NCBI RefSeq assembly: GCF_004054195.1
Contig: NZ_SBIW01000003.1
Location: 372,001 to 436,000, forward strand
DNA from: Mucilaginibacter gilvus
GTDB taxonomy: Bacteria > Bacteroidota > Bacteroidia > Sphingobacteriales > Sphingobacteriaceae
Length of the DNA: 64,000 nt
Direction: 5' to 3'
Position 1 is the first letter of the stretch. Each line of letters starts with the position of its first letter. Under the pieces are notes generated by a model, which saw only the letters and a program-made list of their open reading frames with translations, ran no database searches and was not told where the DNA came from. Position numbers and translations under genes: made by a program. Shown here piece after piece: positions 1 to 64,000 of this stretch.

Positions 1-207
1 CTGGCCGGGTAAAGAGATGGAGAAAGCGCCTTTAGCATCTGATACTGCCCCGGCGGATGTGCCTTTTACCGCGATGGTAACACCGGGCAGGGTAATTCCC
101 TGCTGATCGGTCACCACGCCGGTTACCTGCCGTTGCTGTGCCAACGCTGTAGCAGCGCTGATACAAAGCCAGATGACACACATGAAAGTTGTGTAAATTG
201 TCCTCAT
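1..207 (-). CDS. SusC/RagA-like TonB-linked receptor, N-terminus (partial)
   Basis: The reading frame starts at an ATG at 207 and runs off the left edge of the window after 69 codons. Residues 1-24 form a signal peptide ending in ALAQ. The rest (VTGVVTDQQGITLPGV, then IAVKGT and GAFSISLPG) matches the carboxypeptidase-regulatory-like plug extension that precedes the TonB box in SusC/RagA outer-membrane receptors. Such receptors import glycans or other nutrients across the outer membrane with a SusD partner. The barrel lies outside the window, so the substrate cannot be judged. A smaller protein carrying only this domain is possible. Confidence 0.75.
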   Translation of the reverse strand, partial: MRTIYTTFMCVIWLCISAATALAQQRQVTGVVTDQQGITLPGVTIAVKGTSAGAVSDAKGAFSISLPGQ

Positions 208-374
208 AAATTTTGAATTGGTTTATGAGAACAATGTTACCTGTGCCGTTATAAAAGCTATTCCACTATTGTTTCAATATGGTACACCGTTTGTTTAATT
301 AATTTATATTCAAATAGTTAGATATTTAGTAGGTCTTGTCTTCCCTATCGACCAAGCAAACCCAACGCTAAAAT

Positions 375-409
375 AAAAGAGCAGCTACCGGATGGGCAGC
401 TGCTCTTTT
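375..409 (-). terminator. intrinsic terminator of the cupin gene
   Basis: Perfect 12-bp inverted repeat (AAAAGAGCAGCT at 375-386 and AGCTGCTCTTTT at 398-409) with an 11-nt loop, located about 45 bp downstream of the cupin stop on the minus strand. On that strand the second arm ends in a short U run. It could work in both directions. Confidence 0.7.
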
Positions 410-451
410 GCTGTTGTACATTGATAAGTGTTTTCGGAACTCGTGTAGAGT

Positions 452-853
452 CTATCGGGTACGGCTGTACTGTTCGTCGGTAACCTGTTCCATCCAATCT
501 ACCGGCGAACCGTTTAGTTTTTCCTGTATCGCTATATGGCTCATGGCTGTTGTGGCGGTAGCACCGTGCCAGTGTTTTTCGCCCGGGGTAAAATATACCA
601 CGTCGCCCTGGTGGATCTCCTGCCTCGCTTCGCCCTCACGCTGCACCCATCCAGCCCCTGCGGTTACAATAAGCGTTTGCCCAAAAGGGTGGGTATGCCA
701 GGCAGTACGGGCACCCGGTTCAAAAGTAACCAGTGCCATAGTCACGCGCGATGGCTCCGGCGGGCTGATCAGTGGATCTATCCTAACCGTTCCTGTAAAG
801 TATTCGGCGGGGCCCTTTCCAGAAGGTTGCGTGCCATTGCGTTTTATTTCCAT
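452..853 (-). CDS. cupin domain protein
   Basis: A 133-residue single-domain cupin. Motif 1 is visible as HTHPFGQ near residues 57-63 with upstream glycines, and motif 2 as [15 protein letters not shown] near residues 83-97, giving the usual His/Glu metal ligand set. Small cupins of this type resemble carboxymuconolactone-associated or mandelonitrile lyase-like cupins, but the substrate is unknown. It is a single-gene unit with its own terminator downstream. Neighbours (a receptor start and a GlxA regulator) do not define a pathway. Confidence 0.85.
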
Positions 854-999
854 GTTGATCTATTTAAATTAGTCGTTTTATTGGAGGTAAATTACCTGCC
901 AATTTACAGATATCAAAGATACCCCGGCCATGGGCGTAGTGTTAACAATCACCAAACAAAAAAGTGTATAATTCAAACAAATTTAAACCGAAATGAGCG

Positions 1000-1962
1000 C
1001 TAATTATATTTAGCCTTATAATCTAAAGGAGATACCCCGGTTATCTTTTTAAAAACTTCCCTAAACGCTTTATCGTCCGAATACCCCACATCGTTCATTA
1101 CCTCAAAAATCGTTTTCCTGCCCTTTTCTAAAGTGTTTTTGGCAACTTCCACTTTTACCCGCTGCATGTATTCTACCGGCGTATTGCCCGTGGCTCGTAT
1201 AAAACGCCTGTCGAAAGTTCGCCTGCTGATAGCCAGCTTGGAAGCCAGCTCCTCAAAAGAGATCTTCGCGCTTAAGTTCGCCTCAATAAAAGCCTGTGCC
1301 TGGCCAATCAATTCGTCACCATGGTTTTTTTGCGCCTGGAAGATAAAGAAAGGTGACTGCGAAGTCCTGTCCATATCGATTTGAAAAACTTTGGAGCAGA
1401 AGATAGCCGTTGCCCTGTCGAAATATTTTTCTACCAGTAAAAGCATCAGGTTTAAAAACGAGTAAGCCCCACCATTGGTGTAGATGCCTTGGTCGGCCGT
1501 TACCAATTTATCGGTATGCAGCTCAATATTTGGGAATAACCTTTTAAATTCACTGGCGGCATTCCAATGGGTAGAACATATTTTGCCATCCAACAAGCCG
1601 GTAGCCGCAAGTAAAAACGCACCGGTGCAAATGCTCGCGATTTCGGCGCCTGTTTTATACTGCTCCCTTATCCAATTAATAAGTACGGCGTTGTGCTTAA
1701 TTACGTTCACATATTCGTGCGAAACAGAGGGGATGATGATGAGATCGGTTTTGGGCAGATCTTCAATATTTACGGGATGGATGGAGAAGAAACCACCATC
1801 CAGTTTTAGTTCGGTCATGAAACCGGCAATACGTACCTCCATTTTAGGCTTGTTCCCGAGCCCCAACCAATAGCCGTTTGCGCGGGCCAGGATCTGGAAC
1901 GCGCCTGTTACACTGGCCAGGTTAGCATATTCTTTAGGGACAATGATTACAACTTGTTTCAT
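1000..1962 (-). CDS. GlxA-family AraC-type transcriptional regulator
   Basis: A 320-residue protein with an N-terminal DJ-1/PfpI-like domain (about residues 3-180) and a C-terminal AraC double helix-turn-helix (about 220-318, with SRRTFDRRF and GYSDDKAFREVF typical of the two helices). The nucleophile-elbow region reads ASICTGAFLLAATGLL, so the DJ-1 cysteine position is kept, although in this family the domain is usually a sensor rather than an enzyme. The gene is transcribed divergently from two SRPBCC genes starting at 2095, so these are its most likely targets; that link is inference from position. Confidence 0.9.
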   Translation of the reverse strand: MKQVVIIVPKEYANLASVTGAFQILARANGYWLGLGNKPKMEVRIAGFMTELKLDGGFFSIHPVNIEDLPKTDLIIIPSVSHEYVNVIKHNAVLINWIREQYKTGAEIASICTGAFLLAATGLLDGKICSTHWNAASEFKRLFPNIELHTDKLVTADQGIYTNGGAYSFLNLMLLLVEKYFDRATAIFCSKVFQIDMDRTSQSPFFIFQAQKNHGDELIGQAQAFIEANLSAKISFEELASKLAISRRTFDRRFIRATGNTPVEYMQRVKVEVAKNTLEKGRKTIFEVMNDVGYSDDKAFREVFKKITGVSPLDYKAKYN

Positions 1963-2094
1963 ACCTCGGGTTTTTTTAACAAATATACGTGCATGTTATG
2001 TCCAAATCAACCCGGTATAATGTCTGTTTCGCACCATGATACTGTGGTATTAAGACACTAGATTTGTTTATCAGTTCATCACAATAATTGAATA

Positions 2095-2679
2095 ATGTAT
2101 AACTATAAATTCATGAGAGGGGTTTTAATGGTGATGCTGAGCATATCCGCCATATCCTCTTTTGCTCAAAAAAAACAAAACAAAAACAAAATGAGTACAG
2201 CAGATTTTACAACTACCATAATGGTAGGCCAAACTCCAAAAGAAGCTTTCGACGCCATTAATAATGTACGCGGTTGGTGGTCCAAAGAGATTGAGGGCAA
2301 TACAGCCAAACTCAACAGCGAGTTTAAGTATCATTACCAAAATGTGCATCGCTGCCAAATGAAAATAATAGAATCCGTGCCCGGTAAAAAGGTGGTTTGG
2401 CTGGTGATGGATAACTATTTTAATTTTATAAAGGATAACAGCGAATGGAAGGGAACGAAAGTGATCTTCGAGATTTCGGAGAAGGATGGCCAGACGGCTA
2501 TTGTATTCACCCACGCGGGGCTGGTGCCTCAATATGAGTGTTACGAAGTATGCAGGGGTGCCTGGACAAACTACATCCAAAACAGTTTGCGCAACCTCAT
2601 TACCACGGGTACGGGCCAGCCTAATGGCAAAGATAAGCCGCAAACCGAAGACGAAAGAAAACTTGGGACAGTCCAATAA
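2095..2679 (+). CDS. SRPBCC-fold protein with N-terminal signal-like segment
   Basis: A 194-residue protein of the START/SRPBCC (AHSA1-like) superfamily. The core runs from about residue 33 (TTTIMVGQTPKEAFDAI) to 175 and ends with the block ECYEVCRGAWTNYIQ. Before it sits a hydrophobic stretch (MLSISAISSFAQ) that looks like a signal peptide. Starts at 2095, 2113 or, without the signal, 2191 are possible; the signal-containing form is preferred because the ATGs at 2095 and 2113 are both in frame. The next gene encodes a paralogue sharing the ECY-VC---W block, which suggests a duplicated pair under the divergent GlxA regulator. Ligand unknown. Confidence 0.75.
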   Translation: MYNYKFMRGVLMVMLSISAISSFAQKKQNKNKMSTADFTTTIMVGQTPKEAFDAINNVRGWWSKEIEGNTAKLNSEFKYHYQNVHRCQMKIIESVPGKKVVWLVMDNYFNFIKDNSEWKGTKVIFEISEKDGQTAIVFTHAGLVPQYECYEVCRGAWTNYIQNSLRNLITTGTGQPNGKDKPQTEDERKLGTVQ

Positions 2680-2727
2680 TGCCGAGGTGAATTAATGATC
2701 TGTGAATAAAATAAAATCAAAAAATAT

Positions 2728-3198
2728 ATGAACGATTACAAAAAAAGTATCAGCGTAAACAATTCGGCTGATGAAGTATATAAAGCCCTAACCGAACACA
2801 TACAAGATTGGTGGAGCGACGATTTTTCTGGCGCGGCAGCGCAAAACGGCGACCAGTATAATATCGCCTTCGGCGAAACAAAAAAAACTTTCGAGATAGC
2901 GGACGCAATACCCGGCCAGCAAGTTGTGTGGGTATGCCTGAAAGCCTATATTGATATGGATACCCTGAAAAAAAAGGATGAATGGGTAGGCACAAGAATA
3001 ATTTGGACCATAGCCAGCGAAGCAACCGGTACAACACTAACCATGCTGCACGAAGGACTGAACCAAACCATTGAGTGCTACGATGTATGCGAGCCGGGTT
3101 GGAACTATTTTATCCAAAGCTTATATACCTTCTTAGCCACCGGGACAGGAACGCCTTACCTTAAGAAAGAAGGTACGCTGGAGTGGGAAAACAAATAA
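2728..3198 (+). CDS. SRPBCC-fold protein (AHSA1-like)
   Basis: A 156-residue cytoplasmic SRPBCC protein without a signal peptide. The start motif SVNNSADEVYKALTEHIQDWW is typical for AHSA1/START-like domains, and the C-terminal ECYDVCEPGWNYFIQSL block is shared with the preceding gene, 48 bp upstream. The two likely form one transcription unit and arose by duplication, one copy exported or membrane-associated and the other cytoplasmic. The conserved cysteine pair in both is unusual for the superfamily. The ligand cannot be told from sequence. Confidence 0.8.
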   Translation: MNDYKKSISVNNSADEVYKALTEHIQDWWSDDFSGAAAQNGDQYNIAFGETKKTFEIADAIPGQQVVWVCLKAYIDMDTLKKKDEWVGTRIIWTIASEATGTTLTMLHEGLNQTIECYDVCEPGWNYFIQSLYTFLATGTGTPYLKKEGTLEWENK

Positions 3199-3302
3199 CC
3201 CTCCCAAAACAATAAGACGCAACCTGCCTTGGTGACGCCATTGAGGATGCTTGCGTTTTATTTACACGGCTATAGTTTTAGCACAGAGAAAATACCTAAC
3301 CA

Positions 3303-6300
3303 TCATTTCCCGCCATTATCAGATTTTAACGACTGGAAGTCTTCAATTTTTGATTTATCGGTGATAGTTTTTATGGTTTCATCCAGTTCATTGGCCGAAA
3401 TTAAAAGATAATCGAGTATCTCTTTCTGTTCCTCTGCAGTGTTGCTAAAATCCTTCAGCATTGGTATCAGCCCCATTATCCGTGATAGGGGAGCGCGTAC
3501 GATGTGAGATTGGATCCACGAAATTTCGCGTAAGCGTGTGTTTTGACTTTCAATTGCCTTGATGTAATTCTGTATTTCCGTTATGTCCGTGGCTATCGCA
3601 ATGTTGGCTTTAATGCCCAAATACTTAATTGGTGCCACCTGGATTTCAACACTCATTAATTCACCGTTCCTTTTTTTATGGGTCAGGATTCTGCTGTAAG
3701 TACCATCCTTTTGATTGGCTCGTTCACTAACAGCACGCAGCATATCGGGGATTTCTTCAACTGGCCTTATCACATCTAAACTCATTGACAAAAACTCTTC
3801 ACGCGTATAGCCATAATGCTGTACCGCCGCATTATTAACATCCAGAAACCGGAAGTTATTAATATCTGCAACCCATGCCGGCAAAGGGCTAAGATTAAAA
3901 AGTTCGCTATACATTTTTTTCGAGAGTTCCAGGTCGGCGTTAGAAACAGCCAGTTCCTCAGCTTGTTGTTGCAAATTCTTGTTCAACTTCTTCAACTGCT
4001 CAAGAGCATTTCTCCTTTCGGTAATATCGATGCCCGAAATACATAGCCCTATTACCTTTTTGCCATCATGAACAGGTTTTACGTTTGCGATAAAATAGTG
4101 AGAAACTCCATCTTTTGTATATGATATTTCATAATCTTCTGATTGGTTTGTTTGTATCACCCGGTCGTATCTTGCAAGCGCATTTTCTCGCCTGTCGGGT
4201 AAAAGTGAATCAGCCATATTACCTCCAGCCCGCAATTCCATACCGGCAGCATGAAAGTAAATATCTTTCATGTGTTTGTTAATAGCAATAATATTGTATT
4301 TAGTATCAAACAACATGTATGATACGTCCGTAGTTTCGAACATCGACTTTAGATTAGCTTCCGACCTTTTCAGCTCGTCATAAACTGCTTTTCGGTCAGT
4401 AATATTCACCATGGTGCCAATAAGCGCCGGCTGCCCGCGGTATAAAGTTGCTCCTCCTAATATTTCGAACCATATGGGCTGGCCATTCTTTTTAACTATC
4501 CGGGTCTCATACCTGCTGGTTGATGTGATCTCATTATCCACCCGTTGCTTAATGTTTTCTCTAACCACCCCGATGTCATCCGGATAAATAAATTTTTCGA
4601 AAGTTTCATTAATGATCTCTTCCTCGCTATACCCCATATCTTCAATAACCCTTGGGTTTACGTATACGATCTTGTCGTTTTGGATGATGTATACACCGAC
4701 GATAAAGTTCTCCACGAGGTTTTGAAACTTATATTGCGATTCTATTTTCTCGGTGATGTTTTCTACCTGGGCAACAAGATATAGCGGACGCTTATCCATA
4801 TCTGTTATGAGCGATACATTCAGGTTGATCCAAACGATGCTTCCATCTTTATGGATATACCTTTTTTCCAACCGATAGGTTTCCGATCTCTCTTGCAGGA
4901 TACTACCCTGGGCGGCCAGGTCTTTTGCAAGGTCTTCAGGGTGCGTAACATCCATAAACGTGAGCGATAATAGCTCCTCCTCGGTATACCCCAGCATTTC
5001 ATATAAAGACCGATTTACTTTTATCCACCGCCCCATCGAGTTTTCTTCTATCGAAGTAATCCCCATGCCAATTGCCGAATCTTCAAAAGCACCGCGGAAC
5101 CTGTTTTCTGACTCCACCAGTTCTGCCTGTTGGCTATCCTCGTCAAAGTAAACCTCTATGGCTTCGGCTATGGAATTAATAAGGCTGCGCTCTTCCTTCA
5201 GGAATAGCCCTTCTGCTTCCGGTGGCATGTTCGCCGTATAAATTACTTCAATACTTCCTTTTCTGCCATCAAGTAAATTGAAATCGGCTTTCTGTCTGTT
5301 TATCGAATCCCGGTAGCCTTGCGTTTTGTATTCTTTGCCATCAAACAATATTTTCGCCTCACACACTTCCGGGTATTGCCAGCCCGGCGGCAATACTTCC
5401 ACTATTTGCTGTAGCAATGTATCCGTATCTACATGCTCCTGCTGAAGTATCTGGTTAACCTTGTAAATAGTGGTGAGTTCTTTTACGCGCTCGTGTAACT
5501 GGTGCTGTGAGTCCTCTTTTTCTTTGCGGATATTGATGTTTTGTACCGCGATGGATAAGTTAGCTGCAAGGCGCTTAAGTGTAGACACCTCTTCTTCATC
5601 GAATGCATTGGCTTTGGCGGAATAGATGCCTAACGCCCCGCTTTTATCGCCGCCGAGGTTAAGATGCAACGAGGCCGATGATTGGATACCAAACAAATTT
5701 GCATCTTTTACAAACTGACCGAAATACGTGGAATGGGCAACATCGTTATTAACGACAGTTTTACCGGTGAGTAAAGCTATTGCGGTTGGCCCGTTAGATT
5801 GCTCGGGGTCATCAAGCACTATCTTTGCATCTTTTAAATATTCGGTAGCGCCAATTGCCACCAGCGGAACTACTGTTTGGTTGGCATCATCCGCATTGGG
5901 TTTATGGCAGATCCATGCAAGTGAATACCCACCCGATTCCACAATACAGCTACACACCCGGCTGTAAAGCTGATGAATGTCGTGTTCGGCCAGGATAACA
6001 TCGTTGATCTGATTAAGCAGGTTTAGCTCTATATTCGTTTTATTGATCTGGGTAGTTTTGACGTTGATTATTTGTTTTAGTTTGTAAGGCTCCCGCATTT
6101 TTCTATAAGCCATTAAACCTGCAGCAAGCGATAGCAGGATGCCCATGCCCGATAATTCAAAGGGGAATCTATCAGCAACATAACCCTCACTGTAGCTGAT
6201 GCGCAGCAGCCAGTCGCCCTCAGGTATTTCAATATCAATATATTCGCTTTCCCTGGCAGGTTTGGTGTAAGATAGGGGGAAAGGGGCAATAACCTTGTTC

Positions 6301-6899
6301 TGGATCTTTAGTAACTGATATGCGAACTTTTTCTTGTCAACCCGTACTTGCTCAAGCTCTTTTTGAATTACAGCCAGCCGCGTAAGTACCGTGGCAACAG
6401 CTTTTACTTTGTTGTTAATAATTATGGGCACCTTACCCAATATCCCTGTATCGCCAAAGCGCAGGCGCCTTGGCCCTGCAAAGTAAATGTCTTTCCGGTC
6501 TACGGCACGGGCTTCTTCCACTCTGCGTACGGGATCGGCATTAACGTTGCTGCCAATGGTGCCTTTATAGACCGCATCGGGGTAAACATTTTTTACTATA
6601 CCGTTTTCGGTTATCTGTAGGGCCTGCGCGTAAGGGCTATTGCTTAGTATCTGGCGGGCTATGCTGTCAAACCTGGCGGGAACCCCATATTGCTTGTATA
6701 TAATTGCAAGCGTATTGGCGGCAGCCACATCACTAAACAAAATATTACGGAACCGGTCTTTTGTAGCGGCAGCCTCATGTTCTAATTCGTTTTTCTGTTT
6801 AGCTTTTGAGATTTTATACTGTTGATAGGTAAGGAATTGGGTAAGTACAACCATGCCCAAAAACACAATAGCAAAAACTAAAGAGGGCAGCTTGTACAT
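3303..6899 (-). CDS. CHASE-GAF-PAS signalling protein lacking a histidine-kinase ATPase domain
   Basis: A 1198-residue membrane sensor. Order of parts: transmembrane segment (about 6-24), a periplasmic CHASE-like domain (50-200), a second membrane segment (about 245-263), a GAF domain (290-455), a second GAF-like region (468-595), then four PAS/PAC units (about 600-715, 727-840, 850-965, 990-1110). The last 80 residues resemble a kinase dimerisation helix with the H-box-like SHIVRAPLSRIMGL, but the protein ends there and no HATPase motifs (N, G1, G2 boxes) follow. No kinase gene lies next to it. It may signal by dimerising with, or phosphorelay through, another kinase, or it may have lost its ATPase domain. 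Confidence 0.85.
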   Translation of the reverse strand: MYKLPSLVFAIVFLGMVVLTQFLTYQQYKISKAKQKNELEHEAAATKDRFRNILFSDVAAANTLAIIYKQYGVPARFDSIARQILSNSPYAQALQITENGIVKNVYPDAVYKGTIGSNVNADPVRRVEEARAVDRKDIYFAGPRRLRFGDTGILGKVPIIINNKVKAVATVLTRLAVIQKELEQVRVDKKKFAYQLLKIQNKVIAPFPLSYTKPARESEYIDIEIPEGDWLLRISYSEGYVADRFPFELSGMGILLSLAAGLMAYRKMREPYKLKQIINVKTTQINKTNIELNLLNQINDVILAEHDIHQLYSRVCSCIVESGGYSLAWICHKPNADDANQTVVPLVAIGATEYLKDAKIVLDDPEQSNGPTAIALLTGKTVVNNDVAHSTYFGQFVKDANLFGIQSSASLHLNLGGDKSGALGIYSAKANAFDEEEVSTLKRLAANLSIAVQNINIRKEKEDSQHQLHERVKELTTIYKVNQILQQEHVDTDTLLQQIVEVLPPGWQYPEVCEAKILFDGKEYKTQGYRDSINRQKADFNLLDGRKGSIEVIYTANMPPEAEGLFLKEERSLINSIAEAIEVYFDEDSQQAELVESENRFRGAFEDSAIGMGITSIEENSMGRWIKVNRSLYEMLGYTEEELLSLTFMDVTHPEDLAKDLAAQGSILQERSETYRLEKRYIHKDGSIVWINLNVSLITDMDKRPLYLVAQVENITEKIESQYKFQNLVENFIVGVYIIQNDKIVYVNPRVIEDMGYSEEEIINETFEKFIYPDDIGVVRENIKQRVDNEITSTSRYETRIVKKNGQPIWFEILGGATLYRGQPALIGTMVNITDRKAVYDELKRSEANLKSMFETTDVSYMLFDTKYNIIAINKHMKDIYFHAAGMELRAGGNMADSLLPDRRENALARYDRVIQTNQSEDYEISYTKDGVSHYFIANVKPVHDGKKVIGLCISGIDITERRNALEQLKKLNKNLQQQAEELAVSNADLELSKKMYSELFNLSPLPAWVADINNFRFLDVNNAAVQHYGYTREEFLSMSLDVIRPVEEIPDMLRAVSERANQKDGTYSRILTHKKRNGELMSVEIQVAPIKYLGIKANIAIATDITEIQNYIKAIESQNTRLREISWIQSHIVRAPLSRIMGLIPMLKDFSNTAEEQKEILDYLLISANELDETIKTITDKSKIEDFQSLKSDNGGK

Positions 6900-7075
6900 A
6901 CTGGCGACAGAGGTTTATAAAGTATATGCAATGTAAACAAAAGTAATTGGCTATTTAACGAACACGTGGAAAAATGGTTTCAAAATATCTTGATACCAAA
7001 ATTTAACTTCCTCCATATTACAGGGCTATCACGCTCAAAAATAGGAGAGAAGGCCATTATCGCTATTTCTCATTT

Positions 7076-7105
7076 AGGCTACAATTGTCCTCAGTCAGGC
7101 TACAA
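7076..7105 (+). promoter_or_regulatory. direct repeat, candidate AraC-type operator
   Basis: The 9-mer AGGCTACAA occurs at 7076-7084 and again at 7097-7105, exactly 21 bp apart (two helical turns), 54 bp before the start of the SDR gene. Tandem half-sites with this spacing are the classic binding pattern of AraC-family activators, and an AraC-family gene follows the SDR gene. Function is inferred. Confidence 0.5.
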
Positions 7106-7158
7106 ATAGCGAACGGGCACTGCTGACCTTTGATGTATCAATAACAAGAAAAGAAATC

Positions 7159-8040
7159 ATGAAAAATAAGAATGAAACTACAGGCGTTGGCTCTGCTCAA
7201 ACGCCCGGTACCAATAACAAAGTTTGGTTTATAACCGGAGCTTCCCGGGGATTCGGCCGCATTTGGGCCGATGCGGCGCTTAAGCGTGGAGATAAGGTTG
7301 CAGCCACTGCACGAACATTGTCGAGCATAGCCGACCTGAACGATAAATACGGCGATAACGTGCTTACTTTGGAACTGGATGTAACCAAGCCCGAGCAAGT
7401 GAAGAGAGCGGTTACGCAGGCACACGCGCATTTCGGGCGGTTGGATATTGTACTTAATAATGCCGGTTACTCATTAGTAGGTACAATTGAGGAAGCAGGT
7501 GCAGACGATGTTAGGGCGATGTATGAAACCAATGTTTATGGCCCGCTTGCAGTGATCCAGGCGGCATTGCCCTTGCTTAGGGCACAGGGTAGCGGGCACA
7601 TACTGGGTACATCAAGCAACCTTGGGCACGTAACCTTACCTGTAATTGGTTACTATTGCTCCTCAAAATGGGCGTTCGAAGCTATCCACGAAAGCTTAGC
7701 GGCAGAAGTAAAGAATTTCGGTATCAAAGTAACTATTATTGAACCGGGTGCTTACGCCACCGAATTTGGCAGCCAGGAATCGTTGAAATTTGCAGCAGGG
7801 CTTGATATTTACACCGACTATAAAGCACAGTTTTTTGATAGTTTAAGATCGATGGAACGCGGCGACCCCAACGCCACCCCACAAGCTGTTTTTAAAATGA
7901 TAGATTCGGAAAACCCTCCGTTGCGGTTCAACCTCGGCAGTCACAACTTAGAATGGACACGCTCTGCCTATGCCGAACGGTTGGCAACATGGGAAGAGTG
8001 GGGTGCTGTTTCCAGCTCGGCCCAAGGCGTATCAAAGTAA
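7159..8040 (+). CDS. short-chain dehydrogenase/reductase
   Basis: A 293-residue classical SDR. The NAD(P) motif TGASRGFG is near residue 26, NNAG near 100, and the catalytic YxxxK as YCSSK near 172, so the enzyme should be active. Its likely reaction is NAD(P)-dependent oxidation or reduction of a hydroxyl or carbonyl group; the substrate is unknown. The first 20 residues are a polar extension before the Rossmann fold. It is followed by a strong hairpin terminator and then by an AraC-type regulator on the same strand, an arrangement common for regulator-controlled SDRs in Bacteroidota. Confidence 0.88.
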   Translation: MKNKNETTGVGSAQTPGTNNKVWFITGASRGFGRIWADAALKRGDKVAATARTLSSIADLNDKYGDNVLTLELDVTKPEQVKRAVTQAHAHFGRLDIVLNNAGYSLVGTIEEAGADDVRAMYETNVYGPLAVIQAALPLLRAQGSGHILGTSSNLGHVTLPVIGYYCSSKWAFEAIHESLAAEVKNFGIKVTIIEPGAYATEFGSQESLKFAAGLDIYTDYKAQFFDSLRSMERGDPNATPQAVFKMIDSENPPLRFNLGSHNLEWTRSAYAERLATWEEWGAVSSSAQGVSK

Positions 8041-8059
8041 TTATACTTGCTAACAAAAG

Positions 8060-8100
8060 AATGATAACCGATATTTATAAAACTTATCGGTTATCATTTT
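8060..8100 (+). terminator. terminator hairpin after the SDR gene
   Basis: Perfect 14-bp stem (8060-8073 with 8085-8098, core ATGATAACCGATA) with an 11-nt loop and flanking T/A runs, placed 20 bp after the SDR stop and just before the next gene. Because it lies right in front of the AraC gene start it could also act as an operator. Confidence 0.65.
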
Positions 8101-8106
8101 ATATAA

Positions 8107-9036
8107 GTGCTAAAGATGAAAAAAGAACAAAACAGCCCTGTGCAAATTGCATCGCTATCTCAGGCGCACCAGTTTTTTGGTTTACCAAAACCCATGCATC
8201 CGTTGGTTAGTCTGATAAATGGTCGTCAGGTGCAGGCCGAAAATATGGCGCTGCCGCAACACCATGTGCTGGGCTTTTATAAAATATCTTACAAGCCCAA
8301 ATTGGGCGGTAAGCTACAGTATGGCCAGAGTTATTATGATTTTGATGAAGGTGGCTTATTATTCATATCTCCCGGCCAGGTTATAGGTAACACCGGTAGC
8401 GATGGCGCGGTGTGTTCGGAATATACTTTGCTCATTCATCCCGATTTCTTTTTAGGGCATTCTTTGGCTAAAAACATCAAGCAATATGGTTTCTTTTCTT
8501 ATGCTACTAATGAGGGTTTGCATCTTTCGGAAGAAGAAAAGGCAACCATTATGGAGATCTTTAAAATGATAGAAAAGGAGCTGAACAGCCGCATTGACGA
8601 TTTTAGCCAGGACGTGATCATTTCACAGGTGGAATTATTGCTCAATTATGCCAACCGGTTTTACAAACGTCAGTTTATAACCCGCAAAGCAGTGAGCAAC
8701 GATCTGCTGGCAAAGCTGGATGACCTGTTAGCCGATTATTTTAATAACGAAAGATCGTTAACACAAGGCCTCCCAACCGTTCAATTCCTTTCCGAAAACC
8801 TGAACATATCGCCAAGTTATTTAAGTGATATGTTGCGTTCGCTCACCGGTCAGAACGCGCAGCAGCACATCCACAATAAACTCATAGAAAAAGCCAAGGA
8901 AAGGTTATCAACCACCAATCTATCGGTAAGCGAAGTTGCCTACGCCCTGGGTTTTGAACATCCACAGTCGTTTAATAAGCTATTCAAAACAAAAACTAAC
9001 CTTTCTCCCTTAGAGTTCCGGCGGTCGTTTAATTAA
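8107..9036 (+). CDS. AraC-family transcriptional regulator
   Basis: A 309-residue regulator with an N-terminal cupin-like sensing region (about 20-190) and a C-terminal AraC DNA-binding domain (about 205-305). The first helix-turn-helix includes ISPSYLSDMLRSLTG and the second VAYALGFEHPQSFNKLFK, the usual AraC signature. Translation may start at 8107 or three codons later at 8116, because both codons are ATG. It most likely controls the preceding SDR gene through the 21-bp direct repeat upstream of it; this is inference. Confidence 0.88.
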   Translation: MLKMKKEQNSPVQIASLSQAHQFFGLPKPMHPLVSLINGRQVQAENMALPQHHVLGFYKISYKPKLGGKLQYGQSYYDFDEGGLLFISPGQVIGNTGSDGAVCSEYTLLIHPDFFLGHSLAKNIKQYGFFSYATNEGLHLSEEEKATIMEIFKMIEKELNSRIDDFSQDVIISQVELLLNYANRFYKRQFITRKAVSNDLLAKLDDLLADYFNNERSLTQGLPTVQFLSENLNISPSYLSDMLRSLTGQNAQQHIHNKLIEKAKERLSTTNLSVSEVAYALGFEHPQSFNKLFKTKTNLSPLEFRRSFN

Positions 9037-9048
9037 GCAATCATAGTG

Positions 9049-9945
9049 TTATTGGCCATCATAGGCTCGTTGCAGGGCCGCTACGTCCGGTTTTTTCATG
9101 TCCATAAAAGCTTGCGTAATGCGTACAATTTGTTCAGGGCTGCCGTTTTTCAGTCCTTCTAACATAACCGTTGATGCAACCTGCCAGGATACGCCGTATT
9201 TATCTTTTAGCCAGCCGCACTGCCCGGGTTTGCCATCAGCAGAAAGCGCTGCCCAATAGTAATCAATCTCATCTTGCGTTTCACAAGGTACCAATAGCGA
9301 CACCGCGTCGTTAAAGCTAAAACCGTGTGGATGCGCGCTGTCCATGGCAGCCATCCAGGTTTGGTCTGCATGAAAATCAGCGAACATCAAACTACCTGCG
9401 TTATCTGGTCCCATTTCTTCAGTGCGAGGGGCCGTAGTACCGCGTTTACCGTCTTTAAACACCGAGCAGTAAAAGTCAATGGCTTCATTGGCTTTACCGG
9501 CCACCTGGCCGGTGTACATCAACGAAGGGACGATCACCGGCCTTTCTTCACCATCCGGGTTGGTGAGTATCAGTTGCCAGGACACACCGTATTTATCGCT
9601 TACCCAACCATAGCGCTCGCTGAAAGGGTAGCGGTCCAGCGGCATCATCACCGATCCGTTGTCTATCAGTTTATTCCAAACTTCGTTAATTCGGCTGGCG
9701 GCATCCGAGGAATCAAAATTGATCATGAAGGAAATAGCAGGGCTAATCTTTAGTCCCTTCCCTGCGCTGATCCCCAGGAACGACTGGCCGGCCATGTTGA
9801 ATTCAACTATTTCGCATTCTCCGCCGGGCATAGGAAAATGGCTAACATAGTCTAAAGCCGAATTGGGTATTAACGAAGTGTAAAATTCGGCAGCTTCTTT
9901 GGCTTTATCCTGGTCGAACCAGATGTGTGGTTTGATAGGTAACAT
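9049..9945 (-). CDS. VOC-family protein with two PhnB-like domains
   Basis: A 298-residue protein built of two PhnB/3-demethylubiquinone methyltransferase-like glyoxalase-fold domains (about residues 3-135 and 138-275). The first begins PHIWFDQDKAKEAAEFYTSLIPNS and the second SLMYTGQVAGKANEAIDFYCSVF; each ends with a version of DKYGVSWQ. PhnB-like proteins are widespread but their substrates are mostly unknown. The gene ends 12 bp from the convergent AraC gene. The tandem-domain form is known in many bacteria. Confidence 0.88.
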   Translation of the reverse strand: MLPIKPHIWFDQDKAKEAAEFYTSLIPNSALDYVSHFPMPGGECEIVEFNMAGQSFLGISAGKGLKISPAISFMINFDSSDAASRINEVWNKLIDNGSVMMPLDRYPFSERYGWVSDKYGVSWQLILTNPDGEERPVIVPSLMYTGQVAGKANEAIDFYCSVFKDGKRGTTAPRTEEMGPDNAGSLMFADFHADQTWMAAMDSAHPHGFSFNDAVSLLVPCETQDEIDYYWAALSADGKPGQCGWLKDKYGVSWQVASTVMLEGLKNGSPEQIVRITQAFMDMKKPDVAALQRAYDGQ

Positions 9946-10421
9946 ATGTAAATGATTTGGTGTTGATGTATTAAAAATTGTAAGCGCTATTGGTTTTGAT
10001 AGATCATACAGCTATAACCTTTATAGATGATCTGTTTTTATTTTAGCGGCTTAACTATCTCAAAATTAACTTCTTTTTAAATATTAGAAAGGGGAAAAGG
10101 AGACATTTTAGGGGCGTATTGCGACAGCATTTAAGTTAAGATCAAACCATCGAACTAAATAAAGAGCCCTTTATCTTATATTGCGTACTCATAAAAACGC
10201 ATGAAAAACCGATGCCCTTTGCTTCTTGCTGGATTACCTGCCTGCCAGCATTATCGAGTAATTGCTCTACCGTACGGTAAGAAAGTATCTTACTGACAGA
10301 TCTCCCCATCAGCTAAAAATGAAGATTTTGTTTTACTGTCAAAGGATTTGATCGGCTTAAAGCTAAATACGATTATTCATCAGGAATACATTATTTTTGT
10401 GCTCATAAATGGAACAGACTG
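9946..10421. other. 476-bp intergenic region with no supported gene
   Basis: No convincing gene is seen. A 31-codon ORF (10201-10296) lacks recognisable features. A perfect 12-bp palindrome TACCGTACGGTA lies at 10268-10279, and a Bacteroidota -7-like box TATTTTTG lies at 10392-10399, 22 bp before the start of the histidine-kinase gene, though without a well-placed TTG upstream. Confidence 0.4.
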
Positions 10422-11531
10422 ATGAATAACGACGAAGGAGAAGATGCGCGTACTGACAATGATAACGCAATTGGGAACGACCCCTTCAGCACTGTTGACA
10501 TAGCCCAAGTCGCGGTCCATTCCGCAAATGCCGGCGTATGGATCATTGATACCGCAACTCAAAACTTCCTGTCATCGGCGCGTACTAAGGAGTTATTCGG
10601 CTTTTTACCTGAAGAGGAAATGTCTTTAGAGGCTGCGATGTCGCAGATCGTGGAAAAACACCGGAAGACTGTTTTGAAAGCGATGGATAACGCTTTTAAA
10701 ACACGCAGTAATTTATATATAGAATACCCGGTTGTAGGATATCATGATCAACAACATCGTTGGCTGAACGTCACCGCCGGGTTTAGTGAATCGGATGCCA
10801 GCAATACTTATTTTTCGGGGATCGTTATGGACATTACTGATCAAAAACAAAATGACCTGCGCAGGTCTAAGTTTATCGGCATGGTCAGCCATGAGTTGAA
10901 AACCCCGCTGACAGCTTTGAAAGCTTATGTGCAAATGTTAAATAACTGGGCCAAAAAACAGAAGGACAATTTTACGATCGGCGCGTTATCGAAAGTAGAC
11001 AAACAGGTCCGGAAAATGCTCAACATGATCAATAGCCTGCTTAATTTATCCGGCGCAGAAACTGGTAAGATCCATCTGAATAAACAAAATTTTACGCTGA
11101 ATGAACTCATCAGCGAGGTGATTGAAGAAACCTTATTTATTACCTCATCGCATCATATTGTAATGTTGCCGTCTGAGTTGATCAACGTCAACGCGGACCG
11201 GGAGAAAATAGAACAGGTGCTGGTAAATCTTTTAAGTAACGCTGCCAAATACTCTGATAAAACGGCCCCAATCGAAATCGGCTGTACGCGAATAGACGAT
11301 ACGGTAACGGTCAGTATCCGGGACGAGGGCCTCGGTATCGCCCAGGATGATATCGCAAAATTATTTCTTCCCCACTACCGGGTGGAAAGTAAGGAAACGG
11401 AGAAGATCAGTGGTTTTGGTATTGGCTTATATTTGTGTGCAGAGATCATTCAAAGGCACCAGGGTGAAATTTGGGTGGAAAGCGAACTGGGAAAAGGGAG
11501 TACTTTCAAATTTACACTTCCTGGCTGTTAA
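10422..11531 (+). CDS. PAS-domain sensor histidine kinase
   Basis: A 369-residue soluble histidine kinase. A PAS/PAC unit occupies about residues 20-145. The H box is SHELKTPLTALKAY near 155, and the ATPase domain shows the N box NLLSNAAKYS, the G1 box DEGLGIA and the G2-like GFGIGLYL near the C-terminus. No transmembrane segment is visible, so it should sense a cytoplasmic signal. No response regulator is adjacent. It is followed after only eight bases by a DksA-like gene, so the two are likely co-transcribed. Confidence 0.9.
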   Translation: MNNDEGEDARTDNDNAIGNDPFSTVDIAQVAVHSANAGVWIIDTATQNFLSSARTKELFGFLPEEEMSLEAAMSQIVEKHRKTVLKAMDNAFKTRSNLYIEYPVVGYHDQQHRWLNVTAGFSESDASNTYFSGIVMDITDQKQNDLRRSKFIGMVSHELKTPLTALKAYVQMLNNWAKKQKDNFTIGALSKVDKQVRKMLNMINSLLNLSGAETGKIHLNKQNFTLNELISEVIEETLFITSSHHIVMLPSELINVNADREKIEQVLVNLLSNAAKYSDKTAPIEIGCTRIDDTVTVSIRDEGLGIAQDDIAKLFLPHYRVESKETEKISGFGIGLYLCAEIIQRHQGEIWVESELGKGSTFKFTLPGC

Positions 11532-11539
11532 TTACCATC

Positions 11540-11926
11540 ATGGAAAAAAAACTTATCAAAACACGTTACAGCGACAATGAACTGGCCGAATTCCGGGAAC
11601 TGATCACTGAGAAGATAAAAATAGCGCGCGAAGAATTTCTTTCTCTCGCAGGTTCTTTGAACTCTACGAATAGCAATGGTACCGATGATACGGCCGCCGC
11701 GGGAAAGACACTGGAGGACGGTTCCGATTCACTGGAAAAAGAATCCATTAATCAATTAGCATCGCGACAGAAAAAATTCATCGAACAATTGGAGGCGGCG
11801 CTCATCCGGATCCAAAATAAGACCTATGGGATTTGCCGGGAAACTGGCAAACTGATCCAGAAGGAACGACTGCGCGCTGTACCTCACACCACCCTGAGTA
11901 TGGAAGCGAAATTGAAACAGCACTGA
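11540..11926 (+). CDS. TraR/DksA-family protein without a complete zinc finger
   Basis: A 128-residue protein. The start at 11540 is chosen because it follows the kinase stop by eight bases and fits the family length; an upstream in-frame start would overlap the kinase. The N-terminal two thirds are a charged coiled coil as in DksA, and the C-terminus carries the DksA-like block YGICRETGKLI followed by RLRAVPHTTL. Only one cysteine is present where canonical DksA has four, so a zinc finger cannot form. DksA-like proteins bind RNA polymerase through the secondary channel and modulate transcription; cysteine-poor forms are frequent in Bacteroidota. Confidence 0.82.
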   Translation: MEKKLIKTRYSDNELAEFRELITEKIKIAREEFLSLAGSLNSTNSNGTDDTAAAGKTLEDGSDSLEKESINQLASRQKKFIEQLEAALIRIQNKTYGICRETGKLIQKERLRAVPHTTLSMEAKLKQH

Positions 11927-11991
11927 TGCTGCATTCGGTTAACAGTAATCCTCGGTCAAAGTTTTGACATCTTGCTTGATGCGTTGGTAAT

Positions 11992-12438
11992 TCAATGACA
12001 CTTCTTTGAGGGTAAGCTCGCGACCCCAGGTATTTCTTGGTAAGCGCTTTCTTCCTGCGCAATAGCGTCATGGTCATTCTGTATTTGACAATGGAAAGTT
12101 TTGAGATTGATAGTGTTGGTCGGATCATCGGCCAACATACCCACAAATTCATCTAATGACAAGCCTGCTATTTTAGAGGCTGGTATAGCATAATCTAATT
12201 GGGTGGAGCGGCTAACGGAAGTATCGCTGCTGTTGATAGATAGGCTTTCTTTTTGCTGGTTGATCTTGCCAAAACGATCAGATAGTTGTTTTGCAGTATC
12301 TCCGGTGACCTGCCCGCAAATAATATTACCGACAATGTTCATAATGACCTCCGCCTGTTGCCGGCTCATTTTCGGGGGCAGAGGGTTTGTATTTCCAGTC
12401 TTTTCGAGTACATTATGACCCTTATTTAAAGGATATAA
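11992..12438 (-). pseudogene. C-terminal remnant of a TraG/MobC-type conjugation coupling ATPase
   Basis: An open frame from 12438 down to 11992 encodes a C-terminal coupling-protein segment: GHNVLEKTGNTNPLPPKMSR, then AEVIMNIVGNIICGQVTGDT, then STQLDYAIPASKIAGLSLDEF, FVGMLADDP and LKTFHC. These match, from memory of the family, the end of type IV coupling proteins (TraG/TraD/MobC) of Bacteroidota conjugative elements. The Walker A and B region that should precede is absent; a TAG at 12439-12441 closes the frame upstream. The last residues (SLPSKKCH) look frame-shifted. An ATG at 12369 could still start a 125-residue product. It lies between a DksA-like gene and a tRNA. Confidence 0.75.
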
Positions 12439-12562
12439 CTATTTATTATACAAGTGCTTAACTCTTTCTTGGCCCCCAAATGTAAAAACTAATTCCGGGG
12501 GTCCGGATTGGTGTTCCAAAGTGTGTATTCGTAAGGACTGAAAAGGATTGGAATAAAATAGA

Positions 12563-12593
12563 AAACCCTCTAAATCACCGATTTAGAGGGTTT
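12563..12593 (-). terminator. terminator behind the tRNA gene
   Basis: A perfect 14-bp stem (12563-12576 with 12580-12593) around a 3-nt loop, 26 bp downstream of the 3' end of the minus-strand tRNA. The U run on the minus strand is short (A-rich plus strand at 12562-12565). Confidence 0.7.
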
Positions 12594-12618
12594 GTGATTC
12601 TTCAAAAATCACATTTTG

Positions 12619-12692
12619 TGCGCCCACCTGGGCTCGAACCAGGGACCAAAAGATTATGAGTCTTCTACTCTAACCAACTGAGCTATAGGCGC
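12619..12692 (-). tRNA. tRNA-Met (CAT anticodon)
   Basis: The reverse strand folds into a full cloverleaf: acceptor stem GCGCCTA/TGGGCGC, D stem GCTC/GAGT, anticodon stem GAAGA/TCTTT with loop CTCATAA, and T arm CCTGG-TTCGAGC-CCAGG, then discriminator A. The anticodon is CAT. The anticodon stem lacks the three G-C pairs of initiator tRNA, so this is an elongator tRNA-Met or the lysidine-modified tRNA-Ile2, which sequence alone does not settle. CCA is not encoded. Confidence 0.92.
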
Positions 12693-12895
12693 TGAAAATA
12701 GTTGTTATTTTCGAGGCTGCAAATATGTAAAAATGCAGCCGGAATTACAAAAATCATTTCACTTTTTCCCGCGGGTATGTAATTGCCTGTTTTATAGGTG
12801 ATTTATTTAAAGTCGGCAAAAGAATTATTCGGGCGAGGTATACAATTACCCGCAAGCCGTGCCCGGATTAAGCAAACGACTTACCGGTTCTACTA

Positions 12896-15800
12896 TTAAT
12901 GGAAATTTCTTCCCTTATGAAATGCTCCTTCTGTCGAAACTGCAGGCACCGTAGACCGCAGGTCATAATCGTATGGCTTGGTTGTTTCGTCGCCGCGTGC
13001 GAGGGTTTGCGGTAGTTCATCGGTTGTTTCTGTTAAACTCCGCAGTAATGCCGTTAAATTAAAGCAGCGCTGCACCACCAGGTGTGTTACGCCATTGGCA
13101 ATTTGCAATTTCCCCGCCACCATCAACAAACGCGACTGCACAATCTCCTTGCGGTATTTGTCAAATAGCTTTTGCCATACCACAAGGTTGGCCGAACCTG
13201 TTTCATCTTCCAGTGTCATAAACAAAACCCCTTTGGCTGTACCCGGTCGCTGCCGAACGGTGATCAAACCGGCAACGCATACATAATCTCCATCTTTTTT
13301 ATGCGAAAGATCGCTTACCCGTATGTTACGCAACTGGGTAAGTTTGGCGCGCAGCAAACCAACAGGATGATCTTTCAGCGAAAGGCCGGTAGAAATGTAA
13401 TCCTGTACTACGTGCTCGCCGCGCGTCATTGGCGGCAGATCCGGTGCTGCTTCCAAAAAGCTTTCAGAGAATTGGCCATCAAATAAGCCTATTGGCCTGT
13501 CGGCTAAAGCAGATACTTCCCATAAAGCCATGCGGCGGTTGGCACCCAATGAGCGAAAAGCATCTGCATCTGCCAGTTTTTCGAGGGCAGCCTCCGGAAT
13601 ATCCACCGCTCGCAACTGGTCTATGTGGCTATAACCTTGGTTACGCATGGCTACCAATATGGTCATATCGTCTTCCTTTAGCCCCTTTACTTGCCTGAAG
13701 CCTAATCTAACGGCATGATGTCCATGGCTTTTTTCTTCGAGCGTATTATCCCATTCAGAATGGTTTACATCTACGGGTAGCACCTGTACGCCGTGGTCGC
13801 GCGCATCCCTAACAATTTGTGCCGGCTGGTAAAAACCCATTGGCTGGCTGTTGAGCAATGCCGTGCAGAATACATCCGGATAATGGCATTTAAGCCAGGA
13901 GGAAATATAAACCAGCAAGGCAAAAGAGGCCGCATGGCTTTCGGGGAAACCATACCCTTCAAAACCCTGCAATTGTTTAAATACCCGGCGTGCAAAATCT
14001 TCCTCGTAATCTCGAGCCATCATCCCTGCAACCATTTTGTCCTCGTAGTGCTTTAGTTTACCATTAGCCTTGAAGGAAGCCATGCTGCGCCGCAACTGGT
14101 CTGCCTCGCCCGGGGTAAAACCTGCTGCTACAATGGCAATTTCCATGGCCTGTTCCTGGAAAAGCGGTACGCCCAATGTGCGGCTTAATATTTCTTTAAG
14201 TTCATCTTTAGGGTATTCTGCATCTTCTTCGCCGTTCCGTCGCCGTAGGTAAGGATGCACCATATCGCCCTGTATGGGCCCCGGCCTTACAATGGCTACT
14301 TCTATTACCAAATCGTAAAACACGCGGGGTTTTAACCGCGGCAACATACTCATCTGCGCCCGGCTCTCTATCTGGAAAACGCCGATGGTATCTGCCCGGC
14401 AGATCATATCATAAACCTTCTCGTCGTCCTGCGGTACATTGGCCAGGGTCAGTTTCTCTCCGTAATGACGCAAAACCAAGTCAAACGCCTTGCGGATCAT
14501 CGTCAGCATACCTAAACCGAGCACGTCTATTTTCAGGATTCCCAAGTCTTCCAGGTCATCTTTGTTCCATTCTACTTGCGTGCGGTTCTCCATCCGCGCA
14601 TTCAGTATGGGGCAAAAATTGGATAGCTGGCCTTCGGTAATTACAAAACCACCTGTATGCTGGCCCAATTGTCGGGGAAAACCCATTAGGTCGCAGGTGA
14701 GCTGCAATACTTTTAATATCAGCGGGTCTTTGGGGTTCAGCCCCTGGTCAAGTAAGCGCTTTTCATCAAAACCTTCCTCGTAAAAATCCCAAATGGTAGC
14801 GCCGATGCGTTTGATAGTATCTTCGGATACGCCCATTGCCTTGCCTATATCGCGGATAGCACCTTTGTGACGCTCTTGCGTAACGGTGGCCACAATGGCC
14901 GCCCTATCGCGCCCGTAATCATCATAAATAAACTGGATGATCTCTTCGCGCCGTTCGTGTTCATAATCCACATCAATATCCGGCCATTCATCCCGCGCAT
15001 CCGACATAAAGCGGGAAAACAATAAGCGCGATTCTTCGGGATTAACAGCTGTAATACCCAAACAAAAACAAACTGTAGAGTTAGCTGCCGAGCCGCGCCC
15101 CTGGTGTAAAATACCCAGTTCTTCGGCTTTTTGCGTTTTTTTATAAACCCGCAAAAAATACCAGGCCAGGTTACGCTTTTTAATAAAATCCAGTTCAAAT
15201 TCAATCTGCTTTAGGTGTTTCTCGGGGATAGGGTCTCCCAAACGCTCGTTTGCGCCGACCCAGGTTAGTTTTTCTAAACGCTGCTGGCGGGTTAACCCAT
15301 TCACCAGTTGTTCCTCGGGCTCCAGGTATTTGAGCATGTCTAATGAAAAGGTACAGGCATCAGCAATAAATAATGCGTTTTGAATGGCCTGAGGATAGCC
15401 GCGAAATAATCGTTCAATCTCCTCCAATGGTTTCAAAAAGCGTTCGGCGTTGGAGTGCAGCCTAAACCCTGCTGTATGGATGGTACACTTTTCCCTAATA
15501 CAGGTGAGTACATCCTGCAGTTCGCGCCGACCGGCAATATGGTAATACACATCACCGGTGGCCACTAAAGGTACGCCTGTTTCCGTAAGGCGAAACAGGC
15601 GTTTGGCATCCTGACCCTGGTAATTAAAAGAGGCGGCTAAATAAAGCGAACTGCCAAAATGTTGCCGGTATGCCAGCAGGTCTTTTTTAAATGCTTCATC
15701 AAAATCAAACTTGCTGTTTAATTTATCCGGCGCAATCGCCACAAACAACAGGCCTTCTGTATGTTCATATACATCCGCCTTATATAATTCACATTTACCC

Positions 15801-16105
15801 TTCTCTGTACGCAGATTGCCTTTGGTAAGCAATGCCGATAGGCGCCCGTAAGCTGCAATATCAGTAGGGTAGGCCAACAAGCTGGTGCCATCCATCAAAT
15901 CCAGTCGGCAGGCCGGGATAAAGCTAATACCAGTCTGCTTAGCGGCAATATGCCCGCGAACAATTCCGGCCAAAGAGTTCCGATCAGTTATAGCAATGGC
16001 CGAATAGCCTAATCTTTTGGCTTCCTCTGCCAGTTCGTGCGGATGCGAGCCCCCTCGCAGAAAGCTAAAATTGGATGTTACCTGTAGTTCCGCGTATGCT
16101 ATCAT
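12896..16105 (-). CDS. dnaE2: error-prone DNA polymerase DnaE2 (ImuC)
   Basis: A 1069-residue C-family polymerase. The N-terminal PHP domain starts AYAELQVTSNFSFLRGGSHP; the palm carries the catalytic acidic motif PDIDVDYEHERRE near residue 375; the C-terminal OB-fold region follows around 960-1040. Length and the short PHP/tail architecture fit DnaE2 rather than the replicative DnaE1 (about 1150-1200 residues with a tau-binding tail). DnaE2 extends DNA past lesions and is the mutagenic polymerase of the ImuABC mutasome. It is the last gene of the operon, 6 bp after imuB. Confidence 0.95.
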   Translation of the reverse strand: MIAYAELQVTSNFSFLRGGSHPHELAEEAKRLGYSAIAITDRNSLAGIVRGHIAAKQTGISFIPACRLDLMDGTSLLAYPTDIAAYGRLSALLTKGNLRTEKGKCELYKADVYEHTEGLLFVAIAPDKLNSKFDFDEAFKKDLLAYRQHFGSSLYLAASFNYQGQDAKRLFRLTETGVPLVATGDVYYHIAGRRELQDVLTCIREKCTIHTAGFRLHSNAERFLKPLEEIERLFRGYPQAIQNALFIADACTFSLDMLKYLEPEEQLVNGLTRQQRLEKLTWVGANERLGDPIPEKHLKQIEFELDFIKKRNLAWYFLRVYKKTQKAEELGILHQGRGSAANSTVCFCLGITAVNPEESRLLFSRFMSDARDEWPDIDVDYEHERREEIIQFIYDDYGRDRAAIVATVTQERHKGAIRDIGKAMGVSEDTIKRIGATIWDFYEEGFDEKRLLDQGLNPKDPLILKVLQLTCDLMGFPRQLGQHTGGFVITEGQLSNFCPILNARMENRTQVEWNKDDLEDLGILKIDVLGLGMLTMIRKAFDLVLRHYGEKLTLANVPQDDEKVYDMICRADTIGVFQIESRAQMSMLPRLKPRVFYDLVIEVAIVRPGPIQGDMVHPYLRRRNGEEDAEYPKDELKEILSRTLGVPLFQEQAMEIAIVAAGFTPGEADQLRRSMASFKANGKLKHYEDKMVAGMMARDYEEDFARRVFKQLQGFEGYGFPESHAASFALLVYISSWLKCHYPDVFCTALLNSQPMGFYQPAQIVRDARDHGVQVLPVDVNHSEWDNTLEEKSHGHHAVRLGFRQVKGLKEDDMTILVAMRNQGYSHIDQLRAVDIPEAALEKLADADAFRSLGANRRMALWEVSALADRPIGLFDGQFSESFLEAAPDLPPMTRGEHVVQDYISTGLSLKDHPVGLLRAKLTQLRNIRVSDLSHKKDGDYVCVAGLITVRQRPGTAKGVLFMTLEDETGSANLVVWQKLFDKYRKEIVQSRLLMVAGKLQIANGVTHLVVQRCFNLTALLRSLTETTDELPQTLARGDETTKPYDYDLRSTVPAVSTEGAFHKGRNFH

Positions 16106-16111
16106 CCTGTT

Positions 16112-17608
16112 CTAAGCAAAATAACCATGTAAATACCATTGTGCATCGCCACCATCATAATATCCCGAGCGAAACACCCAGTAACGCTGCCCATCGGTAT
16201 CTTCCACAACATAATAATCCCGGTGCTCGCCGCTGTCGCGCCACCATTCGCGGCCAATGCGTTCAGGCCCATCCGCTTTGGTGATGTTGTGCCGTTTGCC
16301 TTTATAAATAAATAGCTTGGGCGGGTTATCCGGCACCAGTGCCATCACTTCAATGGCTTCGGGAGGGTTTAACAAACGCATAGGCCGCATTTGCATGGGC
16401 CAGGTAGTTTCGGGTTCTTCGGTGATGGACTTTGCTGCTTTTACAGAGCGCTCGGGCCAGTAATGTTCGGCAGGTAAAAAGCGCTGGATGGTTTGCGACC
16501 CTACTTTACCTGCTACACGGTCAAGCATTTCGGCCAACGAGGTATCCTCTAAGCCTTTATCCAGCGCCCACAGCTGTTCCTGCGGGGTTTCCATTTCTTC
16601 AACCTTTGGCACTTCCAGTACAAATAATTCTATCCCCAGGGCAGGTTCTATTTTAGAGATCTGCAGCTCGAAAAGCTTTAAAAGATGCGAAACACTATGT
16701 GAACCCCGGTTGGTGGTGATGCCTGTTTGCACCGTGCGGCCGTCTATCCGGTAACATTTAAGTACTGCTTTACGTACCCCTTTGCCTTCGGCCTGTAAGC
16801 GCATACATAATGCAGATAATAGTTTTTCGATAGCTATAGCGATGCCCGGCGCGTTACGGATCGGTTCCAAACAAGGCAACCGCTCCACGTACGGAACAGG
16901 CGGTATCAATGGTTCCGGGTATTCTGCTGCGCGACCCAAAGCCTGGTCTAACCGTAACAGTAATTCTTTGCCGAAACGCCGCCGTAAAGCCTGGGCGGGT
17001 ATTGATAATAAAAGCCCGATAGTACGAAAGCCTAATTTTTGCAACCGCTCTAAAATTTCATCGCTTAACCTTAAAGCAGCCGGCGGTAAACCGGCAATGG
17101 CCTTAGCCTGTGCATCGGCCTCTACAATGGGCCTGGAAACGGCAAAATGGGCTACTGCCCAGGCAGCGCCGGGAGTATCTGCAATGGCCGCGCGGGCATC
17201 AAAACCCGCATTACGCAATTTTAAAACGATCTCTTTCAGGTAGCCGTGTTCGCCAGCCCAAAGGTGGGTGCAGCCGGAGATATCAAGAATTAAACCATCA
17301 GGCAGATCTACAGACACGATAGGGGTGTAGCGAATGCACCAGAGGCCTAACAAGCGCAGTAACTTTGCCGCTTTGCCGGGTATATCATCCACTACCACCA
17401 GTTCGGCTACGGCTGCCCGCGCATCGGCTACGGCCATACCGGTGAATGCGCCCTGTTGTTCTGCCAGCGGACTGGCTGCAGTGATGATAACGCGGTTTTT
17501 TACCGGTGCAGCCAGCACAAAAGGGTTTTCCTTCAATTCGGGCCGACGAAGCGCCAGGGCATCCGTTAGCAAATGGCGGAACACGATAACCATATAACGT
17601 TTGGGCAT
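16112..17608 (-). CDS. imuB: ImuB, Y-family polymerase-like mutasome adaptor
   Basis: A 498-residue Y-family protein of ImuB type. The N-terminus reads YMVIVFRHLLTDALALRRPEL, where an active polymerase would have a metal-binding Asp before the steric-gate region, so it is probably catalytically inactive, as known for ImuB. Helix-hairpin-helix and little-finger regions follow (about 170-350), then a long C-terminal extension used by ImuB to contact the beta clamp and partners. It sits between imuA (3 bp upstream) and dnaE2 (6 bp downstream), and the order matches known mutasome operons. Confidence 0.93.
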   Translation of the reverse strand: MPKRYMVIVFRHLLTDALALRRPELKENPFVLAAPVKNRVIITAASPLAEQQGAFTGMAVADARAAVAELVVVDDIPGKAAKLLRLLGLWCIRYTPIVSVDLPDGLILDISGCTHLWAGEHGYLKEIVLKLRNAGFDARAAIADTPGAAWAVAHFAVSRPIVEADAQAKAIAGLPPAALRLSDEILERLQKLGFRTIGLLLSIPAQALRRRFGKELLLRLDQALGRAAEYPEPLIPPVPYVERLPCLEPIRNAPGIAIAIEKLLSALCMRLQAEGKGVRKAVLKCYRIDGRTVQTGITTNRGSHSVSHLLKLFELQISKIEPALGIELFVLEVPKVEEMETPQEQLWALDKGLEDTSLAEMLDRVAGKVGSQTIQRFLPAEHYWPERSVKAAKSITEEPETTWPMQMRPMRLLNPPEAIEVMALVPDNPPKLFIYKGKRHNITKADGPERIGREWWRDSGEHRDYYVVEDTDGQRYWVFRSGYYDGGDAQWYLHGYFA

Positions 17609-17611
17609 GTT

Positions 17612-18334
17612 TCAACCTACCTGCCTTTCTTCTATGAGGGTTAATTCCTCAACCGGGATAAACCGCCCTTCCTGCCATTCTAATATCCAGCTACCCGTTT
17701 GCCCATTGCGTACTTTTAGCAAGTCTACCTGCCAGCGCAGATAGCCTATACCTGGTAAACCGTCCATATCGGCACTTGGCAGGGATCTGACCTGCCAGCG
17801 CGCCGCACAGGAAGTAGAGCCGAGTTTATCAGCAGCATTGCGTAACACAAAACCGGTTACCCGGCTTTGTTCCACCGCCAGTTGCAGGCGGCGCGATTGC
17901 TTAAAATTTATTTCGCCCAACTCGCAAACCACTGCTTTTAGTCCGGGGCATTTTAAAGCTTCCTCCATCACCCATAATGCATCTTTATCTTTGGTGAGGC
18001 TGATAAAGATCACACGGTGTGCTTCTACGCCAAAAAGCGTGAGTGCCGGGGCAAACAACCGCCTTGCGCGCCCTATCCATACGCAAACGCCGCCCTGCTG
18101 CATCAACACAGAAAGAATGCCGGTAACCAGCCCCCCGGAAGCAGCCGCTTGTTCGCTGCTGCCACAAACCAGTTCATGGATAGCACCTACCGGGAACACA
18201 CCATTTGGAAACGCGGCCTCTACCAAACCCAAACCTACCAAATTGCGCATACCCACAGGTGGAGGCCTATAGCCTTCCCATTGCAAAATATTTTTCTGCA
18301 GCCTTTCAATCATCTCTCTTTTTTCAACGGCCAT
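17612..18334 (-). CDS. imuA: ImuA, RecA-like mutasome protein
   Basis: A 240-residue RecA-fold protein of the ImuA/SulA-like family. The beginning (REMIERLQKNILQWEGYRPP) and the block FPNGVFPVGAIHELVCGSSEQ are typical of the Bacteroidota ImuA, where the Walker A is degenerate. In the mutasome, ImuA associates with RecA/ImuB and helps load DnaE2 at lesions. It is the first gene of the operon imuA-imuB-dnaE2. The upstream region holds two palindromes that could be damage-response operators. An alternative start is the Met at residue 8. Confidence 0.9.
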   Translation of the reverse strand: MAVEKREMIERLQKNILQWEGYRPPPVGMRNLVGLGLVEAAFPNGVFPVGAIHELVCGSSEQAAASGGLVTGILSVLMQQGGVCVWIGRARRLFAPALTLFGVEAHRVIFISLTKDKDALWVMEEALKCPGLKAVVCELGEINFKQSRRLQLAVEQSRVTGFVLRNAADKLGSTSCAARWQVRSLPSADMDGLPGIGYLRWQVDLLKVRNGQTGSWILEWQEGRFIPVEELTLIEERQVG

Positions 18335-18383
18335 GATAAACGACTTTGGGACTGTAAAGCTATGCTAATATTTTTAGTATTTT

Positions 18384-18421
18384 GTAATTATTACACATTT
18401 ATTTTAACAAACGGTGTTAAA
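18384..18421 (-). promoter_or_regulatory. palindromes upstream of imuA, candidate operator
   Basis: Two inverted repeats lie 50-90 bp upstream of the imuA start: GTAATTATTAC at 18384-18394 and TTTAACA-N5-TGTTAAA at 18403-18421. Mutasome operons are usually controlled by LexA or a similar DNA-damage repressor, so the second one is a reasonable candidate site. Nothing in the window encodes such a repressor. Confidence 0.35.
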
Positions 18422-18581
18422 TAATTAAAATATGATAAACCCTTCCATTTTGGAAAAAGCATGTTAGAATGATAAGAGATGAATGCAGCTTTACCGTAAA
18501 AAAGGCTAATTTTATGCAACAGGCCGATAAATAAAAAACTTGGCATAAGTTTGGGGCGTACGCTGTTTTACATCTTATACC

Positions 18582-19919
18582 ATGCAACAAAACATACTTA
18601 TTATTGATGATGAAAAAAAGCTGAACGGCCTTTTAACCCGCATTATAGAACTGGAGGGCTATAAGGTTTTCCAGGCGTATACCGGCAAAGAGGGGCTGAA
18701 GGTTTTGTCGCAGGAAGAGATCCAGGTAGTAATAAGCGACGTAAAACTGCCCGACGTAAACGGCGTTGAACTGGTAAAACAGATAAAAGAAAAGCAGCCC
18801 TACGTGGAGGTGATCAACCTTACCGCCTTCGGCACCATTGCCGATGGTGTGCTCTCCATTAAAAACGGCGCTTTTGATTACATCACCAAAGGCGATGATA
18901 ACGACAAAATACTCCCCATGCTTGCCCGCGCTATGGATAAGGCGCAGTTGCAACTGCAGGTATTTAAACTGCAAAACAAAATTGTAAAGCAGTTTACGTT
19001 TGACGGTATTGTGGGGCGCTCAAAGGCCATTAATGCCGCTATAGATCTTGCCAAAAAAGTTTCGATTACCGGTACCACCGTGTTACTGCTTGGCGAAACG
19101 GGTACGGGTAAAGAGGTTTTTGCCCATGCTATCCATTACAACAGCAAGCGTAAAACAGAGAACTTTGTGGCGGTAAACTGCAGTTCCTTTAGTAAAGAAC
19201 TATTAGAGAGCGAACTGTTTGGGCACAAGGCAGGTGCCTTTACCGGCGCATTAAAAGATAAAAAAGGTCTTTTTGAGGAAGCCGATGGCGGCACCCTGTT
19301 TTTGGATGAGATAGGCGAAATGGATATTAACCTGCAAGCCAAGATCCTCCGCGTGATTGAACAGGGCGAGTTTATTAAGGTAGGTGATACCAAAACCAGT
19401 AAGGTAAACGTGCGCATCATTGCCGCCACCAACCGCAAACTGGAAGGCGAAATAGCCAAGGGTAATTTTAGGGAGGACCTGTTCTATCGCTTATCTGTAT
19501 TCCAGATCACGCTGCCATCCTTAAACGAGCACCGCGATGATATCGCTTTATTAGCAAAGCATTACCTGAAAGAATACACCCGCAAAGTGGGGCAGAAGAT
19601 AGGGGATATGAGTCCGGAATTTTTAGCCGGATTGGAAAAGCATAACTGGAAAGGTAACATCCGCGAACTGAAGAACATCATCGAACGCGCGGTAATTATC
19701 TGCGATGGCAACACCCTAACGGCCGATCTGCTTCCGCTGGATTTTTATGATAATTTGGACAGCGCGCCATCCTCCTTCGCGCTTTCGGCCATCGAGAAAA
19801 ATCACATCAACAAAATACTCCACTACACCAAAGGCAACAAAACCGAAACCGCCCGCTTGCTGGGTATCGGGTTAACCACGCTGTACCGTAAAATTGACGA
19901 GTACGGGTTGGAGGGGTAA
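18582..19919 (+). CDS. sigma-54-dependent response regulator (NtrC family), probable Kdp regulator
   Basis: A 445-residue regulator. Receiver domain: residues 4-115, with the acidic pair at 9-10, phospho-acceptor Asp53 (VVISDVKLP) and Lys103. AAA+ domain: Walker A GETGTGKE at 171-178, the sigma-54 contact loop GAFTGA at 218-223, and Walker B LFLDEIGEM. A Fis-type HTH closes the protein (KTETARLLGIGLTTLYRKI). It lies directly upstream of the kdp genes, whose kinase is encoded at the far end; KdpE is normally an OmpR-type regulator, so this is a replacement. It probably activates a sigma-54 promoter in front of kdp (inference from position). Confidence 0.92.
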   Translation: MQQNILIIDDEKKLNGLLTRIIELEGYKVFQAYTGKEGLKVLSQEEIQVVISDVKLPDVNGVELVKQIKEKQPYVEVINLTAFGTIADGVLSIKNGAFDYITKGDDNDKILPMLARAMDKAQLQLQVFKLQNKIVKQFTFDGIVGRSKAINAAIDLAKKVSITGTTVLLLGETGTGKEVFAHAIHYNSKRKTENFVAVNCSSFSKELLESELFGHKAGAFTGALKDKKGLFEEADGGTLFLDEIGEMDINLQAKILRVIEQGEFIKVGDTKTSKVNVRIIAATNRKLEGEIAKGNFREDLFYRLSVFQITLPSLNEHRDDIALLAKHYLKEYTRKVGQKIGDMSPEFLAGLEKHNWKGNIRELKNIIERAVIICDGNTLTADLLPLDFYDNLDSAPSSFALSAIEKNHINKILHYTKGNKTETARLLGIGLTTLYRKIDEYGLEG

Positions 19920-19950
19920 TTAATACATCCTAAATACTACTGCCTGTTAA

Positions 19951-20054
19951 TTTAACCACAGAGAGCACGGAAGTTGCACGGAGAGTCACAGAGAATTTTA
20001 TCTCATTCCTCTCTGTGTAACTCTGCGTTTTCCTCTGCTACCTCTGTGGTTAAA
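19951..20054. repeat. palindromic CACAGAG repeat, copy 1
   Basis: A 104-bp imperfect palindrome bounded by perfect 13-bp inverted ends (TTTAACCACAGAG at 19951 and CTCTGTGGTTAAA ending at 20054), with further CACAGAG/CTCTGTG pairs inside. A second copy is at 24767-24873. No ORF is inside. Confidence 0.85.
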
Positions 20055-20097
20055 TCCCATTCGCAAATCAATCCTAATCCACTCCAATTCAATAACC

Positions 20098-20124
20098 AAC
20101 CCTTCCAAAACGGAAGGGTTTTTT
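20098..20124 (+). terminator. intrinsic terminator after the sigma-54 regulator
   Basis: A 9-bp stem (AACCCTTCC at 20098-20106 with GGAAGGGTT at 20112-20120), a 5-nt loop and a following T run. It separates the regulator gene from the kdp genes, so kdp needs its own promoter. Confidence 0.85.
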
Positions 20125-20178
20125 GCGTTATAGTTTTTTCTTGTTAATGGTAAATGTCTATAAATTGTTATTTATCAG

Positions 20179-20192
20179 TTACTTATAAGTAA
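20179..20192. promoter_or_regulatory. 14-bp perfect palindrome upstream of kdp
   Basis: TTACTTATAAGTAA is its own reverse complement. It lies 11 bp upstream of the candidate -24 element, between the terminator and the first kdp-linked ORF. It could be a regulator binding site, although enhancer sites for sigma-54 activators often lie further upstream. Confidence 0.45.
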
Positions 20193-20203
20193 ATCTACGA
20201 AAG

Positions 20204-20219
20204 TGGTATCTCTATTGGC
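20204..20219 (+). promoter_or_regulatory. candidate sigma-54 (-24/-12) promoter of the kdp operon
   Basis: TGGTAT-N5-TTGG at 20204-20218 agrees with the TGGYAY-N5-TTGC consensus except for the last C, with the invariant GG and the -12 G in the right spacing. The predicted start would be near 20229-20231. It sits downstream of a sigma-54 activator gene and upstream of kdp, which raises the weight of an otherwise weak match. Confidence 0.45.
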
Positions 20220-20243
20220 ATAGGTGATGAAAATAATAAGACA

Positions 20244-20327
20244 ATGATCACCATAATCCTCTTCCTCTCCATGCTTTTGATAAGCCGGGTAATTTTTAAA
20301 TCAATCGACTGGTTCGAAAAAATCTAA
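20244..20327 (+). CDS. 27-residue membrane peptide upstream of kdpF
   Basis: The ORF encodes a short hydrophobic peptide starting MITIILFLSMLLISRVIFK and ending DWFEKI: one transmembrane helix followed by a short charged tail. It lies six bases before kdpF, in the same orientation, and has similar size and design to KdpF. It could be a second small Kdp accessory subunit, a leader peptide, or a chance ORF. The candidate promoter lies only about 25 bp upstream, which suits a first gene of the operon. Confidence 0.5.
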   Translation: MITIILFLSMLLISRVIFKSIDWFEKI

Positions 20328-20333
20328 CACATC

Positions 20334-20411
20334 ATGATCGCATTATTCATTATCTCCATCGCAGTTTTCTTATACATGGTATACGTGCTGCTTAAACCCG
20401 AAAACTTTTAA
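20334..20411 (+). CDS. kdpF: KdpF, small subunit of the potassium-transporting ATPase
   Basis: A 25-residue peptide: a single membrane helix (ALFIISIAVFLYMVYVLL) followed by KPENF, the typical KdpF ending (in E. coli the tail is also Lys-Pro-Glu-like). KdpF stabilises the KdpFABC complex in the inner membrane. It lies 12 bp before kdpA. Confidence 0.9.
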   Translation: MIALFIISIAVFLYMVYVLLKPENF

Positions 20412-20423
20412 CCTTCAAACACA

Positions 20424-22142
20424 ATGAACACAGAATTATTAGGAATCGCGGTCTCCTTTTTGCTGATGCTGGTTATCGGCATCCCACTGGGAAAATACCT
20501 GGCAAAAATGTTCGCCGGCGAAAAGGTATGGACCGATTTTATGAAACCCATCGAAAACGGAATCTATAAATTATCCGGCATTAACCCTAACGAGCCTATG
20601 GACTGGAAACAGTTTTTAAAAGCCATGATGTGCATCAACATGCTTTGGCTGGTTTACGGCTTTTTTGTTTTAATGAACCAGGATAAGCTTCCCCTTAACC
20701 CCGATGGCAACCCCGGCATGACTGCCGACCTGGCCTTTAACACCATCATTAGCTTTGTGGTAAACTGTAACTTACAGCACTACAGCGGCGAAAGCGGCGC
20801 CAGTTATTTAATACAGCACTTTATATTTATGTTTCTGCACTTTACCAGTGCGGCTACAGGTATTGCCTGCGCGGTTGCTTTCTTTAAAGCCTTCCGCGAT
20901 AAAACCACTACAAACCTGGGTAACTTTTGGAATTACTTTGTAAAAGCTATCACCCGTTTACTGTTGCCATTATCAATTGTGGTAGCCTTAATATTAACCT
21001 TTAACGGCACGCCAAGCAGTTATGCAGGTAAAGATCAGTTCATTTCCCTGCAGGGCGATACCGTACATGTATCGCGTGGGCCTGCTGCACAAATGATAGC
21101 CATTAAACACTTAGGTACAAACGGTGGCGGTTGGTTTGGCGCAAACTCGGCAAATCCGCTGGAGAACCCTAACTATCTAACCAACATCACCGAAATTGTT
21201 TCGCAGATGATCATCCCTATAGCGATGGTGCTGTGCTTCGGCTATTTTATCGGCCGTAAAAAATTGGGCTGGGTAATATTTGGTGTAATGATGATAGGTG
21301 CTTTAATGCTCCTTATTCCAAGTATCAGCAGCGAAACCGGCGGAAACTCTGCCATAGCCAAAATGGGTATCTCGCAGCCAACCGGTGCAATGGAAGGCAA
21401 GGAGGTCCGTTTTGGGCCAACGGCTACTGCCTATTGGAGTACTTTTACTACCATCGTATCAACAGGTTCTGTTAACGGGATGCATGATAGTACCATGCCC
21501 CTTACCGGTTTATGGCAATTGCTGGGCATGATGATCAACGGTTTCTTTGGCGGTTGCGGTGTGGGTGTGCTCAACTACTTCATCTATCTCATTATCGCGG
21601 TGTTTATCTCCGGGTTGATGGTTGGGCGTACACCGGAATTTTTGGGCCACAAGGTGGAGGCGCGCGAAGTAAAGATAGCCGCTTTGATCACCCTGCTTAG
21701 TCCGTTTTTAATTATGGCGGGTACAGCCATAGCCGCCTTTGTTTTCACCAACCATGGCAATGCCGATTGGGCCGTGAAACCGTCTGCTTGGTTAAACAAC
21801 CCCGGTTACCATGGCTTTAGCGAAATGCTGTACGAGATGACCTCGGCCAACGCCAACAACGGCTCCGGCTTTGAAGGGTTGGGGGACAACAACATCTTTT
21901 GGAACGTAAGCACCGGCGTCCTGATGATCCTGGGCAGGTTCTTGCCAATTATAGGCCCGGTAGCTATTGCGGGCTTGCTGGCCAAAAAGAAATTCATCCC
22001 CGAATCGGCAGGTACGCTGAAGACCGATACCGTAACATTCGGCCTGATGACCTTCGCTGTAATATTGGTACTAAACGCATTATCCTATTTCCCTGCGCTG
22101 GCTTTAGGGCCTATTGCAGAGTATTTTTCAATGCCTAAATAA
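20424..22142 (+). CDS. kdpA: KdpA, potassium-binding channel subunit
   Basis: A 572-residue membrane protein with about ten hydrophobic segments. The selectivity-filter loops are seen: NCNLQHYSGESGASY (about residue 113-127), LGTNGGGWFG (about 230-240), a glycine loop near STGSVNG and FGGCGVGVLNYF. KdpA is the superfamily-of-K-transporters subunit that selects potassium in the KdpFABC P-type ATPase; transport is energised by KdpB. The length fits the family. It lies between kdpF and kdpB, 9 bp before the latter. Confidence 0.97.
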   Translation: MNTELLGIAVSFLLMLVIGIPLGKYLAKMFAGEKVWTDFMKPIENGIYKLSGINPNEPMDWKQFLKAMMCINMLWLVYGFFVLMNQDKLPLNPDGNPGMTADLAFNTIISFVVNCNLQHYSGESGASYLIQHFIFMFLHFTSAATGIACAVAFFKAFRDKTTTNLGNFWNYFVKAITRLLLPLSIVVALILTFNGTPSSYAGKDQFISLQGDTVHVSRGPAAQMIAIKHLGTNGGGWFGANSANPLENPNYLTNITEIVSQMIIPIAMVLCFGYFIGRKKLGWVIFGVMMIGALMLLIPSISSETGGNSAIAKMGISQPTGAMEGKEVRFGPTATAYWSTFTTIVSTGSVNGMHDSTMPLTGLWQLLGMMINGFFGGCGVGVLNYFIYLIIAVFISGLMVGRTPEFLGHKVEAREVKIAALITLLSPFLIMAGTAIAAFVFTNHGNADWAVKPSAWLNNPGYHGFSEMLYEMTSANANNGSGFEGLGDNNIFWNVSTGVLMILGRFLPIIGPVAIAGLLAKKKFIPESAGTLKTDTVTFGLMTFAVILVLNALSYFPALALGPIAEYFSMPK

Positions 22143-22151
22143 TCTTAAATC

Positions 22152-24185
22152 ATGACAACCAGATCAAATAAATTGTTCGAACCGGCCTTGGTGAAAACTG
22201 CGCTGAAAGAGTCGTTCATTAAACTTAACCCAAATGTAATGCTGCGCAACCCGGTAATGTTTACCGTAGAAGTGGGCACCGTAATTATGGCTTACATGTG
22301 TGTGTACAGCTTTTTGCACACCGGCCAGGGTTCGTTCACCTATAACCTTATCATCTTCATTGTACTGCTGCTCACCTTGTTGTTTGCCAACTTTGCAGAG
22401 GCCATTGCCGAAGCGCGCGGTAAGGCACAGGCCGATAGCCTCCGTAAAACCCGTGAGGAAACACCCGCCAAGGTTTTGCTGAAAGACGGCAGCATTGTAA
22501 GCAGATCATCAAACGAGTTACGCAAGGGCGATGTGTTTGTATGCGAAACGGGAGATGCCATCCCAACTGACGGTGAAATTATTGAAGGTTTGGCTACGAT
22601 AGATGAATCGGCCATTACAGGCGAATCTGCCCCGGTTATCCGTGAGGCAGGTGGCGATAAATCATCGGTAACCGGTGGTACCAAAGTGTTATCAGATAAT
22701 ATTAAAGTAATAGTAACCACCGAGCCGGGTGAAAGCTTTCTGGATAAAATGATCGCCCTGGTAGAGGGTGCATCCCGCCAGAAAACACCTAACGAGATAG
22801 CTTTAACTATCCTGCTGGCCAGCTTTACGCTGATATTCGTTATCGTATGTGTTACGCTTAAACCTTTTGCCGATTATGCAAATACCCCTATCACTATAGC
22901 CGCGTTAATTTCGCTCTTCGTCTGTTTAATTCCCACAACTATCGGTGGCCTGTTATCGGCCATCGGTATTGCGGGGATGGATAGGGCGCTGCGTGCAAAC
23001 GTGATCACCAAATCTGGCAAGGCGGTAGAAACCGCAGGCGATATTGATGTGCTGCTGCTTGATAAAACAGGTACCATTACCATTGGTAACCGTAAAGCCA
23101 CCCAGTTTTGGCCGGCCCCGGGCGTATTGCCCGAAACTTTGGTAAAGGCTGCTGTACTTTCTTCCCTTGCCGATGAAACCCCCGAAGGGAAATCTATTAT
23201 AGAGCTTGCCCAGCACAGCGATATGAAAATTTCGCTTACCGCACCAGCCGGGTCAGAGTTTATTAAATTTACCGCGGAAACACGGTCCAGCGGGATAGAT
23301 ACTAAAGATGGCCTGCGCATCCGCAAAGGTGCGTTCGATTCTATCAGGAATATGTCGGTAGCCGCAGGTAACAAATTCTCTCCCGATGTGGAAGAACGCG
23401 TAAAGGCCATCGCATCAAACGGTGGTACGCCGCTGGTGGTAGCACAAAACGAGGTGGTTTTGGGTACCATAGAATTGCAGGATATTATTAAACCCGGCAT
23501 TGCCGAACGTTTTGAACGCCTGCGCAAAATGGGGATAAAAACCGTAATGGTAACTGGTGATAACCCGCTTACCGCCAAGTTTATTGCCGAAAAAGCTGGT
23601 GTGGATGATTTTATTGCCGAGGCCAAGCCTGAGGATAAAATGAACTACATTAAGCAGGAACAAGCCAGCGGCCGCCTGGTAGCCATGATGGGCGATGGTA
23701 CAAACGATGCCCCGGCATTGGCACAGGCAGATGTAGGTGTAGCCATGAACAGCGGTACACAGGCAGCCAAGGAGGCAGGTAACATGGTTGATTTGGATAA
23801 CGACCCAACCAAGCTCATCGAGATAGTAGAAATAGGTAAGCAACTGCTCATCACCCGCGGTACGCTTACTACCTTTTCCATCGCTAACGACGTAGCCAAG
23901 TACTTCGCCATTGTGCCGGCCTTGTTCATCGCTTCTATCCCCGCTTTGCAGGCTATCAATATCATGCACCTGCATAGTCCGGAAAGCGCGATCTTATCGG
24001 CTGTCATCTTCAACGCTATCATCATCCCAATGCTGATACCATTGGCTTTAAAAGGGGTAGAATACAAACCTATCGGTGCCAGCGCATTGCTTCGCCGTAA
24101 CCTGCTCATCTACGGTTTGGGCGGTGTTATCGCGCCATTCATCGGTATTAAACTGATCGATTTACTTATCTCATTAGCTTTTTAA
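22152..24185 (+). CDS. kdpB: KdpB, ATP-hydrolysing P-type ATPase subunit
   Basis: A 677-residue P-type ATPase. The phosphorylation motif DKTGTIT follows LLL near residue 305; the actuator loop TGES is at ITGESAPV; the ATP-binding KSGKAVE region and hinge [11 protein letters not shown] are present. It hydrolyses ATP to drive high-affinity potassium uptake with KdpA and KdpC. Membrane segments are at about 35-90, 215-275 and 575-677. The length and organisation are as expected. The kdpC gene follows after 12 bp. Confidence 0.97.
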
Positions 24186-24197
24186 TAATTAGAAATC

Positions 24198-24770
24198 ATG
24201 AAAAATCTTGTAAAATCCATACGCCTTACATTAGTGTTAATTGTGCTATTGTGCGTAGTATATCCCGTGTTTATTTCCTTCGCCGGTAAACTTTCTAAAG
24301 GCCAGGGTAATGGCGAAACCATCAGTGTAAATGGCAAAGTGGTTGGCTATGCCAACGAGGGCCAAAGCTTTACCCAGCAAAAATACTTTTGGGGCAGGCC
24401 ATCGGCAGTTGGTTACAATGCTGCGGGATCAGGAGGTAGCAATAAAGGCCCAAGCAATCCCGATTATTTAAAGGACGTAGCCAGCCGTATAGATACCCTG
24501 CTTAAATACCACCCGTATTTAAAACGCAGCGAGATCCCCGCCGAAATGGTAACCGCATCGGGCAGTGGTTTAGACCCGGATATTTCACCCGCCGCCGCTA
24601 AGATCCAGATAGAACGCATAACACACAACCGCCAGTTAACCGTTATGCAGGTTACCGACCTGGTTGCCGCCCATACCGAAGCACCACTGTTAGGTCTGTT
24701 CGGCCCAGCCAAAGTGAATGTGTTGAAATTGAATGTAGCGCTTGATGATTTAGCAAAGCCTGCGAATTAA
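24198..24770 (+). CDS. kdpC: KdpC, accessory subunit of the potassium ATPase
   Basis: A 190-residue protein with one N-terminal membrane helix (LVLIVLLCVVYPVFI) and a soluble domain showing the family blocks YFWGRPSA, NPDYLKDV, GSGLDPDISPAAAKIQ and APLLGLFGPAKVNVLKLN. KdpC helps nucleotide binding by KdpB. The stop codon TAA (24768-24770) lies inside the first arm of the palindromic repeat copy that begins at 24767, so the repeat has landed at, or even replaced, the end of the gene. Confidence 0.96.
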   Translation: MKNLVKSIRLTLVLIVLLCVVYPVFISFAGKLSKGQGNGETISVNGKVVGYANEGQSFTQQKYFWGRPSAVGYNAAGSGGSNKGPSNPDYLKDVASRIDTLLKYHPYLKRSEIPAEMVTASGSGLDPDISPAAAKIQIERITHNRQLTVMQVTDLVAAHTEAPLLGLFGPAKVNVLKLNVALDDLAKPAN

Positions 24771-24873
24771 CCACAGAGGGCACAAAGAGAGAACCACAGA
24801 GTTGCACAGAGAAAAAAATGAGATAGAAAGCCGCTGTGTAACGCTGCGAAACCTCTGTTAACTCTGTGGTTAA
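24767..24873. repeat. palindromic CACAGAG repeat, copy 2
   Basis: A 107-bp imperfect palindrome with 12-bp perfect inverted ends TTAACCACAGAG and CTCTGTGGTTAA. It is the same family as 19951-20054. It contributes the kdpC stop codon and fills the gap to the KdpD-like gene. Confidence 0.85.
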
Positions 24874-24892
24874 AATAAATGAGAAGAGTATC

Positions 24893-26029
24893 ATGGCACA
24901 AGAGCAAAATCGTAAAGACGACTCTGTAAAAAACTTCATCGAACTGGTGAAGAAAAGCAGGCGCGGCAAGCTGAAGATCTACATTGGCATGAGTGCCGGT
25001 GTGGGTAAAACTTACCGGATGCTACAGGAAGCGCATGCCCTGCTCAAAAATGGGATAGATATCCAAATAGGCTACATAGAGACCCATAACCGCGCCGAAA
25101 CACATGCCCTGCTGGCCGGTGTTCCGTTCATTGGCCGCCGTAAAATATTTTACAAAGGCAAAGAGCTGGAAGAGATGGACCTGCAGGGCATTCTTAACCG
25201 CCACCCCGAAGTGTTGATTGTAGATGAGCTTGCCCACAGCAATATGGAGGGGAGTAAAAACGGCAAGCGCTGGCAGGATGTTAGGGATATTTTAGAAGCG
25301 GGTATCAGCGTGATAACTGCCGTAAACATTCAGCATTTAGAGAGCCTGAACGAGGAGATAGAATCCATCACCGGCATCGCCATCACCGAGCGAGTACCTG
25401 ATAAAGTGTTGGAACTGGCAGATGAGATCGTGAACATCGACCTGACCGCCGATGAACTGATCAGCCGTTTAAAAGAAGGCAAGATATACGATAAGGCTAA
25501 GGTAGCTACCGCACTGCAAAACTTTTTCCGTAACGAAAAGATATTGCAACTGCGCGAGATTGCTTTGAAGGAGGTTGCCCACCACCTGGAACGGAAGATA
25601 AACGTGGAGGTGCCCAAGCAGATAAAACTACGGCCCGAAAAATTTTTGGCTTGCATCTCCTCCAACGCCGAAACGGCTAAAATTGTGATTCGAAAAACCG
25701 CCCGGCTGGCTTCGTATTACCGCTCGCCATGGATAGTGCTTTACGTGCAAAGCAGCAGCGAAAGTCTGGATAGGATAAAACTGGATAAACAACGCCACCT
25801 CATCAATAATTTCAAACTGGCAACCGAACTTGGTGCCGAACTTATCAAAATAAAAAACGATGCCATCACTAAAACCATTATGCAGGTAGCCGAAGAGAAG
25901 GAAGTTACCACCATTTGCATTGGTAAGCCCCATTTAAATTTGTGGCAGGTGATATTAAGAACGGCTATATTTAACGAATTACTCACCAAAATTGCAGCGA
26001 CGGAAACGGACCTGGTTATATTATCATGA
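24893..26029 (+). CDS. stand-alone KdpD N-terminal (KdpD/Usp) sensor protein
   Basis: A 378-residue protein equal to the N-terminal cytoplasmic half of KdpD. Walker A is GMSAGVGKT at 32-40 and the Walker B-like VLIVDELAHSN is near 115; a universal-stress-protein-like domain covers about 245-375. There are no membrane helices, DUF4118 or kinase domains. The start at 24893 is chosen because the earlier GTG start would lie in the repeat. The stop overlaps the start of the next gene (ATGA), so the two proteins are translationally coupled. In full KdpD this part senses ATP and ionic state and tunes kinase activity. Confidence 0.93.
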   Translation: MAQEQNRKDDSVKNFIELVKKSRRGKLKIYIGMSAGVGKTYRMLQEAHALLKNGIDIQIGYIETHNRAETHALLAGVPFIGRRKIFYKGKELEEMDLQGILNRHPEVLIVDELAHSNMEGSKNGKRWQDVRDILEAGISVITAVNIQHLESLNEEIESITGIAITERVPDKVLELADEIVNIDLTADELISRLKEGKIYDKAKVATALQNFFRNEKILQLREIALKEVAHHLERKINVEVPKQIKLRPEKFLACISSNAETAKIVIRKTARLASYYRSPWIVLYVQSSSESLDRIKLDKQRHLINNFKLATELGAELIKIKNDAITKTIMQVAEEKEVTTICIGKPHLNLWQVILRTAIFNELLTKIAATETDLVILS

Positions 26030-27774
26030 AAGTAAAAACTAAACTCCGGTTAGGCTTCGGCTTTTTATTTGTAGTGGTGCTGTTTTTTGGCGCAACCGCA
26101 TTGTTCTACATTCGCGATATCTCGGAGAACTCTAAGATCATCCTTAAAGATAACTACGAATCACTAAATTTTGCGCGCGAGATGCGGAATATATTAGATG
26201 GGAATGACTTGCCATTAAATAGAGGTTCCCTGGATAAATTCAATAGTTACTTATTAAAACAGGAAAATAATATTACAGAACCGGGTGAGCGGGAATTGAC
26301 TCATAGTGTAAGAACTGCGCTTGATTGGCTCTCCGGATCTAAACCAATCATCGAAAAACAAAAATACGCATGTAGACTGATAAGGAAAGACCTTGCGGAG
26401 ATCGAACGGCTTAACATGCAAGCCATTGTCCTCAAAGACGAGAATGCACGAAAGGCAGTAAGCAAGGCCACCTTATTTTTAGGGCTGGTAGGCAGCTTTA
26501 CCTTTTTAGTGCTGTTTAGTTTCAGTGTGAATTTCCCCGGGTTTATTGCCAACCCGTTACGTGCATTGCTAATAGGTATCCGCGAAATTGGGCAAAAGAA
26601 GTATGATACCCGCCTCCATTTTGAAAAAGACGATGAATTTGCCGAAGTGGCCAACGCTTTCAACTCCATGGCGGCAAAACTGAATGATTGGGAGAACAGT
26701 AACCTCGCTACCGTAATATCAGAAAAGCGGCGCATCGAAACTATTATTGAGCAGATGCAGGATGCCATCATTGGTGTGAGCGAAAAACGGGAGGTGCTTT
26801 TTATAAATGATGCTGCCCGTAAAATACTCAATATCAGCGATGATAAAGTGGTAGGTAAAAACACCGACGCGCTTATCAAGGGTAACGACCTGTTCCGCTC
26901 CATCATTGGTGATGAGGCCACCGTTAAGCAGTTAAAGGTTGTTTTAGATGGCCGGGAGGCTTATTTTCAATTACAAAGCAGCAGTATTGTGGTGCCTAAC
27001 GTAAATCAATCTGCCGATGTTTTGCAGCTTGCCAGCCGTTCGGCAGGGAAGGTGTACATCCTCAAAAATATCACCGAATTTAAGGAGCGCGACGAAGCGA
27101 AGACAAACTTCATCGCCACTATTTCGCATGAGTTGAAAACACCCATTGCATCCATAAAAATGAGTCTTAAATTGTTGAACGATGACCGTGTAGGGGCGAT
27201 GAACACCGAGCAACACCAATTGATAGCGCACATAAAAGATGATAGCGACCGTCTGCTAAAGATCACCAGCGAACTGCTGGAACTATCACAGGTAGAAACA
27301 GGCAATATTCAACTGAATTTTGCGCGTGTAAACCCCATGAAGATAGTTGATTATGCCATCACTTCCATTAAATTCCAGGCGGAGCAAAAAAAGGTGACTT
27401 TAGAAATATTGCAGGATAACACCCTGCCCGAGGTACACGTAGATATTGAAAAAACGGCATGGGTGTTGGTGAACTTCCTCTCCAATGCCCTGCGTTACAG
27501 CGCCGAAAAATCAAAGATAGTGATACAGGTGGCGGCCAAAAATAATAAGGTGGAGGTCTCGGTGAAAGATTTCGGCAAAGGTATAGACGAAGCTTACCAA
27601 AAGCGCCTGTTCGACCGCTACTTCCAGGTACCAACCGATGGGCAGAATAAATCAGGCTCTGGTTTGGGGCTGGCTATCTCCAAAGATTTCATTAACGCGC
27701 AAGGCGGCACCATCGGCGTGGAAAGCGAAATAGGCGAGGGGAGCAGGTTTTATTTTAGTTTGCCGGGCAGTTAG
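26026..27774 (+). CDS. HAMP-PAS sensor histidine kinase, partner of the split KdpD
   Basis: A 582-residue membrane kinase. Helix 1 is at 9-29, a periplasmic helical sensor at 30-148, helix 2 at about 149-171, HAMP at 172-225, PAS at about 236-350, and phospho-His368 in ATISHELKTPIASIK. The ATPase domain shows NFLSNALRYS, DFGKGIDE and GSGLGLAIS. It overlaps the KdpD-like gene by four bases. Together they replace the usual one-piece KdpD; the cognate regulator is probably the sigma-54 protein at 18582. The kinase sensor region is not the KdpD membrane domain. Confidence 0.92.
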   Translation: MKVKTKLRLGFGFLFVVVLFFGATALFYIRDISENSKIILKDNYESLNFAREMRNILDGNDLPLNRGSLDKFNSYLLKQENNITEPGERELTHSVRTALDWLSGSKPIIEKQKYACRLIRKDLAEIERLNMQAIVLKDENARKAVSKATLFLGLVGSFTFLVLFSFSVNFPGFIANPLRALLIGIREIGQKKYDTRLHFEKDDEFAEVANAFNSMAAKLNDWENSNLATVISEKRRIETIIEQMQDAIIGVSEKREVLFINDAARKILNISDDKVVGKNTDALIKGNDLFRSIIGDEATVKQLKVVLDGREAYFQLQSSSIVVPNVNQSADVLQLASRSAGKVYILKNITEFKERDEAKTNFIATISHELKTPIASIKMSLKLLNDDRVGAMNTEQHQLIAHIKDDSDRLLKITSELLELSQVETGNIQLNFARVNPMKIVDYAITSIKFQAEQKKVTLEILQDNTLPEVHVDIEKTAWVLVNFLSNALRYSAEKSKIVIQVAAKNNKVEVSVKDFGKGIDEAYQKRLFDRYFQVPTDGQNKSGSGLGLAISKDFINAQGGTIGVESEIGEGSRFYFSLPGS

Positions 27775-27778
27775 CCCA

Positions 27779-27858
27779 TAACCGATGGTCCATAGACGAT
27801 AGTTGGATTTGATTCCAATCTCATTTTGCTATGGACTATCGACTATGGTCCATGGACT
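27779..27858. repeat. imperfect palindrome (TCCATAG/CTATGGA type)
   Basis: The sequence around ATGGTCCATAGACGATAGT (27785 onward) is an imperfect reverse complement of the right arm (about 27829-27856, CTATGGACTATCGACTATGG). It fills the space between two convergent genes and may act as a terminator, or be one copy of a dispersed intergenic repeat. Confidence 0.6.
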
Positions 27859-27860
27859 TT

Positions 27861-28784
27861 CTACATAAAACTATCCACTTCCCTATATGCTTTTATCAGC
27901 GCAAGTTCACCTTCTTTTCCTTTGCCGGCGTTGCCGTGTTCCATGCCCATTACGCCGCGGTAGCCTTTATCGTAAATGTGTTTAAAAATGTTTTTGTAGT
28001 TTATTTCGCCGGTGCCGGGTTCGTTTCGGCCCGGGTTATCGCCTATTTGGTAGTAGCCAATTTCGTCTATACACAGATCAAGCGTAGGGATAATGTTGCC
28101 TTGGTTGCGCTGCACGTGGTACATGTCATACAGTATTTTGCAGTTTGGGCTGCCAACGGCTTTACATATTTCGTAACCCTGGTCGGGCGTGCGGAGGAAC
28201 AGGTTGGGGTTATCGCTCAGGGGTTCCAATACCATAATAATGCCGTGCAGTTCAAAAATGGCGGTCCCTTTTTTTATGGCTTCTATTACATGCCCGGTTT
28301 GCACACCAATGGGCAGCCTGCGCTCAAAATCACCCGGGACAACAGTTACCAGCTTGCTGTTGATGCGTTTGGCCACTTCCACCGCTTGCTGGCACGATTT
28401 AATGAAATTTTCGGTATGCTCGGCTTTGCCCGATGCCAGCATATTGCCGTCGTTGCTTAGGCCGGGCTGTACAAACACGCCCATAGCCATCCCCAGTTTA
28501 GCCAGTGTGTCGCCTATTTTTTTCTGCTGCTCAACAGGGCGGCCGCTCATGCCATTATCCTCGATAGCGCGAAAACCCTGCTCGTAAGCAAACTTTATCT
28601 GCTCCACAAAATCGTCGCCAGCGTGGTTTTTAAACATGCCATCGTGGATGCCATAATTTAAATTAAAGGTTTTGCCCGCTGTGGCCGAAGTGTTTTTATC
28701 AGATGCAGCGGCTTTTAAAACACCACTTGCTAATAAGGCGCCACCCGCCAATACCGAGCTTTGCACAAAGTTTCTTCGTTTCAT
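27861..28784 (-). CDS. secreted sugar isomerase/epimerase-like TIM-barrel (hydroxypyruvate isomerase family)
   Basis: A 307-residue protein, start chosen at 28784 because MKRRNFVQSSVLAGGALLA is a twin-arginine-like signal of the Bacteroidota type. The body is an AP-endonuclease-2-like TIM barrel with metal ligands in blocks such as VLEPLS, LYDMYHVQRNQG, YYQIGDNPGRNEPG and GVMGMEHGN, which are typical of hydroxypyruvate isomerase-like proteins. The substrate is probably a sugar or sugar acid in the periplasm. The gene ends next to the kdp-linked kinase (convergent). It is not obviously linked to the fucose operon. Confidence 0.88.
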   Translation of the reverse strand: MKRRNFVQSSVLAGGALLASGVLKAAASDKNTSATAGKTFNLNYGIHDGMFKNHAGDDFVEQIKFAYEQGFRAIEDNGMSGRPVEQQKKIGDTLAKLGMAMGVFVQPGLSNDGNMLASGKAEHTENFIKSCQQAVEVAKRINSKLVTVVPGDFERRLPIGVQTGHVIEAIKKGTAIFELHGIIMVLEPLSDNPNLFLRTPDQGYEICKAVGSPNCKILYDMYHVQRNQGNIIPTLDLCIDEIGYYQIGDNPGRNEPGTGEINYKNIFKHIYDKGYRGVMGMEHGNAGKGKEGELALIKAYREVDSFM

Positions 28785-28841
28785 ATATAGGTTTATTTGG
28801 AGGAGGAAAGATAGCGTAAACAGGCGGAATGGCAAAGAGGA

Positions 28842-29432
28842 TTATTGACCGCTCTCTTCAAAAACCCTCACCGTTTTCATATATCGCCCCACGTAATAGC
28901 TGTTCATGGGGGTTTCGGTAACGCCAAGGTTATCATGGCCCGAGGTGGAGTGGATAAACCGCAGTTCCTGCCCGGGTGTAGCTAAAATAATACCCATGTG
29001 GCCAACCACGCGCACGGTGCTGTCGGTACCGGTGAAAAGCACCAGGTCGCCGGTTTTGGCGTCTTTCAGGTTCACCTCGCGGTGCATATAGGTGAAACTT
29101 TCGGATGTACGGGGCACGGCGATGCCGAAGTGGTTAAATACGTAAGTAATAAACCCCGAGCAGTCGAAACCCTCAGCCGGGTCGGTAGAACCGTATTTAT
29201 AAGGTACACCTGTAAGTGAGCGTGCAAAGGTAACCAGTTCTAAAGGAGTGGTTTGCCCGGTTACAATGCGGGTAGTTTGCCCGGCGCTATCCGGCGCAGG
29301 TGGCTGTATAATGCCTTCAGGGGTTTTCTTAACGGTATCGCCAGCGTCGGTTATTACATAGGTTGGCTCGTTGGGGCCGCCGCAACCCATGGTGGCAATT
29401 AGTAATATAATGTATAGCAGTATCCGTTTCAT
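28842..29432 (-). CDS. NlpC/P60 (C40) cell-wall peptidase, lipoprotein
   Basis: A 196-residue lipoprotein: signal peptide with lipobox IATMGC (cysteine near residue 17), then an unstructured linker and a C-terminal NlpC/P60 domain from about residue 65. The catalytic cysteine is in GFDCSGFITYVF and the histidine in VGHMGIIL, with a third polar residue in the RFIHST block. It likely cleaves peptidoglycan stem peptides at the outer membrane inner face. It is in the same direction as the downstream TIM-barrel gene. Confidence 0.92.
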   Translation of the reverse strand: MKRILLYIILLIATMGCGGPNEPTYVITDAGDTVKKTPEGIIQPPAPDSAGQTTRIVTGQTTPLELVTFARSLTGVPYKYGSTDPAEGFDCSGFITYVFNHFGIAVPRTSESFTYMHREVNLKDAKTGDLVLFTGTDSTVRVVGHMGIILATPGQELRFIHSTSGHDNLGVTETPMNSYYVGRYMKTVRVFEESGQ

Positions 29433-29629
29433 GTCTATACTACACCAGTTCAGCAGTTTAGTTTTAGGTAATAATACAGTGATGCCGCCTTGCGGGTTTA
29501 CCGGGCCTGCCGGTATGTCGATGAGAGAAAACGCCGCTTCTTACAATTATTGTCAAGCATACATTTTTGCATTTGCGCCGTTTTAAACTGCAATATTTTT
29601 CTTTACTTGCATACCAATTATCAACCACT

Positions 29630-29959
29630 ATGAAACGCTGCTGCCTTACCCTTGATTTACAGGACGACCCCTCCCTGATAGCAGAATATGAAGCCTATCA
29701 CCAACAGGTATGGCCCGAGATTTTGCAGAGCATCAGCGGCAGCGGGATAGAGAACATGGAGATCTACCGCCATGCTAATCGGCTATTTATAATTATGGAG
29801 GTGAATGAGAGCTTTAGTTTTGAGGCCAAGGGTGCAGCAGATGCCGGCAACCCTAAAGTGCAGGAGTGGGAGGAACTGATGTGGAGATATCAAAAGCCCC
29901 TGCCAACTGCAAAGCCCGGCGAAAAGTGGCTGTTAATGGATAAAATATTTCAGTTATAA
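29630..29959 (+). CDS. L-rhamnose/L-fucose mutarotase (RhaM-like)
   Basis: A 109-residue protein with the start set at the ATG at 29630, since an upstream frame adds an unlikely segment. The signature blocks AEYEAYHQQVWPEIL, IYRHANRLFIIMEV and WEELMWRYQKPLP match the dimeric ferredoxin-like RhaM family, which interconverts anomers of L-rhamnose or L-fucose. It heads a three-gene operon with a lactonase (4 bp later) and an SDR, which fits a non-phosphorylating sugar oxidation route in which the mutarotase supplies the right anomer. Confidence 0.9.
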   Translation: MKRCCLTLDLQDDPSLIAEYEAYHQQVWPEILQSISGSGIENMEIYRHANRLFIIMEVNESFSFEAKGAADAGNPKVQEWEELMWRYQKPLPTAKPGEKWLLMDKIFQL

Positions 29960-29963
29960 ATTT

Positions 29964-30791
29964 ATGCAGAAGATAGATGCGCACCAGCATTTTTGGAAGT
30001 TCGACCCGGTGAGGGATTCCTGGATCAGCGATGATATGGCCGTAATTCAGCGCGATTTTTATCCGGAGCATCTTGCGCCTGTTTTGGCGGAAAATGGCAT
30101 AGATGCCTGCATTGCCGTACAGGCCGATCAAAGCGAAACGCAAACCAATTTTTTAATAGACTTTGCCAAAAGTAATCCGTTTATAATAGGTGTAGTAGGC
30201 TGGGTAGACCTGCGTGCAGATGACCTTTACGAGCGCCTGCAACACTACAGTAAGCGCAGCGTTGTGAAAGGCTTTCGCCATGTTTTACAAGGTGAAGCGG
30301 GAGAATTTATGCTGGGCGAGAAGTTTATGCGGGGGATCTCCATGCTCAATCAATATGGCTTTACTTATGATGTTTTGATCAGGCATGATCAGCTCAGTTA
30401 TGCCGAACAATTGGTAGCCGCTTTTCCGCAGCAAAAATTTGTGATAGATCACTTGGCCAAACCAGCCATTAAAGCGCAGGAAACCGCACCATGGGCACAG
30501 CAGATAGCCGCTATTGCGCAGCATGAAAATGTATATTGCAAGGTAAGTGGTTTTTGTACCGAGGCCGACTGGGCCAACTGGCATCCATCAGACGTAAAAC
30601 CTTACTTAGATGTGGTATTCCAGGCGTTCGGTACCGATAGATTGATGTTTGGTTCCGATTGGCCGGTGAACCTGGTGGCGGGTGGTTACAATAAAACAGT
30701 TGAGTGCCTCAATGCATACCTGGCCCCGTTTTCGCCAGCCGACCAGGAGAAATTCTGGGGTGACAACGCGGCATCATTTTATAATTTATAA
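29964..30791 (+). CDS. amidohydrolase-2 lactonase, probably L-fuconolactonase
   Basis: A 275-residue metal-dependent hydrolase. The first metal motif DAHQHFW is at residues 5-11, further ligands are in HVLQGE, VIDHLAKP and the late SDWPVNL motif, which is typical of the amidohydrolase_2 sugar lactonases. With a mutarotase upstream and an SDR downstream it most likely opens the lactone made by the dehydrogenase (L-fucono- or L-rhamnono-lactone). Gene spacing of 4 and 3 bp indicates one transcript. Confidence 0.88.
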   Translation: MQKIDAHQHFWKFDPVRDSWISDDMAVIQRDFYPEHLAPVLAENGIDACIAVQADQSETQTNFLIDFAKSNPFIIGVVGWVDLRADDLYERLQHYSKRSVVKGFRHVLQGEAGEFMLGEKFMRGISMLNQYGFTYDVLIRHDQLSYAEQLVAAFPQQKFVIDHLAKPAIKAQETAPWAQQIAAIAQHENVYCKVSGFCTEADWANWHPSDVKPYLDVVFQAFGTDRLMFGSDWPVNLVAGGYNKTVECLNAYLAPFSPADQEKFWGDNAASFYNL

Positions 30792-30794
30792 AAA

Positions 30795-31574
30795 ATGGAC
30801 TTACAGCTTAAAGATAAAGTAGTAATAGTAACCGGCGGCGCACGCGGCATAGGTAAAGGCATAGCGGTAACCCTGGCCCGGGAAGGTGCCATACCCTTCA
30901 TCATCAGCCGTACCGAAGCAGAGAACCTGATCACTTTAAACGAGATAACGCAGGCTGGTGGGCATGCCCACCATACCGTTGCCGAACTAACCGACCCCAA
31001 AGCCTGCGAGCGCGCCGTAGCCGAAGTGATAAAGCAATGCGGCCGTATAGACGGGCTGGTGAACAACGCCGGTGAGAATGATGGTGTAGGGTTGCAAAAC
31101 GGCAGTTACGAGCGCTTTATGCAATCACTGCACAAAAATTTGATCCACTATTACCTAATTGCCCATTTTGCCCTGCCCGAGCTGATCAAATCGCAGGGAA
31201 GCATCGTTAACATCACTTCAAAAGTAGCTGATACGGGGCAGGGGGGGACATCGGCCTATGCGGCATCAAACGGTGGCCGCAATGCCATGACGCGGGAGTG
31301 GGCGGTGGAGTTGTTGCCGCATAATATCCGCGTAAACGCTGTTGCTGTAGCCGAATGCTATACCCCTTTGTACGACCGATGGATAAAAACCCTCGACAAC
31401 CCTGAAGAAAAACTCGCATCCATTACGGCCAATATCCCATTAGGAAAACGGATGACCACTATTGATGAGATAGCCAATGCCACAGTGTTCCTGCTGTCGC
31501 CGTTATCAAGCCATACTACCGGCCAAATTACCTATGTAGATGGCGGATATACGCATTTAGACAGATCGTTGTAA
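30795..31574 (+). CDS. SDR sugar dehydrogenase (L-fucose dehydrogenase-like) with altered catalytic lysine
   Basis: A 259-residue classical SDR. The cofactor motif TGGARGIG is at 13-20, NNAG at 90-93 and the catalytic Ser142 in ITSKVA. The catalytic Tyr155 is present, but the expected lysine four residues later is Asn159 (the block reads AYAASNGG). The end (HTTGQITYVDGGYTHLDRSL) matches sugar-acid and fucose dehydrogenase-like members of Bacteroidota. The operon suggests oxidation of L-fucose or a related sugar to its lactone. Asn instead of Lys could lower activity or be compensated by another residue; it may be a subfamily trait. Confidence 0.85.
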   Translation: MDLQLKDKVVIVTGGARGIGKGIAVTLAREGAIPFIISRTEAENLITLNEITQAGGHAHHTVAELTDPKACERAVAEVIKQCGRIDGLVNNAGENDGVGLQNGSYERFMQSLHKNLIHYYLIAHFALPELIKSQGSIVNITSKVADTGQGGTSAYAASNGGRNAMTREWAVELLPHNIRVNAVAVAECYTPLYDRWIKTLDNPEEKLASITANIPLGKRMTTIDEIANATVFLLSPLSSHTTGQITYVDGGYTHLDRSL

Positions 31575-31693
31575 GCAGTATCGGAGGTATTTTTGCGGCG
31601 AAGTAGCATATTCTGAAAGTAAATCGTATTTATTCAATTTTTCTACAGGTTTTATAGGGATTTTAGGAGATAAATTCATAAAGCCCCTACCAA

Positions 31694-32209
31694 ATGAAAA
31701 AACTGCTAACCCTTATTTTTACTATTGCCTGCCTTTATGCAAAAGCGCAAACAACCGAAGGAGAATCGTATTCAAGCAAGGCGCTAACTATCGGCCCCGA
31801 ATTTAACGCTACCGTTAAAAGCATATATAAATATGGTTACGGCGCTGCCGCCAAAGTAGAATGGCCCATAACCAGCGAAGCGGAGGTTACCTTATCAGCA
31901 GCTTACAACCGGTATTTTTATAAAAACAGCGATGGCTACAGCAGTGCCTGGCCACCGGCGGTTTTTATCCCGGTTAAACTGGGTTCCCGGTTTTTTTTTG
32001 TTGACAAGGTATATGGCGATTTAGACCTGGGTGCATCCATTGGCACTAACTACGATAAGCAAGCCGCTTTTATATATGAATTTGGCGTAGGTTATATCCT
32101 CCCCGCCGGCAAACATTCGGGCCTTGATGTGGGTATCAGATACGAGCGCTGGGGCAAAACCGTTTTAAAACAGGCCGTACTAAAAGTGGCGTACCGTTTT
32201 AACTGGTAA
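31694..32209 (+). CDS. small outer-membrane beta-barrel-like protein
   Basis: A 171-residue protein with a signal peptide (LTLIFTIACLYAKAQ) followed by alternating hydrophobic/aromatic strands and a C-terminal aromatic ending (AYRFNW), as expected for an outer-membrane beta-barrel. No specific function is recognisable. It stands alone between the sugar operon and a pair of membrane-protein genes. Confidence 0.65.
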   Translation: MKKLLTLIFTIACLYAKAQTTEGESYSSKALTIGPEFNATVKSIYKYGYGAAAKVEWPITSEAEVTLSAAYNRYFYKNSDGYSSAWPPAVFIPVKLGSRFFFVDKVYGDLDLGASIGTNYDKQAAFIYEFGVGYILPAGKHSGLDVGIRYERWGKTVLKQAVLKVAYRFNW

Positions 32210-32289
32210 AGCCGCAAGCGCCGCGCTAACTTGTGGGCGCAATGATCTCATTCATAAGGTATGTTTGACGTTGGTACTTGCTTAACCAG

Positions 32290-32763
32290 TTAAGCTGGTT
32301 TGCGTTTGTTCTCGTACCAGTATCTCGCCAGCACAATGGGCAGGGCAACACAAGTGATGAGAATGGCGCAATTTTTCACAGCATTAAACCAGTTAAATGG
32401 ATTAACATGGATAAGCGTGAGTGGTACCACTATCCGGTTCATCAATATGAAAATAAATATCCCGTACAGGAATGCGACGACCCCCGCATTTTTGCGCAAA
32501 AACGCGATACGGGGATATATTAAAAAGAAAAAAAGCGTAAAACTTGCAGCAATAATATAATGGAAGAAAAGTCCCAGCAAAATGGTCGGTGTCCCGCCAC
32601 CATACGCACTTTCTTTACCCATAACCGCGCTGGATATATACTGAAATACAACAAGCTGACCGCCGGCAAGGATAAAAACGGCGGCGAGCGCGTCAAGGGT
32701 GCCGGCTATCAGGGCAGCTATAACGCCAGTTTGCAGCAATCCGGGTGTATTTGTATTGGGCAT
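32290..32763 (-). CDS. four-helix membrane protein, copy 2 of a tandem pair
   Basis: A 157-residue protein with four hydrophobic segments (about 12-32, 55-82, 92-112, 128-147) and a basic tail YWYENKRKPA. It is a clear paralogue of the next upstream gene, sharing LIAGTLDALAA, FHYII, KNAGVVAF(Y/L)YG and ICVALPIVLARYWYENKRK. Its layout resembles small DUF1440/YagU-like membrane proteins, but the family is not recognised with confidence. Two neighbouring copies and similar DNA between them point to a recent tandem duplication. Confidence 0.7.
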   Translation of the reverse strand: MPNTNTPGLLQTGVIAALIAGTLDALAAVFILAGGQLVVFQYISSAVMGKESAYGGGTPTILLGLFFHYIIAASFTLFFFLIYPRIAFLRKNAGVVAFLYGIFIFILMNRIVVPLTLIHVNPFNWFNAVKNCAILITCVALPIVLARYWYENKRKPA

Positions 32764-32804
32764 ATATAATGTGGTTATAAAAAAGTTGGTTATAAAATAA
32801 CGGG

Positions 32805-33287
32805 TTAAGCGGCTTTACGTTTGTTCTCGTACCAGTATCTGGCCAGCACAATGGGTAATGCAACACAAATAATGAGAATGGCAATGCCGGTAATGGTACC
32901 CTTAAACGTAAATTTGTTTATATCTAACTTCAATTTGCTAACCGGCAAAACCAGGAAATTCATTACCACCCACATCAGTGTGCCATAAATAAAGGCTACT
33001 ACACCTGCGTTCCTGCGCAAAAGTGCTTCGCGCTGGTAAAGGATAAAGAAGAACAGCGTAAAAATGGCGGTTATAAGGTAATGAAAAACCACACCTATCA
33101 GTATCGAACGATTCCCGCCCAAAAAAGCGGCTTCGCGGCCAATAGCGCCTGCAGCAATGTATTGAAACACCATTTTGGCCTGCCCTGCGGCAAGTATGTA
33201 AATGGCGGCGAGGGCGTCAAGGGTGCCGGCTATCAGGGTGGCTATAATACCGGTTAGTAGTAATCCGGGTATATTTTGGTTGGACAT
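32805..33287 (-). CDS. four-helix membrane protein, copy 1 of a tandem pair
   Basis: A 160-residue protein with four transmembrane helices, paralogous to the downstream gene along its whole length, including the same N-terminal start (SNQNIPGLLLTGIIATLIAGTLDALAAIY) and the same basic C-terminus. A structured upstream region with a terminator hairpin (33358-33391) may attenuate or precede it. No function can be given; a transport or membrane-stress role would be a guess. Confidence 0.7.
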   Translation of the reverse strand: MSNQNIPGLLLTGIIATLIAGTLDALAAIYILAAGQAKMVFQYIAAGAIGREAAFLGGNRSILIGVVFHYLITAIFTLFFFILYQREALLRRNAGVVAFIYGTLMWVVMNFLVLPVSKLKLDINKFTFKGTITGIAILIICVALPIVLARYWYENKRKAA

Positions 33288-33351
33288 GTATAAGGTGCTT
33301 ATAAAAGGTGGGGTAAATATGCATATTTATTACCGTATAATATCGGCCATA

Positions 33352-33436
33352 AACAACAAAAGCCCCCTCACACTCGCTGCTTGGGGGCTTTAACCTAAAC
33401 CTTATCACAATAGTGGCAGACGCCACCAGTAATAGA
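33352..33436 (-). ncRNA. possible small RNA or attenuated leader
   Basis: On the minus strand a TTG (33471-33473) is followed after 21 bp by TAAATTTG (33442-33449), which is a good Bacteroidota promoter. A transcript from about 33436 would contain a hairpin GTGGC-GTCT-GCCAC (33412-33425) and end at a strong terminator stem (AAAGCCCCC/GGGGGCTTT, 33359-33391) with a U-rich tail. The next gene starts 70 bp further, so this may be an independent RNA of about 80 nt or a terminated leader of that gene. Confidence 0.4.
33358..33391 (-). terminator. strong terminator upstream of the membrane-protein pair
   Basis: A 9-bp stem AAAGCCCCC (33359-33367) with GGGGGCTTT (33383-33391), loop of 15 nt; on the minus strand the GC stem is followed by a U-rich run. 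Confidence 0.75.
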
Positions 33437-33782
33437 TTCTGCAAATTTATTAAATAGTATTTGATATCACCAAGTGTTTTGTATAAGTATCAATGAATTT
33501 AACGTATTCGACAACACTTTTTCTTATAGGTTGTAGTGGGTTGCTTATAAATGTGTTTGTATGACACATAGTCGGCATTTTTCCTTACTCACGTCATATT
33601 TTTATGTGTTTAAACAGTGAATTTGATTTGTTTTTTATCAAAAGTGCAAGGAATTTATAATTTTATAAAAAATCTGCACCTGCCACTTTCTCCACCCTGC
33701 CGCAGCGAGGGGTGTAGATGTATTTATGGCGTGAATGATATATGATTTTAATTCGTTTTATATATTATATACTAATAATATT

Positions 33783-33884
33783 ATGGGCTGTACCCCCGAT
33801 GAACAATTCATCCTATTCACCTGCCTGGGCCGTGCCGGTGATATGGGCAAAGGCGACCTGTACCTCGACGTAAAAACGCCGTAG
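33783..33884 (+). pseudogene. possible fragment of a PD40-type beta-propeller protein
   Basis: Thirty-three codons starting MGCTPDEQFILFTCLGRAG and ending DMGKGDLYLDVKTP, which resembles the repeat DE-FI-FCSYGR--DMG-GDLY of periplasmic PD40/WD40-like propellers. The ORF is isolated and has no signal or flanking repeats. It may be a leftover of a lost gene or a coincidence. Confidence 0.35.
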
Positions 33885-34062
33885 GTAACTGTCAACTATG
33901 CATGAACGCTTAGCAATTGGTGACCTGTCCTATCGTGAGATTGCTTCGTGCCTCGCAAAGACGCGCGGAGTGTTCGTGTTCAAACAAAGCGTCGTTCCCT
34001 TAAGTCCAATATTTGCAACTTCTCTATAGCCACTAATTATCCAGGGTCTAACCTCTTAAAAA

Positions 34063-34092
34063 GCCGTTCGTCAACACCTCCCCACCGTTCGT
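34063..34092 (+). promoter_or_regulatory. LytTR-type direct repeat upstream of the acyltransferase/LytS/LytTR operon
   Basis: CCGTTCGTCAA occurs at 34064-34074 and 34085-34095, repeated with a 21-bp period. The second copy, ACCGTTCGT (34084-34092), fits the LytTR-domain consensus [TA][AC][CA]GTTN[AG][TG] fully, the first with one mismatch; paired 9-bp sites with a 12-bp spacer are the known arrangement. The genes that follow include a LytTR regulator, so autoregulation is likely. Confidence 0.6.
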
Positions 34093-34149
34093 CAAACTAA
34101 TTTCCCTACCTAACCGCCACTCTATTCTTTTGAATAAAAATCAAAGAAA

Positions 34150-35364
34150 ATGGAAACCACGCAACGACAAACCTACCTGGACTGGCTCAGAATAATCTCC
34201 ATTGCAGGTGTACTTATTTTTCATTCCGGAATGCCCTTTGCCGACGATGAGTCATGGCATATCCGCAACCAAGATACCAGCCAGCTGATGGCCATGAGCA
34301 ATTATTTTATGCACCTGGTGCGGATGCCGTTGCTCTTCTTTATCAGCGGTACGGTGAGTTATTATATGATGCAGCGCCGTTCGGCATGGAGTTTTATTGG
34401 GCTGCGCTTTACACGTCTGTTCATCCCGCTGCTGGTGGGTATGCTCATCATCGTGCCGCCGCAGATCTATATGGAGCGCCTTACCCAGGGCTTTACGGGT
34501 AGCTATTGGAACTTTTATAAAACCGTATTCAACACAGGGGCTTACCCTAAGGGCAACCTTAGCTGGCACCATCTGTGGTTTATTTGCTATCTTTTTGTGT
34601 ACGACCTCGTTTTCGCGCCGGTGTTTATGTGGCTCATTTCGCCAAAAAGCGCCCGGTTTAAGCAAGCGTTAAACACATTGGGTAAAGGCAAATGGGTGTA
34701 TTTGCTTGCCGTCCCGTCTATCGTATGGTATACCATGTTTGCCCGCAAATTCCCCGAAACTAACGACCTGTTGCACGATGCCTGTTTTATTGTTTACTGG
34801 TTGCTGTTTTTACTGGCGGGGTTCGTATGCATTTTGCAGCCCAGCCTGATGGAGAGCCTGCAGCGCAACCGCCGCTTTGCCATCGCTATTGGCTTTATCA
34901 GCCTCGTGCCGATCTATTACTTTTGGCTCAACCCGCCCGCTAACGGTGCCGAATGGAGCGCTTTGCGCGGTTACAGCTTCCGGGCGTTTTCGGTAATTGT
35001 GGCCTGGAGTTGGGTTTTAGGATTAGTGGGCTACGGCAAGCAATATTTAAACAGGCCGCACCGTTCGCTGGCTTATTTAAATCAGGCGGTGTACCCGTTT
35101 TATATCCTGCATCAAACCATAATTGTTATTTTAGCCTACTACATTGTAAAAACCAACGATACGGTGATCATGAAGTACATTTACACGGTAGGGGTAACGC
35201 TATTCTTCACCATGGGCATTTATCATTTATTTATAAGGCCCTATGCGGTAACGCGGTTTTTATTTGGGATGAAGCCGTTGGAGAAGAAGAGAACAGAGGT
35301 TAGTAAATTAGAGATCAGTAAGATAGACGTTTTAGTGGAAGAAAAAGAGGCGGCGCTGGCATAG
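34150..35364 (+). CDS. acyltransferase-3 (OpgC/OafB-like) membrane protein
   Basis: A 404-residue multi-spanning protein of the acyltransferase-3 family. The N-terminal motif YLDWLRIISIAGVLIFHSGMPF holds the family's arginine and catalytic histidine, and about ten membrane helices follow to residue 380 with a charged tail. Such proteins acylate sugars or glycans at the membrane. It precedes a LytS/LytTR pair by 160 bp and has the LytTR-like repeat upstream, so the system may control it. Confidence 0.88.
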   Translation: METTQRQTYLDWLRIISIAGVLIFHSGMPFADDESWHIRNQDTSQLMAMSNYFMHLVRMPLLFFISGTVSYYMMQRRSAWSFIGLRFTRLFIPLLVGMLIIVPPQIYMERLTQGFTGSYWNFYKTVFNTGAYPKGNLSWHHLWFICYLFVYDLVFAPVFMWLISPKSARFKQALNTLGKGKWVYLLAVPSIVWYTMFARKFPETNDLLHDACFIVYWLLFLLAGFVCILQPSLMESLQRNRRFAIAIGFISLVPIYYFWLNPPANGAEWSALRGYSFRAFSVIVAWSWVLGLVGYGKQYLNRPHRSLAYLNQAVYPFYILHQTIIVILAYYIVKTNDTVIMKYIYTVGVTLFFTMGIYHLFIRPYAVTRFLFGMKPLEKKRTEVSKLEISKIDVLVEEKEAALA

Positions 35365-35372
35365 TCCGCTCA

Positions 35373-35497
35373 ACTCACCCCGACTACGCTGTGCTGGTCG
35401 ACCGTCTCTGCTCCGCAAAGAGGGTTAAAGAAAAATGAGCTTACCCTCTTTACCGCAGGTAGAGAGGGTCGGGCAGCGAAGCGAACCCGGGGTGAGT
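35373..35497. repeat. imperfect palindromic intergenic repeat
   Basis: Ends ACTCACCCC (35373-35381) and GGGGTGAGT (35489-35497) are inverted, and inner arms containing GACC-TCTCTGC---AAAGAGGGT and ACCCTCTTTACC---AGAGAGGGTC also pair. It lies between the acyltransferase and the LytS gene and may form a large hairpin reducing read-through. Confidence 0.65.
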
Positions 35498-35526
35498 CAG
35501 CAACAGCCAGGCAATAACAGATAAAT

Positions 35527-36540
35527 ATGAAGCAATTCCTTAAAAATATATTCCCTGCCGTTTACGGGCTGCTCAACTACTTTACCATCAGGTTGCTGCA
35601 GGATACCGATTCCCACTCGCACTTTTGGAGGCGCCCATGGCAAACCACCGCTATTGAAATGGTCATGAGTATGGCCATAGGTTATGTGGTGCTGCTTGGC
35701 GTAACAAAAATATGCCGTTACAGCGATAGCAGGCAGCCCAATGCATCTCTCAGTACTGAGCTGGTTTACGTGATCATTCTGTCCTTGTTGGTGAATAACC
35801 TGCTGCTGGTGCCGATAGCTGCCTTTACCGACGATGGACTGTCGCTGAGCGATTTTGCCGAGATAAACATCATCCCACTATTATACACCGCTTTATATTA
35901 CGGTATGGTACGCAGCCGCAGCTACCTTAAGGCTTATGTTGCCCACCAGCTCTTGGTAGAAAAACTGACGAACGACCAGCTGGAAACCGAGCTGAAATTT
36001 CTGCGGGCGCAGTATCACCCGCACTTTTTGTTCAACGCGCTCAACACTATCTATTTCCAGGTGGATGATGATGTGCCGGGAGCGAAGAAAAGCATAGAAC
36101 TGCTCTCGGAATTGTTGCGCTACCAGTTGTACGACCGACAACACGAGGTGAGCATTAAACAGGAACTGGAGTACCTGCAAAACTATATCCTGCTACAAAA
36201 GGTGCGCGCCAGTAAAAAGATGGTGTTGCATGTGGATTTTGATGCCGCGCTTGCCGAACAGCAAATTTACCCGCTGCTGTTTTTGCCTTTGGTAGAGAAC
36301 GCTTTTAAATACGTTGGCGGGAAGTACGGCATCAGCATTACTGCCGGAAGCCACGCTGACTGTATTTTATTTAAGGTTGAGAATCACCTGCCGGAGCAAT
36401 ACCAGCCAAATAATGAAAACAGCGGCATCGGTATAGAAAACCTTAAACGCAGGCTGGAGCTTTTGTATCCCGACGGGCATAATTTAACTTTGGATAAACA
36501 GGCGGATAAGTTTACTGCTATACTCCAAATCAATTATTAA
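35527..36540 (+). CDS. LytS/YehU-type sensor histidine kinase
   Basis: A 337-residue His_kinase (PF06580-type) protein. The N-terminal half has four hydrophobic segments (about 8-24, 38-60, 75-98, 108-125). The phospho-histidine region is FLRAQYHPHFLFNALNTIYF near residue 160, and the ATPase block NAFKYVGG and the ending SGIGIENLKRRLELLYP are typical. It is translationally coupled to the following regulator (1 bp between stop and start). The signal is not known. Confidence 0.92.
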   Translation: MKQFLKNIFPAVYGLLNYFTIRLLQDTDSHSHFWRRPWQTTAIEMVMSMAIGYVVLLGVTKICRYSDSRQPNASLSTELVYVIILSLLVNNLLLVPIAAFTDDGLSLSDFAEINIIPLLYTALYYGMVRSRSYLKAYVAHQLLVEKLTNDQLETELKFLRAQYHPHFLFNALNTIYFQVDDDVPGAKKSIELLSELLRYQLYDRQHEVSIKQELEYLQNYILLQKVRASKKMVLHVDFDAALAEQQIYPLLFLPLVENAFKYVGGKYGISITAGSHADCILFKVENHLPEQYQPNNENSGIGIENLKRRLELLYPDGHNLTLDKQADKFTAILQINY

Positions 36541-36541
36541 T

Positions 36542-37237
36542 ATGAAACCCATCACCTGCATTATCACCGACGATGAACCCTACGCCCGCAAAGGCCTGCA
36601 GGCTTATGTGGAAAAAACCTCGTTCCTGCAATTGAAGGGGCAATGTGAGGATGCTATGGAACTTGGCGAAATGCTAAAACAGCAACCGGTGGATCTGCTG
36701 TTCCTCGATATCCAGATGCCGCATATTACCGGGGTGGAGTTTCTGCGATCGCTGAGCAACCCGCCCAAGGTGATATTCACTACCGCCTTTAAGGAGTATG
36801 CCATAGAAGGGTTTGAACTGGATGTGCTTGATTATATGCTGAAACCTATCAGCGAGGAACGGTTTAAGAAGGCGGCTTATAAAGCGAAGGATTATTTTGA
36901 CCTGAAGGGCACAACCGAAGCCCCTACTTACCTTTTTGTAAAAGCAGAAGGCAGGCTGGAGAAGATAGTTTTTGATGAAGTGCTATACCTGGAGGGTATG
37001 GAGAACTACGTAGTTATTCATACCGCAACAAAGAAGATAATTACCCACAGTACGCTAAAAGCGTTGATGGATAAGCTACCCCGGCAACAATTTATGCAAA
37101 CCCACAAATCATTCATCGTTTCGTTGGATAAGGTAAATACAATAGAAGGGAACATCTTGCATGTTGGCACCCACCGCGTACCCGTTAGCCGGCAACTTCG
37201 CGAGCCGGTGATGGAGCGGCTGATAAATCGGCGGTAG
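36542..37237 (+). CDS. LytTR-family response regulator
   Basis: A 231-residue regulator with an N-terminal receiver (residues 4-118; phospho-Asp in LLFLDIQMP) and a C-terminal LytTR DNA-binding domain (about 135-230), with YLEGMENYVVIHT and MQTHKSFIVSLDKV typical of the fold. It pairs with the LytS kinase just upstream. A direct repeat of the LytTR type occurs before the acyltransferase gene at 34063-34092, the likely target. Confidence 0.93.
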   Translation: MKPITCIITDDEPYARKGLQAYVEKTSFLQLKGQCEDAMELGEMLKQQPVDLLFLDIQMPHITGVEFLRSLSNPPKVIFTTAFKEYAIEGFELDVLDYMLKPISEERFKKAAYKAKDYFDLKGTTEAPTYLFVKAEGRLEKIVFDEVLYLEGMENYVVIHTATKKIITHSTLKALMDKLPRQQFMQTHKSFIVSLDKVNTIEGNILHVGTHRVPVSRQLREPVMERLINRR

Positions 37238-37619
37238 GGTACACACATATTCGCTCCCCTGTGAGCTACCGTGTACCACATCTTTTCTGTACCCCGTTAG
37301 GTGTTACCGCTTTGTAGTATTTGCAGGGAAAGTTTTTTTTTCGCCGTAGGTGCAACCCTGAAATGCTAATTAACCACCCATGCAAGCGATAGGATAGCCT
37401 TACAGGGCAATTTAATAACTCATTTTCGTTGCTCCAAAGCCATCGGCCCGATGGGGACATAAAGGGGTTTTCATTGTAAAAGATGTGGGTACACAGTAGC
37501 CCTGGGATGGGTGTGATGGCCTCAAAGGAAGGGAGGGGGTTTCTACGATATGCATGAACAAGTAGCGGTGAATGTCCCAATAAATTGTACCTTGCTGCTC
37601 CAATCTAAAACCTCCATTA
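37238..37619. other. 382-bp intergenic region without a supported gene
   Basis: No ORF with family character is present. A weak inverted repeat GGTACAC (37238-37244) / GTGTACC (37271-37277) directly follows the LytTR gene and may be a poor terminator. Nothing else is seen. Confidence 0.4.
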
Positions 37620-38273
37620 ATGAAAAAAATAGCCCTAATATGCCTTGCTGCCGCTTGCTGCGCGTTTATCTATAACGCCGCCGATACCGGCAAGCCTTAC
37701 CAAAACAAAGTGCAGCAACTACCCGGCAGGTTGGAATGTGAATTTTATAACGAGGGAGGAGAAGGCATCGCTTATCACGATACGGATAGCCTTAACAACG
37801 GTAGCGGCAAGCTAAACCCGGCAAACGGTACATTTTTAAACGAATTCAGGATGAAGGAGGGGGTGGATATTTCTTATACCAAACCTCACCCGGTAGATGA
37901 TAACCCTTACGGTATGGTAGCCCCGGTATTGGGTAAACTTTATGTGGGCTGGACAAAACCCGGTGAATGGCTCAACTACACCATTAAAGTAACCAAGCCG
38001 GGCAAATACCCCATCGGGCTGATGTACACCAGCAACGGCGACGGATTGATTTCTTTAGACATCGATGGTAAGGACGCAACAGGCCCTTTAAAAGTATCAA
38101 CCACACATAATGACCGCGATACCGTAGCCTGGCGCCAGTGGCACCACTGGAACAAGGCAGATGCTATCGGCAGCATCAGCCTAACAAAAGGCCTGCATGT
38201 GCTCACCATACATATTGTTGCCCATGGTGATATGAACCTGGATTATTTGGCCATTGGAGCAAGAAAAGAGTAG
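37620..38273 (+). CDS. secreted carbohydrate-binding (CBM6/35-like) protein
   Basis: A 217-residue protein with a signal peptide (ALICLAAACCAFIYN) and a beta-sandwich domain. Residues 35-210 show the CBM6/35-like pattern LECEFYNEGGEGIAYHDTD, VGWTKPGEWLNYTIKV, GKYPIGLMYTSNGDG and the C-terminal HVLTIHIVAHGDMNLDYLAI. It is a binding module with no catalytic domain, perhaps attached to other proteins or a stand-alone lectin. It stands alone in this region. Confidence 0.8.
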   Translation: MKKIALICLAAACCAFIYNAADTGKPYQNKVQQLPGRLECEFYNEGGEGIAYHDTDSLNNGSGKLNPANGTFLNEFRMKEGVDISYTKPHPVDDNPYGMVAPVLGKLYVGWTKPGEWLNYTIKVTKPGKYPIGLMYTSNGDGLISLDIDGKDATGPLKVSTTHNDRDTVAWRQWHHWNKADAIGSISLTKGLHVLTIHIVAHGDMNLDYLAIGARKE

Positions 38274-38329
38274 AGCCCCGGGTGCCAATGAGCAATAGAT
38301 TACTCACCACCACTACTTACAACTTACCA

Positions 38330-39820
38330 CTATTCACCACGCACTTTTTTTATCGCCCTCGCCAGTATATCTACCGCTTCTTCCAGTTCCTTCACGTTCA
38401 TGGATGCGAAACCCAGACGCACAAAATTGTGCCTTACCAGCGGGTCGTTATAGTGCTCGCAGCCGCTGCCGATAGTAAGGCCCATTTCAGCGGCTCTTTG
38501 GGTTACCTTAAGCCGGTCGATGCCGTTCTTGTACTCCATCCACACCGCGAAGCCGCCGTTGGGGATATTAAAGGATACATCGTCGCCCAGTTTTTCCTTT
38601 AGCAGGTGGCAAAGCACGTCGCGCCGTTCGTGGTAAAGTTTATTGGCTTTTTTAAGATGGCGGCCTATATCGCCGTTTTTTAGCAGGTTGGCCATTGCTT
38701 CCTCTAAAAGTTGTTCACCCTGCCGGTCAATCAAACGTCGCAAGCGGGTAGCCTGGTCTATAAGGTTTTGCGGGGCTATCATAAAGCCAATACGCAGGCC
38801 CGATGCAATGGTTTTACAAAACGACCCTACATATATTACACTGCCATAATCATCTGCGCTGGCAAGCGGTAAAATAGGGCTGCTGGCGTAATGGAAATCA
38901 TAATCGTAATCGTCCTCAATAATGGCGAATTTGTAGGTTTTGGCCAGTTCCAGCAGTCGCATCCGCCTTTCGGAACATAAGGTGACGGTGGTGGGCTGGT
39001 GGTGATGCGGTATTACAAACAGCATCCTTATTGGCTGCTTTTTGCAGATCTCCTCCACGGCATCCAGGTTAATGCCAAATTCATCAACTGGCACCGTGGC
39101 AATTTGTGCCCCTGCCTGTATGAAAACCTCGTTGGCCATACTGTACCCGGGGTCGCCCACAATAACGGTATCGCCTTTGTTCAGCAAAACCTGGCTTATA
39201 ATATACAGCGCCATTTGCACGCCTTTGGTAATAATAATATTATCGGCAGTTACATGCATCCCCCGGGTTTCCGAAAAGAATTTGGCCAGTTCTATCCTTA
39301 GGTTTTCAGAGCCTTGCTCAGGGCCGTACATCAGGTACTTGGTATTAAATTTTTGCGATGCAAGGCGGCGGTATTCGCGGATCATCAGTTCCAGCGGTGC
39401 TATACGCGTATCCGGCGACCCATTGTTAAACACCAGGTTACCTTCGGGGGGTGCCACAAACATATCCTGGCATATAATACGGGTATCATCTACATCGTAG
39501 AGGGTTTTGCGGGCAAATCCTACCGGGTGCGGAGCTTCTGTTAATGCTCTCGGCGCTATATTGGGCAGGTTTTTGGCCACAAAGATGCCTTTGCGCGGCA
39601 AAACATCCACCCAGCTTTGGGCGTACAGCTCATCATAAGCAGCAACCACGGTTTTACGGTGGACATTGAGTGACTGCGCCAGCACGCGGCTGCCCGGCAA
39701 AGCTACACCCGGTTTTAAAATGCCCTTGCGGATAGAGCAAATCACTTCGTTGGCTACCTGCAGGTACACCGGCACCTGCAGGTTTTTGTCAATGCAAACA
39801 AGGCTTTCTAATAATTCCAT
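38330..39820 (-). CDS. MocR/PdxR-family regulator (GntR HTH plus aminotransferase domain)
   Basis: A 496-residue protein, start set at 39820. The first 75 residues form a GntR winged helix (VYLQVANEVICSIRKG, ALPGSRVLAQSLNVHRKTV). From about residue 110 a fold-type-I aminotransferase domain follows; the PLP lysine lies in YVGSFCKTIASGLRIGF. MocR proteins sense PLP or amino compounds and regulate nearby genes. The divergent DoxX and EamA genes and the palindrome between them are its most probable targets. Confidence 0.92.
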   Translation of the reverse strand: MELLESLVCIDKNLQVPVYLQVANEVICSIRKGILKPGVALPGSRVLAQSLNVHRKTVVAAYDELYAQSWVDVLPRKGIFVAKNLPNIAPRALTEAPHPVGFARKTLYDVDDTRIICQDMFVAPPEGNLVFNNGSPDTRIAPLELMIREYRRLASQKFNTKYLMYGPEQGSENLRIELAKFFSETRGMHVTADNIIITKGVQMALYIISQVLLNKGDTVIVGDPGYSMANEVFIQAGAQIATVPVDEFGINLDAVEEICKKQPIRMLFVIPHHHQPTTVTLCSERRMRLLELAKTYKFAIIEDDYDYDFHYASSPILPLASADDYGSVIYVGSFCKTIASGLRIGFMIAPQNLIDQATRLRRLIDRQGEQLLEEAMANLLKNGDIGRHLKKANKLYHERRDVLCHLLKEKLGDDVSFNIPNGGFAVWMEYKNGIDRLKVTQRAAEMGLTIGSGCEHYNDPLVRHNFVRLGFASMNVKELEEAVDILARAIKKVRGE

Positions 39821-39822
39821 CT

Positions 39823-39864
39823 GGACTATCTTGATTGTTATTTCTGGACTATACGTATAGTCCA
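39823..39864. promoter_or_regulatory. 20-bp perfect palindrome plus an extra half-site, candidate MocR operator
   Basis: TGGACTATACGTATAGTCCA (39845-39864) is a perfect palindrome in the intergenic region between the MocR gene and the divergent DoxX gene. A third half-site TGGACTAT occurs at 39822-39829, 23 bp before the first. Repeated half-sites in direct and inverted orientation are common for MocR/GntR regulators. The palindrome also lies 25-44 bp upstream of the MocR start, suggesting autorepression. Confidence 0.6.
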
Positions 39865-39903
39865 CCAAGTACGTAATTTTATATCAACAAAACAAATCAC
39901 ATT

Positions 39904-40359
39904 ATGCAACTCGCCGGAAACTTCAAGGCCCCGTCCGTTTTTTTAAGAATAGCCATTGCCGCAAGCTACCTGTGGGCATCAGCCGATAGGTTAGGTATTA
40001 TAGGTGCCCATGGCCAGCCACATGTAGGCTGGGGCGACTGGCAACATTTTTTAGACTATTGTAAGCAGGTAATGAGCTTTTTACCTGATGCACTGGTAAC
40101 GCCTTTGGCTGTTATAGCAACCGCGAGTGAAGTTATTATTGGGCTGCTGCTCATTATGGGCCTGTTTACCCGTATAGCGGCTGTTGCCAGCGGCCTGCTG
40201 AGCGTTAGTTTCGCGTTATCGATGGCTATTTCCTTCGGTATCGACGCGCCACTGAACTATTCGGTATTTACGGTAAGCGCCGCGAGCTTCGTACTGGCAA
40301 CCGCGCCTTATTACGTTTACAGCCTGGATGCTTTGAAGGGAAAACAACCGTTCAGGTGA
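39904..40359 (+). CDS. DoxX-family membrane protein
   Basis: A 151-residue protein with four hydrophobic segments and the DoxX-like pattern FLRIAIAASYLWASADRLG, EVIIGLLLIMGLFTRIAAVASGLL, and a C-terminal FVLATAPYYVYSLD. DoxX-like proteins are small membrane proteins linked to thiol or quinone redox, but the role is often unclear. It is the first gene of the block divergent from the MocR regulator. Confidence 0.85.
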   Translation: MQLAGNFKAPSVFLRIAIAASYLWASADRLGIIGAHGQPHVGWGDWQHFLDYCKQVMSFLPDALVTPLAVIATASEVIIGLLLIMGLFTRIAAVASGLLSVSFALSMAISFGIDAPLNYSVFTVSAASFVLATAPYYVYSLDALKGKQPFR

Positions 40360-40402
40360 CTGAATTATTACGCAGGTGACCACCTGATAGATATCATCAG
40401 GT
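40353..40402 (+). promoter_or_regulatory. cluster of CAGGT/ACCTG repeats upstream of the EamA gene
   Basis: CAGGTGAC is repeated at 40353-40360 and 40373-40380; the second is part of CAGGTG-AC-CACCTG (40373-40386), and ACCTGAT-N7-ATCAGGT follows at 40382-40402. Four related half-sites in 50 bp suggest a binding region for a regulator controlling the transporter, or a weak terminator of the DoxX gene. Confidence 0.4.
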
Positions 40403-40445
40403 AATACTTATTTTTTCTACAATATATATATATAAACTACACACA

Positions 40446-41462
40446 ATGGAAACCAGATCTATCAACAAACTCTCTACCTTATTAGTTGTAGTAGCATTTG
40501 CTACGGTATACGTGGTATGGGGTTCCACCTACTTCTTTATACAAATGGCCTTGAATGGCATACCGCCCATGATAATGGGTGCCATGCGCTTTGTAGCCGC
40601 CAGCGTTTTATTACTGGGCTGGTGTTACTTAAAAGGCGATAAAATATTCGATAAACAAACTATCAAAGCATCCGTCATCAGCGGGCTATTTACCCTTTTT
40701 ATAGCCAACGGCATTGTAATATGGGTAGAGAAATTCATCCCCAGCGCCATGGTGGCCATTATGGTATCGGCAAACCCTATTTGGTTTGTGATACTGGATA
40801 AAGTGAACTGGAAGGTGAACCTGAAAAGTCGCAGTACCATTTGGGGGCTCGTTATAGGCTTTAGCGGTGTGATTTTGTTATTTGGCGAGGCGTTTTCCAA
40901 ATCGGTTGCCGGTGGGGTAGATACCCAGCATCTTGTTGGTTTGCTGCTGCTTATTGTTGGCCCCATTGCCTGGGCGGGTGGTTCGTTATATTCCAAAAAA
41001 ACAGCTACAAACGCGCCGGTGCGTGTAAACACCGGTTGGCAAATGATGGCGGCGGGCATTGCGTTTATCCCCGCAGGGTTTATTGATAATGAATACGCCA
41101 CATTTCACATCAGCGCGGTACCTGCACAGACATGGATGGCGGTGGTATACTTAATATTCTTTGGGTCGATAGCGGCGTTCAGCGCTTATGTTTGGCTCTT
41201 GCAGGTAAGGCCGGCTACACAGGTAAGTACGCACTCGTACGTAAACCCGGTTATAGCGGTGCTGCTGGGCGTGTTTTTCGCCGGGGAAGTAATCAGTTGG
41301 ATGCAGGTTTTAGGGCTTGTTATTATCCTGTTGAGCGTATTGCTGGTGAACTTGAGCAAATACTCGTTTAGTAAAACTGCGGCGGTAAAAGCCATTAAAC
41401 CAGCGCCTTTAAAAAAGACTGATGCCGTATTGGTGGAAAAGCTATGCGGCGTAAATCCTTGA
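40446..41462 (+). CDS. EamA-family (DMT superfamily) transporter
   Basis: A 338-residue membrane protein with ten hydrophobic segments in two EamA repeats (about 8-145 and 155-305). The first repeat begins VVVAFATVYVVWGSTYFFIQ and the second VGLLLLIVGPIAWAGGSLYSK; the C-terminal tail is basic. Such proteins export amino acids or other metabolites. It is downstream of DoxX and may share the MocR control, but it also has its own upstream repeats. Confidence 0.9.
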   Translation: METRSINKLSTLLVVVAFATVYVVWGSTYFFIQMALNGIPPMIMGAMRFVAASVLLLGWCYLKGDKIFDKQTIKASVISGLFTLFIANGIVIWVEKFIPSAMVAIMVSANPIWFVILDKVNWKVNLKSRSTIWGLVIGFSGVILLFGEAFSKSVAGGVDTQHLVGLLLLIVGPIAWAGGSLYSKKTATNAPVRVNTGWQMMAAGIAFIPAGFIDNEYATFHISAVPAQTWMAVVYLIFFGSIAAFSAYVWLLQVRPATQVSTHSYVNPVIAVLLGVFFAGEVISWMQVLGLVIILLSVLLVNLSKYSFSKTAAVKAIKPAPLKKTDAVLVEKLCGVNP

Positions 41463-41482
41463 TCAGTATAGTTAATAGTGTG

Positions 41483-41517
41483 AAAGGCTGGTGGTTGTAA
41501 TAGCTGCCGGCCTTTTT
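41483..41517 (+). terminator. terminator between convergent EamA and CPBP genes
   Basis: A 9-bp stem with one G-T pair (AAAGGCTGG 41483-41491 with CCGGCCTTT 41507-41515), followed by T residues; it overlaps the stop codon region of the minus-strand CPBP gene. Confidence 0.6.
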
Positions 41518-42211
41518 ATTTTACCGTGTGGCCAATCAGTATTAAGCCAACAATATCCCATAAAAAATGACAGGCCATCAGTACTTTAATATTGCGGTAC
41601 TTTTGGTAATGATAAGCAAATATAAACCCGATGAACATGGGGCCCAAAACGTTTACAATAGTGCCCCAGCGCATATGGGCCAACCCAAATAAAACCGAAG
41701 TGATAATTACCGGCCAGTGTACACTTTTATAAAATAGTTGCAGCCTGGGCATTAAATAACCCCTGAACACAAATTCCTCCACCACAGCGGCGGTGAGCGA
41801 AATAAATACTTTTAATAAGATGCTAAACTGGGCGATACCCGCCATGGCGTCGCTGCGCTTAAATAGCTTAAAAACCATTAAAAGCCCGGCAATAATATTG
41901 GTGCCGATGACGAACGTAAGCAGGATTCCGAACACGGATGCTAAATAAAAGCCGGCTCCGTAGCGTTTTTCGGGCCAAAGCAGTAAGGGCTGATGCTCCA
42001 GCCGCCATGCATACACAAAAATGAGAGCCAGCCAAACCCAGTAAAAAAACCTTGATATGGTGAACGATAGCGGCGACCATTCAGAAATACCAATGGCGGC
42101 GTTAATGCCGCGGTTAACAAAGGAAATAATAAAAAAGAATAAAACGGTTAAAACCATTCCCCGGATAACAATGGCGTGTTGAGATGTTGATTGTTCGGCG
42201 TTGAGCTGCAT
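41516..42211 (-). CDS. CPBP-family intramembrane protease (CAAX-like)
   Basis: A 231-residue membrane protein. The catalytic glutamates and arginine are in AAVVEEFVFRGYLMPRL and the histidines in SVLFGLAHMRWG and MACHFLWDIVGL; this is the Abi/CPBP signature. About seven hydrophobic segments are present. The substrates are unknown. It overlaps the terminator of the convergent EamA gene. Confidence 0.9.
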   Translation of the reverse strand: MQLNAEQSTSQHAIVIRGMVLTVLFFFIISFVNRGINAAIGISEWSPLSFTISRFFYWVWLALIFVYAWRLEHQPLLLWPEKRYGAGFYLASVFGILLTFVIGTNIIAGLLMVFKLFKRSDAMAGIAQFSILLKVFISLTAAVVEEFVFRGYLMPRLQLFYKSVHWPVIITSVLFGLAHMRWGTIVNVLGPMFIGFIFAYHYQKYRNIKVLMACHFLWDIVGLILIGHTVK

Positions 42212-42267
42212 GTGTTAGGGTTTGTGGGAAATTAGAGTACCCAATATAGCTAATTATCGTCACAATC

Positions 42268-42640
42268 AGGCATGTTGTCCGGCTTCCTTCGCCAATAAAA
42301 TAATATCCTTTCCTTCCATCACTTTTTTGCCGAATGGGTGGTTTACCACCTGCAGCATGGCGGCAGCCAGCTCTGGCAGGGTACAAAAGCCAGCCAGGTA
42401 AACAGCACCCCCTATCGGGAACATCCAGTTGATGTACTGTAATAACTATGCGTTTTGCTGAGCGCCTTTATAGGTTTAATAAAGCCGGGGCGGAACGCGT
42501 ACACCTGTTTAAAAGGCCGCTTCATCAGGTCATTCTCGGTTTTACCCTTAACCCGCGATATGGGTATAATGCTAAACGAGTTAATTAGTTTGGGAGCTTG
42601 GCAATTCCCTTCCCTTGGGGAGATATAGCGCATTAAAAGA
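42268..42640 (-). pseudogene. remnant of an NAD-dependent epimerase/oxidoreductase
   Basis: In the upstream part the frame encodes SRVKGKTENDLMKRPFKQVY and AFRPGFIKPIKALSKT, and in another frame further downstream FPIGGAVYLAGFCTLPELAA and NHPFGKKVMEGKDIILLAKE. The two parts fit the C-terminal half of an NAD(P)-binding epimerase when one base is added near 42431 (around the CATAGTTATTACAG segment on the minus strand). The N-terminal Rossmann half is missing. A dead gene is the best reading. Confidence 0.75.
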
Positions 42641-42944
42641 CAGCTTAATCAATTTTGTAAGCCCTACTATGAACCGCTTCAATTTAGCCCTCTTTTACTA
42701 ACCATCAAACATTCTTGCGTAGGATTTAGTGTCACCATAAATCCTAAAATCTTTTACTATAGAACTGTGAAGAAATTTAATAAACACAGTTTTCCGACGG
42801 GCTATTTCTCTTTGGAGAGTGCGGCTGCCCGGGCGTAAAAGGCGGGGCGGGGTTTAGCCGCTATGTAGTAATGCACAGTTCAATAAACCCCTGCCTCCTC
42901 TTCCCTTGGGAAGGGATCGCAATTTGGCCGCGCTTTTTTGGAAT
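42641..42944. other. 304-bp intergenic region
   Basis: No gene is seen. The segment near 42895-42915 contains a palindromic CCCTTGGGAAGGG motif, also partly present at about 42605-42618 (CTTCCCTTGGGGA), which may be a dispersed repeat of the region. Confidence 0.35.
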
Positions 42945-44096
42945 CTACCGCTCCCCCATCAACCCGTCATTAAACTTCAGCAGTAAATTAAATAGGTCTT
43001 CGTGCTCGTTCAGCGGCAGGGTAGCGCTGATATCATAAATATCGTGATAAGCCTTGATGCCGCCGAGCGTATACATAAAAAACGCCGGTACGCCTTTCTC
43101 GCTGAAAAAGTAATGGTCGCTGTTGGCGGCTTTGCCGCGGGAGTTCACTTTTACTAAATAATTGCCTTTTTCGTTCACTTGTTTCAGCAGCGCGAATTCC
43201 TTTGGAAATACGGATGCATTTACCACCGTAATGCCTTCTATGCCGGTACCTTCCAAATCGAGGTTGATCAAAAAACGGATGTTCTTTAGGTCGATCAAAG
43301 GATGTTCGGTAAAGTATTTAGAGCCTAATAAACCCGCTTCTTCCCCGGCAAAAAATATAAAAGCCATGGTATAGGGCTGCGGGTGCTCGCCGTAATATTT
43401 AGCAAGGCTGAGCACTTGTGTAACACCGCTCGCATTATCGTTAGCCCCCGGGAAAAAGGTTTTATCTCCCATGCCGCCCAGGTGATCGTAGTGCGCGGTG
43501 AAAACAATGATGGAATCGGGCTTTACTGTGCCCTTTACTACGCCGCAGATATTGCCGGTTTTAAAATTCGGGATGAATTTATTCTCGATATCAACCTTTA
43601 TAGTTTGTGGCAGGGTTGTTTGCAGTTTTTTATCCAGCTGAATAACCGTATAATCCAATACCGTTTGCTCTGCCGACCAGGTGAGCTTGTTCTCCAGCGT
43701 AACTATGATGCGGTTTGCCTGGTCTATAAAATGGGTGCTATCCTGCTGCGTTAATTTGCCTTCGCCTTTTACGCCCTTGCTATCCGGTGTAATCAAAAAA
43801 TCCTTGCCGGGCACAAGTGCTATACCATTTATTTCCACCTCCACTTTACCGGGGAAGGCATTTACGGAGTAGCTAAACTCCTGCAGGTAGCTTTTGCCGC
43901 TCATGGGTTTTACACCATAACTTTTGAGTTGCACGCTGATGAAATCTGCCGCTTTGCCCATCCCATCATTAGTGTAACCGCGACCCCAGAAATATTTGGA
44001 CGTAAGCGTATCCACCATTTTACGGGCGAATTTGATATCCTGGGCCTGGGTGAGTTGGGTGGCGAGTAATAATAAGGTTAGGAGTTTGAGTTTCAT
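42945..44096 (-). CDS. secreted M28-family zinc aminopeptidase
   Basis: A 383-residue protein with a signal peptide (LTLLLLATQLTQAQ). The M28 zinc-ligand blocks are visible: FTAHYDHLGGMG (His and Asp), FPGANDNASGVTQVL (Asp), FFAGEEAGLLGSKYF (Glu-Glu) and the later NSDHYFFSEKG. A PA-like insert occupies residues 60-160. It probably releases amino acids from peptides in the periplasm or outside. Confidence 0.93.
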   Translation of the reverse strand: MKLKLLTLLLLATQLTQAQDIKFARKMVDTLTSKYFWGRGYTNDGMGKAADFISVQLKSYGVKPMSGKSYLQEFSYSVNAFPGKVEVEINGIALVPGKDFLITPDSKGVKGEGKLTQQDSTHFIDQANRIIVTLENKLTWSAEQTVLDYTVIQLDKKLQTTLPQTIKVDIENKFIPNFKTGNICGVVKGTVKPDSIIVFTAHYDHLGGMGDKTFFPGANDNASGVTQVLSLAKYYGEHPQPYTMAFIFFAGEEAGLLGSKYFTEHPLIDLKNIRFLINLDLEGTGIEGITVVNASVFPKEFALLKQVNEKGNYLVKVNSRGKAANSDHYFFSEKGVPAFFMYTLGGIKAYHDIYDISATLPLNEHEDLFNLLLKFNDGLMGER

Positions 44097-44267
44097 AATT
44101 GTGTAATGGAGGTACTAATCTACAAAACAATGTTTACGAATTTCACGATTGCGGCTAATTCCACAAATTAAGATGAGGTGGTAATTCATTAATGTTGCGG
44201 CATTTAAAATTCGTGTAATTGGTTTTAATTCGTGAAATTAGTGTCTCTCAATTCTCTCAAACCTAAT

Positions 44268-45185
44268 ATGAAATTTCTCTACAAGTTTTGCTTCGCGATA
44301 GCATGTTTATTTAGCTTTAGTGCTAATCTTTCGGCACAAAACAAACTGCCGCAGTTATTGATCCGGCTGGATGATATCGGCATGAACCATTCGGTTAATA
44401 TGGCGATGGAGCAAGTGGCCAAAACGGGAATGCCGTTTTCAGCATCGGTGCAGTTTGCCTGCCCCTGGTACCAGGAAGCAGTGGCTATACTGAAGAAGAA
44501 CCCGCAGATCAGCGTGGGCGTGCATCTTACCTTAACTTCCGAGTGGCGGTATTACCGCTGGGGGCCGGTGCTGGGTAAACAGGCTGTGCCGAGCCTGGTG
44601 GATGGGGTGGGCTATTTCCGCCAATCGACCGGCGACTTTGCCAAAGGCGGCTACAAAATGGACGAGGTGGAACGCGAGCTTTCAGCCCAGATAGAACGCG
44701 CCCAAGCATCCGGTTTAAAAATAACGTATATCGATCCACATATGGGCGTGGCATTATCCACCCCGGCAATGCGCGCCTTAACCGAAAAACTGGCTCATAA
44801 ATACAAACTGGCCATATCGCCGCTGAGTACGGTAAGCTATTTTGGCGAAACTTACCTGGAAATGTGGGGCGAACCTGTCGCCACTAAAAAGAAAGCGTTT
44901 TTGGCTTACGTAAGCAGCAAGCTTAACCCAACCCGCCCTAACCTGGTGGTGATCCACGTTGCCCAAATGGGGCCCGAGATGGACGCCCTATTTGACATGA
45001 ACGCCGGTATGATGAACACCAAAGAAGGTAAACCCCTTACCAGCTATCATCGCCAAACCGAGTTGAATATGCTGCTCTCGCCCGAGTTTAAAATTATGCA
45101 GGGGAAGACGTTTGTGGCTATCAATTATGAGGAAATGTTGAAAGGGAAGGATATTAGTGTGCTGAAAGCAGTGGATGGGAAATAA
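44268..45185 (+). CDS. ChbG/YdjC-like secreted carbohydrate deacetylase
   Basis: A 305-residue protein with a signal peptide (FAIACLFSFSANLSAQ), start set at 44268. The family motif LIRLDDIGMNHSVNMAM contains the Asp metal ligand; others are in VGVHLTLTSEWRYYRWGP (His) and YIDPHMGVALS (His). ChbG-like enzymes remove acetyl groups from N-acetylated sugars. Neighbours do not give a clear pathway. The following gene starts 12 bp later but is unrelated. Confidence 0.9.
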   Translation: MKFLYKFCFAIACLFSFSANLSAQNKLPQLLIRLDDIGMNHSVNMAMEQVAKTGMPFSASVQFACPWYQEAVAILKKNPQISVGVHLTLTSEWRYYRWGPVLGKQAVPSLVDGVGYFRQSTGDFAKGGYKMDEVERELSAQIERAQASGLKITYIDPHMGVALSTPAMRALTEKLAHKYKLAISPLSTVSYFGETYLEMWGEPVATKKKAFLAYVSSKLNPTRPNLVVIHVAQMGPEMDALFDMNAGMMNTKEGKPLTSYHRQTELNMLLSPEFKIMQGKTFVAINYEEMLKGKDISVLKAVDGK

Positions 45186-45197
45186 AAGCTTATTGGA

Positions 45198-45880
45198 ATG
45201 AAAAAGCACCTACACTTTTTTATAGTCCTGCTTATTGTCGCTTTATTTCCGGGAGAAGTCCGTGGGCAAGACCCAACTTGGGGGAAAATTTATAAAGTCG
45301 GCGACTTTCTCATCCACTCAAAAGATGTGATGAAGATTGATCTGTATGTAAAGCCCAACAATATTCAAAATCCTCAACATCGGGATACTTTATACGAGGA
45401 TGAAAAGTATAGGATATTAGGCAATGCGGATATGTTGCTTGGCATATACAGGAAATATAAAGTTGGCTTTAAATTTTCTGATTACAGGGTTGCCTTGTAC
45501 AAAGGCAAACTCGCCCCACCAAATTTCAAAAATGACCCGGCGGCCTATGAATTTCGTACCCAAATAAAAGATCAGTGTAAAATAAGGGCATTAGTTTTGC
45601 CGGGCATTTTACTCTGGTACAATGGGGATGTGGAACAGAATGCGCACAAACAGCTATTGTGGATAGAATAACGGGAAGTGTTTTTTATTCAAAATTGAAT
45701 GAGCCATACAACTTTGCTTTCAACACTATTAAATACGAATCAAATAGTACTATGGTAATCATGAACGATTGGATGATTGAGGGATTTAAAGGATATGTTT
45801 ATTGTGATAGGCCATATTGGAAATTGAAAGTAGCCAATTGGAGCGGTACCAAATTCGAGCTCTTGTCAAAACAGGACTAA
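45198..45880 (+). pseudogene. secreted hypothetical protein, probably frameshifted
   Basis: The first frame (45198-45671, 157 residues) has a signal peptide (HFFIVLLIVALFPGEVRGQ) and ends with QNAHKQLLWIE. A second frame (45659-45880), shifted relative to the first, continues with RITGSVFYSKLNEPYNFAF and ends FELLSKQD. The two look like parts of one 225-residue protein separated by a frameshift near 45650-45668. Alternatively the first part is an intact short protein. No family is recognised. Confidence 0.55.
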
Positions 45881-46224
45881 ACCGGCATCGTTGGGTCCAC
45901 CTTCTCGGTAACCTTTTTATAAATAGAAAACCCACCGTAAGCGTACACAACAGCGATAAATACATACACCCAAACCGATATGTTACGCCCGGCTATTATT
46001 AAGTAGGAATAAGGGATGCTGAAACATACGCACGCGATGAGCAACTGCGTCATAAACGGTTTGCCGCTCCTCATGTTCTTGATCACCCAGCCGAGAAAGA
46101 AGAAAAATAACGGTTTACTTACCAAATAAAGAATGGCGAGCAGCAGCGGATTTACATCGTGCTTTTCGCCGAGGCTGAACAGCCAATCCTTAAAGTCGTA
46201 GATATATTCCATCATCGGATGCAA
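45877..46224 (-). CDS. small membrane protein
   Basis: A 115-residue protein with three hydrophobic segments (LLLAILYLVSKPLFFFFLGWVI, LLIACVCFSIPYSYLIIAG, VYVFIAVVYAYGGFSIY) and charged ends. The start could be at 46224 or at 46212. It ends overlapping the convergent gene by four bases. Function unknown. Confidence 0.6.
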   Translation of the reverse strand: MHPMMEYIYDFKDWLFSLGEKHDVNPLLLAILYLVSKPLFFFFLGWVIKNMRSGKPFMTQLLIACVCFSIPYSYLIIAGRNISVWVYVFIAVVYAYGGFSIYKKVTEKVDPTMPV

Positions 46225-46311
46225 GGTAGGATTTTCTTGCTAATCTGCAATGTCGAGGCGGTCTGAATTGAGTATAGCGAAGGATTTCCTTCGGGACCGT
46301 CCTACAGCGAA

Positions 46312-46337
46312 AGCAAATGTAGACACTCGCATTTGCT
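46312..46337. terminator. weak hairpin near the HEPN-motif gene
   Basis: Inverted repeat AGCAAATG (46312-46319) / CATTTGCT (46330-46337) with a 10-nt loop just downstream of the minus-strand gene. No strong U run; terminator function is uncertain. Confidence 0.35.
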
Positions 46338-46339
46338 AG

Positions 46340-47548
46340 TCAATAGAAAATAATATTGAAATTTTGTGATTTGCTAGATAAATTAAAGCCCTGAAATATT
46401 TCATCAAATATGATTTCAGGGCGACTGTTGAGATGGTCAACTAAACGGGTTAATTTAGAATGTCCATCGATTTGATTTATTATTGTTAATTGGTTCTTGT
46501 TAGCCCTTGTTATCGTTATAGTACAATTGAATTTAATCGCATCAGTGATATCGTCCGAAAAAAGGCTTGCCTTTACCTGTCGACCTTTTGCTATATGAAC
46601 AACCTTAATATCAATAATTTTTAATCTTTTACTAGAAAATCCTAATAGAAAAAGTAATCGTTGTTTGAGGATTTTGTATTTTAATTTAGCATCAGTAAGC
46701 CACAATAATTCTTGAAAAAAAACAGCTATAATACCAAAGTATTGGTGTAGGTATTCGTTTTTTTTTACCCTTAATAAATTAAGTTTAGGTAATTTATTTT
46801 CAACATCTTCCTTGAATTCTTCATATGGTTCTTGTGATTTAATGAGTTCCAAAGAACCGTTTGAGGCGTTAATAATTCTCTCAAGGTCTTCGTTTTTGCC
46901 TTCGTGAAATTCGCCCCCATTATGCATGATTCTGTTACGGAGATACTGTAAATCCTTGAATTTCGTTTCCAAATATTCCAGTGACTTAATATCGACCTCA
47001 ATTACTTTCTCCAAATAATTTAAGCAGGTTTTCACATAATTTCTGTCGTCCAAATCTTCAACTGACAAACGTTTACCAAAAATTAATCTTAACAAATCAC
47101 AATATCTACGGAGTTGATTTTCGAACATAGCGTAAGTAATGACTAAGGAGGATTTATTAAAGTAATCCGCCATTGTGCTAAACCGATAGGTAAGCTGCTC
47201 ATCATCTATTTGATGATTCTGTTCAATTTCATCGTGGCCAGATTCGTAAGAGGCTAAGTAGTGACTTTCTTCATCATTTTCACTTGTAGGATCGTAGTGA
47301 GAATCGTATATTTTTTTTGCCTCCTGTAAAGCGACATTAAATTCTTTTTCTAACTCAGCTTTAGCCTGCTTGTATTCCGCTCTATACAGTTTAGTGGTTG
47401 TTTCTGCGTTGAACTCGTGCATTGTCAGCATTTGTTGCAAATCAAAAAAATAAATATCAATAGCTGATTTCTTTTTGAGGAATAGAAAATACCATACTAA
47501 GCCAAAATCCATATTTGTTTTAGAGTAAATCATCAGCAAAGTACTCAT
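46340..47548 (-). CDS. large hypothetical protein with a HEPN-like R-x4-H motif
   Basis: A 402-residue protein of low-GC, lysine-rich composition compared with its neighbours. A helical region (about 100-240) contains LRNRIMHNGG with Arg204 and His209 in the R-x4-H spacing used by HEPN nucleases; the middle also has many charged coiled-coil residues. HEPN proteins often act in RNA cleavage, stress response or phage defence, but other HEPN domains only bind nucleotides. The protein begins with a doubtful hydrophobic piece, so M40 or M43 (47431/47422) may be the true start. No antitoxin-like partner is adjacent. Confidence 0.6.
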   Translation of the reverse strand: MSTLLMIYSKTNMDFGLVWYFLFLKKKSAIDIYFFDLQQMLTMHEFNAETTTKLYRAEYKQAKAELEKEFNVALQEAKKIYDSHYDPTSENDEESHYLASYESGHDEIEQNHQIDDEQLTYRFSTMADYFNKSSLVITYAMFENQLRRYCDLLRLIFGKRLSVEDLDDRNYVKTCLNYLEKVIEVDIKSLEYLETKFKDLQYLRNRIMHNGGEFHEGKNEDLERIINASNGSLELIKSQEPYEEFKEDVENKLPKLNLLRVKKNEYLHQYFGIIAVFFQELLWLTDAKLKYKILKQRLLFLLGFSSKRLKIIDIKVVHIAKGRQVKASLFSDDITDAIKFNCTITITRANKNQLTIINQIDGHSKLTRLVDHLNSRPEIIFDEIFQGFNLSSKSQNFNIIFY

Positions 47549-47588
47549 TTATGATTAATATGACGTTACTATAGTTTTGGAATAAAAA

Positions 47589-47613
47589 AACGCCGGACTA
47601 AAAGCCCGGCGTT
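47589..47613 (-). terminator. intrinsic terminator of the amidohydrolase operon
   Basis: Stem AACGCCGG (47589-47596) / CCGGCGTT (47606-47613), 9-nt loop; on the minus strand it is followed by a run of T residues (47582-47590 is A-rich), right after the end of the operon. Confidence 0.88.
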
Positions 47614-47636
47614 CCATCACAATTATATCACAGGTA

Positions 47637-48950
47637 TTAATCCGCTTTTAGACCATACTTCTCACTGAACTTTCTATACAGTTGCTTGTGCAGGTTATCC
47701 AGGTTAATGCTGCGGCCTTGTATAAAGGCTGTTTCTACCTTTAGGGTGATCATATCCAGCGCGTCGCCGGCGGAGATGAACAGCGTAGCATCTTTACCAA
47801 CTTCGAGTGAGCCGGTAGTTTTATCGATACCCAAAATTTTAGCGTTATTCAGGGTGATCATGGATACGGCCTGCTCTTTGGTTAGTCCGTAACCCACGGC
47901 TTCGCCTGCCTCAAACGGCAGGTTGCGCTGGCGCCAAAAGCCGGTACCGGTAAGGCCGTATAATACACCTGCATCCTGCAATATTTTTGGCATTTTGTAG
48001 GGTAGGTATACATCGTCCTCATCCTTATCCGGTAAGGCCTGGGTTTCGCGGAGGATCACCGGTACGTTGTTCTCTTTTAACGTTTCGGTAACCAAATAGG
48101 CTTCCTTGCCACCAACAATTACGGCTTGTACGCCAAACTGTTTGGCAAAGGCAACCGCCTGCATAATTTGTTTGGCGGCATCAGCGTTAACGAACAGTTT
48201 TTTGCTGCCATTAAACAAACCCTTCATCGCTTCGAAACGGAGGTTGCTTGTCGCGGGTTTTGCACCCTCGCCATAAGCTTTTGCTTCGGTGAAAAGGCGG
48301 GTAAGGGCATCTATCGCTTTTTGCGCGCGTTCGGCAGGTGTTTCCGCACCGGGAACAGCGGGGCCTCTGCGGCGACCAGCTGCTGCAGATGGCCAGTTAA
48401 GGTGAATGGCCATATCCGTTTTATAGGCAGCATCTTCCCAGTTCCAGGCATCCAGCTGCACTACAGATGATTCTCCCGGGATAAGGCCGCCGCTTGGTAC
48501 CGGCTGAGCCAGTAAAATACCGTTGCTGCGTACCGTAGGGATCACCTTACTATCGGTGTTGTAGGCGATGATAGAGCGTACATGCGGGTTTAATTCGCCG
48601 GTTTCTTCGTCATCTACGGTGCCGCGCGCGCCCGATTCTACTTCTATCAAACCCAGTGTGGTCATGGGGGCTATAAAGCCGGGGTATATTTGTTTGCCGG
48701 CAGCGTTAACTACTTCGTAACCGGTAGCCGGGCCGGCCCCTTCGCCAATGGCGGTAATTTTTCCTTTATCGAATGCTATGTAGCCGTTGTTGATCACCTG
48801 CCCGTTGCCCACGTGGATGGTAGCTCCGGTGATGATAACGGGTTTGCTTTGCGCTTTTGCGGGCGATATATTGGCCTGCGCAAAGGCGAGGGTAGTGCCA
48901 AGCAATAATCCCCCGATGCTTAAAATTGTTCTTTTCATGGTTGTTATCAT
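47637..48950 (-). CDS. secreted amidohydrolase-like protein lacking the HxH motif
   Basis: A 437-residue protein with a signal peptide (ILSIGGLLLGTTLAFAQ). It follows the imidazolonepropionase/dihydroorotase fold (VIITGATIHVGNGQVINNG near the start; TGSLEVGKDATLFI near the end), but where active members show PGLIDAHTH-like HxH it reads YPGFIAPMTTLGL, so the first metal ligands are missing. It is therefore probably not a normal hydrolase. It overlaps or follows the 1024-residue gene by only 6 bp, and the two may form a complex. Start could also be at 48938. Confidence 0.82.
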   Translation of the reverse strand: MITTMKRTILSIGGLLLGTTLAFAQANISPAKAQSKPVIITGATIHVGNGQVINNGYIAFDKGKITAIGEGAGPATGYEVVNAAGKQIYPGFIAPMTTLGLIEVESGARGTVDDEETGELNPHVRSIIAYNTDSKVIPTVRSNGILLAQPVPSGGLIPGESSVVQLDAWNWEDAAYKTDMAIHLNWPSAAAGRRRGPAVPGAETPAERAQKAIDALTRLFTEAKAYGEGAKPATSNLRFEAMKGLFNGSKKLFVNADAAKQIMQAVAFAKQFGVQAVIVGGKEAYLVTETLKENNVPVILRETQALPDKDEDDVYLPYKMPKILQDAGVLYGLTGTGFWRQRNLPFEAGEAVGYGLTKEQAVSMITLNNAKILGIDKTTGSLEVGKDATLFISAGDALDMITLKVETAFIQGRSINLDNLHKQLYRKFSEKYGLKAD

Positions 48951-48956
48951 TTGGGG

Positions 48957-51900
48957 TTATCTAATTTTGCTGGCTGCCTGTTTCGCGGCGCGTTCTTTTT
49001 CCATTTCGGTGTACTCATCTGCTATTGCAAAGTTTTCTTCTTCTAAAGTTTCGCATTGATAGGAGCGTGGCCTGCGCGCGCCGGCTGGTCTTTGGGTATT
49101 TTGCCCGGCGTTTTTCAGCTCCAGCATTTTTTGGATGATACGGGCCGCATCTGCTTTAACCGTTTTTTGTTTTTCTGCATCCTGCGAGTAATCCCAATAT
49201 AAAATGCCATCTACATAAGTTTTCTCCGCAACAGCGTAAATGCTCAGCGGGTTGGCCGACCATATCACAATGTCAGCATCTTTACCGGCTTTTATACTGC
49301 CAATGCGGTTATCCACATGCATCATTTTAGCGGGATTAAGGGTAACCAGTTTCAGGGCTTCCTCCTGGCTCATGTTGCCGTAGGTTACCGCTTTGCCGGC
49401 TTCCTGGTTTAGGCGGCGGGCCATTTCTTCATCATCAGAGTTAAAGCCGGTTACCAAGCCAACTTCGTGCATCAGCTTGCCGTTGTAGGGGATAGCTTCG
49501 GCAACTTCGTTTTTGTAGGCCCACCAATCGCTAAAGGTAGAACCGGCGATGTTATGCGCTTTCATTTTGTCGGCCACTTTATAGCCTTCCAAAATGTGGG
49601 TAAAGGTGTTGATCTTAAAGCCTATCGAATCGGCCACGTGCATCAGCATGTTAATTTCTGATTGTACGTAGGAGTGGCAGGTGATAAAGCGCTTGTTATC
49701 CAGTATTTCGGCAAGGGCATCCAGCTCCAGGTCGCGGCGCACGGTGTTGCCTTTTACGGCACGTGCGGCTTTGTATTCCTTAGCGCGGGTAAAGGCATCA
49801 ATATAAACCTCCTCCACACCCATACGTGTTTGCGGGAAACGCAGTACCGAACCCGGGGTGATGTTGTTGTTGCTTCCCTTTACATTCTCGCCCAAGGCGA
49901 ACTTGATAAAGCCATCAGCGCCCTCAAACTTAATTTCTTCGGGCAATAAGCCCCAGCGGTGTTTAATTAACTGGGTTTGGCCGCCAATAGCATTTGCCGA
50001 GCCATGCAGAATATGCGAGGTAGTAACCCCACCCGCCAGCTGGCGATAAATATTAATGTCTTCGGCATCTATTACATCGGCAATGCGTACTTCGGAGGTT
50101 ACCGATTGCGTGCCCTCGTTAATGCCGCCGGTTGCCGCAATGTGCGAATGCTCATCTACAATACCTGCGGTAATGTTTTTGCCCGTGGCATCAATTACTT
50201 TAGCGCTGCCTGCTGCCAGGTTTTTGCCTATGGCCTTTATTTTGCCATTCTCTAACAATACATCAGTGTTTTGCAGGATGCCGTCTTTCTCGTTGGTCCA
50301 AACGGTGCCATTCTTCAGCAATACGGTTTCCACCTTAGGCAATTCGGTATTACCAAACGGCGCGAAGGGATAAATAACCGGGCCAACCGCCAAATTTGGT
50401 TTAGGTGCTGGCTTTGGTGTTTGCCCTGCAGGCGCGGCACCGGTGTAGGTGGCACTGAATCCTGTCGAGCTTCCATCAGGCAATATAGCGTTACCACGGA
50501 TGGTAATTGGTGATACCGACGAAATATGCCCCGCCAAACGGATGACGCCCGCAGGCTTGGCTTTATAGTTAAAGTAGATGTTTACATCATCGCCGGCGCG
50601 GGTGATGGTGCCGCTTACTTTTACGCTATCGGTGCCGGTGCGCTCAATATTTACATTGTAGCTGGCGGGTGTGCCGCCAATTTTTAAAACGGTGTTGGCA
50701 AATCCGTCGCCGGTAAGGGCATAAGTTCCGCGCAGGTCTGCTACATCCATTTTTGATACCACGTACTGGCGGCCTTCTACCCAGTTCTCATAGATCACGT
50801 TCTCGGCCTTAAATAGGCTATCAGATGTGATGATAAAGCTGGCCATTTTGCCTTTTGCCAGGGTGCCCACTTTGTCGCTTACGCCCAGCATTTCTGCGGG
50901 GATGGTGGTTAGGGCATTCAGCGCTTGTTTCTCGGTAAGTCCGTAACTGATGGCGCTGCGCAGGTTGGTCCAGAAATCTTTAGCGCTGGCTATACCGTAA
51001 GAGGTCAAAGCGAATTTTACGCCTGCTTTTTCCAGTACGCCGGGGTTGGTAGGGGCAAGTTCCCAGCCTTTTAGTTGCTCGTAACTTACGCTGCGGGCAT
51101 CCAGCGGGTCCTCAATATCATAAGGGGCGGGGAAGTTAAGCGGGACAATCAGTGTGCTGCCGGTAGCTTTTACAGCGGCGATGCGCTGGTATTCCAGTCC
51201 GTCGGTTTTTAGGATGTATTGTTTGCCGAACTCTTTAGCGATCTTCACCGCGCGGAGGATAGATTGCGGGTCGCCCACCTCAAAGATCTGCGGGAGCGCC
51301 TGGGTGCGGTTAAATTCATCCAGCGAAATATTGTACTCGGTTTTTTGAGTTTTGTACCATGCGGCATCCAGGTAAGTTTGGCGCAGCAGGGCTATGCTCC
51401 CCATTAACGATGATGGGTAATTGGTAGCAGCGGTTCCTTTGCTGAAAGAGTAATGCGCGGCGGCCTGGTCGTTCAGGATCACAAAATTATCGCGCTCATC
51501 AGCAAGGCTCACCACTACAGAGGTACCGCGAGCAATACCATCATGGATTAGTGATTGCACGGTGCCGAAACCGTTTTTCTTCAAAGTTTCGGCTGCATCG
51601 GCATTTACATGGAAAAGGGTTTTGGCATTGATCTCGGGGCGGATAGCCTCGTTCCAGCCGTAAGCGCCGGGCTTGGTTGATGTGTAAACACGCGGGCCGC
51701 CAAAGCCGCCGCCAACTGTGCGGGGCGCATCGGGGATACCATAAGTGGTGTAAGCATCTACCAAGCCCGGGTAAATGAATTTGCCTTTCAGATCGATAGC
51801 GATGTAACCCTTTGGTACGGTAACCTGCGCACCAACGGCCTCAATAACGCGGTCGTTAATTAAAAGGGTGGCTTTGTTGATGGTTTGGTCGGCATTTACC

Positions 51901-52031
51901 ACGATGGTGGCGTTGGTAAACGCATATTTCCCGGGGCGGATATCCCAGCTGCCGTTTACCGGGAAAGTTTCCTGGGCGCGGCATAATTGAAATATCAGCA
52001 GGAAAAAACAAAAAAGTAAAGGTTTTTTCAT
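48957..52031 (-). CDS. secreted double amidohydrolase-like protein
   Basis: A 1024-residue protein with a signal peptide (LFCFFLLIFQLCRAQ). The N-terminal half (about 20-440) is amidohydrolase-like, but has YPGLVDAYTTYG at the metal position. The C-terminal half (about 560-990) has the normal motif IVDEHSHIAATGG and further His and Asp residues in HSYVQSEINML, FTHILEGYK and GFNSDDEEM, so this half should bind metal. A linker of beta-rich residues (445-550) lies between. Possibly a peptidase-like or lactonase enzyme of the periplasm; substrate unknown. Confidence 0.85.
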   Translation of the reverse strand: MKKPLLFCFFLLIFQLCRAQETFPVNGSWDIRPGKYAFTNATIVVNADQTINKATLLINDRVIEAVGAQVTVPKGYIAIDLKGKFIYPGLVDAYTTYGIPDAPRTVGGGFGGPRVYTSTKPGAYGWNEAIRPEINAKTLFHVNADAAETLKKNGFGTVQSLIHDGIARGTSVVVSLADERDNFVILNDQAAAHYSFSKGTAATNYPSSLMGSIALLRQTYLDAAWYKTQKTEYNISLDEFNRTQALPQIFEVGDPQSILRAVKIAKEFGKQYILKTDGLEYQRIAAVKATGSTLIVPLNFPAPYDIEDPLDARSVSYEQLKGWELAPTNPGVLEKAGVKFALTSYGIASAKDFWTNLRSAISYGLTEKQALNALTTIPAEMLGVSDKVGTLAKGKMASFIITSDSLFKAENVIYENWVEGRQYVVSKMDVADLRGTYALTGDGFANTVLKIGGTPASYNVNIERTGTDSVKVSGTITRAGDDVNIYFNYKAKPAGVIRLAGHISSVSPITIRGNAILPDGSSTGFSATYTGAAPAGQTPKPAPKPNLAVGPVIYPFAPFGNTELPKVETVLLKNGTVWTNEKDGILQNTDVLLENGKIKAIGKNLAAGSAKVIDATGKNITAGIVDEHSHIAATGGINEGTQSVTSEVRIADVIDAEDINIYRQLAGGVTTSHILHGSANAIGGQTQLIKHRWGLLPEEIKFEGADGFIKFALGENVKGSNNNITPGSVLRFPQTRMGVEEVYIDAFTRAKEYKAARAVKGNTVRRDLELDALAEILDNKRFITCHSYVQSEINMLMHVADSIGFKINTFTHILEGYKVADKMKAHNIAGSTFSDWWAYKNEVAEAIPYNGKLMHEVGLVTGFNSDDEEMARRLNQEAGKAVTYGNMSQEEALKLVTLNPAKMMHVDNRIGSIKAGKDADIVIWSANPLSIYAVAEKTYVDGILYWDYSQDAEKQKTVKADAARIIQKMLELKNAGQNTQRPAGARRPRSYQCETLEEENFAIADEYTEMEKERAAKQAASKIR

Positions 52032-52263
52032 TTGAAGTGATTGTTTACTGCTAAACTATTAAATTTTCGTTTGGGAATTATTGGGTAAGGCAAAATCATA
52101 CAATTGTTACATCTGTGGGGGGAGGGTGGTGTCATAGCGATGAGTTTCAAACCCATTGCTATAGAAAATCATTTATTCAACCCCTGCTGACATACAGTTG
52201 TCACTCCGCCCTTCTTTCTTTGCCATCCCGTGCAAACGAATAACATTAATCTTGTTTAAATAA

Positions 52264-52716
52264 ATGAAAGCTGAACCACGATATTGGATAACCGTTGTGT
52301 CAAAAGAACATCTGGAACGCGGCGTTGCCAGAGGTTTTATGCAGGCCAACCATGGCAAGGAAGGTTCGCTTAAACGGCTGAATGAGGGCGACTGGATTGT
52401 ATTTTACTCGCCAAAACTGAGTTATAGCGGCAAGGAACCCCTGCAGGCTTTTACCGCAATTGGCAGGGTAAGCGACGGTAACATATATCAGCATAAAATG
52501 GCGGAAGACTTTACACCTTACCGCCGTAACGTGGACTTTTATGAGGCCGAAGAAGCACCAATAGCGCCGCTGATTGACGGGCTTGAGTTTATAGAAAACA
52601 AAAAAGCCTGGGGATTTAAGTTCAGGTTCGGCTTTTTTGAGATAGGCGAACTGGACTTTAGGGTGATTAGATCGGCAATGATAACAGGAGAATTGACACC
52701 TACTACCAAAACATAA
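52264..52716 (+). CDS. EVE-domain protein
   Basis: A 150-residue protein consisting of one EVE (PUA-like) domain: EPRYWITVVSKEHLERGVA, LKRLNEGDWIVFYSPKL and KAWGFKFRFGFFEIGELDF. EVE domains recognise modified DNA or RNA bases and often accompany restriction systems or act alone in stress. Here it is beside an AHSA1-like gene, three bases downstream, with no restriction gene near. Confidence 0.88.
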   Translation: MKAEPRYWITVVSKEHLERGVARGFMQANHGKEGSLKRLNEGDWIVFYSPKLSYSGKEPLQAFTAIGRVSDGNIYQHKMAEDFTPYRRNVDFYEAEEAPIAPLIDGLEFIENKKAWGFKFRFGFFEIGELDFRVIRSAMITGELTPTTKT

Positions 52717-52719
52717 ACA

Positions 52720-53148
52720 ATGGAAACTTTAAAATTAACAACCGAAATTACTTTCAACGCGCCAAAAGCAGCAGTGTGGAACGGACTAACCGACCCCGAA
52801 ATGGTGAAGCAATACTTCTTTGGTACCAACCAGGAGTCGGCCTGGATGGAGGGCAGCCCTATCGTTTGGAGCGGCGAATGGGAAGGTAAAGCTTACCAGG
52901 ATAAGGGCACGATACTGGAAATTACGCCCGGCGAATATGTGAAATATACCTACTGGAGCAGCATGAGCGGCCTGGAAGATAAACCGGAAAATTACCAGAC
53001 AGTCAGCTATCAACTTAATGAAAAAGATGGGGTTACCGCCCTAATTATAAACCAGGATAACATCAAAGACGAGGCGGCCAAAGAGCACTCTGATGGGAGT
53101 TGGCAGGCGATATTCGGCGGCTTGAAGAAGTTATTGGAGGAGGTATAA
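52720..53148 (+). CDS. AHSA1/SRPBCC-family protein
   Basis: A 142-residue SRPBCC protein: TEITFNAPKAAVWNGLTDPE, then FFGTNQESAWMEGSPIVWSG, then GSWQAIFGGLKKLLEEV, which is the typical Aha1-like C-terminus. Function not known. It follows the EVE gene closely (three bases), so both are probably on one transcript. Confidence 0.88.
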   Translation: METLKLTTEITFNAPKAAVWNGLTDPEMVKQYFFGTNQESAWMEGSPIVWSGEWEGKAYQDKGTILEITPGEYVKYTYWSSMSGLEDKPENYQTVSYQLNEKDGVTALIINQDNIKDEAAKEHSDGSWQAIFGGLKKLLEEV

Positions 53149-53615
53149 GAACGGCAATAGAGTAGGGCAGGGGCATAAATATATGTTGTTGCTTCCTCTT
53201 TTTTTGCCCTAAATAGCTATTGTATTTATACCATGTATTTTGTATCGGTAACGCGTTTAAGGGTAAGAAGCTATCGGTTTTTACGCTCTTTTTCCCGGCT
53301 GATAAAAGTTAGGTAAAGTTGATAAAAACCATAGAACGCTTTTTTAACGGTAAGGAATTGATGAAAAATCTTACCTTTTGTGCAACTACTGCGGACGAAA
53401 AGCCGAGCGTAAGCTCGTTCGGATATAAATAGACAGAAGGTGTTAGGTGGTTTTAGAATGGCTGTTTGTTAGTTAATTATAAACTGGTATAACAAATAGT
53501 AACTGCAAAATAAGCTATAACATAGTAGTATGCCCTCATTCGCTAAAATATAAATAGTTTATTAATATAAATCCTATAATAATCTGTTAATTAGTATAAT
53601 TATAAACCTATATAA
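53149..53615. other. 467-bp AT-rich intergenic region left of the insertion element
   Basis: No gene. A small GTAA-loop hairpin CGAGC/GCTCG lies at 53404-53417. Before the insertion this stretch probably contained the promoter of the GyrI-like gene now at 56180. Confidence 0.5.
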
Positions 53616-53623
53616 CAATTAGT
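53616..53623 (+). repeat. left target-site duplication
   Basis: CAATTAGT immediately before the left terminal repeat; an identical copy follows the right terminal repeat at 56161-56168. Confidence 0.9.
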
Positions 53624-53644
53624 GGTAGTGTATCAGTTTGAAAT
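53624..53644 (+). repeat. left terminal inverted repeat (21 bp)
   Basis: Perfect inverted match to 56140-56160; starts GGTAGTGTATC and ends TTTGAAAT. Confidence 0.93.
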
Positions 53645-53658
53645 CGGGCTATTTATAC

Positions 53659-53689
53659 TTGATGCTTGACCGAAGAAGTACTAATTTTG
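53659..53689 (+). promoter_or_regulatory. promoter of the first passenger gene
   Basis: TTG (53659-53661) followed after 20 bp by TAATTTTG (53682-53689), which matches the Bacteroidota sigma-A consensus TTG-N20-TAnnTTTG, 25 bp before the ATG at 53715. It lies just inside the left end of the element. Confidence 0.55.
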
Positions 53690-53714
53690 CTTTGTCTTAT
53701 AACTTATACGAATA

Positions 53715-53930
53715 ATGGCAAAGAGAGATATTAACGAAACGGCGTTCTTTATACTGGAACAGGTAACAGGTGAGAACCCAATAGAGCATGTAAAGAATGA
53801 ATCAGCGGTTGCGCTCGGGCGTTTAGGAGGCTTGAGAGGCGGTAAAGCGAGAGCGGACAAGTTAACCCCCGAACGGCGTAAAGAGATAGCCCAGAAGGCT
53901 GCAGCAAAGCGGTGGGGTAAAAAAGATTAG
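53715..53930 (+). CDS. small basic protein with GGLRGGKARA motif, passenger of the element
   Basis: A 71-residue protein with a helical N-terminus and a basic C-terminal half: ALGRLGGLRGGKARADKLTP followed by ERRKEIAQKAAAKRWGKKD. This kind of GGxxGGKARA/KKAAxxRW tail is frequent in small uncharacterised bacterial proteins, some annotated as histone-like or RNA-binding. Binding to nucleic acids is suggested by its charge only. It is the first gene inside the left end of the insertion element and has its own promoter. Confidence 0.75.
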   Translation: MAKRDINETAFFILEQVTGENPIEHVKNESAVALGRLGGLRGGKARADKLTPERRKEIAQKAAAKRWGKKD

Positions 53931-54029
53931 TAAAAAAGTGTTACATTTGATGGAACGAAATTAAAGACGCATATGAGCCCCGTAGATCGAAATTAGTACG
54001 GTTCGAAACGGAACAAAGTAGTGAGGGGA

Positions 54030-54542
54030 TCATGTGGATTTTAAATCTTCAATCATTAATTCTATTTTATCTGATACTCTATTAATATCAGCAATTAATT
54101 TTTGATATTCTTTCTCTGAATACCAAAGTATCTTTACACTGTCTCTAAATTCCGCTAATCCAATAATATTTTCGTCAATTGTAGATGGCATTACCATTAT
54201 ATAATGGGCGAAATAAATTCTATGGTCGTTTAATCTTCTTATTTCATCAAAAAGCGCACTTTCTGGATATTTGTTGTTTTTGGATTTTTTAAACCCATTC
54301 TTTACCGACCTCTTATCTATAATCGATTTAAAAGATGCTCTCTTTGCCTCAAAAGTTAGCCTATCCAACAGCACATCTGACATTTCGTTTTGCATATTGC
54401 TATCTCCCAAAAAATAGGTAACGATAAACCTTTCAATCTTTTTTTCAAGACCGGAAAATTCATTTATGAGCAAACCTCTTAAATAGTGGCCATGGTTCAA
54501 ATGATTGAATTGCAATTCAGTTATATCTAATTTTTTGCTCAT
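54030..54542 (-). CDS. hypothetical protein with HEPN-like motif, passenger of the element
   Basis: A 170-residue helical protein (start at the ATG at 54542; an earlier TTG is less likely). Its core helix contains RRLNDHRIYFAHY with Arg108 and His113 in the R-x4-H spacing of HEPN nucleases, preceded by a long helical N-terminal half. Similar short HEPN-like proteins occur in toxin systems and as stand-alone regulators. It is encoded against the transposase and the first passenger gene. No partner antitoxin is clear, though the small basic protein and the 123-residue ORF are candidates. The assignment is by motif only. Confidence 0.65.
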   Translation of the reverse strand: MSKKLDITELQFNHLNHGHYLRGLLINEFSGLEKKIERFIVTYFLGDSNMQNEMSDVLLDRLTFEAKRASFKSIIDKRSVKNGFKKSKNNKYPESALFDEIRRLNDHRIYFAHYIMVMPSTIDENIIGLAEFRDSVKILWYSEKEYQKLIADINRVSDKIELMIEDLKST

Positions 54543-54629
54543 ATAGTTGTTTTGTGGTGACAAAATACAGGTTATTATATATATAACAACAACACATCGA
54601 ACTATTTAATTTCAAAATGATTTTTATGC

Positions 54630-54658
54630 TTGACAAATGATATTAATCATTATGTTTG
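54630..54658 (+). promoter_or_regulatory. possible transposase promoter
   Basis: TTGACA (54630-54635) and TATGTTTG (54651-54658; TAnnTTTG type), 18 bp between TTG and the box. The ATG at 54663 is only four bases after the -7 box, so the transcript would be leaderless or nearly so. Confidence 0.4.
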
Positions 54659-54662
54659 CAGT

Positions 54663-55547
54663 ATGAATTCGTTACCAACAGAAAAGAGAGTACAGATAAT
54701 CAATTGCCTTGTTCAGGGCGTTAGTTTACGGGGTACGTCTGAAATTACCGGAGCATCCGTAAATACTATCACCAAAGTATTAGTTGATACTGGCAAGGCA
54801 TGCCAAATATTCCACGATGAAAATGTACACTCATTAAATACCACCCGTGTGGAGTGTGATGAGATATGGTCGTTTGTCGGGATGAAAGATAGAAAGGCTA
54901 CAGCAGCGGACAAAGCGGACGGTATGGGTGATGCTTGGACTTGGACTGCCATAGATGCTGATAGTAAAATGATTGTTTCTTACTTGGTTGGTAACAGGGA
55001 TGCAACATCAGCTAACGAATTCATGCTTGACCTAAAGAGCAGGTTAAACAACAGGGTACAATTAACAACAGATGGTTTAAAGGCGTATGTAGAGGCTGTA
55101 AGGAACTCTTTCGGTCGTAAGGTAGACTTTGCCCAGTTGGTGAAGATATACGCCTCTGACAACCCTAAAGGCGCAAGGAAGCACACGGAGAGCCGTTATA
55201 GCCCCTCACCACTTACTAAAACAGAAATTAAGTATGTTTCGGGCAATCCTGATAGCAAATTAGTTTCAACCTCTTATGTAGAGAGGCAGAATTTAACCAT
55301 GCGTATGCACATGCGCAGGTTTACGAGGTTAACTAATGCATTCAGCAAGAAGTTAGAGAACCATTGTTATGCAATATCGTTGCACTTTGTTTATTACAAC
55401 TTCTGTAAGATACATAAGACACTACGTGTTACTCCTGCAATGGAAGCGGGGATAATGAAAGATGTAATGAGCATTAAGGATATTGCCAACCTTGCAAGGA
55501 TTGAAGCACCTAAAACAAGGGGAGCATATAAAAAGAAAGTAGCCTAA
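54663..55547 (+). CDS. IS1-family DDE transposase (single ORF)
   Basis: A 294-residue transposase, start at 54663. An N-terminal HTH is visible in SLRGTSEITGASVNTITKVL. The DDE set is Asp66 (VECDEIWSFVG), Asp137 (LTTDGLKAYV) and Glu207 (SYVERQNLTMRM), with the IS1-like block MRRFTRLTNAFSKKLENH after it. The zinc-finger N-terminus of classical InsA is not present, and no programmed frameshift is needed. It mobilises the surrounding 2537-bp element through the 21-bp ends. Confidence 0.92.
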   Translation: MNSLPTEKRVQIINCLVQGVSLRGTSEITGASVNTITKVLVDTGKACQIFHDENVHSLNTTRVECDEIWSFVGMKDRKATAADKADGMGDAWTWTAIDADSKMIVSYLVGNRDATSANEFMLDLKSRLNNRVQLTTDGLKAYVEAVRNSFGRKVDFAQLVKIYASDNPKGARKHTESRYSPSPLTKTEIKYVSGNPDSKLVSTSYVERQNLTMRMHMRRFTRLTNAFSKKLENHCYAISLHFVYYNFCKIHKTLRVTPAMEAGIMKDVMSIKDIANLARIEAPKTRGAYKKKVA

Positions 55548-55596
55548 ATAATTATAATTTGATTAGGTTTATAACCCACAAAAAACCTAATATCCA

Positions 55597-55968
55597 ATGA
55601 ACAAATTACCCTATACTTTTTCTAAGGTTATAATAACAAATCAATCCAATGGGCATAAAAATATCGCTTTTGTGATTGATAATATCATAAACGCATCAAT
55701 GCTATATGCTGTAATTGGACAGTCACAAGATGCTTATATTGTATATCGACGGGTGAGCGATTATTATTTAGATGTGATAGTTACTTTCCATGATTTAGAA
55801 CAATATATTGAGGTCAATTACACAGAAGTTGAAGTCCCTGATTTCGCTACTATTATAGATAACCAACTAATCACAACTATGTCATTGTGTTATCCTCTTG
55901 CTGAGGGACAGTTTGGTGTGTTAAATGAACCGATTCCTCTAAAATACCATAACGCTCAAAATAGCTAA
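55597..55968 (+). CDS. hypothetical passenger protein (123 residues)
   Basis: An ORF downstream of the transposase, inside the element. It encodes a beta-rich protein beginning MNKLPYTFSKVIITNQSNGH with no recognised domain. Its last 92 bases overlap an opposite-strand ORF (55877-56071). Which of the two is used is uncertain. It could be part of the mobile element cargo. Confidence 0.45.
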   Translation: MNKLPYTFSKVIITNQSNGHKNIAFVIDNIINASMLYAVIGQSQDAYIVYRRVSDYYLDVIVTFHDLEQYIEVNYTEVEVPDFATIIDNQLITTMSLCYPLAEGQFGVLNEPIPLKYHNAQNS

Positions 55969-56071
55969 TAGGGGTGGTTATTATCGCTCCCTCTTTTAAT
56001 GGCCATTGTTCTCTCGGTATGTCTGATTTAAGCAATGATTCTTCGCTGAATAAATACTCTGTCTTTTCCAT
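55877..56071 (-). CDS. alternative 64-residue ORF at the right end of the element
   Basis: This minus-strand ORF starts MEKTEYLFSEESLLKSDIP and continues REQWPLKEGAIITTPISYFE, with protein-like composition, but overlaps the 123-residue ORF. It might be a small regulator or a chance frame. Low confidence. Confidence 0.35.
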   Translation of the reverse strand: MEKTEYLFSEESLLKSDIPREQWPLKEGAIITTPISYFERYGILEESVHLTHQTVPQQEDNTMT

Positions 56072-56139
56072 AATACTATTTTATTTAATCCCCCAAATCC
56101 CATTACCACAAGTTATAACGGTAATTAAACTACCTTTAT

Positions 56140-56160
56140 ATTTCAAACTGATACACTACC
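56140..56160 (+). repeat. right terminal inverted repeat (21 bp)
   Basis: Perfect inverted match to 53624-53644; ends with ACACTACC. Confidence 0.93.
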
Positions 56161-56168
56161 CAATTAGT
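56161..56168 (+). repeat. right target-site duplication
   Basis: CAATTAGT immediately after the right terminal repeat, identical to 53616-53623. Confidence 0.9.
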
Positions 56169-56179
56169 AATACAGCAAA

Positions 56180-56641
56180 GTGGACTTTAAAACAGTAGAA
56201 TCACCCATGTTTTACGTAGCAGGCATCTCCGTGCGTACCATCAACCAGGAAGGCCGGGCGGATAAAGATATCGGCAGCCTTTGGCAGCGCTTCACCCAGG
56301 AGAACCTGGCCGACAAATTGGAAGACAAGGAAGGCAACGAACTCTATTGTGTATACACCGATTATGAATCGGATCATACCGATTACTACACCGCAATCCT
56401 TGGTTGTAAAGTAAGTTCTATTGAATACCTGCCCGAGGGTTTTACCGGCAAAGCTATCGCGCCGGGTAAGTACGATGTTTACACGCCAGTGGGAAAATTT
56501 CCGGCAAACATCGCGGCCACTTGGCAGCATATTTGGGCCACTGCCGAAGGCCGGGTCTACACTGCCGACTTTGATGTTTACGATGTTGCCGGCAAAAGTT
56601 TTGAGGACATTGAATCGAAGGTTTACGTAGCCGTAGATTAA
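56180..56641 (+). CDS. GyrI-like (AraC effector-binding) protein, insertion at its 5' end
   Basis: A 153-residue protein of the GyrI-like/effector-binding fold: YVAGISVRTINQEGRADKDI, SLWQRFTQENL, VYTDYESDHTDYYTAILG, and WQHIWATAEG. The start is a GTG at 56180, because a TAA is in frame at 56168-56170 just upstream. The insertion element ends 19 bases before it, so the original promoter is now 2.5 kb away; expression probably depends on read-through from the element, or is lost. A stand-alone effector-binding domain of this kind may bind small molecules. Confidence 0.88.
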   Translation: MDFKTVESPMFYVAGISVRTINQEGRADKDIGSLWQRFTQENLADKLEDKEGNELYCVYTDYESDHTDYYTAILGCKVSSIEYLPEGFTGKAIAPGKYDVYTPVGKFPANIAATWQHIWATAEGRVYTADFDVYDVAGKSFEDIESKVYVAVD

Positions 56642-56659
56642 ACGAATTTCGGGAGCGGG

Positions 56660-57181
56660 TTATTTCTCGCTCCCGTCGTAATTATAATCTGCAAGCGTCC
56701 AGTCTATCATCACTTGTTGTACCCAATCAATGAAGCTGTTGTTGCAAACTTCTACATTGCTTAACGATAGGTAGGTAACACTGTGCTCCCAAAAAACTAC
56801 CGGGCAAAGGCCATTTGTTATTTTAGAAAGATCGAGGCAATAGTATTTGCCGGTGCCATCCGGCGAAAAAGGCAGGAAATGGGCGGGCATGGGGTTGCCG
56901 GCCCCGAAGTGTTCAAAATGATAAATCTTGTTTAACGACGATTCTTTCAATTCATCATCAAGTCCATAAACCTCGGTTCCCATTAATGATATGCCGTTGT
57001 GCAGGGTGAGGATATATTTAAAGTCGAGCGGCAAATTAAAACCGATCCCCTTCTCGAACAGCCGGATACTGTCGTCGTTTATATTGCTCCCCAGGTCCAG
57101 CATTTCACTGTCGAATTTGGATAGCTGATCCAGTAGCCGGTCGCATTGCGGGTAAATTGCTTTGTTGTCCATCATAGCCAA
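56660..57181 (-). CDS. SMI1/KNR4-family protein
   Basis: A 173-residue protein of the SMI1_KNR4/SUKH type: FEKGIGFNLPLDFKYILTLHN, GTEVYGLDDELK, and the later HFLPFSPDGTGKYYCLDLSK and FWEHSVTYLSLSN. SUKH proteins often act as immunity proteins for secreted toxins, but many are of unknown role and no toxin gene is adjacent. Start at 57181 or at 57172. Confidence 0.88.
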   Translation of the reverse strand: MAMMDNKAIYPQCDRLLDQLSKFDSEMLDLGSNINDDSIRLFEKGIGFNLPLDFKYILTLHNGISLMGTEVYGLDDELKESSLNKIYHFEHFGAGNPMPAHFLPFSPDGTGKYYCLDLSKITNGLCPVVFWEHSVTYLSLSNVEVCNNSFIDWVQQVMIDWTLADYNYDGSEK

Positions 57182-57287
57182 AGTAAAATTTTAATTACGT
57201 TGTTTAAAGGTTAATTTTTTGGGGCGAAAAATGTTTTGGTTTAGGTACATTTGAAAAAGCACTGATCGTAAACCAAATTATTTTCCC

Positions 57288-59609
57288 ATGTTCCGGAAGT
57301 TGCATCTCGTATGGCTTTTGATAGCCGGTTGCATTTTATATTGCCTGCACGCCTGCAACTCCGCAGGGCAGCAGATGGAAGAGGAGCAGATCCCCGATAC
57401 GGTGAGCTACAATTTTAACATCCGCCCTATACTTTCTGATAAGTGTTTTAAGTGCCATGGCCCCGATGCCGGACACCGGGAAGCCGACTTACGGCTGGAC
57501 ATCCCGGAGATTGCATACAGCGCTTTAAAAGATAACCCCGAAGCACACGCGCTTGTCCCCGGCGACCCCTCCCTGTCGGAAGTTTACCGCCGCATTTCTA
57601 CCAAAGACACCGCCGAGCAAATGCCGCCCGCATCATCTAACCTAAAAAAGCTTAGCCCATTTGAAGTAGACCTGGTAAAAAAATGGATAAAGCAAGGCGC
57701 TAAATACGAGAAGCACTGGGCCTTTGTAGCGCCGCACGCTGCAGCTATCCCGCAGGTAAAAAATACCGCATGGATAAAAAATCCTATTGATAATTTTGTA
57801 CTGCAAAAAATGGAGCAAAAGGGTTTCGAGCCCAACCCGGAAGCTGATAGAGAACGCCTGCTGAAAAGGTTGGCGCTGGATCTTACCGGTTTGCCGCCAA
57901 CCCTCAAAATAATGGATAGCTTTTTGGCCGATAAAAACCCGGACGCTTATCAAAAAGTGGTGGATGAATTAATGGCAAGCCCGCAGTATGGCGAGAAAAT
58001 GGCACTGCATTGGCTGGATGTTTCGCGCTATGCCGATTCGCACGGTTACCAGGATGATAATTACCGCAGCCAGTGGCCATGGCGCGATTGGGTGATCCAT
58101 GCTTTTAACGAGAACCTGCCCTACGATAAATTCATCACCTGGCAGCTCGCCGGTGACCAGATGCCTAACGCCACCAAAGAACAGATATTGGCAACGGCAT
58201 TTAACCGCAACCATAAAATTACCGAAGAGGGGGGCGTAATAGATGAAGAGTACCGGGTAAGCTACGTTACCGACCGTACAAACACTTTCGGCAAGGCCAT
58301 GCTTGGTGTAACGCTGGAATGCGCCCACTGCCACGACCATAAGTACGACCCATTCTCGCAAAAAGAATACTACGAGGTATTCGCTTTTTTCAACAGCGTG
58401 AAAGAAGTGGGGCTGCAATCTACCGTCGGCGGCCCAGAAACTTATGCCAAGCGGCCCATGATGCAGATCAGCAACGACGATGTGAAAAAGGTGCTGAAAT
58501 TCATTAATAAGCAAGATACTGATAAGCTTATCGTATCCATTATGGCTGATAGCGATAAGGTGCGCCCCACCTACATTTTAAAACGTGGTAATTATGATAC
58601 CCATGGCGATGAAGTTAGCGCGGGTACGCCAAAATCAATCCTGCCGTTTACAGGGAACTATCCAAAGAACAGGCTGGGCCTGTCGGAGTGGCTCTTCAAT
58701 AAAAACAACCCGCTTACGGCAAGGGTTTTTGTGAACCAGGTTTGGCAGGAATTTTTTGGCAGGGGCATTGTAAAGAGCTCCGGCGATTTTGGTATGCAGG
58801 GTGATCTGCCTTCTCACCCCGAGCTACTGGACTGGCTTTCGGTTGATTTTAGGGATCATGGCTGGGATATGAAAAGGCTGGTGAAGCTGGTGGTAATGTC
58901 GGCTACCTACAGGCAGTCGGCAGTGGTTAGTCCGGACAAGTTGAGAACCGATCCTGATAATATTTTATTTGCGCGCGGCCCGCGTAACCGCTTACCGGCG
59001 GAGTTTGTGCGCGACCTGGTTTTAGCCAGCAGCGGCTTGCTGAACCACAAAATTGGCGGCCCAAGCGTAAATCCTTACCAGCCGCCCGGCCTTTGGGAGA
59101 ATGCCACATCGGGCAGGGGACAACTGGCTACCTATAAACAGGTACACGGCCCCGACTTGTACCGCAGGGGAATGTACACCCTTATTAAACGCACCGTTCC
59201 GCCGGCATCGCTGGCAATTTTTGATGCCAGTAATCGCGACCAGTGCGAAGTAAAACGCTTGCGCACCAATACACCGCTGCAAGCGCTGGTGATGCTGAAC
59301 GACCCCACCGTGCTGGAATCGGCAAGGGTGTTATCAGCTAAGTTATTGCAGGATAAGAGTCAATCGAAAGATAAAATCATCAAGGCCTTCCGCCTCATCA
59401 TGTGCAGGCATCCGCAGGAAAAAGAACTGGCGATATTAACGGCTTACTACAATGACGAGCTAAAGAGCATGACAAAGGCCGACGCGGAAAAGCTGCTGAA
59501 AGTAGGTGAATACCCCGTGCCGGCCAATGCAGATAAAGTGAAACTGGCGGCAATGATGAAAGTAGTTGACGCGATGTACAATTTAGAAGAGGCGATAACA
59601 AAAACCTGA
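57288..59609 (+). CDS. PSCyt1/DUF1549/DUF1553 lipoprotein, planctomycete-type
   Basis: A 773-residue exported protein with a lipoprotein-like start (LIAGCILYCLHAC). Near residue 50 a cytochrome-like heme motif reads DKCFKCHGPD. DUF1549 follows (about 150-360, with WIKNPIDNFVLQKMEQKGFE and ALHWLDVSRYADSHGYQDDN), then DUF1553 (about 450-740, NPLTARVFVNQVWQEFFGRG and RLPAEFVRDLVLASSGLL). Such proteins pair with DUF1501 proteins in Planctomycetota and in some Bacteroidota, but their role is still unknown. The next gene starts one base after the stop, so the pair is coupled. Confidence 0.92.
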   Translation: MFRKLHLVWLLIAGCILYCLHACNSAGQQMEEEQIPDTVSYNFNIRPILSDKCFKCHGPDAGHREADLRLDIPEIAYSALKDNPEAHALVPGDPSLSEVYRRISTKDTAEQMPPASSNLKKLSPFEVDLVKKWIKQGAKYEKHWAFVAPHAAAIPQVKNTAWIKNPIDNFVLQKMEQKGFEPNPEADRERLLKRLALDLTGLPPTLKIMDSFLADKNPDAYQKVVDELMASPQYGEKMALHWLDVSRYADSHGYQDDNYRSQWPWRDWVIHAFNENLPYDKFITWQLAGDQMPNATKEQILATAFNRNHKITEEGGVIDEEYRVSYVTDRTNTFGKAMLGVTLECAHCHDHKYDPFSQKEYYEVFAFFNSVKEVGLQSTVGGPETYAKRPMMQISNDDVKKVLKFINKQDTDKLIVSIMADSDKVRPTYILKRGNYDTHGDEVSAGTPKSILPFTGNYPKNRLGLSEWLFNKNNPLTARVFVNQVWQEFFGRGIVKSSGDFGMQGDLPSHPELLDWLSVDFRDHGWDMKRLVKLVVMSATYRQSAVVSPDKLRTDPDNILFARGPRNRLPAEFVRDLVLASSGLLNHKIGGPSVNPYQPPGLWENATSGRGQLATYKQVHGPDLYRRGMYTLIKRTVPPASLAIFDASNRDQCEVKRLRTNTPLQALVMLNDPTVLESARVLSAKLLQDKSQSKDKIIKAFRLIMCRHPQEKELAILTAYYNDELKSMTKADAEKLLKVGEYPVPANADKVKLAAMMKVVDAMYNLEEAITKT

Positions 59610-59610
59610 T

Positions 59611-61068
59611 ATGGAAAAAGACTTTTTAGAAAGCAGGCTAAATATCAACCGTCGCAGGTTCCTTTCGAGGCTGAGCCTGGGCATTGGCAGCGTTGCGTTG
59701 GGTTCGCTGTTGATCCCCGATCTGTTCAGTGGGAAGGGCGATGAAGCGGAAGCCGATTTTATTGCCGGCATCCCCAACTTTGCGCCAAAGGCCAAGCGGG
59801 TGATCTACCTGTTCCAGGATGGCGCGCCCTCGCAACTGGAGTCCTTCGATTACAAACCCAAGCTGCGCCAAATGATGGGGCAGGAGCTGCCGCCATCGGT
59901 ACGTGGTGACCAGATATTGACGGGGATGACCGCCAAGCAAGCCTCGTTCCCCCTGGTTGGTTCTTTTTACGATTTTAAGCAATACGGCGAGTCGCGCGCC
60001 TGGATCAGCGACCTGTTTCCCCATATCGGCAAGATAGCGGATGATATCTGCATTATCCGCAGCATGAACACAGACGCTATAAACCACGATCCTGCGCTTA
60101 CTTTCTTTCAAACAGGGGCACAGCAGGGTAACCGCCCCAGTATGGGCTCCTGGGTGAGCTATGGCCTCGGGAGCGAGAATAAAAACCTACCGGCTTTTAC
60201 CGTGCTGCTTTCCAAAGGCAAAGGCAACGGGCAGGGCGTATACTCCAAACTTTGGAGCAATGGCTTTTTAGATTCTATCCACCAGGGGGTGCAGTTCAGC
60301 AGCGGGGAGGACCCTATCCTGTACCTGAACGATCCGGAAGGCTTGAACCGCCACGAGCGGCGCAAGATGCTGGATAACCTGGCAGCGCTGAACGATATTA
60401 ACTATAAACAATTTGGCGACCCGGAGATAAACACCAAGATACAGCAATACGAGATGGCCTACCGTATGCAAACCGCGGTACCCGAGATAATGGATGTATC
60501 GAAGGAATCGGACGATATTGTAAAAATGTATGGTCCCGAATGTTTGATACCGGGTACCTACGCGGCCAATTGTTTATTGGCGAGGAAGCTGTCTGAAAAC
60601 GGCGTTCGCTTTGTGCAGCTTTACCACCAGGGCTGGGATCAGCATAATAACCTGCCGCAGGAAATGGCGGGGCAGGCCAAGGATGTTGACCAGGCCTCGG
60701 CCGCATTGGTTACCGATTTAAAGCAACGCGGATTGCTGGATGAAACACTGGTGATCTGGGGTGGTGAGTTCGGTAGAACGAATTACAGCCAGGGCAAACT
60801 GGATGTGGCCAATTACGGCCGCGACCACCACCCCCGCTGCTTCAGCGTTTGGATGGCAGGAGGTGGGATTAAGCCCGGTATGGTTTACGGCGAATCGGAC
60901 GAGTTTGGGTATAACATTGTGAAAGACCCGGTGCACGTACACGATTTCCACGCTACCATCCTTAACCAATTAGGCATCGACCACAAAAAATTAACCTTTA
61001 AAAGCCAGGGCCGCCGCTACAGGCTAACAGATGTGGCAGGCAATGTGGTGAAGGGGATAATAACGTAA
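59611..61068 (+). CDS. DUF1501 protein, partner of the DUF1549/DUF1553 protein
   Basis: A 485-residue protein beginning NRRRFLSRLSLGIGSVALGS, a twin-arginine type signal, followed by a DUF1501 domain of alkaline-phosphatase/sulfatase-like fold: FAPKAKRVIYLFQDGAPSQL near the metal site, IRSMNTDAINHDPALTFFQT, VIWGGEFGRTNYSQG, DYGRDHH-like NYGRDHHPRCFSVWM, and VHDFHATILNQLGID. DUF1501 proteins are known only as partners of DUF1549/DUF1553 proteins. It follows with a one-base gap. Confidence 0.93.
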   Translation: MEKDFLESRLNINRRRFLSRLSLGIGSVALGSLLIPDLFSGKGDEAEADFIAGIPNFAPKAKRVIYLFQDGAPSQLESFDYKPKLRQMMGQELPPSVRGDQILTGMTAKQASFPLVGSFYDFKQYGESRAWISDLFPHIGKIADDICIIRSMNTDAINHDPALTFFQTGAQQGNRPSMGSWVSYGLGSENKNLPAFTVLLSKGKGNGQGVYSKLWSNGFLDSIHQGVQFSSGEDPILYLNDPEGLNRHERRKMLDNLAALNDINYKQFGDPEINTKIQQYEMAYRMQTAVPEIMDVSKESDDIVKMYGPECLIPGTYAANCLLARKLSENGVRFVQLYHQGWDQHNNLPQEMAGQAKDVDQASAALVTDLKQRGLLDETLVIWGGEFGRTNYSQGKLDVANYGRDHHPRCFSVWMAGGGIKPGMVYGESDEFGYNIVKDPVHVHDFHATILNQLGIDHKKLTFKSQGRRYRLTDVAGNVVKGIIT

Positions 61069-61082
61069 GATGCCCCTATAAA

Positions 61083-61102
61083 TCTCCCCCTGAAGGGGGA
61101 GA
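61083..61102. terminator. hairpin TCTCCCCC/GGGGGAGA
   Basis: Perfect 8-bp inverted repeat with a TGAA loop in the gap between the DUF1501 gene and the NHL gene. No T run follows, so it may be an intergenic repeat rather than a terminator. Confidence 0.4.
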
Positions 61103-61157
61103 CTTGAAAAAAATAGTTCAACAATCGTGTTAATCCATAAATCCTAAAATCGTGTCA

Positions 61158-62183
61158 ATGGAAAGAAGACAATTTATAAAGAACACATCAGTCCTCTCCG
61201 CAGGTATTTTTATTACAAAAGATATGTTAGCCAAAAATGATGGACCTATCTATGGCCATGGCAATATGCGCTACCGTTTGGATAAGGAATGGAGCAAGGC
61301 CGATTCGCAGAAGAACCCCGTGAACGATTGCCACGAGATGGTACAGGATAGCAAGGGCCGCATTTTGCTGCTGACGAACGAGACAAAGAACAATGTGCTC
61401 ATTTATAACAAATCGGGCAAGTTACTGAGCACCTGGGGCCACGATTTCCCGGGCGCGCACGGGCTTACCTTGTTCAACGAGAACGGTATCGAGGTACTGT
61501 TCATCACCGATACCGTAAAACACCAGGTTTACAAAACAACGATGGATGGTAAATTATTGATGACCATTAATGTTCCACTGGAAACCGGTGTGTACAAAAA
61601 AGCAGAAGAGTTTGTCCCAACAGAAACAACTATCGACAGCAATGGCGATATTTTTATTGCCGACGGCTACGGTGCGCAATACATCACCCATTACGATAAG
61701 GACGGCAAGCTAAGAGGCTTTTTCGGTGGGAAAGGCGAAGGCGACGAGCATTTGGATAATGCCCACGGTATTGTGATTGACCGGCGCTACAGCACTCCAA
61801 CATTGTTGATAACCGACCGCACCCGTAATTGCTTCAAACGTTTTAGTATGGATGGCCAGCTCCAGGAAGTTATTAAACTGCCCGGTGCCTGCGTATGCCG
61901 CCCGGTTATTAAAGGCGATCATTTATACGCCGCTGTGCTGCGCTCGCCCGATCTGGGTAAGGAAAACTCCGGCTTTACTACTATTCTGGATAAAAACAAC
62001 AAGGTGGTATCTAACCTCGGTGGCACCGAACCGGTTTATGTAGATGGCGTACTGCAACCCATGTCCCAGGCCGATAAGATATTTTTGAACCCGCATGATG
62101 TATGCGTAGATAACGACGAAAACCTGTATGTGGCGCAATGGGCATCGGGCAAGGTTTACCCTTATAAATTTACACGCGTTTAA
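61158..62183 (+). CDS. exported NHL-repeat beta-propeller protein
   Basis: A 341-residue protein with a twin-arginine-like start (ERRQFIKNTSVLSAGIFIT), start taken at the ATG at 61158 (an in-frame ATG also lies two codons upstream at 61152). The remainder has NHL/six-bladed propeller repeats: CHEMVQDSKGRILLLTNETK, GAHGLTLFNENGIEVLFITD, ETTIDSNGDIFIADGYGAQY, NAHGIVIDRRYSTPTLLITD and NPHDVCVDNDENLYVAQWAS. It resembles propellers of peptidylglycine lyase-like proteins. It follows the DUF1501 gene in the same cluster, so it is probably exported together with those proteins. Confidence 0.88.
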   Translation: MERRQFIKNTSVLSAGIFITKDMLAKNDGPIYGHGNMRYRLDKEWSKADSQKNPVNDCHEMVQDSKGRILLLTNETKNNVLIYNKSGKLLSTWGHDFPGAHGLTLFNENGIEVLFITDTVKHQVYKTTMDGKLLMTINVPLETGVYKKAEEFVPTETTIDSNGDIFIADGYGAQYITHYDKDGKLRGFFGGKGEGDEHLDNAHGIVIDRRYSTPTLLITDRTRNCFKRFSMDGQLQEVIKLPGACVCRPVIKGDHLYAAVLRSPDLGKENSGFTTILDKNNKVVSNLGGTEPVYVDGVLQPMSQADKIFLNPHDVCVDNDENLYVAQWASGKVYPYKFTRV

Positions 62184-62208
62184 ACCCTTGCAGCACCACG
62201 TTTAATAT

Positions 62209-64000
62209 ATGAAGAGCAGCCATAAAGGTTTTGCGGACGGGGCGCTTTTCGCGCTGAATGTTTTTATTTTAGTCTTATTACTTGCAGGCGATAGCCTGGT
62301 GGTGCCGCAATGGTTGCAACCGGCGGGCAGGCTGCACCCGCTTGTGCTGCATTTTCCCATAGTGATACTGATGCTGGCCATGCTGATGGAGTATTTCCGC
62401 TTCCGGCCGGAGTTTATCGACGAAAAACTGTATCAATCTTTTACCAACTATTTGCTGGTGCTGGGGGCTTTGTTTGCTTCGATCACGGTAATTATGGGGC
62501 TGTTGCTTTCGCATGAAGCCGGCTACGAGGGGAGCAATCTGCAATGGCATAAATGGTTTGGGGTAGGGGTGGCCTTTGTAGGCTATGGTGTTTACCTCAT
62601 ACGCAACCGCGAACGTTACACGGCTACCATCGCTAAAACCGGCGCCTTGGTTACTGTTTTTTGCCTGATCATGGCCGGGCATTTCGGCGGGAATATTACC
62701 CATGGGGAAGATTTTGTTTTTGGGCCGGTGATGGATAAGGATAAAAAACAGGTGCCCATTAACGAGGCGCTGGTTTACCAGGATGTGATCGCGCCCATCT
62801 TCGAGGCAAAATGTCAGAGCTGCCATAACGCAGCCAAAACCAAAGGCGGCCTAAAACTTACCGACGAGGAATCTATTCTGAAAGGCGGCAAAAAAGGAAA
62901 ATTGTTTGTGGCCGGCAATCCGCAAATAAGCCTGTTGCTCCAACGCATCCACCTCCCCGAAGCCGAAAAGAAACACATGCCGCCCATAGGAAAACCGCAA
63001 CTCACCGATGAGGAAAAACTACTTCTTTATTTTTGGGTAAAGAACAACGCCGATTTCAAGAAGAAAGTTATCGATCTCCCTGCTACTGATTCCCTGAGGG
63101 TGATCGCTTCTTCGTTTTTAAAACCTGCGGAAAGTACGGAAGAAGCTTACGCTTTTTCTGCCGCCAGCGAAAATGATATCAAAAAACTAAACAACAACTA
63201 CCGCGTGGTTTACCCACTGGCTGCCGAATCGCCTGCTTTGGCGGTAAACATCTACAATAAAAGCACTTTTAACGTAAAGGCTTTGGAAGAACTTAGCCCT
63301 ATTAGCAAACAAGTGGTATCGCTCGACCTGAATAAAATGCCCGTAAAAGATGCCGACCTGAAAGCCGTTGCCAAACTGGAGAACCTGCGCCGGCTGGTGC
63401 TCAACTTTAGCGATGTAACCGGGAAAGGGCTGAAAGAGCTGAGCGGATTAAAAAACCTTCACAGCCTTTCTTTGGCAGGAGTGAAGCTAACCCTTGCCGA
63501 TATCAAACAATTATCCGCTATAAAAAGCCTTACCGAACTGGCCGTTTGGGACACAGGCCTGAAGCCTGACGATTTTAAATCGTTACAAGCTGGCAATAAA
63601 CAGCTAAAAGTATTAACCGGGTTTAAAGATGATGGCAAGCCGGTTAAGCTGACTAACCCAGAGTTGAAAAATACGGCGGTGATATTCAGCGAGAGCTATC
63701 CGCTACAACTTGCTAATCCCATCAAAGGAGTTGAGATCCGCTACACCACAGATAATAGCGCGCCGGATAGCGTCCGTTCCCAATTGTACAAGCGCGTTAC
63801 GGTTATTACCCAAAGTACGGTTATAAAAGCGCGCGCGTTTAAAACCGGGTGGTTAGGCAGCGATGAGGTGCAGTTCAACGTTTACAAATGCCGCTACACG
63901 CCGGATAGCGTGATGTTTATCACCCGCCCGGATGATAAGTATAAAGGCGATGGCGCAAAAACCATTATTGATAAGGACCTTGGCGGCACTGGTTTCGGTA
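62209..64000 (+). CDS. membrane-anchored cytochrome-like protein with LRR-like and chitobiase-like regions (partial)
   Basis: The frame opens at 62209 and runs off the right edge after 597 codons. Several membrane helices occupy the first 180 residues (DUF2231-like: HPLVLHFPIVILMLAML). A c-type heme motif CQSCHN follows at residues 202-207 within a PSCyt1-like domain (MPPIGKPQLTDEEKLLLYFWV). Next come leucine-rich-repeat-like units (about 365-465) and a chitobiase C-terminal-like domain (about 500-560, GVEIRYTTDNSAPDS). It is 25 bp after the NHL gene, and belongs to the same exported oxidoreductase-like cluster. The C-terminal end is unknown. Confidence 0.88.
   Translation, partial: MKSSHKGFADGALFALNVFILVLLLAGDSLVVPQWLQPAGRLHPLVLHFPIVILMLAMLMEYFRFRPEFIDEKLYQSFTNYLLVLGALFASITVIMGLLLSHEAGYEGSNLQWHKWFGVGVAFVGYGVYLIRNRERYTATIAKTGALVTVFCLIMAGHFGGNITHGEDFVFGPVMDKDKKQVPINEALVYQDVIAPIFEAKCQSCHNAAKTKGGLKLTDEESILKGGKKGKLFVAGNPQISLLLQRIHLPEAEKKHMPPIGKPQLTDEEKLLLYFWVKNNADFKKKVIDLPATDSLRVIASSFLKPAESTEEAYAFSAASENDIKKLNNNYRVVYPLAAESPALAVNIYNKSTFNVKALEELSPISKQVVSLDLNKMPVKDADLKAVAKLENLRRLVLNFSDVTGKGLKELSGLKNLHSLSLAGVKLTLADIKQLSAIKSLTELAVWDTGLKPDDFKSLQAGNKQLKVLTGFKDDGKPVKLTNPELKNTAVIFSESYPLQLANPIKGVEIRYTTDNSAPDSVRSQLYKRVTVITQSTVIKARAFKTGWLGSDEVQFNVYKCRYTPDSVMFITRPDDKYKGDGAKTIIDKDLGGTGFG

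Follow-up and report, generated by a model that had tools for sequence, protein, structure and literature searches.

What is a small HEPN-like gene doing inside an insertion sequence, and which of its neighbours, if any, acts together with it? The question arises from a first-pass annotation of a 64,000-nucleotide stretch of the genome of a Mucilaginibacter soil bacterium (the window), in which a 170-residue protein was read as HEPN-like cargo of an insertion sequence and the 71-residue basic protein encoded beside it as its possible partner. The analysis described here upholds the cargo but not the partner: a structured RNA encoded between them is a better candidate for that role than the 71-residue protein.

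A HEPN-type passenger gene in an IS1 element

The HEPN gene is cargo of an IS1-family element of 2,537 bp (53624-56160; Table 1), within which it is divergent from the transposase gene. The transposase is of the IS1-type DDE class (Pfam PF03400, 42.9 bits against a cut-off of 24.1; it also matches the NCBIfam IS1 model at E 2e-19, which lies under that model's own cut-off) and, together with the 21-bp terminal repeats and the 8-bp duplication (8-9 bp being typical of the family), provides the features by which the IS1 family is recognised. That the gene lies in an insertion sequence, as had been claimed, is borne out by the perfection of these repeats, by the duplicated CAATTAGT, by the transposase itself, and by the relative L194, in which the genes that flank the element in the window are contiguous and thus represent an empty site. 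The element is present as a single copy. The transposase is its only open reading frame with a Pfam match, and the two right-arm frames have no relatives in the libraries searched; they overlap, and one of them may be spurious.

Table 1. Features of the element in the window and of the viral RNA copies (coordinates are those of the window or, where named, of the viral contig)
Feature	Coordinates	Strand	Remarks
Target-site duplication, left copy	53616..53623	.	8 bp, CAATTAGT
Left terminal inverted repeat	53624..53644	+	21 bp, perfect
71-aa basic protein	53715..53930	+	Part of the IS1-subgroup backbone; tail to tail with HEPN gene
Match to Bacteroidota -7 promoter element	53942..53949	+	TACATTTG, just upstream of RNA
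Structured RNA	53965..54038	+	74 nt, conserved core, overlaps HEPN stop codon; folding, alignment, covariance model
RNA outer helix	53970-53976 / 54030-54036	+	
RNA inner helix	53978-53981 / 54025-54028	+	
K-turn-like GA/GA internal loop	53985-53986, 54023-54024	+	
HEPN-type protein gene	54030..54542	-	170 aa, R108/H113; ORF, family alignment, AlphaFold2 model
IS1-family transposase	54663..55547	+	294 aa from listed start; longer ORF starts at 54630
Right-arm cargo protein	55597..55968	+	123 aa, no assigned function
Right-arm ORF	55877..56071	-	64 aa, overlaps 123-aa ORF
Right terminal inverted repeat	56140..56160	-	
Target-site duplication, right copy	56161..56168	.	CAATTAGT
RNA copy in L169	6042-6115	-	IMG/VR viral contig
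RNA copy in L168	9467-9540	+	IMG/VR viral contig

The 170-residue reading frame and its Arg108 and His113 within RIYFAH are exactly as first described: translation gives R108-I-Y-F-A-H113, a spacing that fits the R-x4-6-H motif of the HEPN superfamily. The first-pass annotation had made conservation of these two residues a touchstone of its reading, and R108 and H113, with A112 and K67, are identical in 41/41 full-length homologues; given this invariance, the RxxxxH motif is not a chance occurrence. In the published definition, the Rx4-6H motif of the four-helix bundle stands where helix 3 ends or the helix 3-4 loop begins, and the residue directly after the arginine is usually N, D or H; in the KEN domain, the counterpart of that N contributes to catalysis (PMC3710099). 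The polar residue is present in 39 of the 41 full-length homologues as N109; I109 takes its place only in the window protein and in L027, the homologue nearest to it. HEPN proteins also have a second conserved acidic residue, typically within Ex3[KR]; a candidate here is residue 33 in the first long helix, E in 39 homologues and D in two. It is possible that RNase activity has been lost or tuned in these two proteins.

Structure prediction agrees with this placement. In the AlphaFold2 model of the window protein (mean pLDDT 89.6) helices span residues 7-44, 48-57, 64-81, 95-113 and 143-169, which bears out the helical core claimed earlier; in this model and that of the relative L031 (mean pLDDT 95.9) the motif closes helix 3 (95-113 in the window protein) and is followed by a beta-hairpin. 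HEPN proteins make up the majority of the best structural matches: the leading VIA-align ranks are 2hsb (Z 7.6-8.0), MtlR (~7), HepT and other HEPN toxins (6-6.7) and Csm6 (~5), although for helical bundles Z values below 13 can arise by chance and the weight lies in the number of HEPN structures among the leading rows. Foldseek alone found no significant match in the PDB, nor any among viral models, where one phage protein reached a probability of 0.99 and a TM score of 0.54 at E 0.055. The window protein has no match in Pfam, NCBIfam, PADLOC or PHROGs, and PDB profile searches returned nothing; a PDB sequence match to the 'Toxin' 8bgm (E 0.14) was dismissed as chance, the alignment containing no shared R-x4-H. 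The weak Pfam matches of the relatives are nonetheless enriched for HEPN families (E 0.0009-0.06), but none of these (Apea, Swt1, RiboL-PSP, Cthe_2314, Abi_2) individually reaches its curated cut-off. The modelled fold, the invariant motif at the position given in the published definition, the structural neighbours and the recurrent weak Pfam matches support the earlier claim of HEPN-like cargo, and the protein is best placed, from its sequence and predicted fold, in a new family of the HEPN superfamily. Its catalytic activity is putative, with I109 as a caution, and a toxin-like character is plausible.

The company of the HEPN gene

Homologues of the HEPN protein were found in 21/301 genomes of the same family and 40/400 of the same order. 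Whether they always lie in IS1 elements had been posed as a check, and they do not: some relatives are carried by IS1595-family elements, and others lie at loci where no bounded insertion sequence is seen. Fourteen of the 43 homologous genes found by the HEPN searches and examined lie in bounded elements, namely the IS1 element of the window and 13 IS1595-family elements, whose terminal repeats match at 20-25 of 25 positions and each of which has an 8-bp target duplication; one more HEPN-bearing IS1595 element, L148, was met through its transposase. In nearly all bounded elements the HEPN gene is adjacent to and divergent from the transposase gene. At the remaining loci no bounded element was found, and L029 resembles a decayed IS1595 copy. 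When the IS setting is mapped on the HEPN tree there are 11 changes of state, no better than with shuffled labels, so gain and loss of that setting look frequent; no single clade of IS-borne genes is seen.

Two of the IS1595 elements carry, besides the HEPN gene, a gene with the SocA/Panacea antitoxin domain PF13274 (L027 9052-9528, E 2e-21; L033 9769-10248, E 9e-23), and are insertion sequences stacked with toxin-antitoxin-like cargo. IS1595-family elements of the window's genus (L145-L164) have varied cargo beside the transposase, much of it without recognised identity.

The 71-residue protein had been described as divergently encoded and as a possible partner. Its gene is in fact convergent with the HEPN gene, their tails lying 99 bp apart. 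Three related IS1 elements (L111, L112 and L113), all without HEPN and with different cargo, have a homologue of it at their left end; in this IS1 subgroup the basic protein, which ends in ...LTPERRKEIAQKAAAKRWGKK, is thus always encoded close to the left terminus. In L112 (3354-5164) the HEPN slot holds a two-gene cargo that encodes a P63C-like protein and an IrrE-like peptidase, each scoring under its Pfam cut-off; L113 has a similar-looking pair, and L111 one protein without recognised identity. Since the 71-aa gene occurs in IS1 relatives that have no HEPN gene, it belongs to the IS backbone, and it is moreover absent from all HEPN-bearing IS1595 elements. That the two proteins form a toxin-antitoxin pair, to which the adjacency, small size and basic character of the 71-residue protein would lend themselves, is therefore contradicted by its presence without HEPN and its absence with it, as well as by the convergent gene order, and we consider it highly improbable. 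Nor do the HEPN-bearing elements share any other protein partner besides the transposase: the third protein cluster that they have in common is antisense to the transposase, and no MNT nucleotidyltransferase is common to those examined.

A structured RNA at the 3' end of the HEPN gene

What these elements can share is an RNA. It is encoded in the 99-bp gap, tail to tail with the HEPN gene, which it overlaps by 9 nt. The sole block common to the IS1 element of the window and the IS1595 element of L027 consists of the HEPN gene and ~64 nt past its stop codon (73% identity overall); HEPN gene plus RNA is all that the IS1 and IS1595 elements have in common. Within this pair the RNA flank is better conserved than the block as a whole and has a sharp edge, as 56 of the 66 nt 3' of the stop codon (85%) are identical against only 22/60 just upstream. 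The same RNA core is found in L033 although its HEPN protein is only ~38% identical.

Folding favours the plus strand (-21.4 kcal/mol, against -11.7 for the minus strand), and with flanks included the plus strand gives z scores of -2.9 to -3.1 in the window but only about -0.8 in L027. In an alignment of five sequences, five pairs of the outer helix have changed in a compensatory manner, and 87% of cells are paired as against 30-56% after sliding; the inner loop is almost invariant in sequence. One strand of a GC-rich helix is followed by three nucleotides and a GA, then by an inner part, a second GA and the opposite strand of the helix; this order is what we take to be the signature of a kink-turn, recognised here from sequence rather than from a solved structure. 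A descriptor of such k-turn stems matches 8/44 HEPN 3' ends and 5/624 other gene 3' ends (p 2e-9, an optimistic value since the descriptor was set after several of these sequences had been viewed; the match in L098 was new to it). Bacteroidota promoters have a -7 element, TAnnTTTG, and a match lies upstream of the RNA at 4/6 loci, where 0.03 per locus would be expected.

Apart from two viral contigs, strong copies of the RNA were found nowhere but at the 3' ends of HEPN genes carried by IS1 or IS1595 elements. A covariance model run on 399 genomes gave three such copies, all three at the 3' ends of IS-borne HEPN genes, and recovered L031, which was not in its training set, at E 0.004; a scan for the RNA pattern alone returned L033, L027 and one chance match from the genome contigs and two real matches from the viral contigs. 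The weaker covariance-model matches (E 0.008-0.09) are attributed to chance, those inspected lying mostly inside unrelated coding genes, as are a match inside a gene of Limnobaculum (L167) and pattern matches in the viral contigs L191 and L192. The phage and plasmid collections contained no relative of the HEPN protein or the RNA, and Rfam no match for the RNA, its sub-threshold results (animal miRNA, lncRNA, a staphylococcal sRNA) being taken as chance.

In bacteria the strong core is confined to three loci and the k-turn form to eight of the 44 homologues, the other 3' flanks having unrelated structures or none that is obvious. There is also a second recurring element, the 13-mer AAATATTTAAGAT, with four occurrences on the two strands of 1.5 Mb; three of them directly precede hairpins at HEPN 3' ends (L099 6021, L100 5866 and L103 6303), which may represent another class of this RNA.

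Could the RNA serve merely to regulate the 3' end, limiting the HEPN transcript as a terminator or as antisense RNA from the convergent strand? The 9-nt overlap and the unrelated hairpins at the same place in other homologues would suit such a role. A terminator, however, needs no conserved loop, yet the core is kept where the outer helix changes (L033 and the viral L169); the strand asymmetry favours the plus strand, and L169 carries the RNA without any HEPN gene. On balance we regard this explanation as unlikely.

Of the two viral contigs, L169 is a phage, with genes for a terminase large subunit and a portal protein, and its RNA is placed between a 105-aa ORF on the terminase side and the portal gene; the contig has no HEPN gene, and the RNA adjoins a non-HEPN gene. 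In L168 what follows the RNA is a HEPN remnant of the C-terminal ~50 residues, the catalytic part being absent. By analogy with the pseudo-ToxI of phage TE, an RNA mimic that serves as a decoy (PMC3475682), these copies, two cases only, would resemble decoy antitoxins, as neither is accompanied by an intact toxin gene. The position of the RNA in L169 could also be read to mean that it is an independent, phage-derived hitch-hiker, and I109 in the window protein that the HEPN cargo has little catalytic power and serves some other purpose; but the RNA lies exactly at HEPN 3' ends in 3/3 bacterial copies, in L031 and at the remnant in L168, and we find this quite improbable.

A possible RNA-controlled toxin and its known counterparts

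The reading that we favour is of a HEPN toxin cassette neutralised by its RNA in a type III-like manner, in which toxicity, transcription of the RNA and neutralisation are inferred and to which we assign an even chance of being right. It draws on the computed HEPN fold, motif and family, the borders of the elements, the conservation, folding, strand bias and HEPN linkage of the RNA, and the viral copies. A two-part cassette, a putative HEPN endoribonuclease gene and a small tail-to-tail RNA, would have been loaded onto IS1 here and IS1595 elsewhere. The RNA, probably transcribed from its own promoter, would form a hairpin whose internal loop is k-turn-like, and would bind and silence the HEPN protein, much as RCd22 does AbiF. 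If the RNA were then lost, whether because a phage shuts down host transcription or because the element itself is lost, the RNase would be freed and growth would stop; viral RNAs without an intact toxin gene might then act as decoy antitoxins. Several features sit less easily with this reading: there is a single RNA unit, convergent with the toxin gene rather than upstream of it, the gene beside the RNA of L169 is not a HEPN gene, residue 109 of the window protein is I, and Foldseek alone gave no significant PDB match.

The RNA might instead be needed for the action of the HEPN protein rather than for its inhibition, as Cas13 and DRT proteins are served by their ncRNAs. An RNA-activated or RNA-guided HEPN effector would account for the movement of RNA and gene together between IS families, and a near-invariant inner loop is what one would expect of a protein-bound scaffold. 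There is, however, no guide-like variable segment, and the retention of the RNA by viral contigs that lack a working HEPN gene is better suited to a decoy than to a cofactor, so that an effector of this kind seems distinctly unlikely to us.

Returning to the RNA as antitoxin, it is tempting to go further and propose a new class of HEPN toxin with a convergent, k-turn-like RNA antitoxin, spread by two unrelated IS families and countered by phage copies of the antitoxin RNA; we offer this fuller proposal tentatively, as possible rather than probable. If it is true, suicide modules under RNA control travel on simple insertion sequences, whose persistence would be easier to understand and which would become carriers of phage defence; RNA-neutralised HEPN toxins, so far represented by AbiF, would be known with another, unrelated RNA and from Bacteroidota; and there would be a ready test case for phage antitoxin decoys. 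The openly available literature searched contained no account of the RNA or of HEPN cargo in IS1 or IS1595.

The closest counterpart is AbiF, an Abi_2 HEPN protein neutralised in a type III-like manner by the adjacent RNA RCd22, which lies upstream of abiF, is co-transcribed with it and has two motifs (PMC12373285). In both cases a mobile element carries a HEPN gene with a small structured RNA next to it, but the window family has no Abi_2 match above threshold (one relative reaches E 0.06), its RNA has no Rfam match, including to the abiF motif RF03085, and is a single unit convergent at the 3' end, and its carrier is an insertion sequence rather than a prophage. The type III systems ToxIN, TenpIN and CptIN (PMC12373285) likewise pair an RNase toxin with an RNA antitoxin, as proposed here, and phage RNA mimics are known for them (PMC3475682). 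One feature of type III, a structured RNA gene beside the toxin gene, is present at this locus, and the RNA would be the antitoxin; however, the toxin fold is HEPN where theirs is ToxN, and the RNA is single, convergent and on the 3' side, in contrast to their tandem repeats, which are upstream and co-transcribed. With the HEPN-MNT (HepT-MntA) toxin-antitoxin systems, among them TnSod9 in a Tn3-family transposon (PMC7157771), the cassette shares the HEPN fold and the carriage of a HEPN toxin as a transposon passenger, but the HEPN-bearing elements examined share no nucleotidyltransferase or other partner gene. Finally, in their borders, transposases and 8-bp target duplications the elements resemble known IS1 and IS1595 elements with passenger genes, and differ from them in the recurrence of HEPN cargo and in a HEPN-RNA cassette that is common to the two families.
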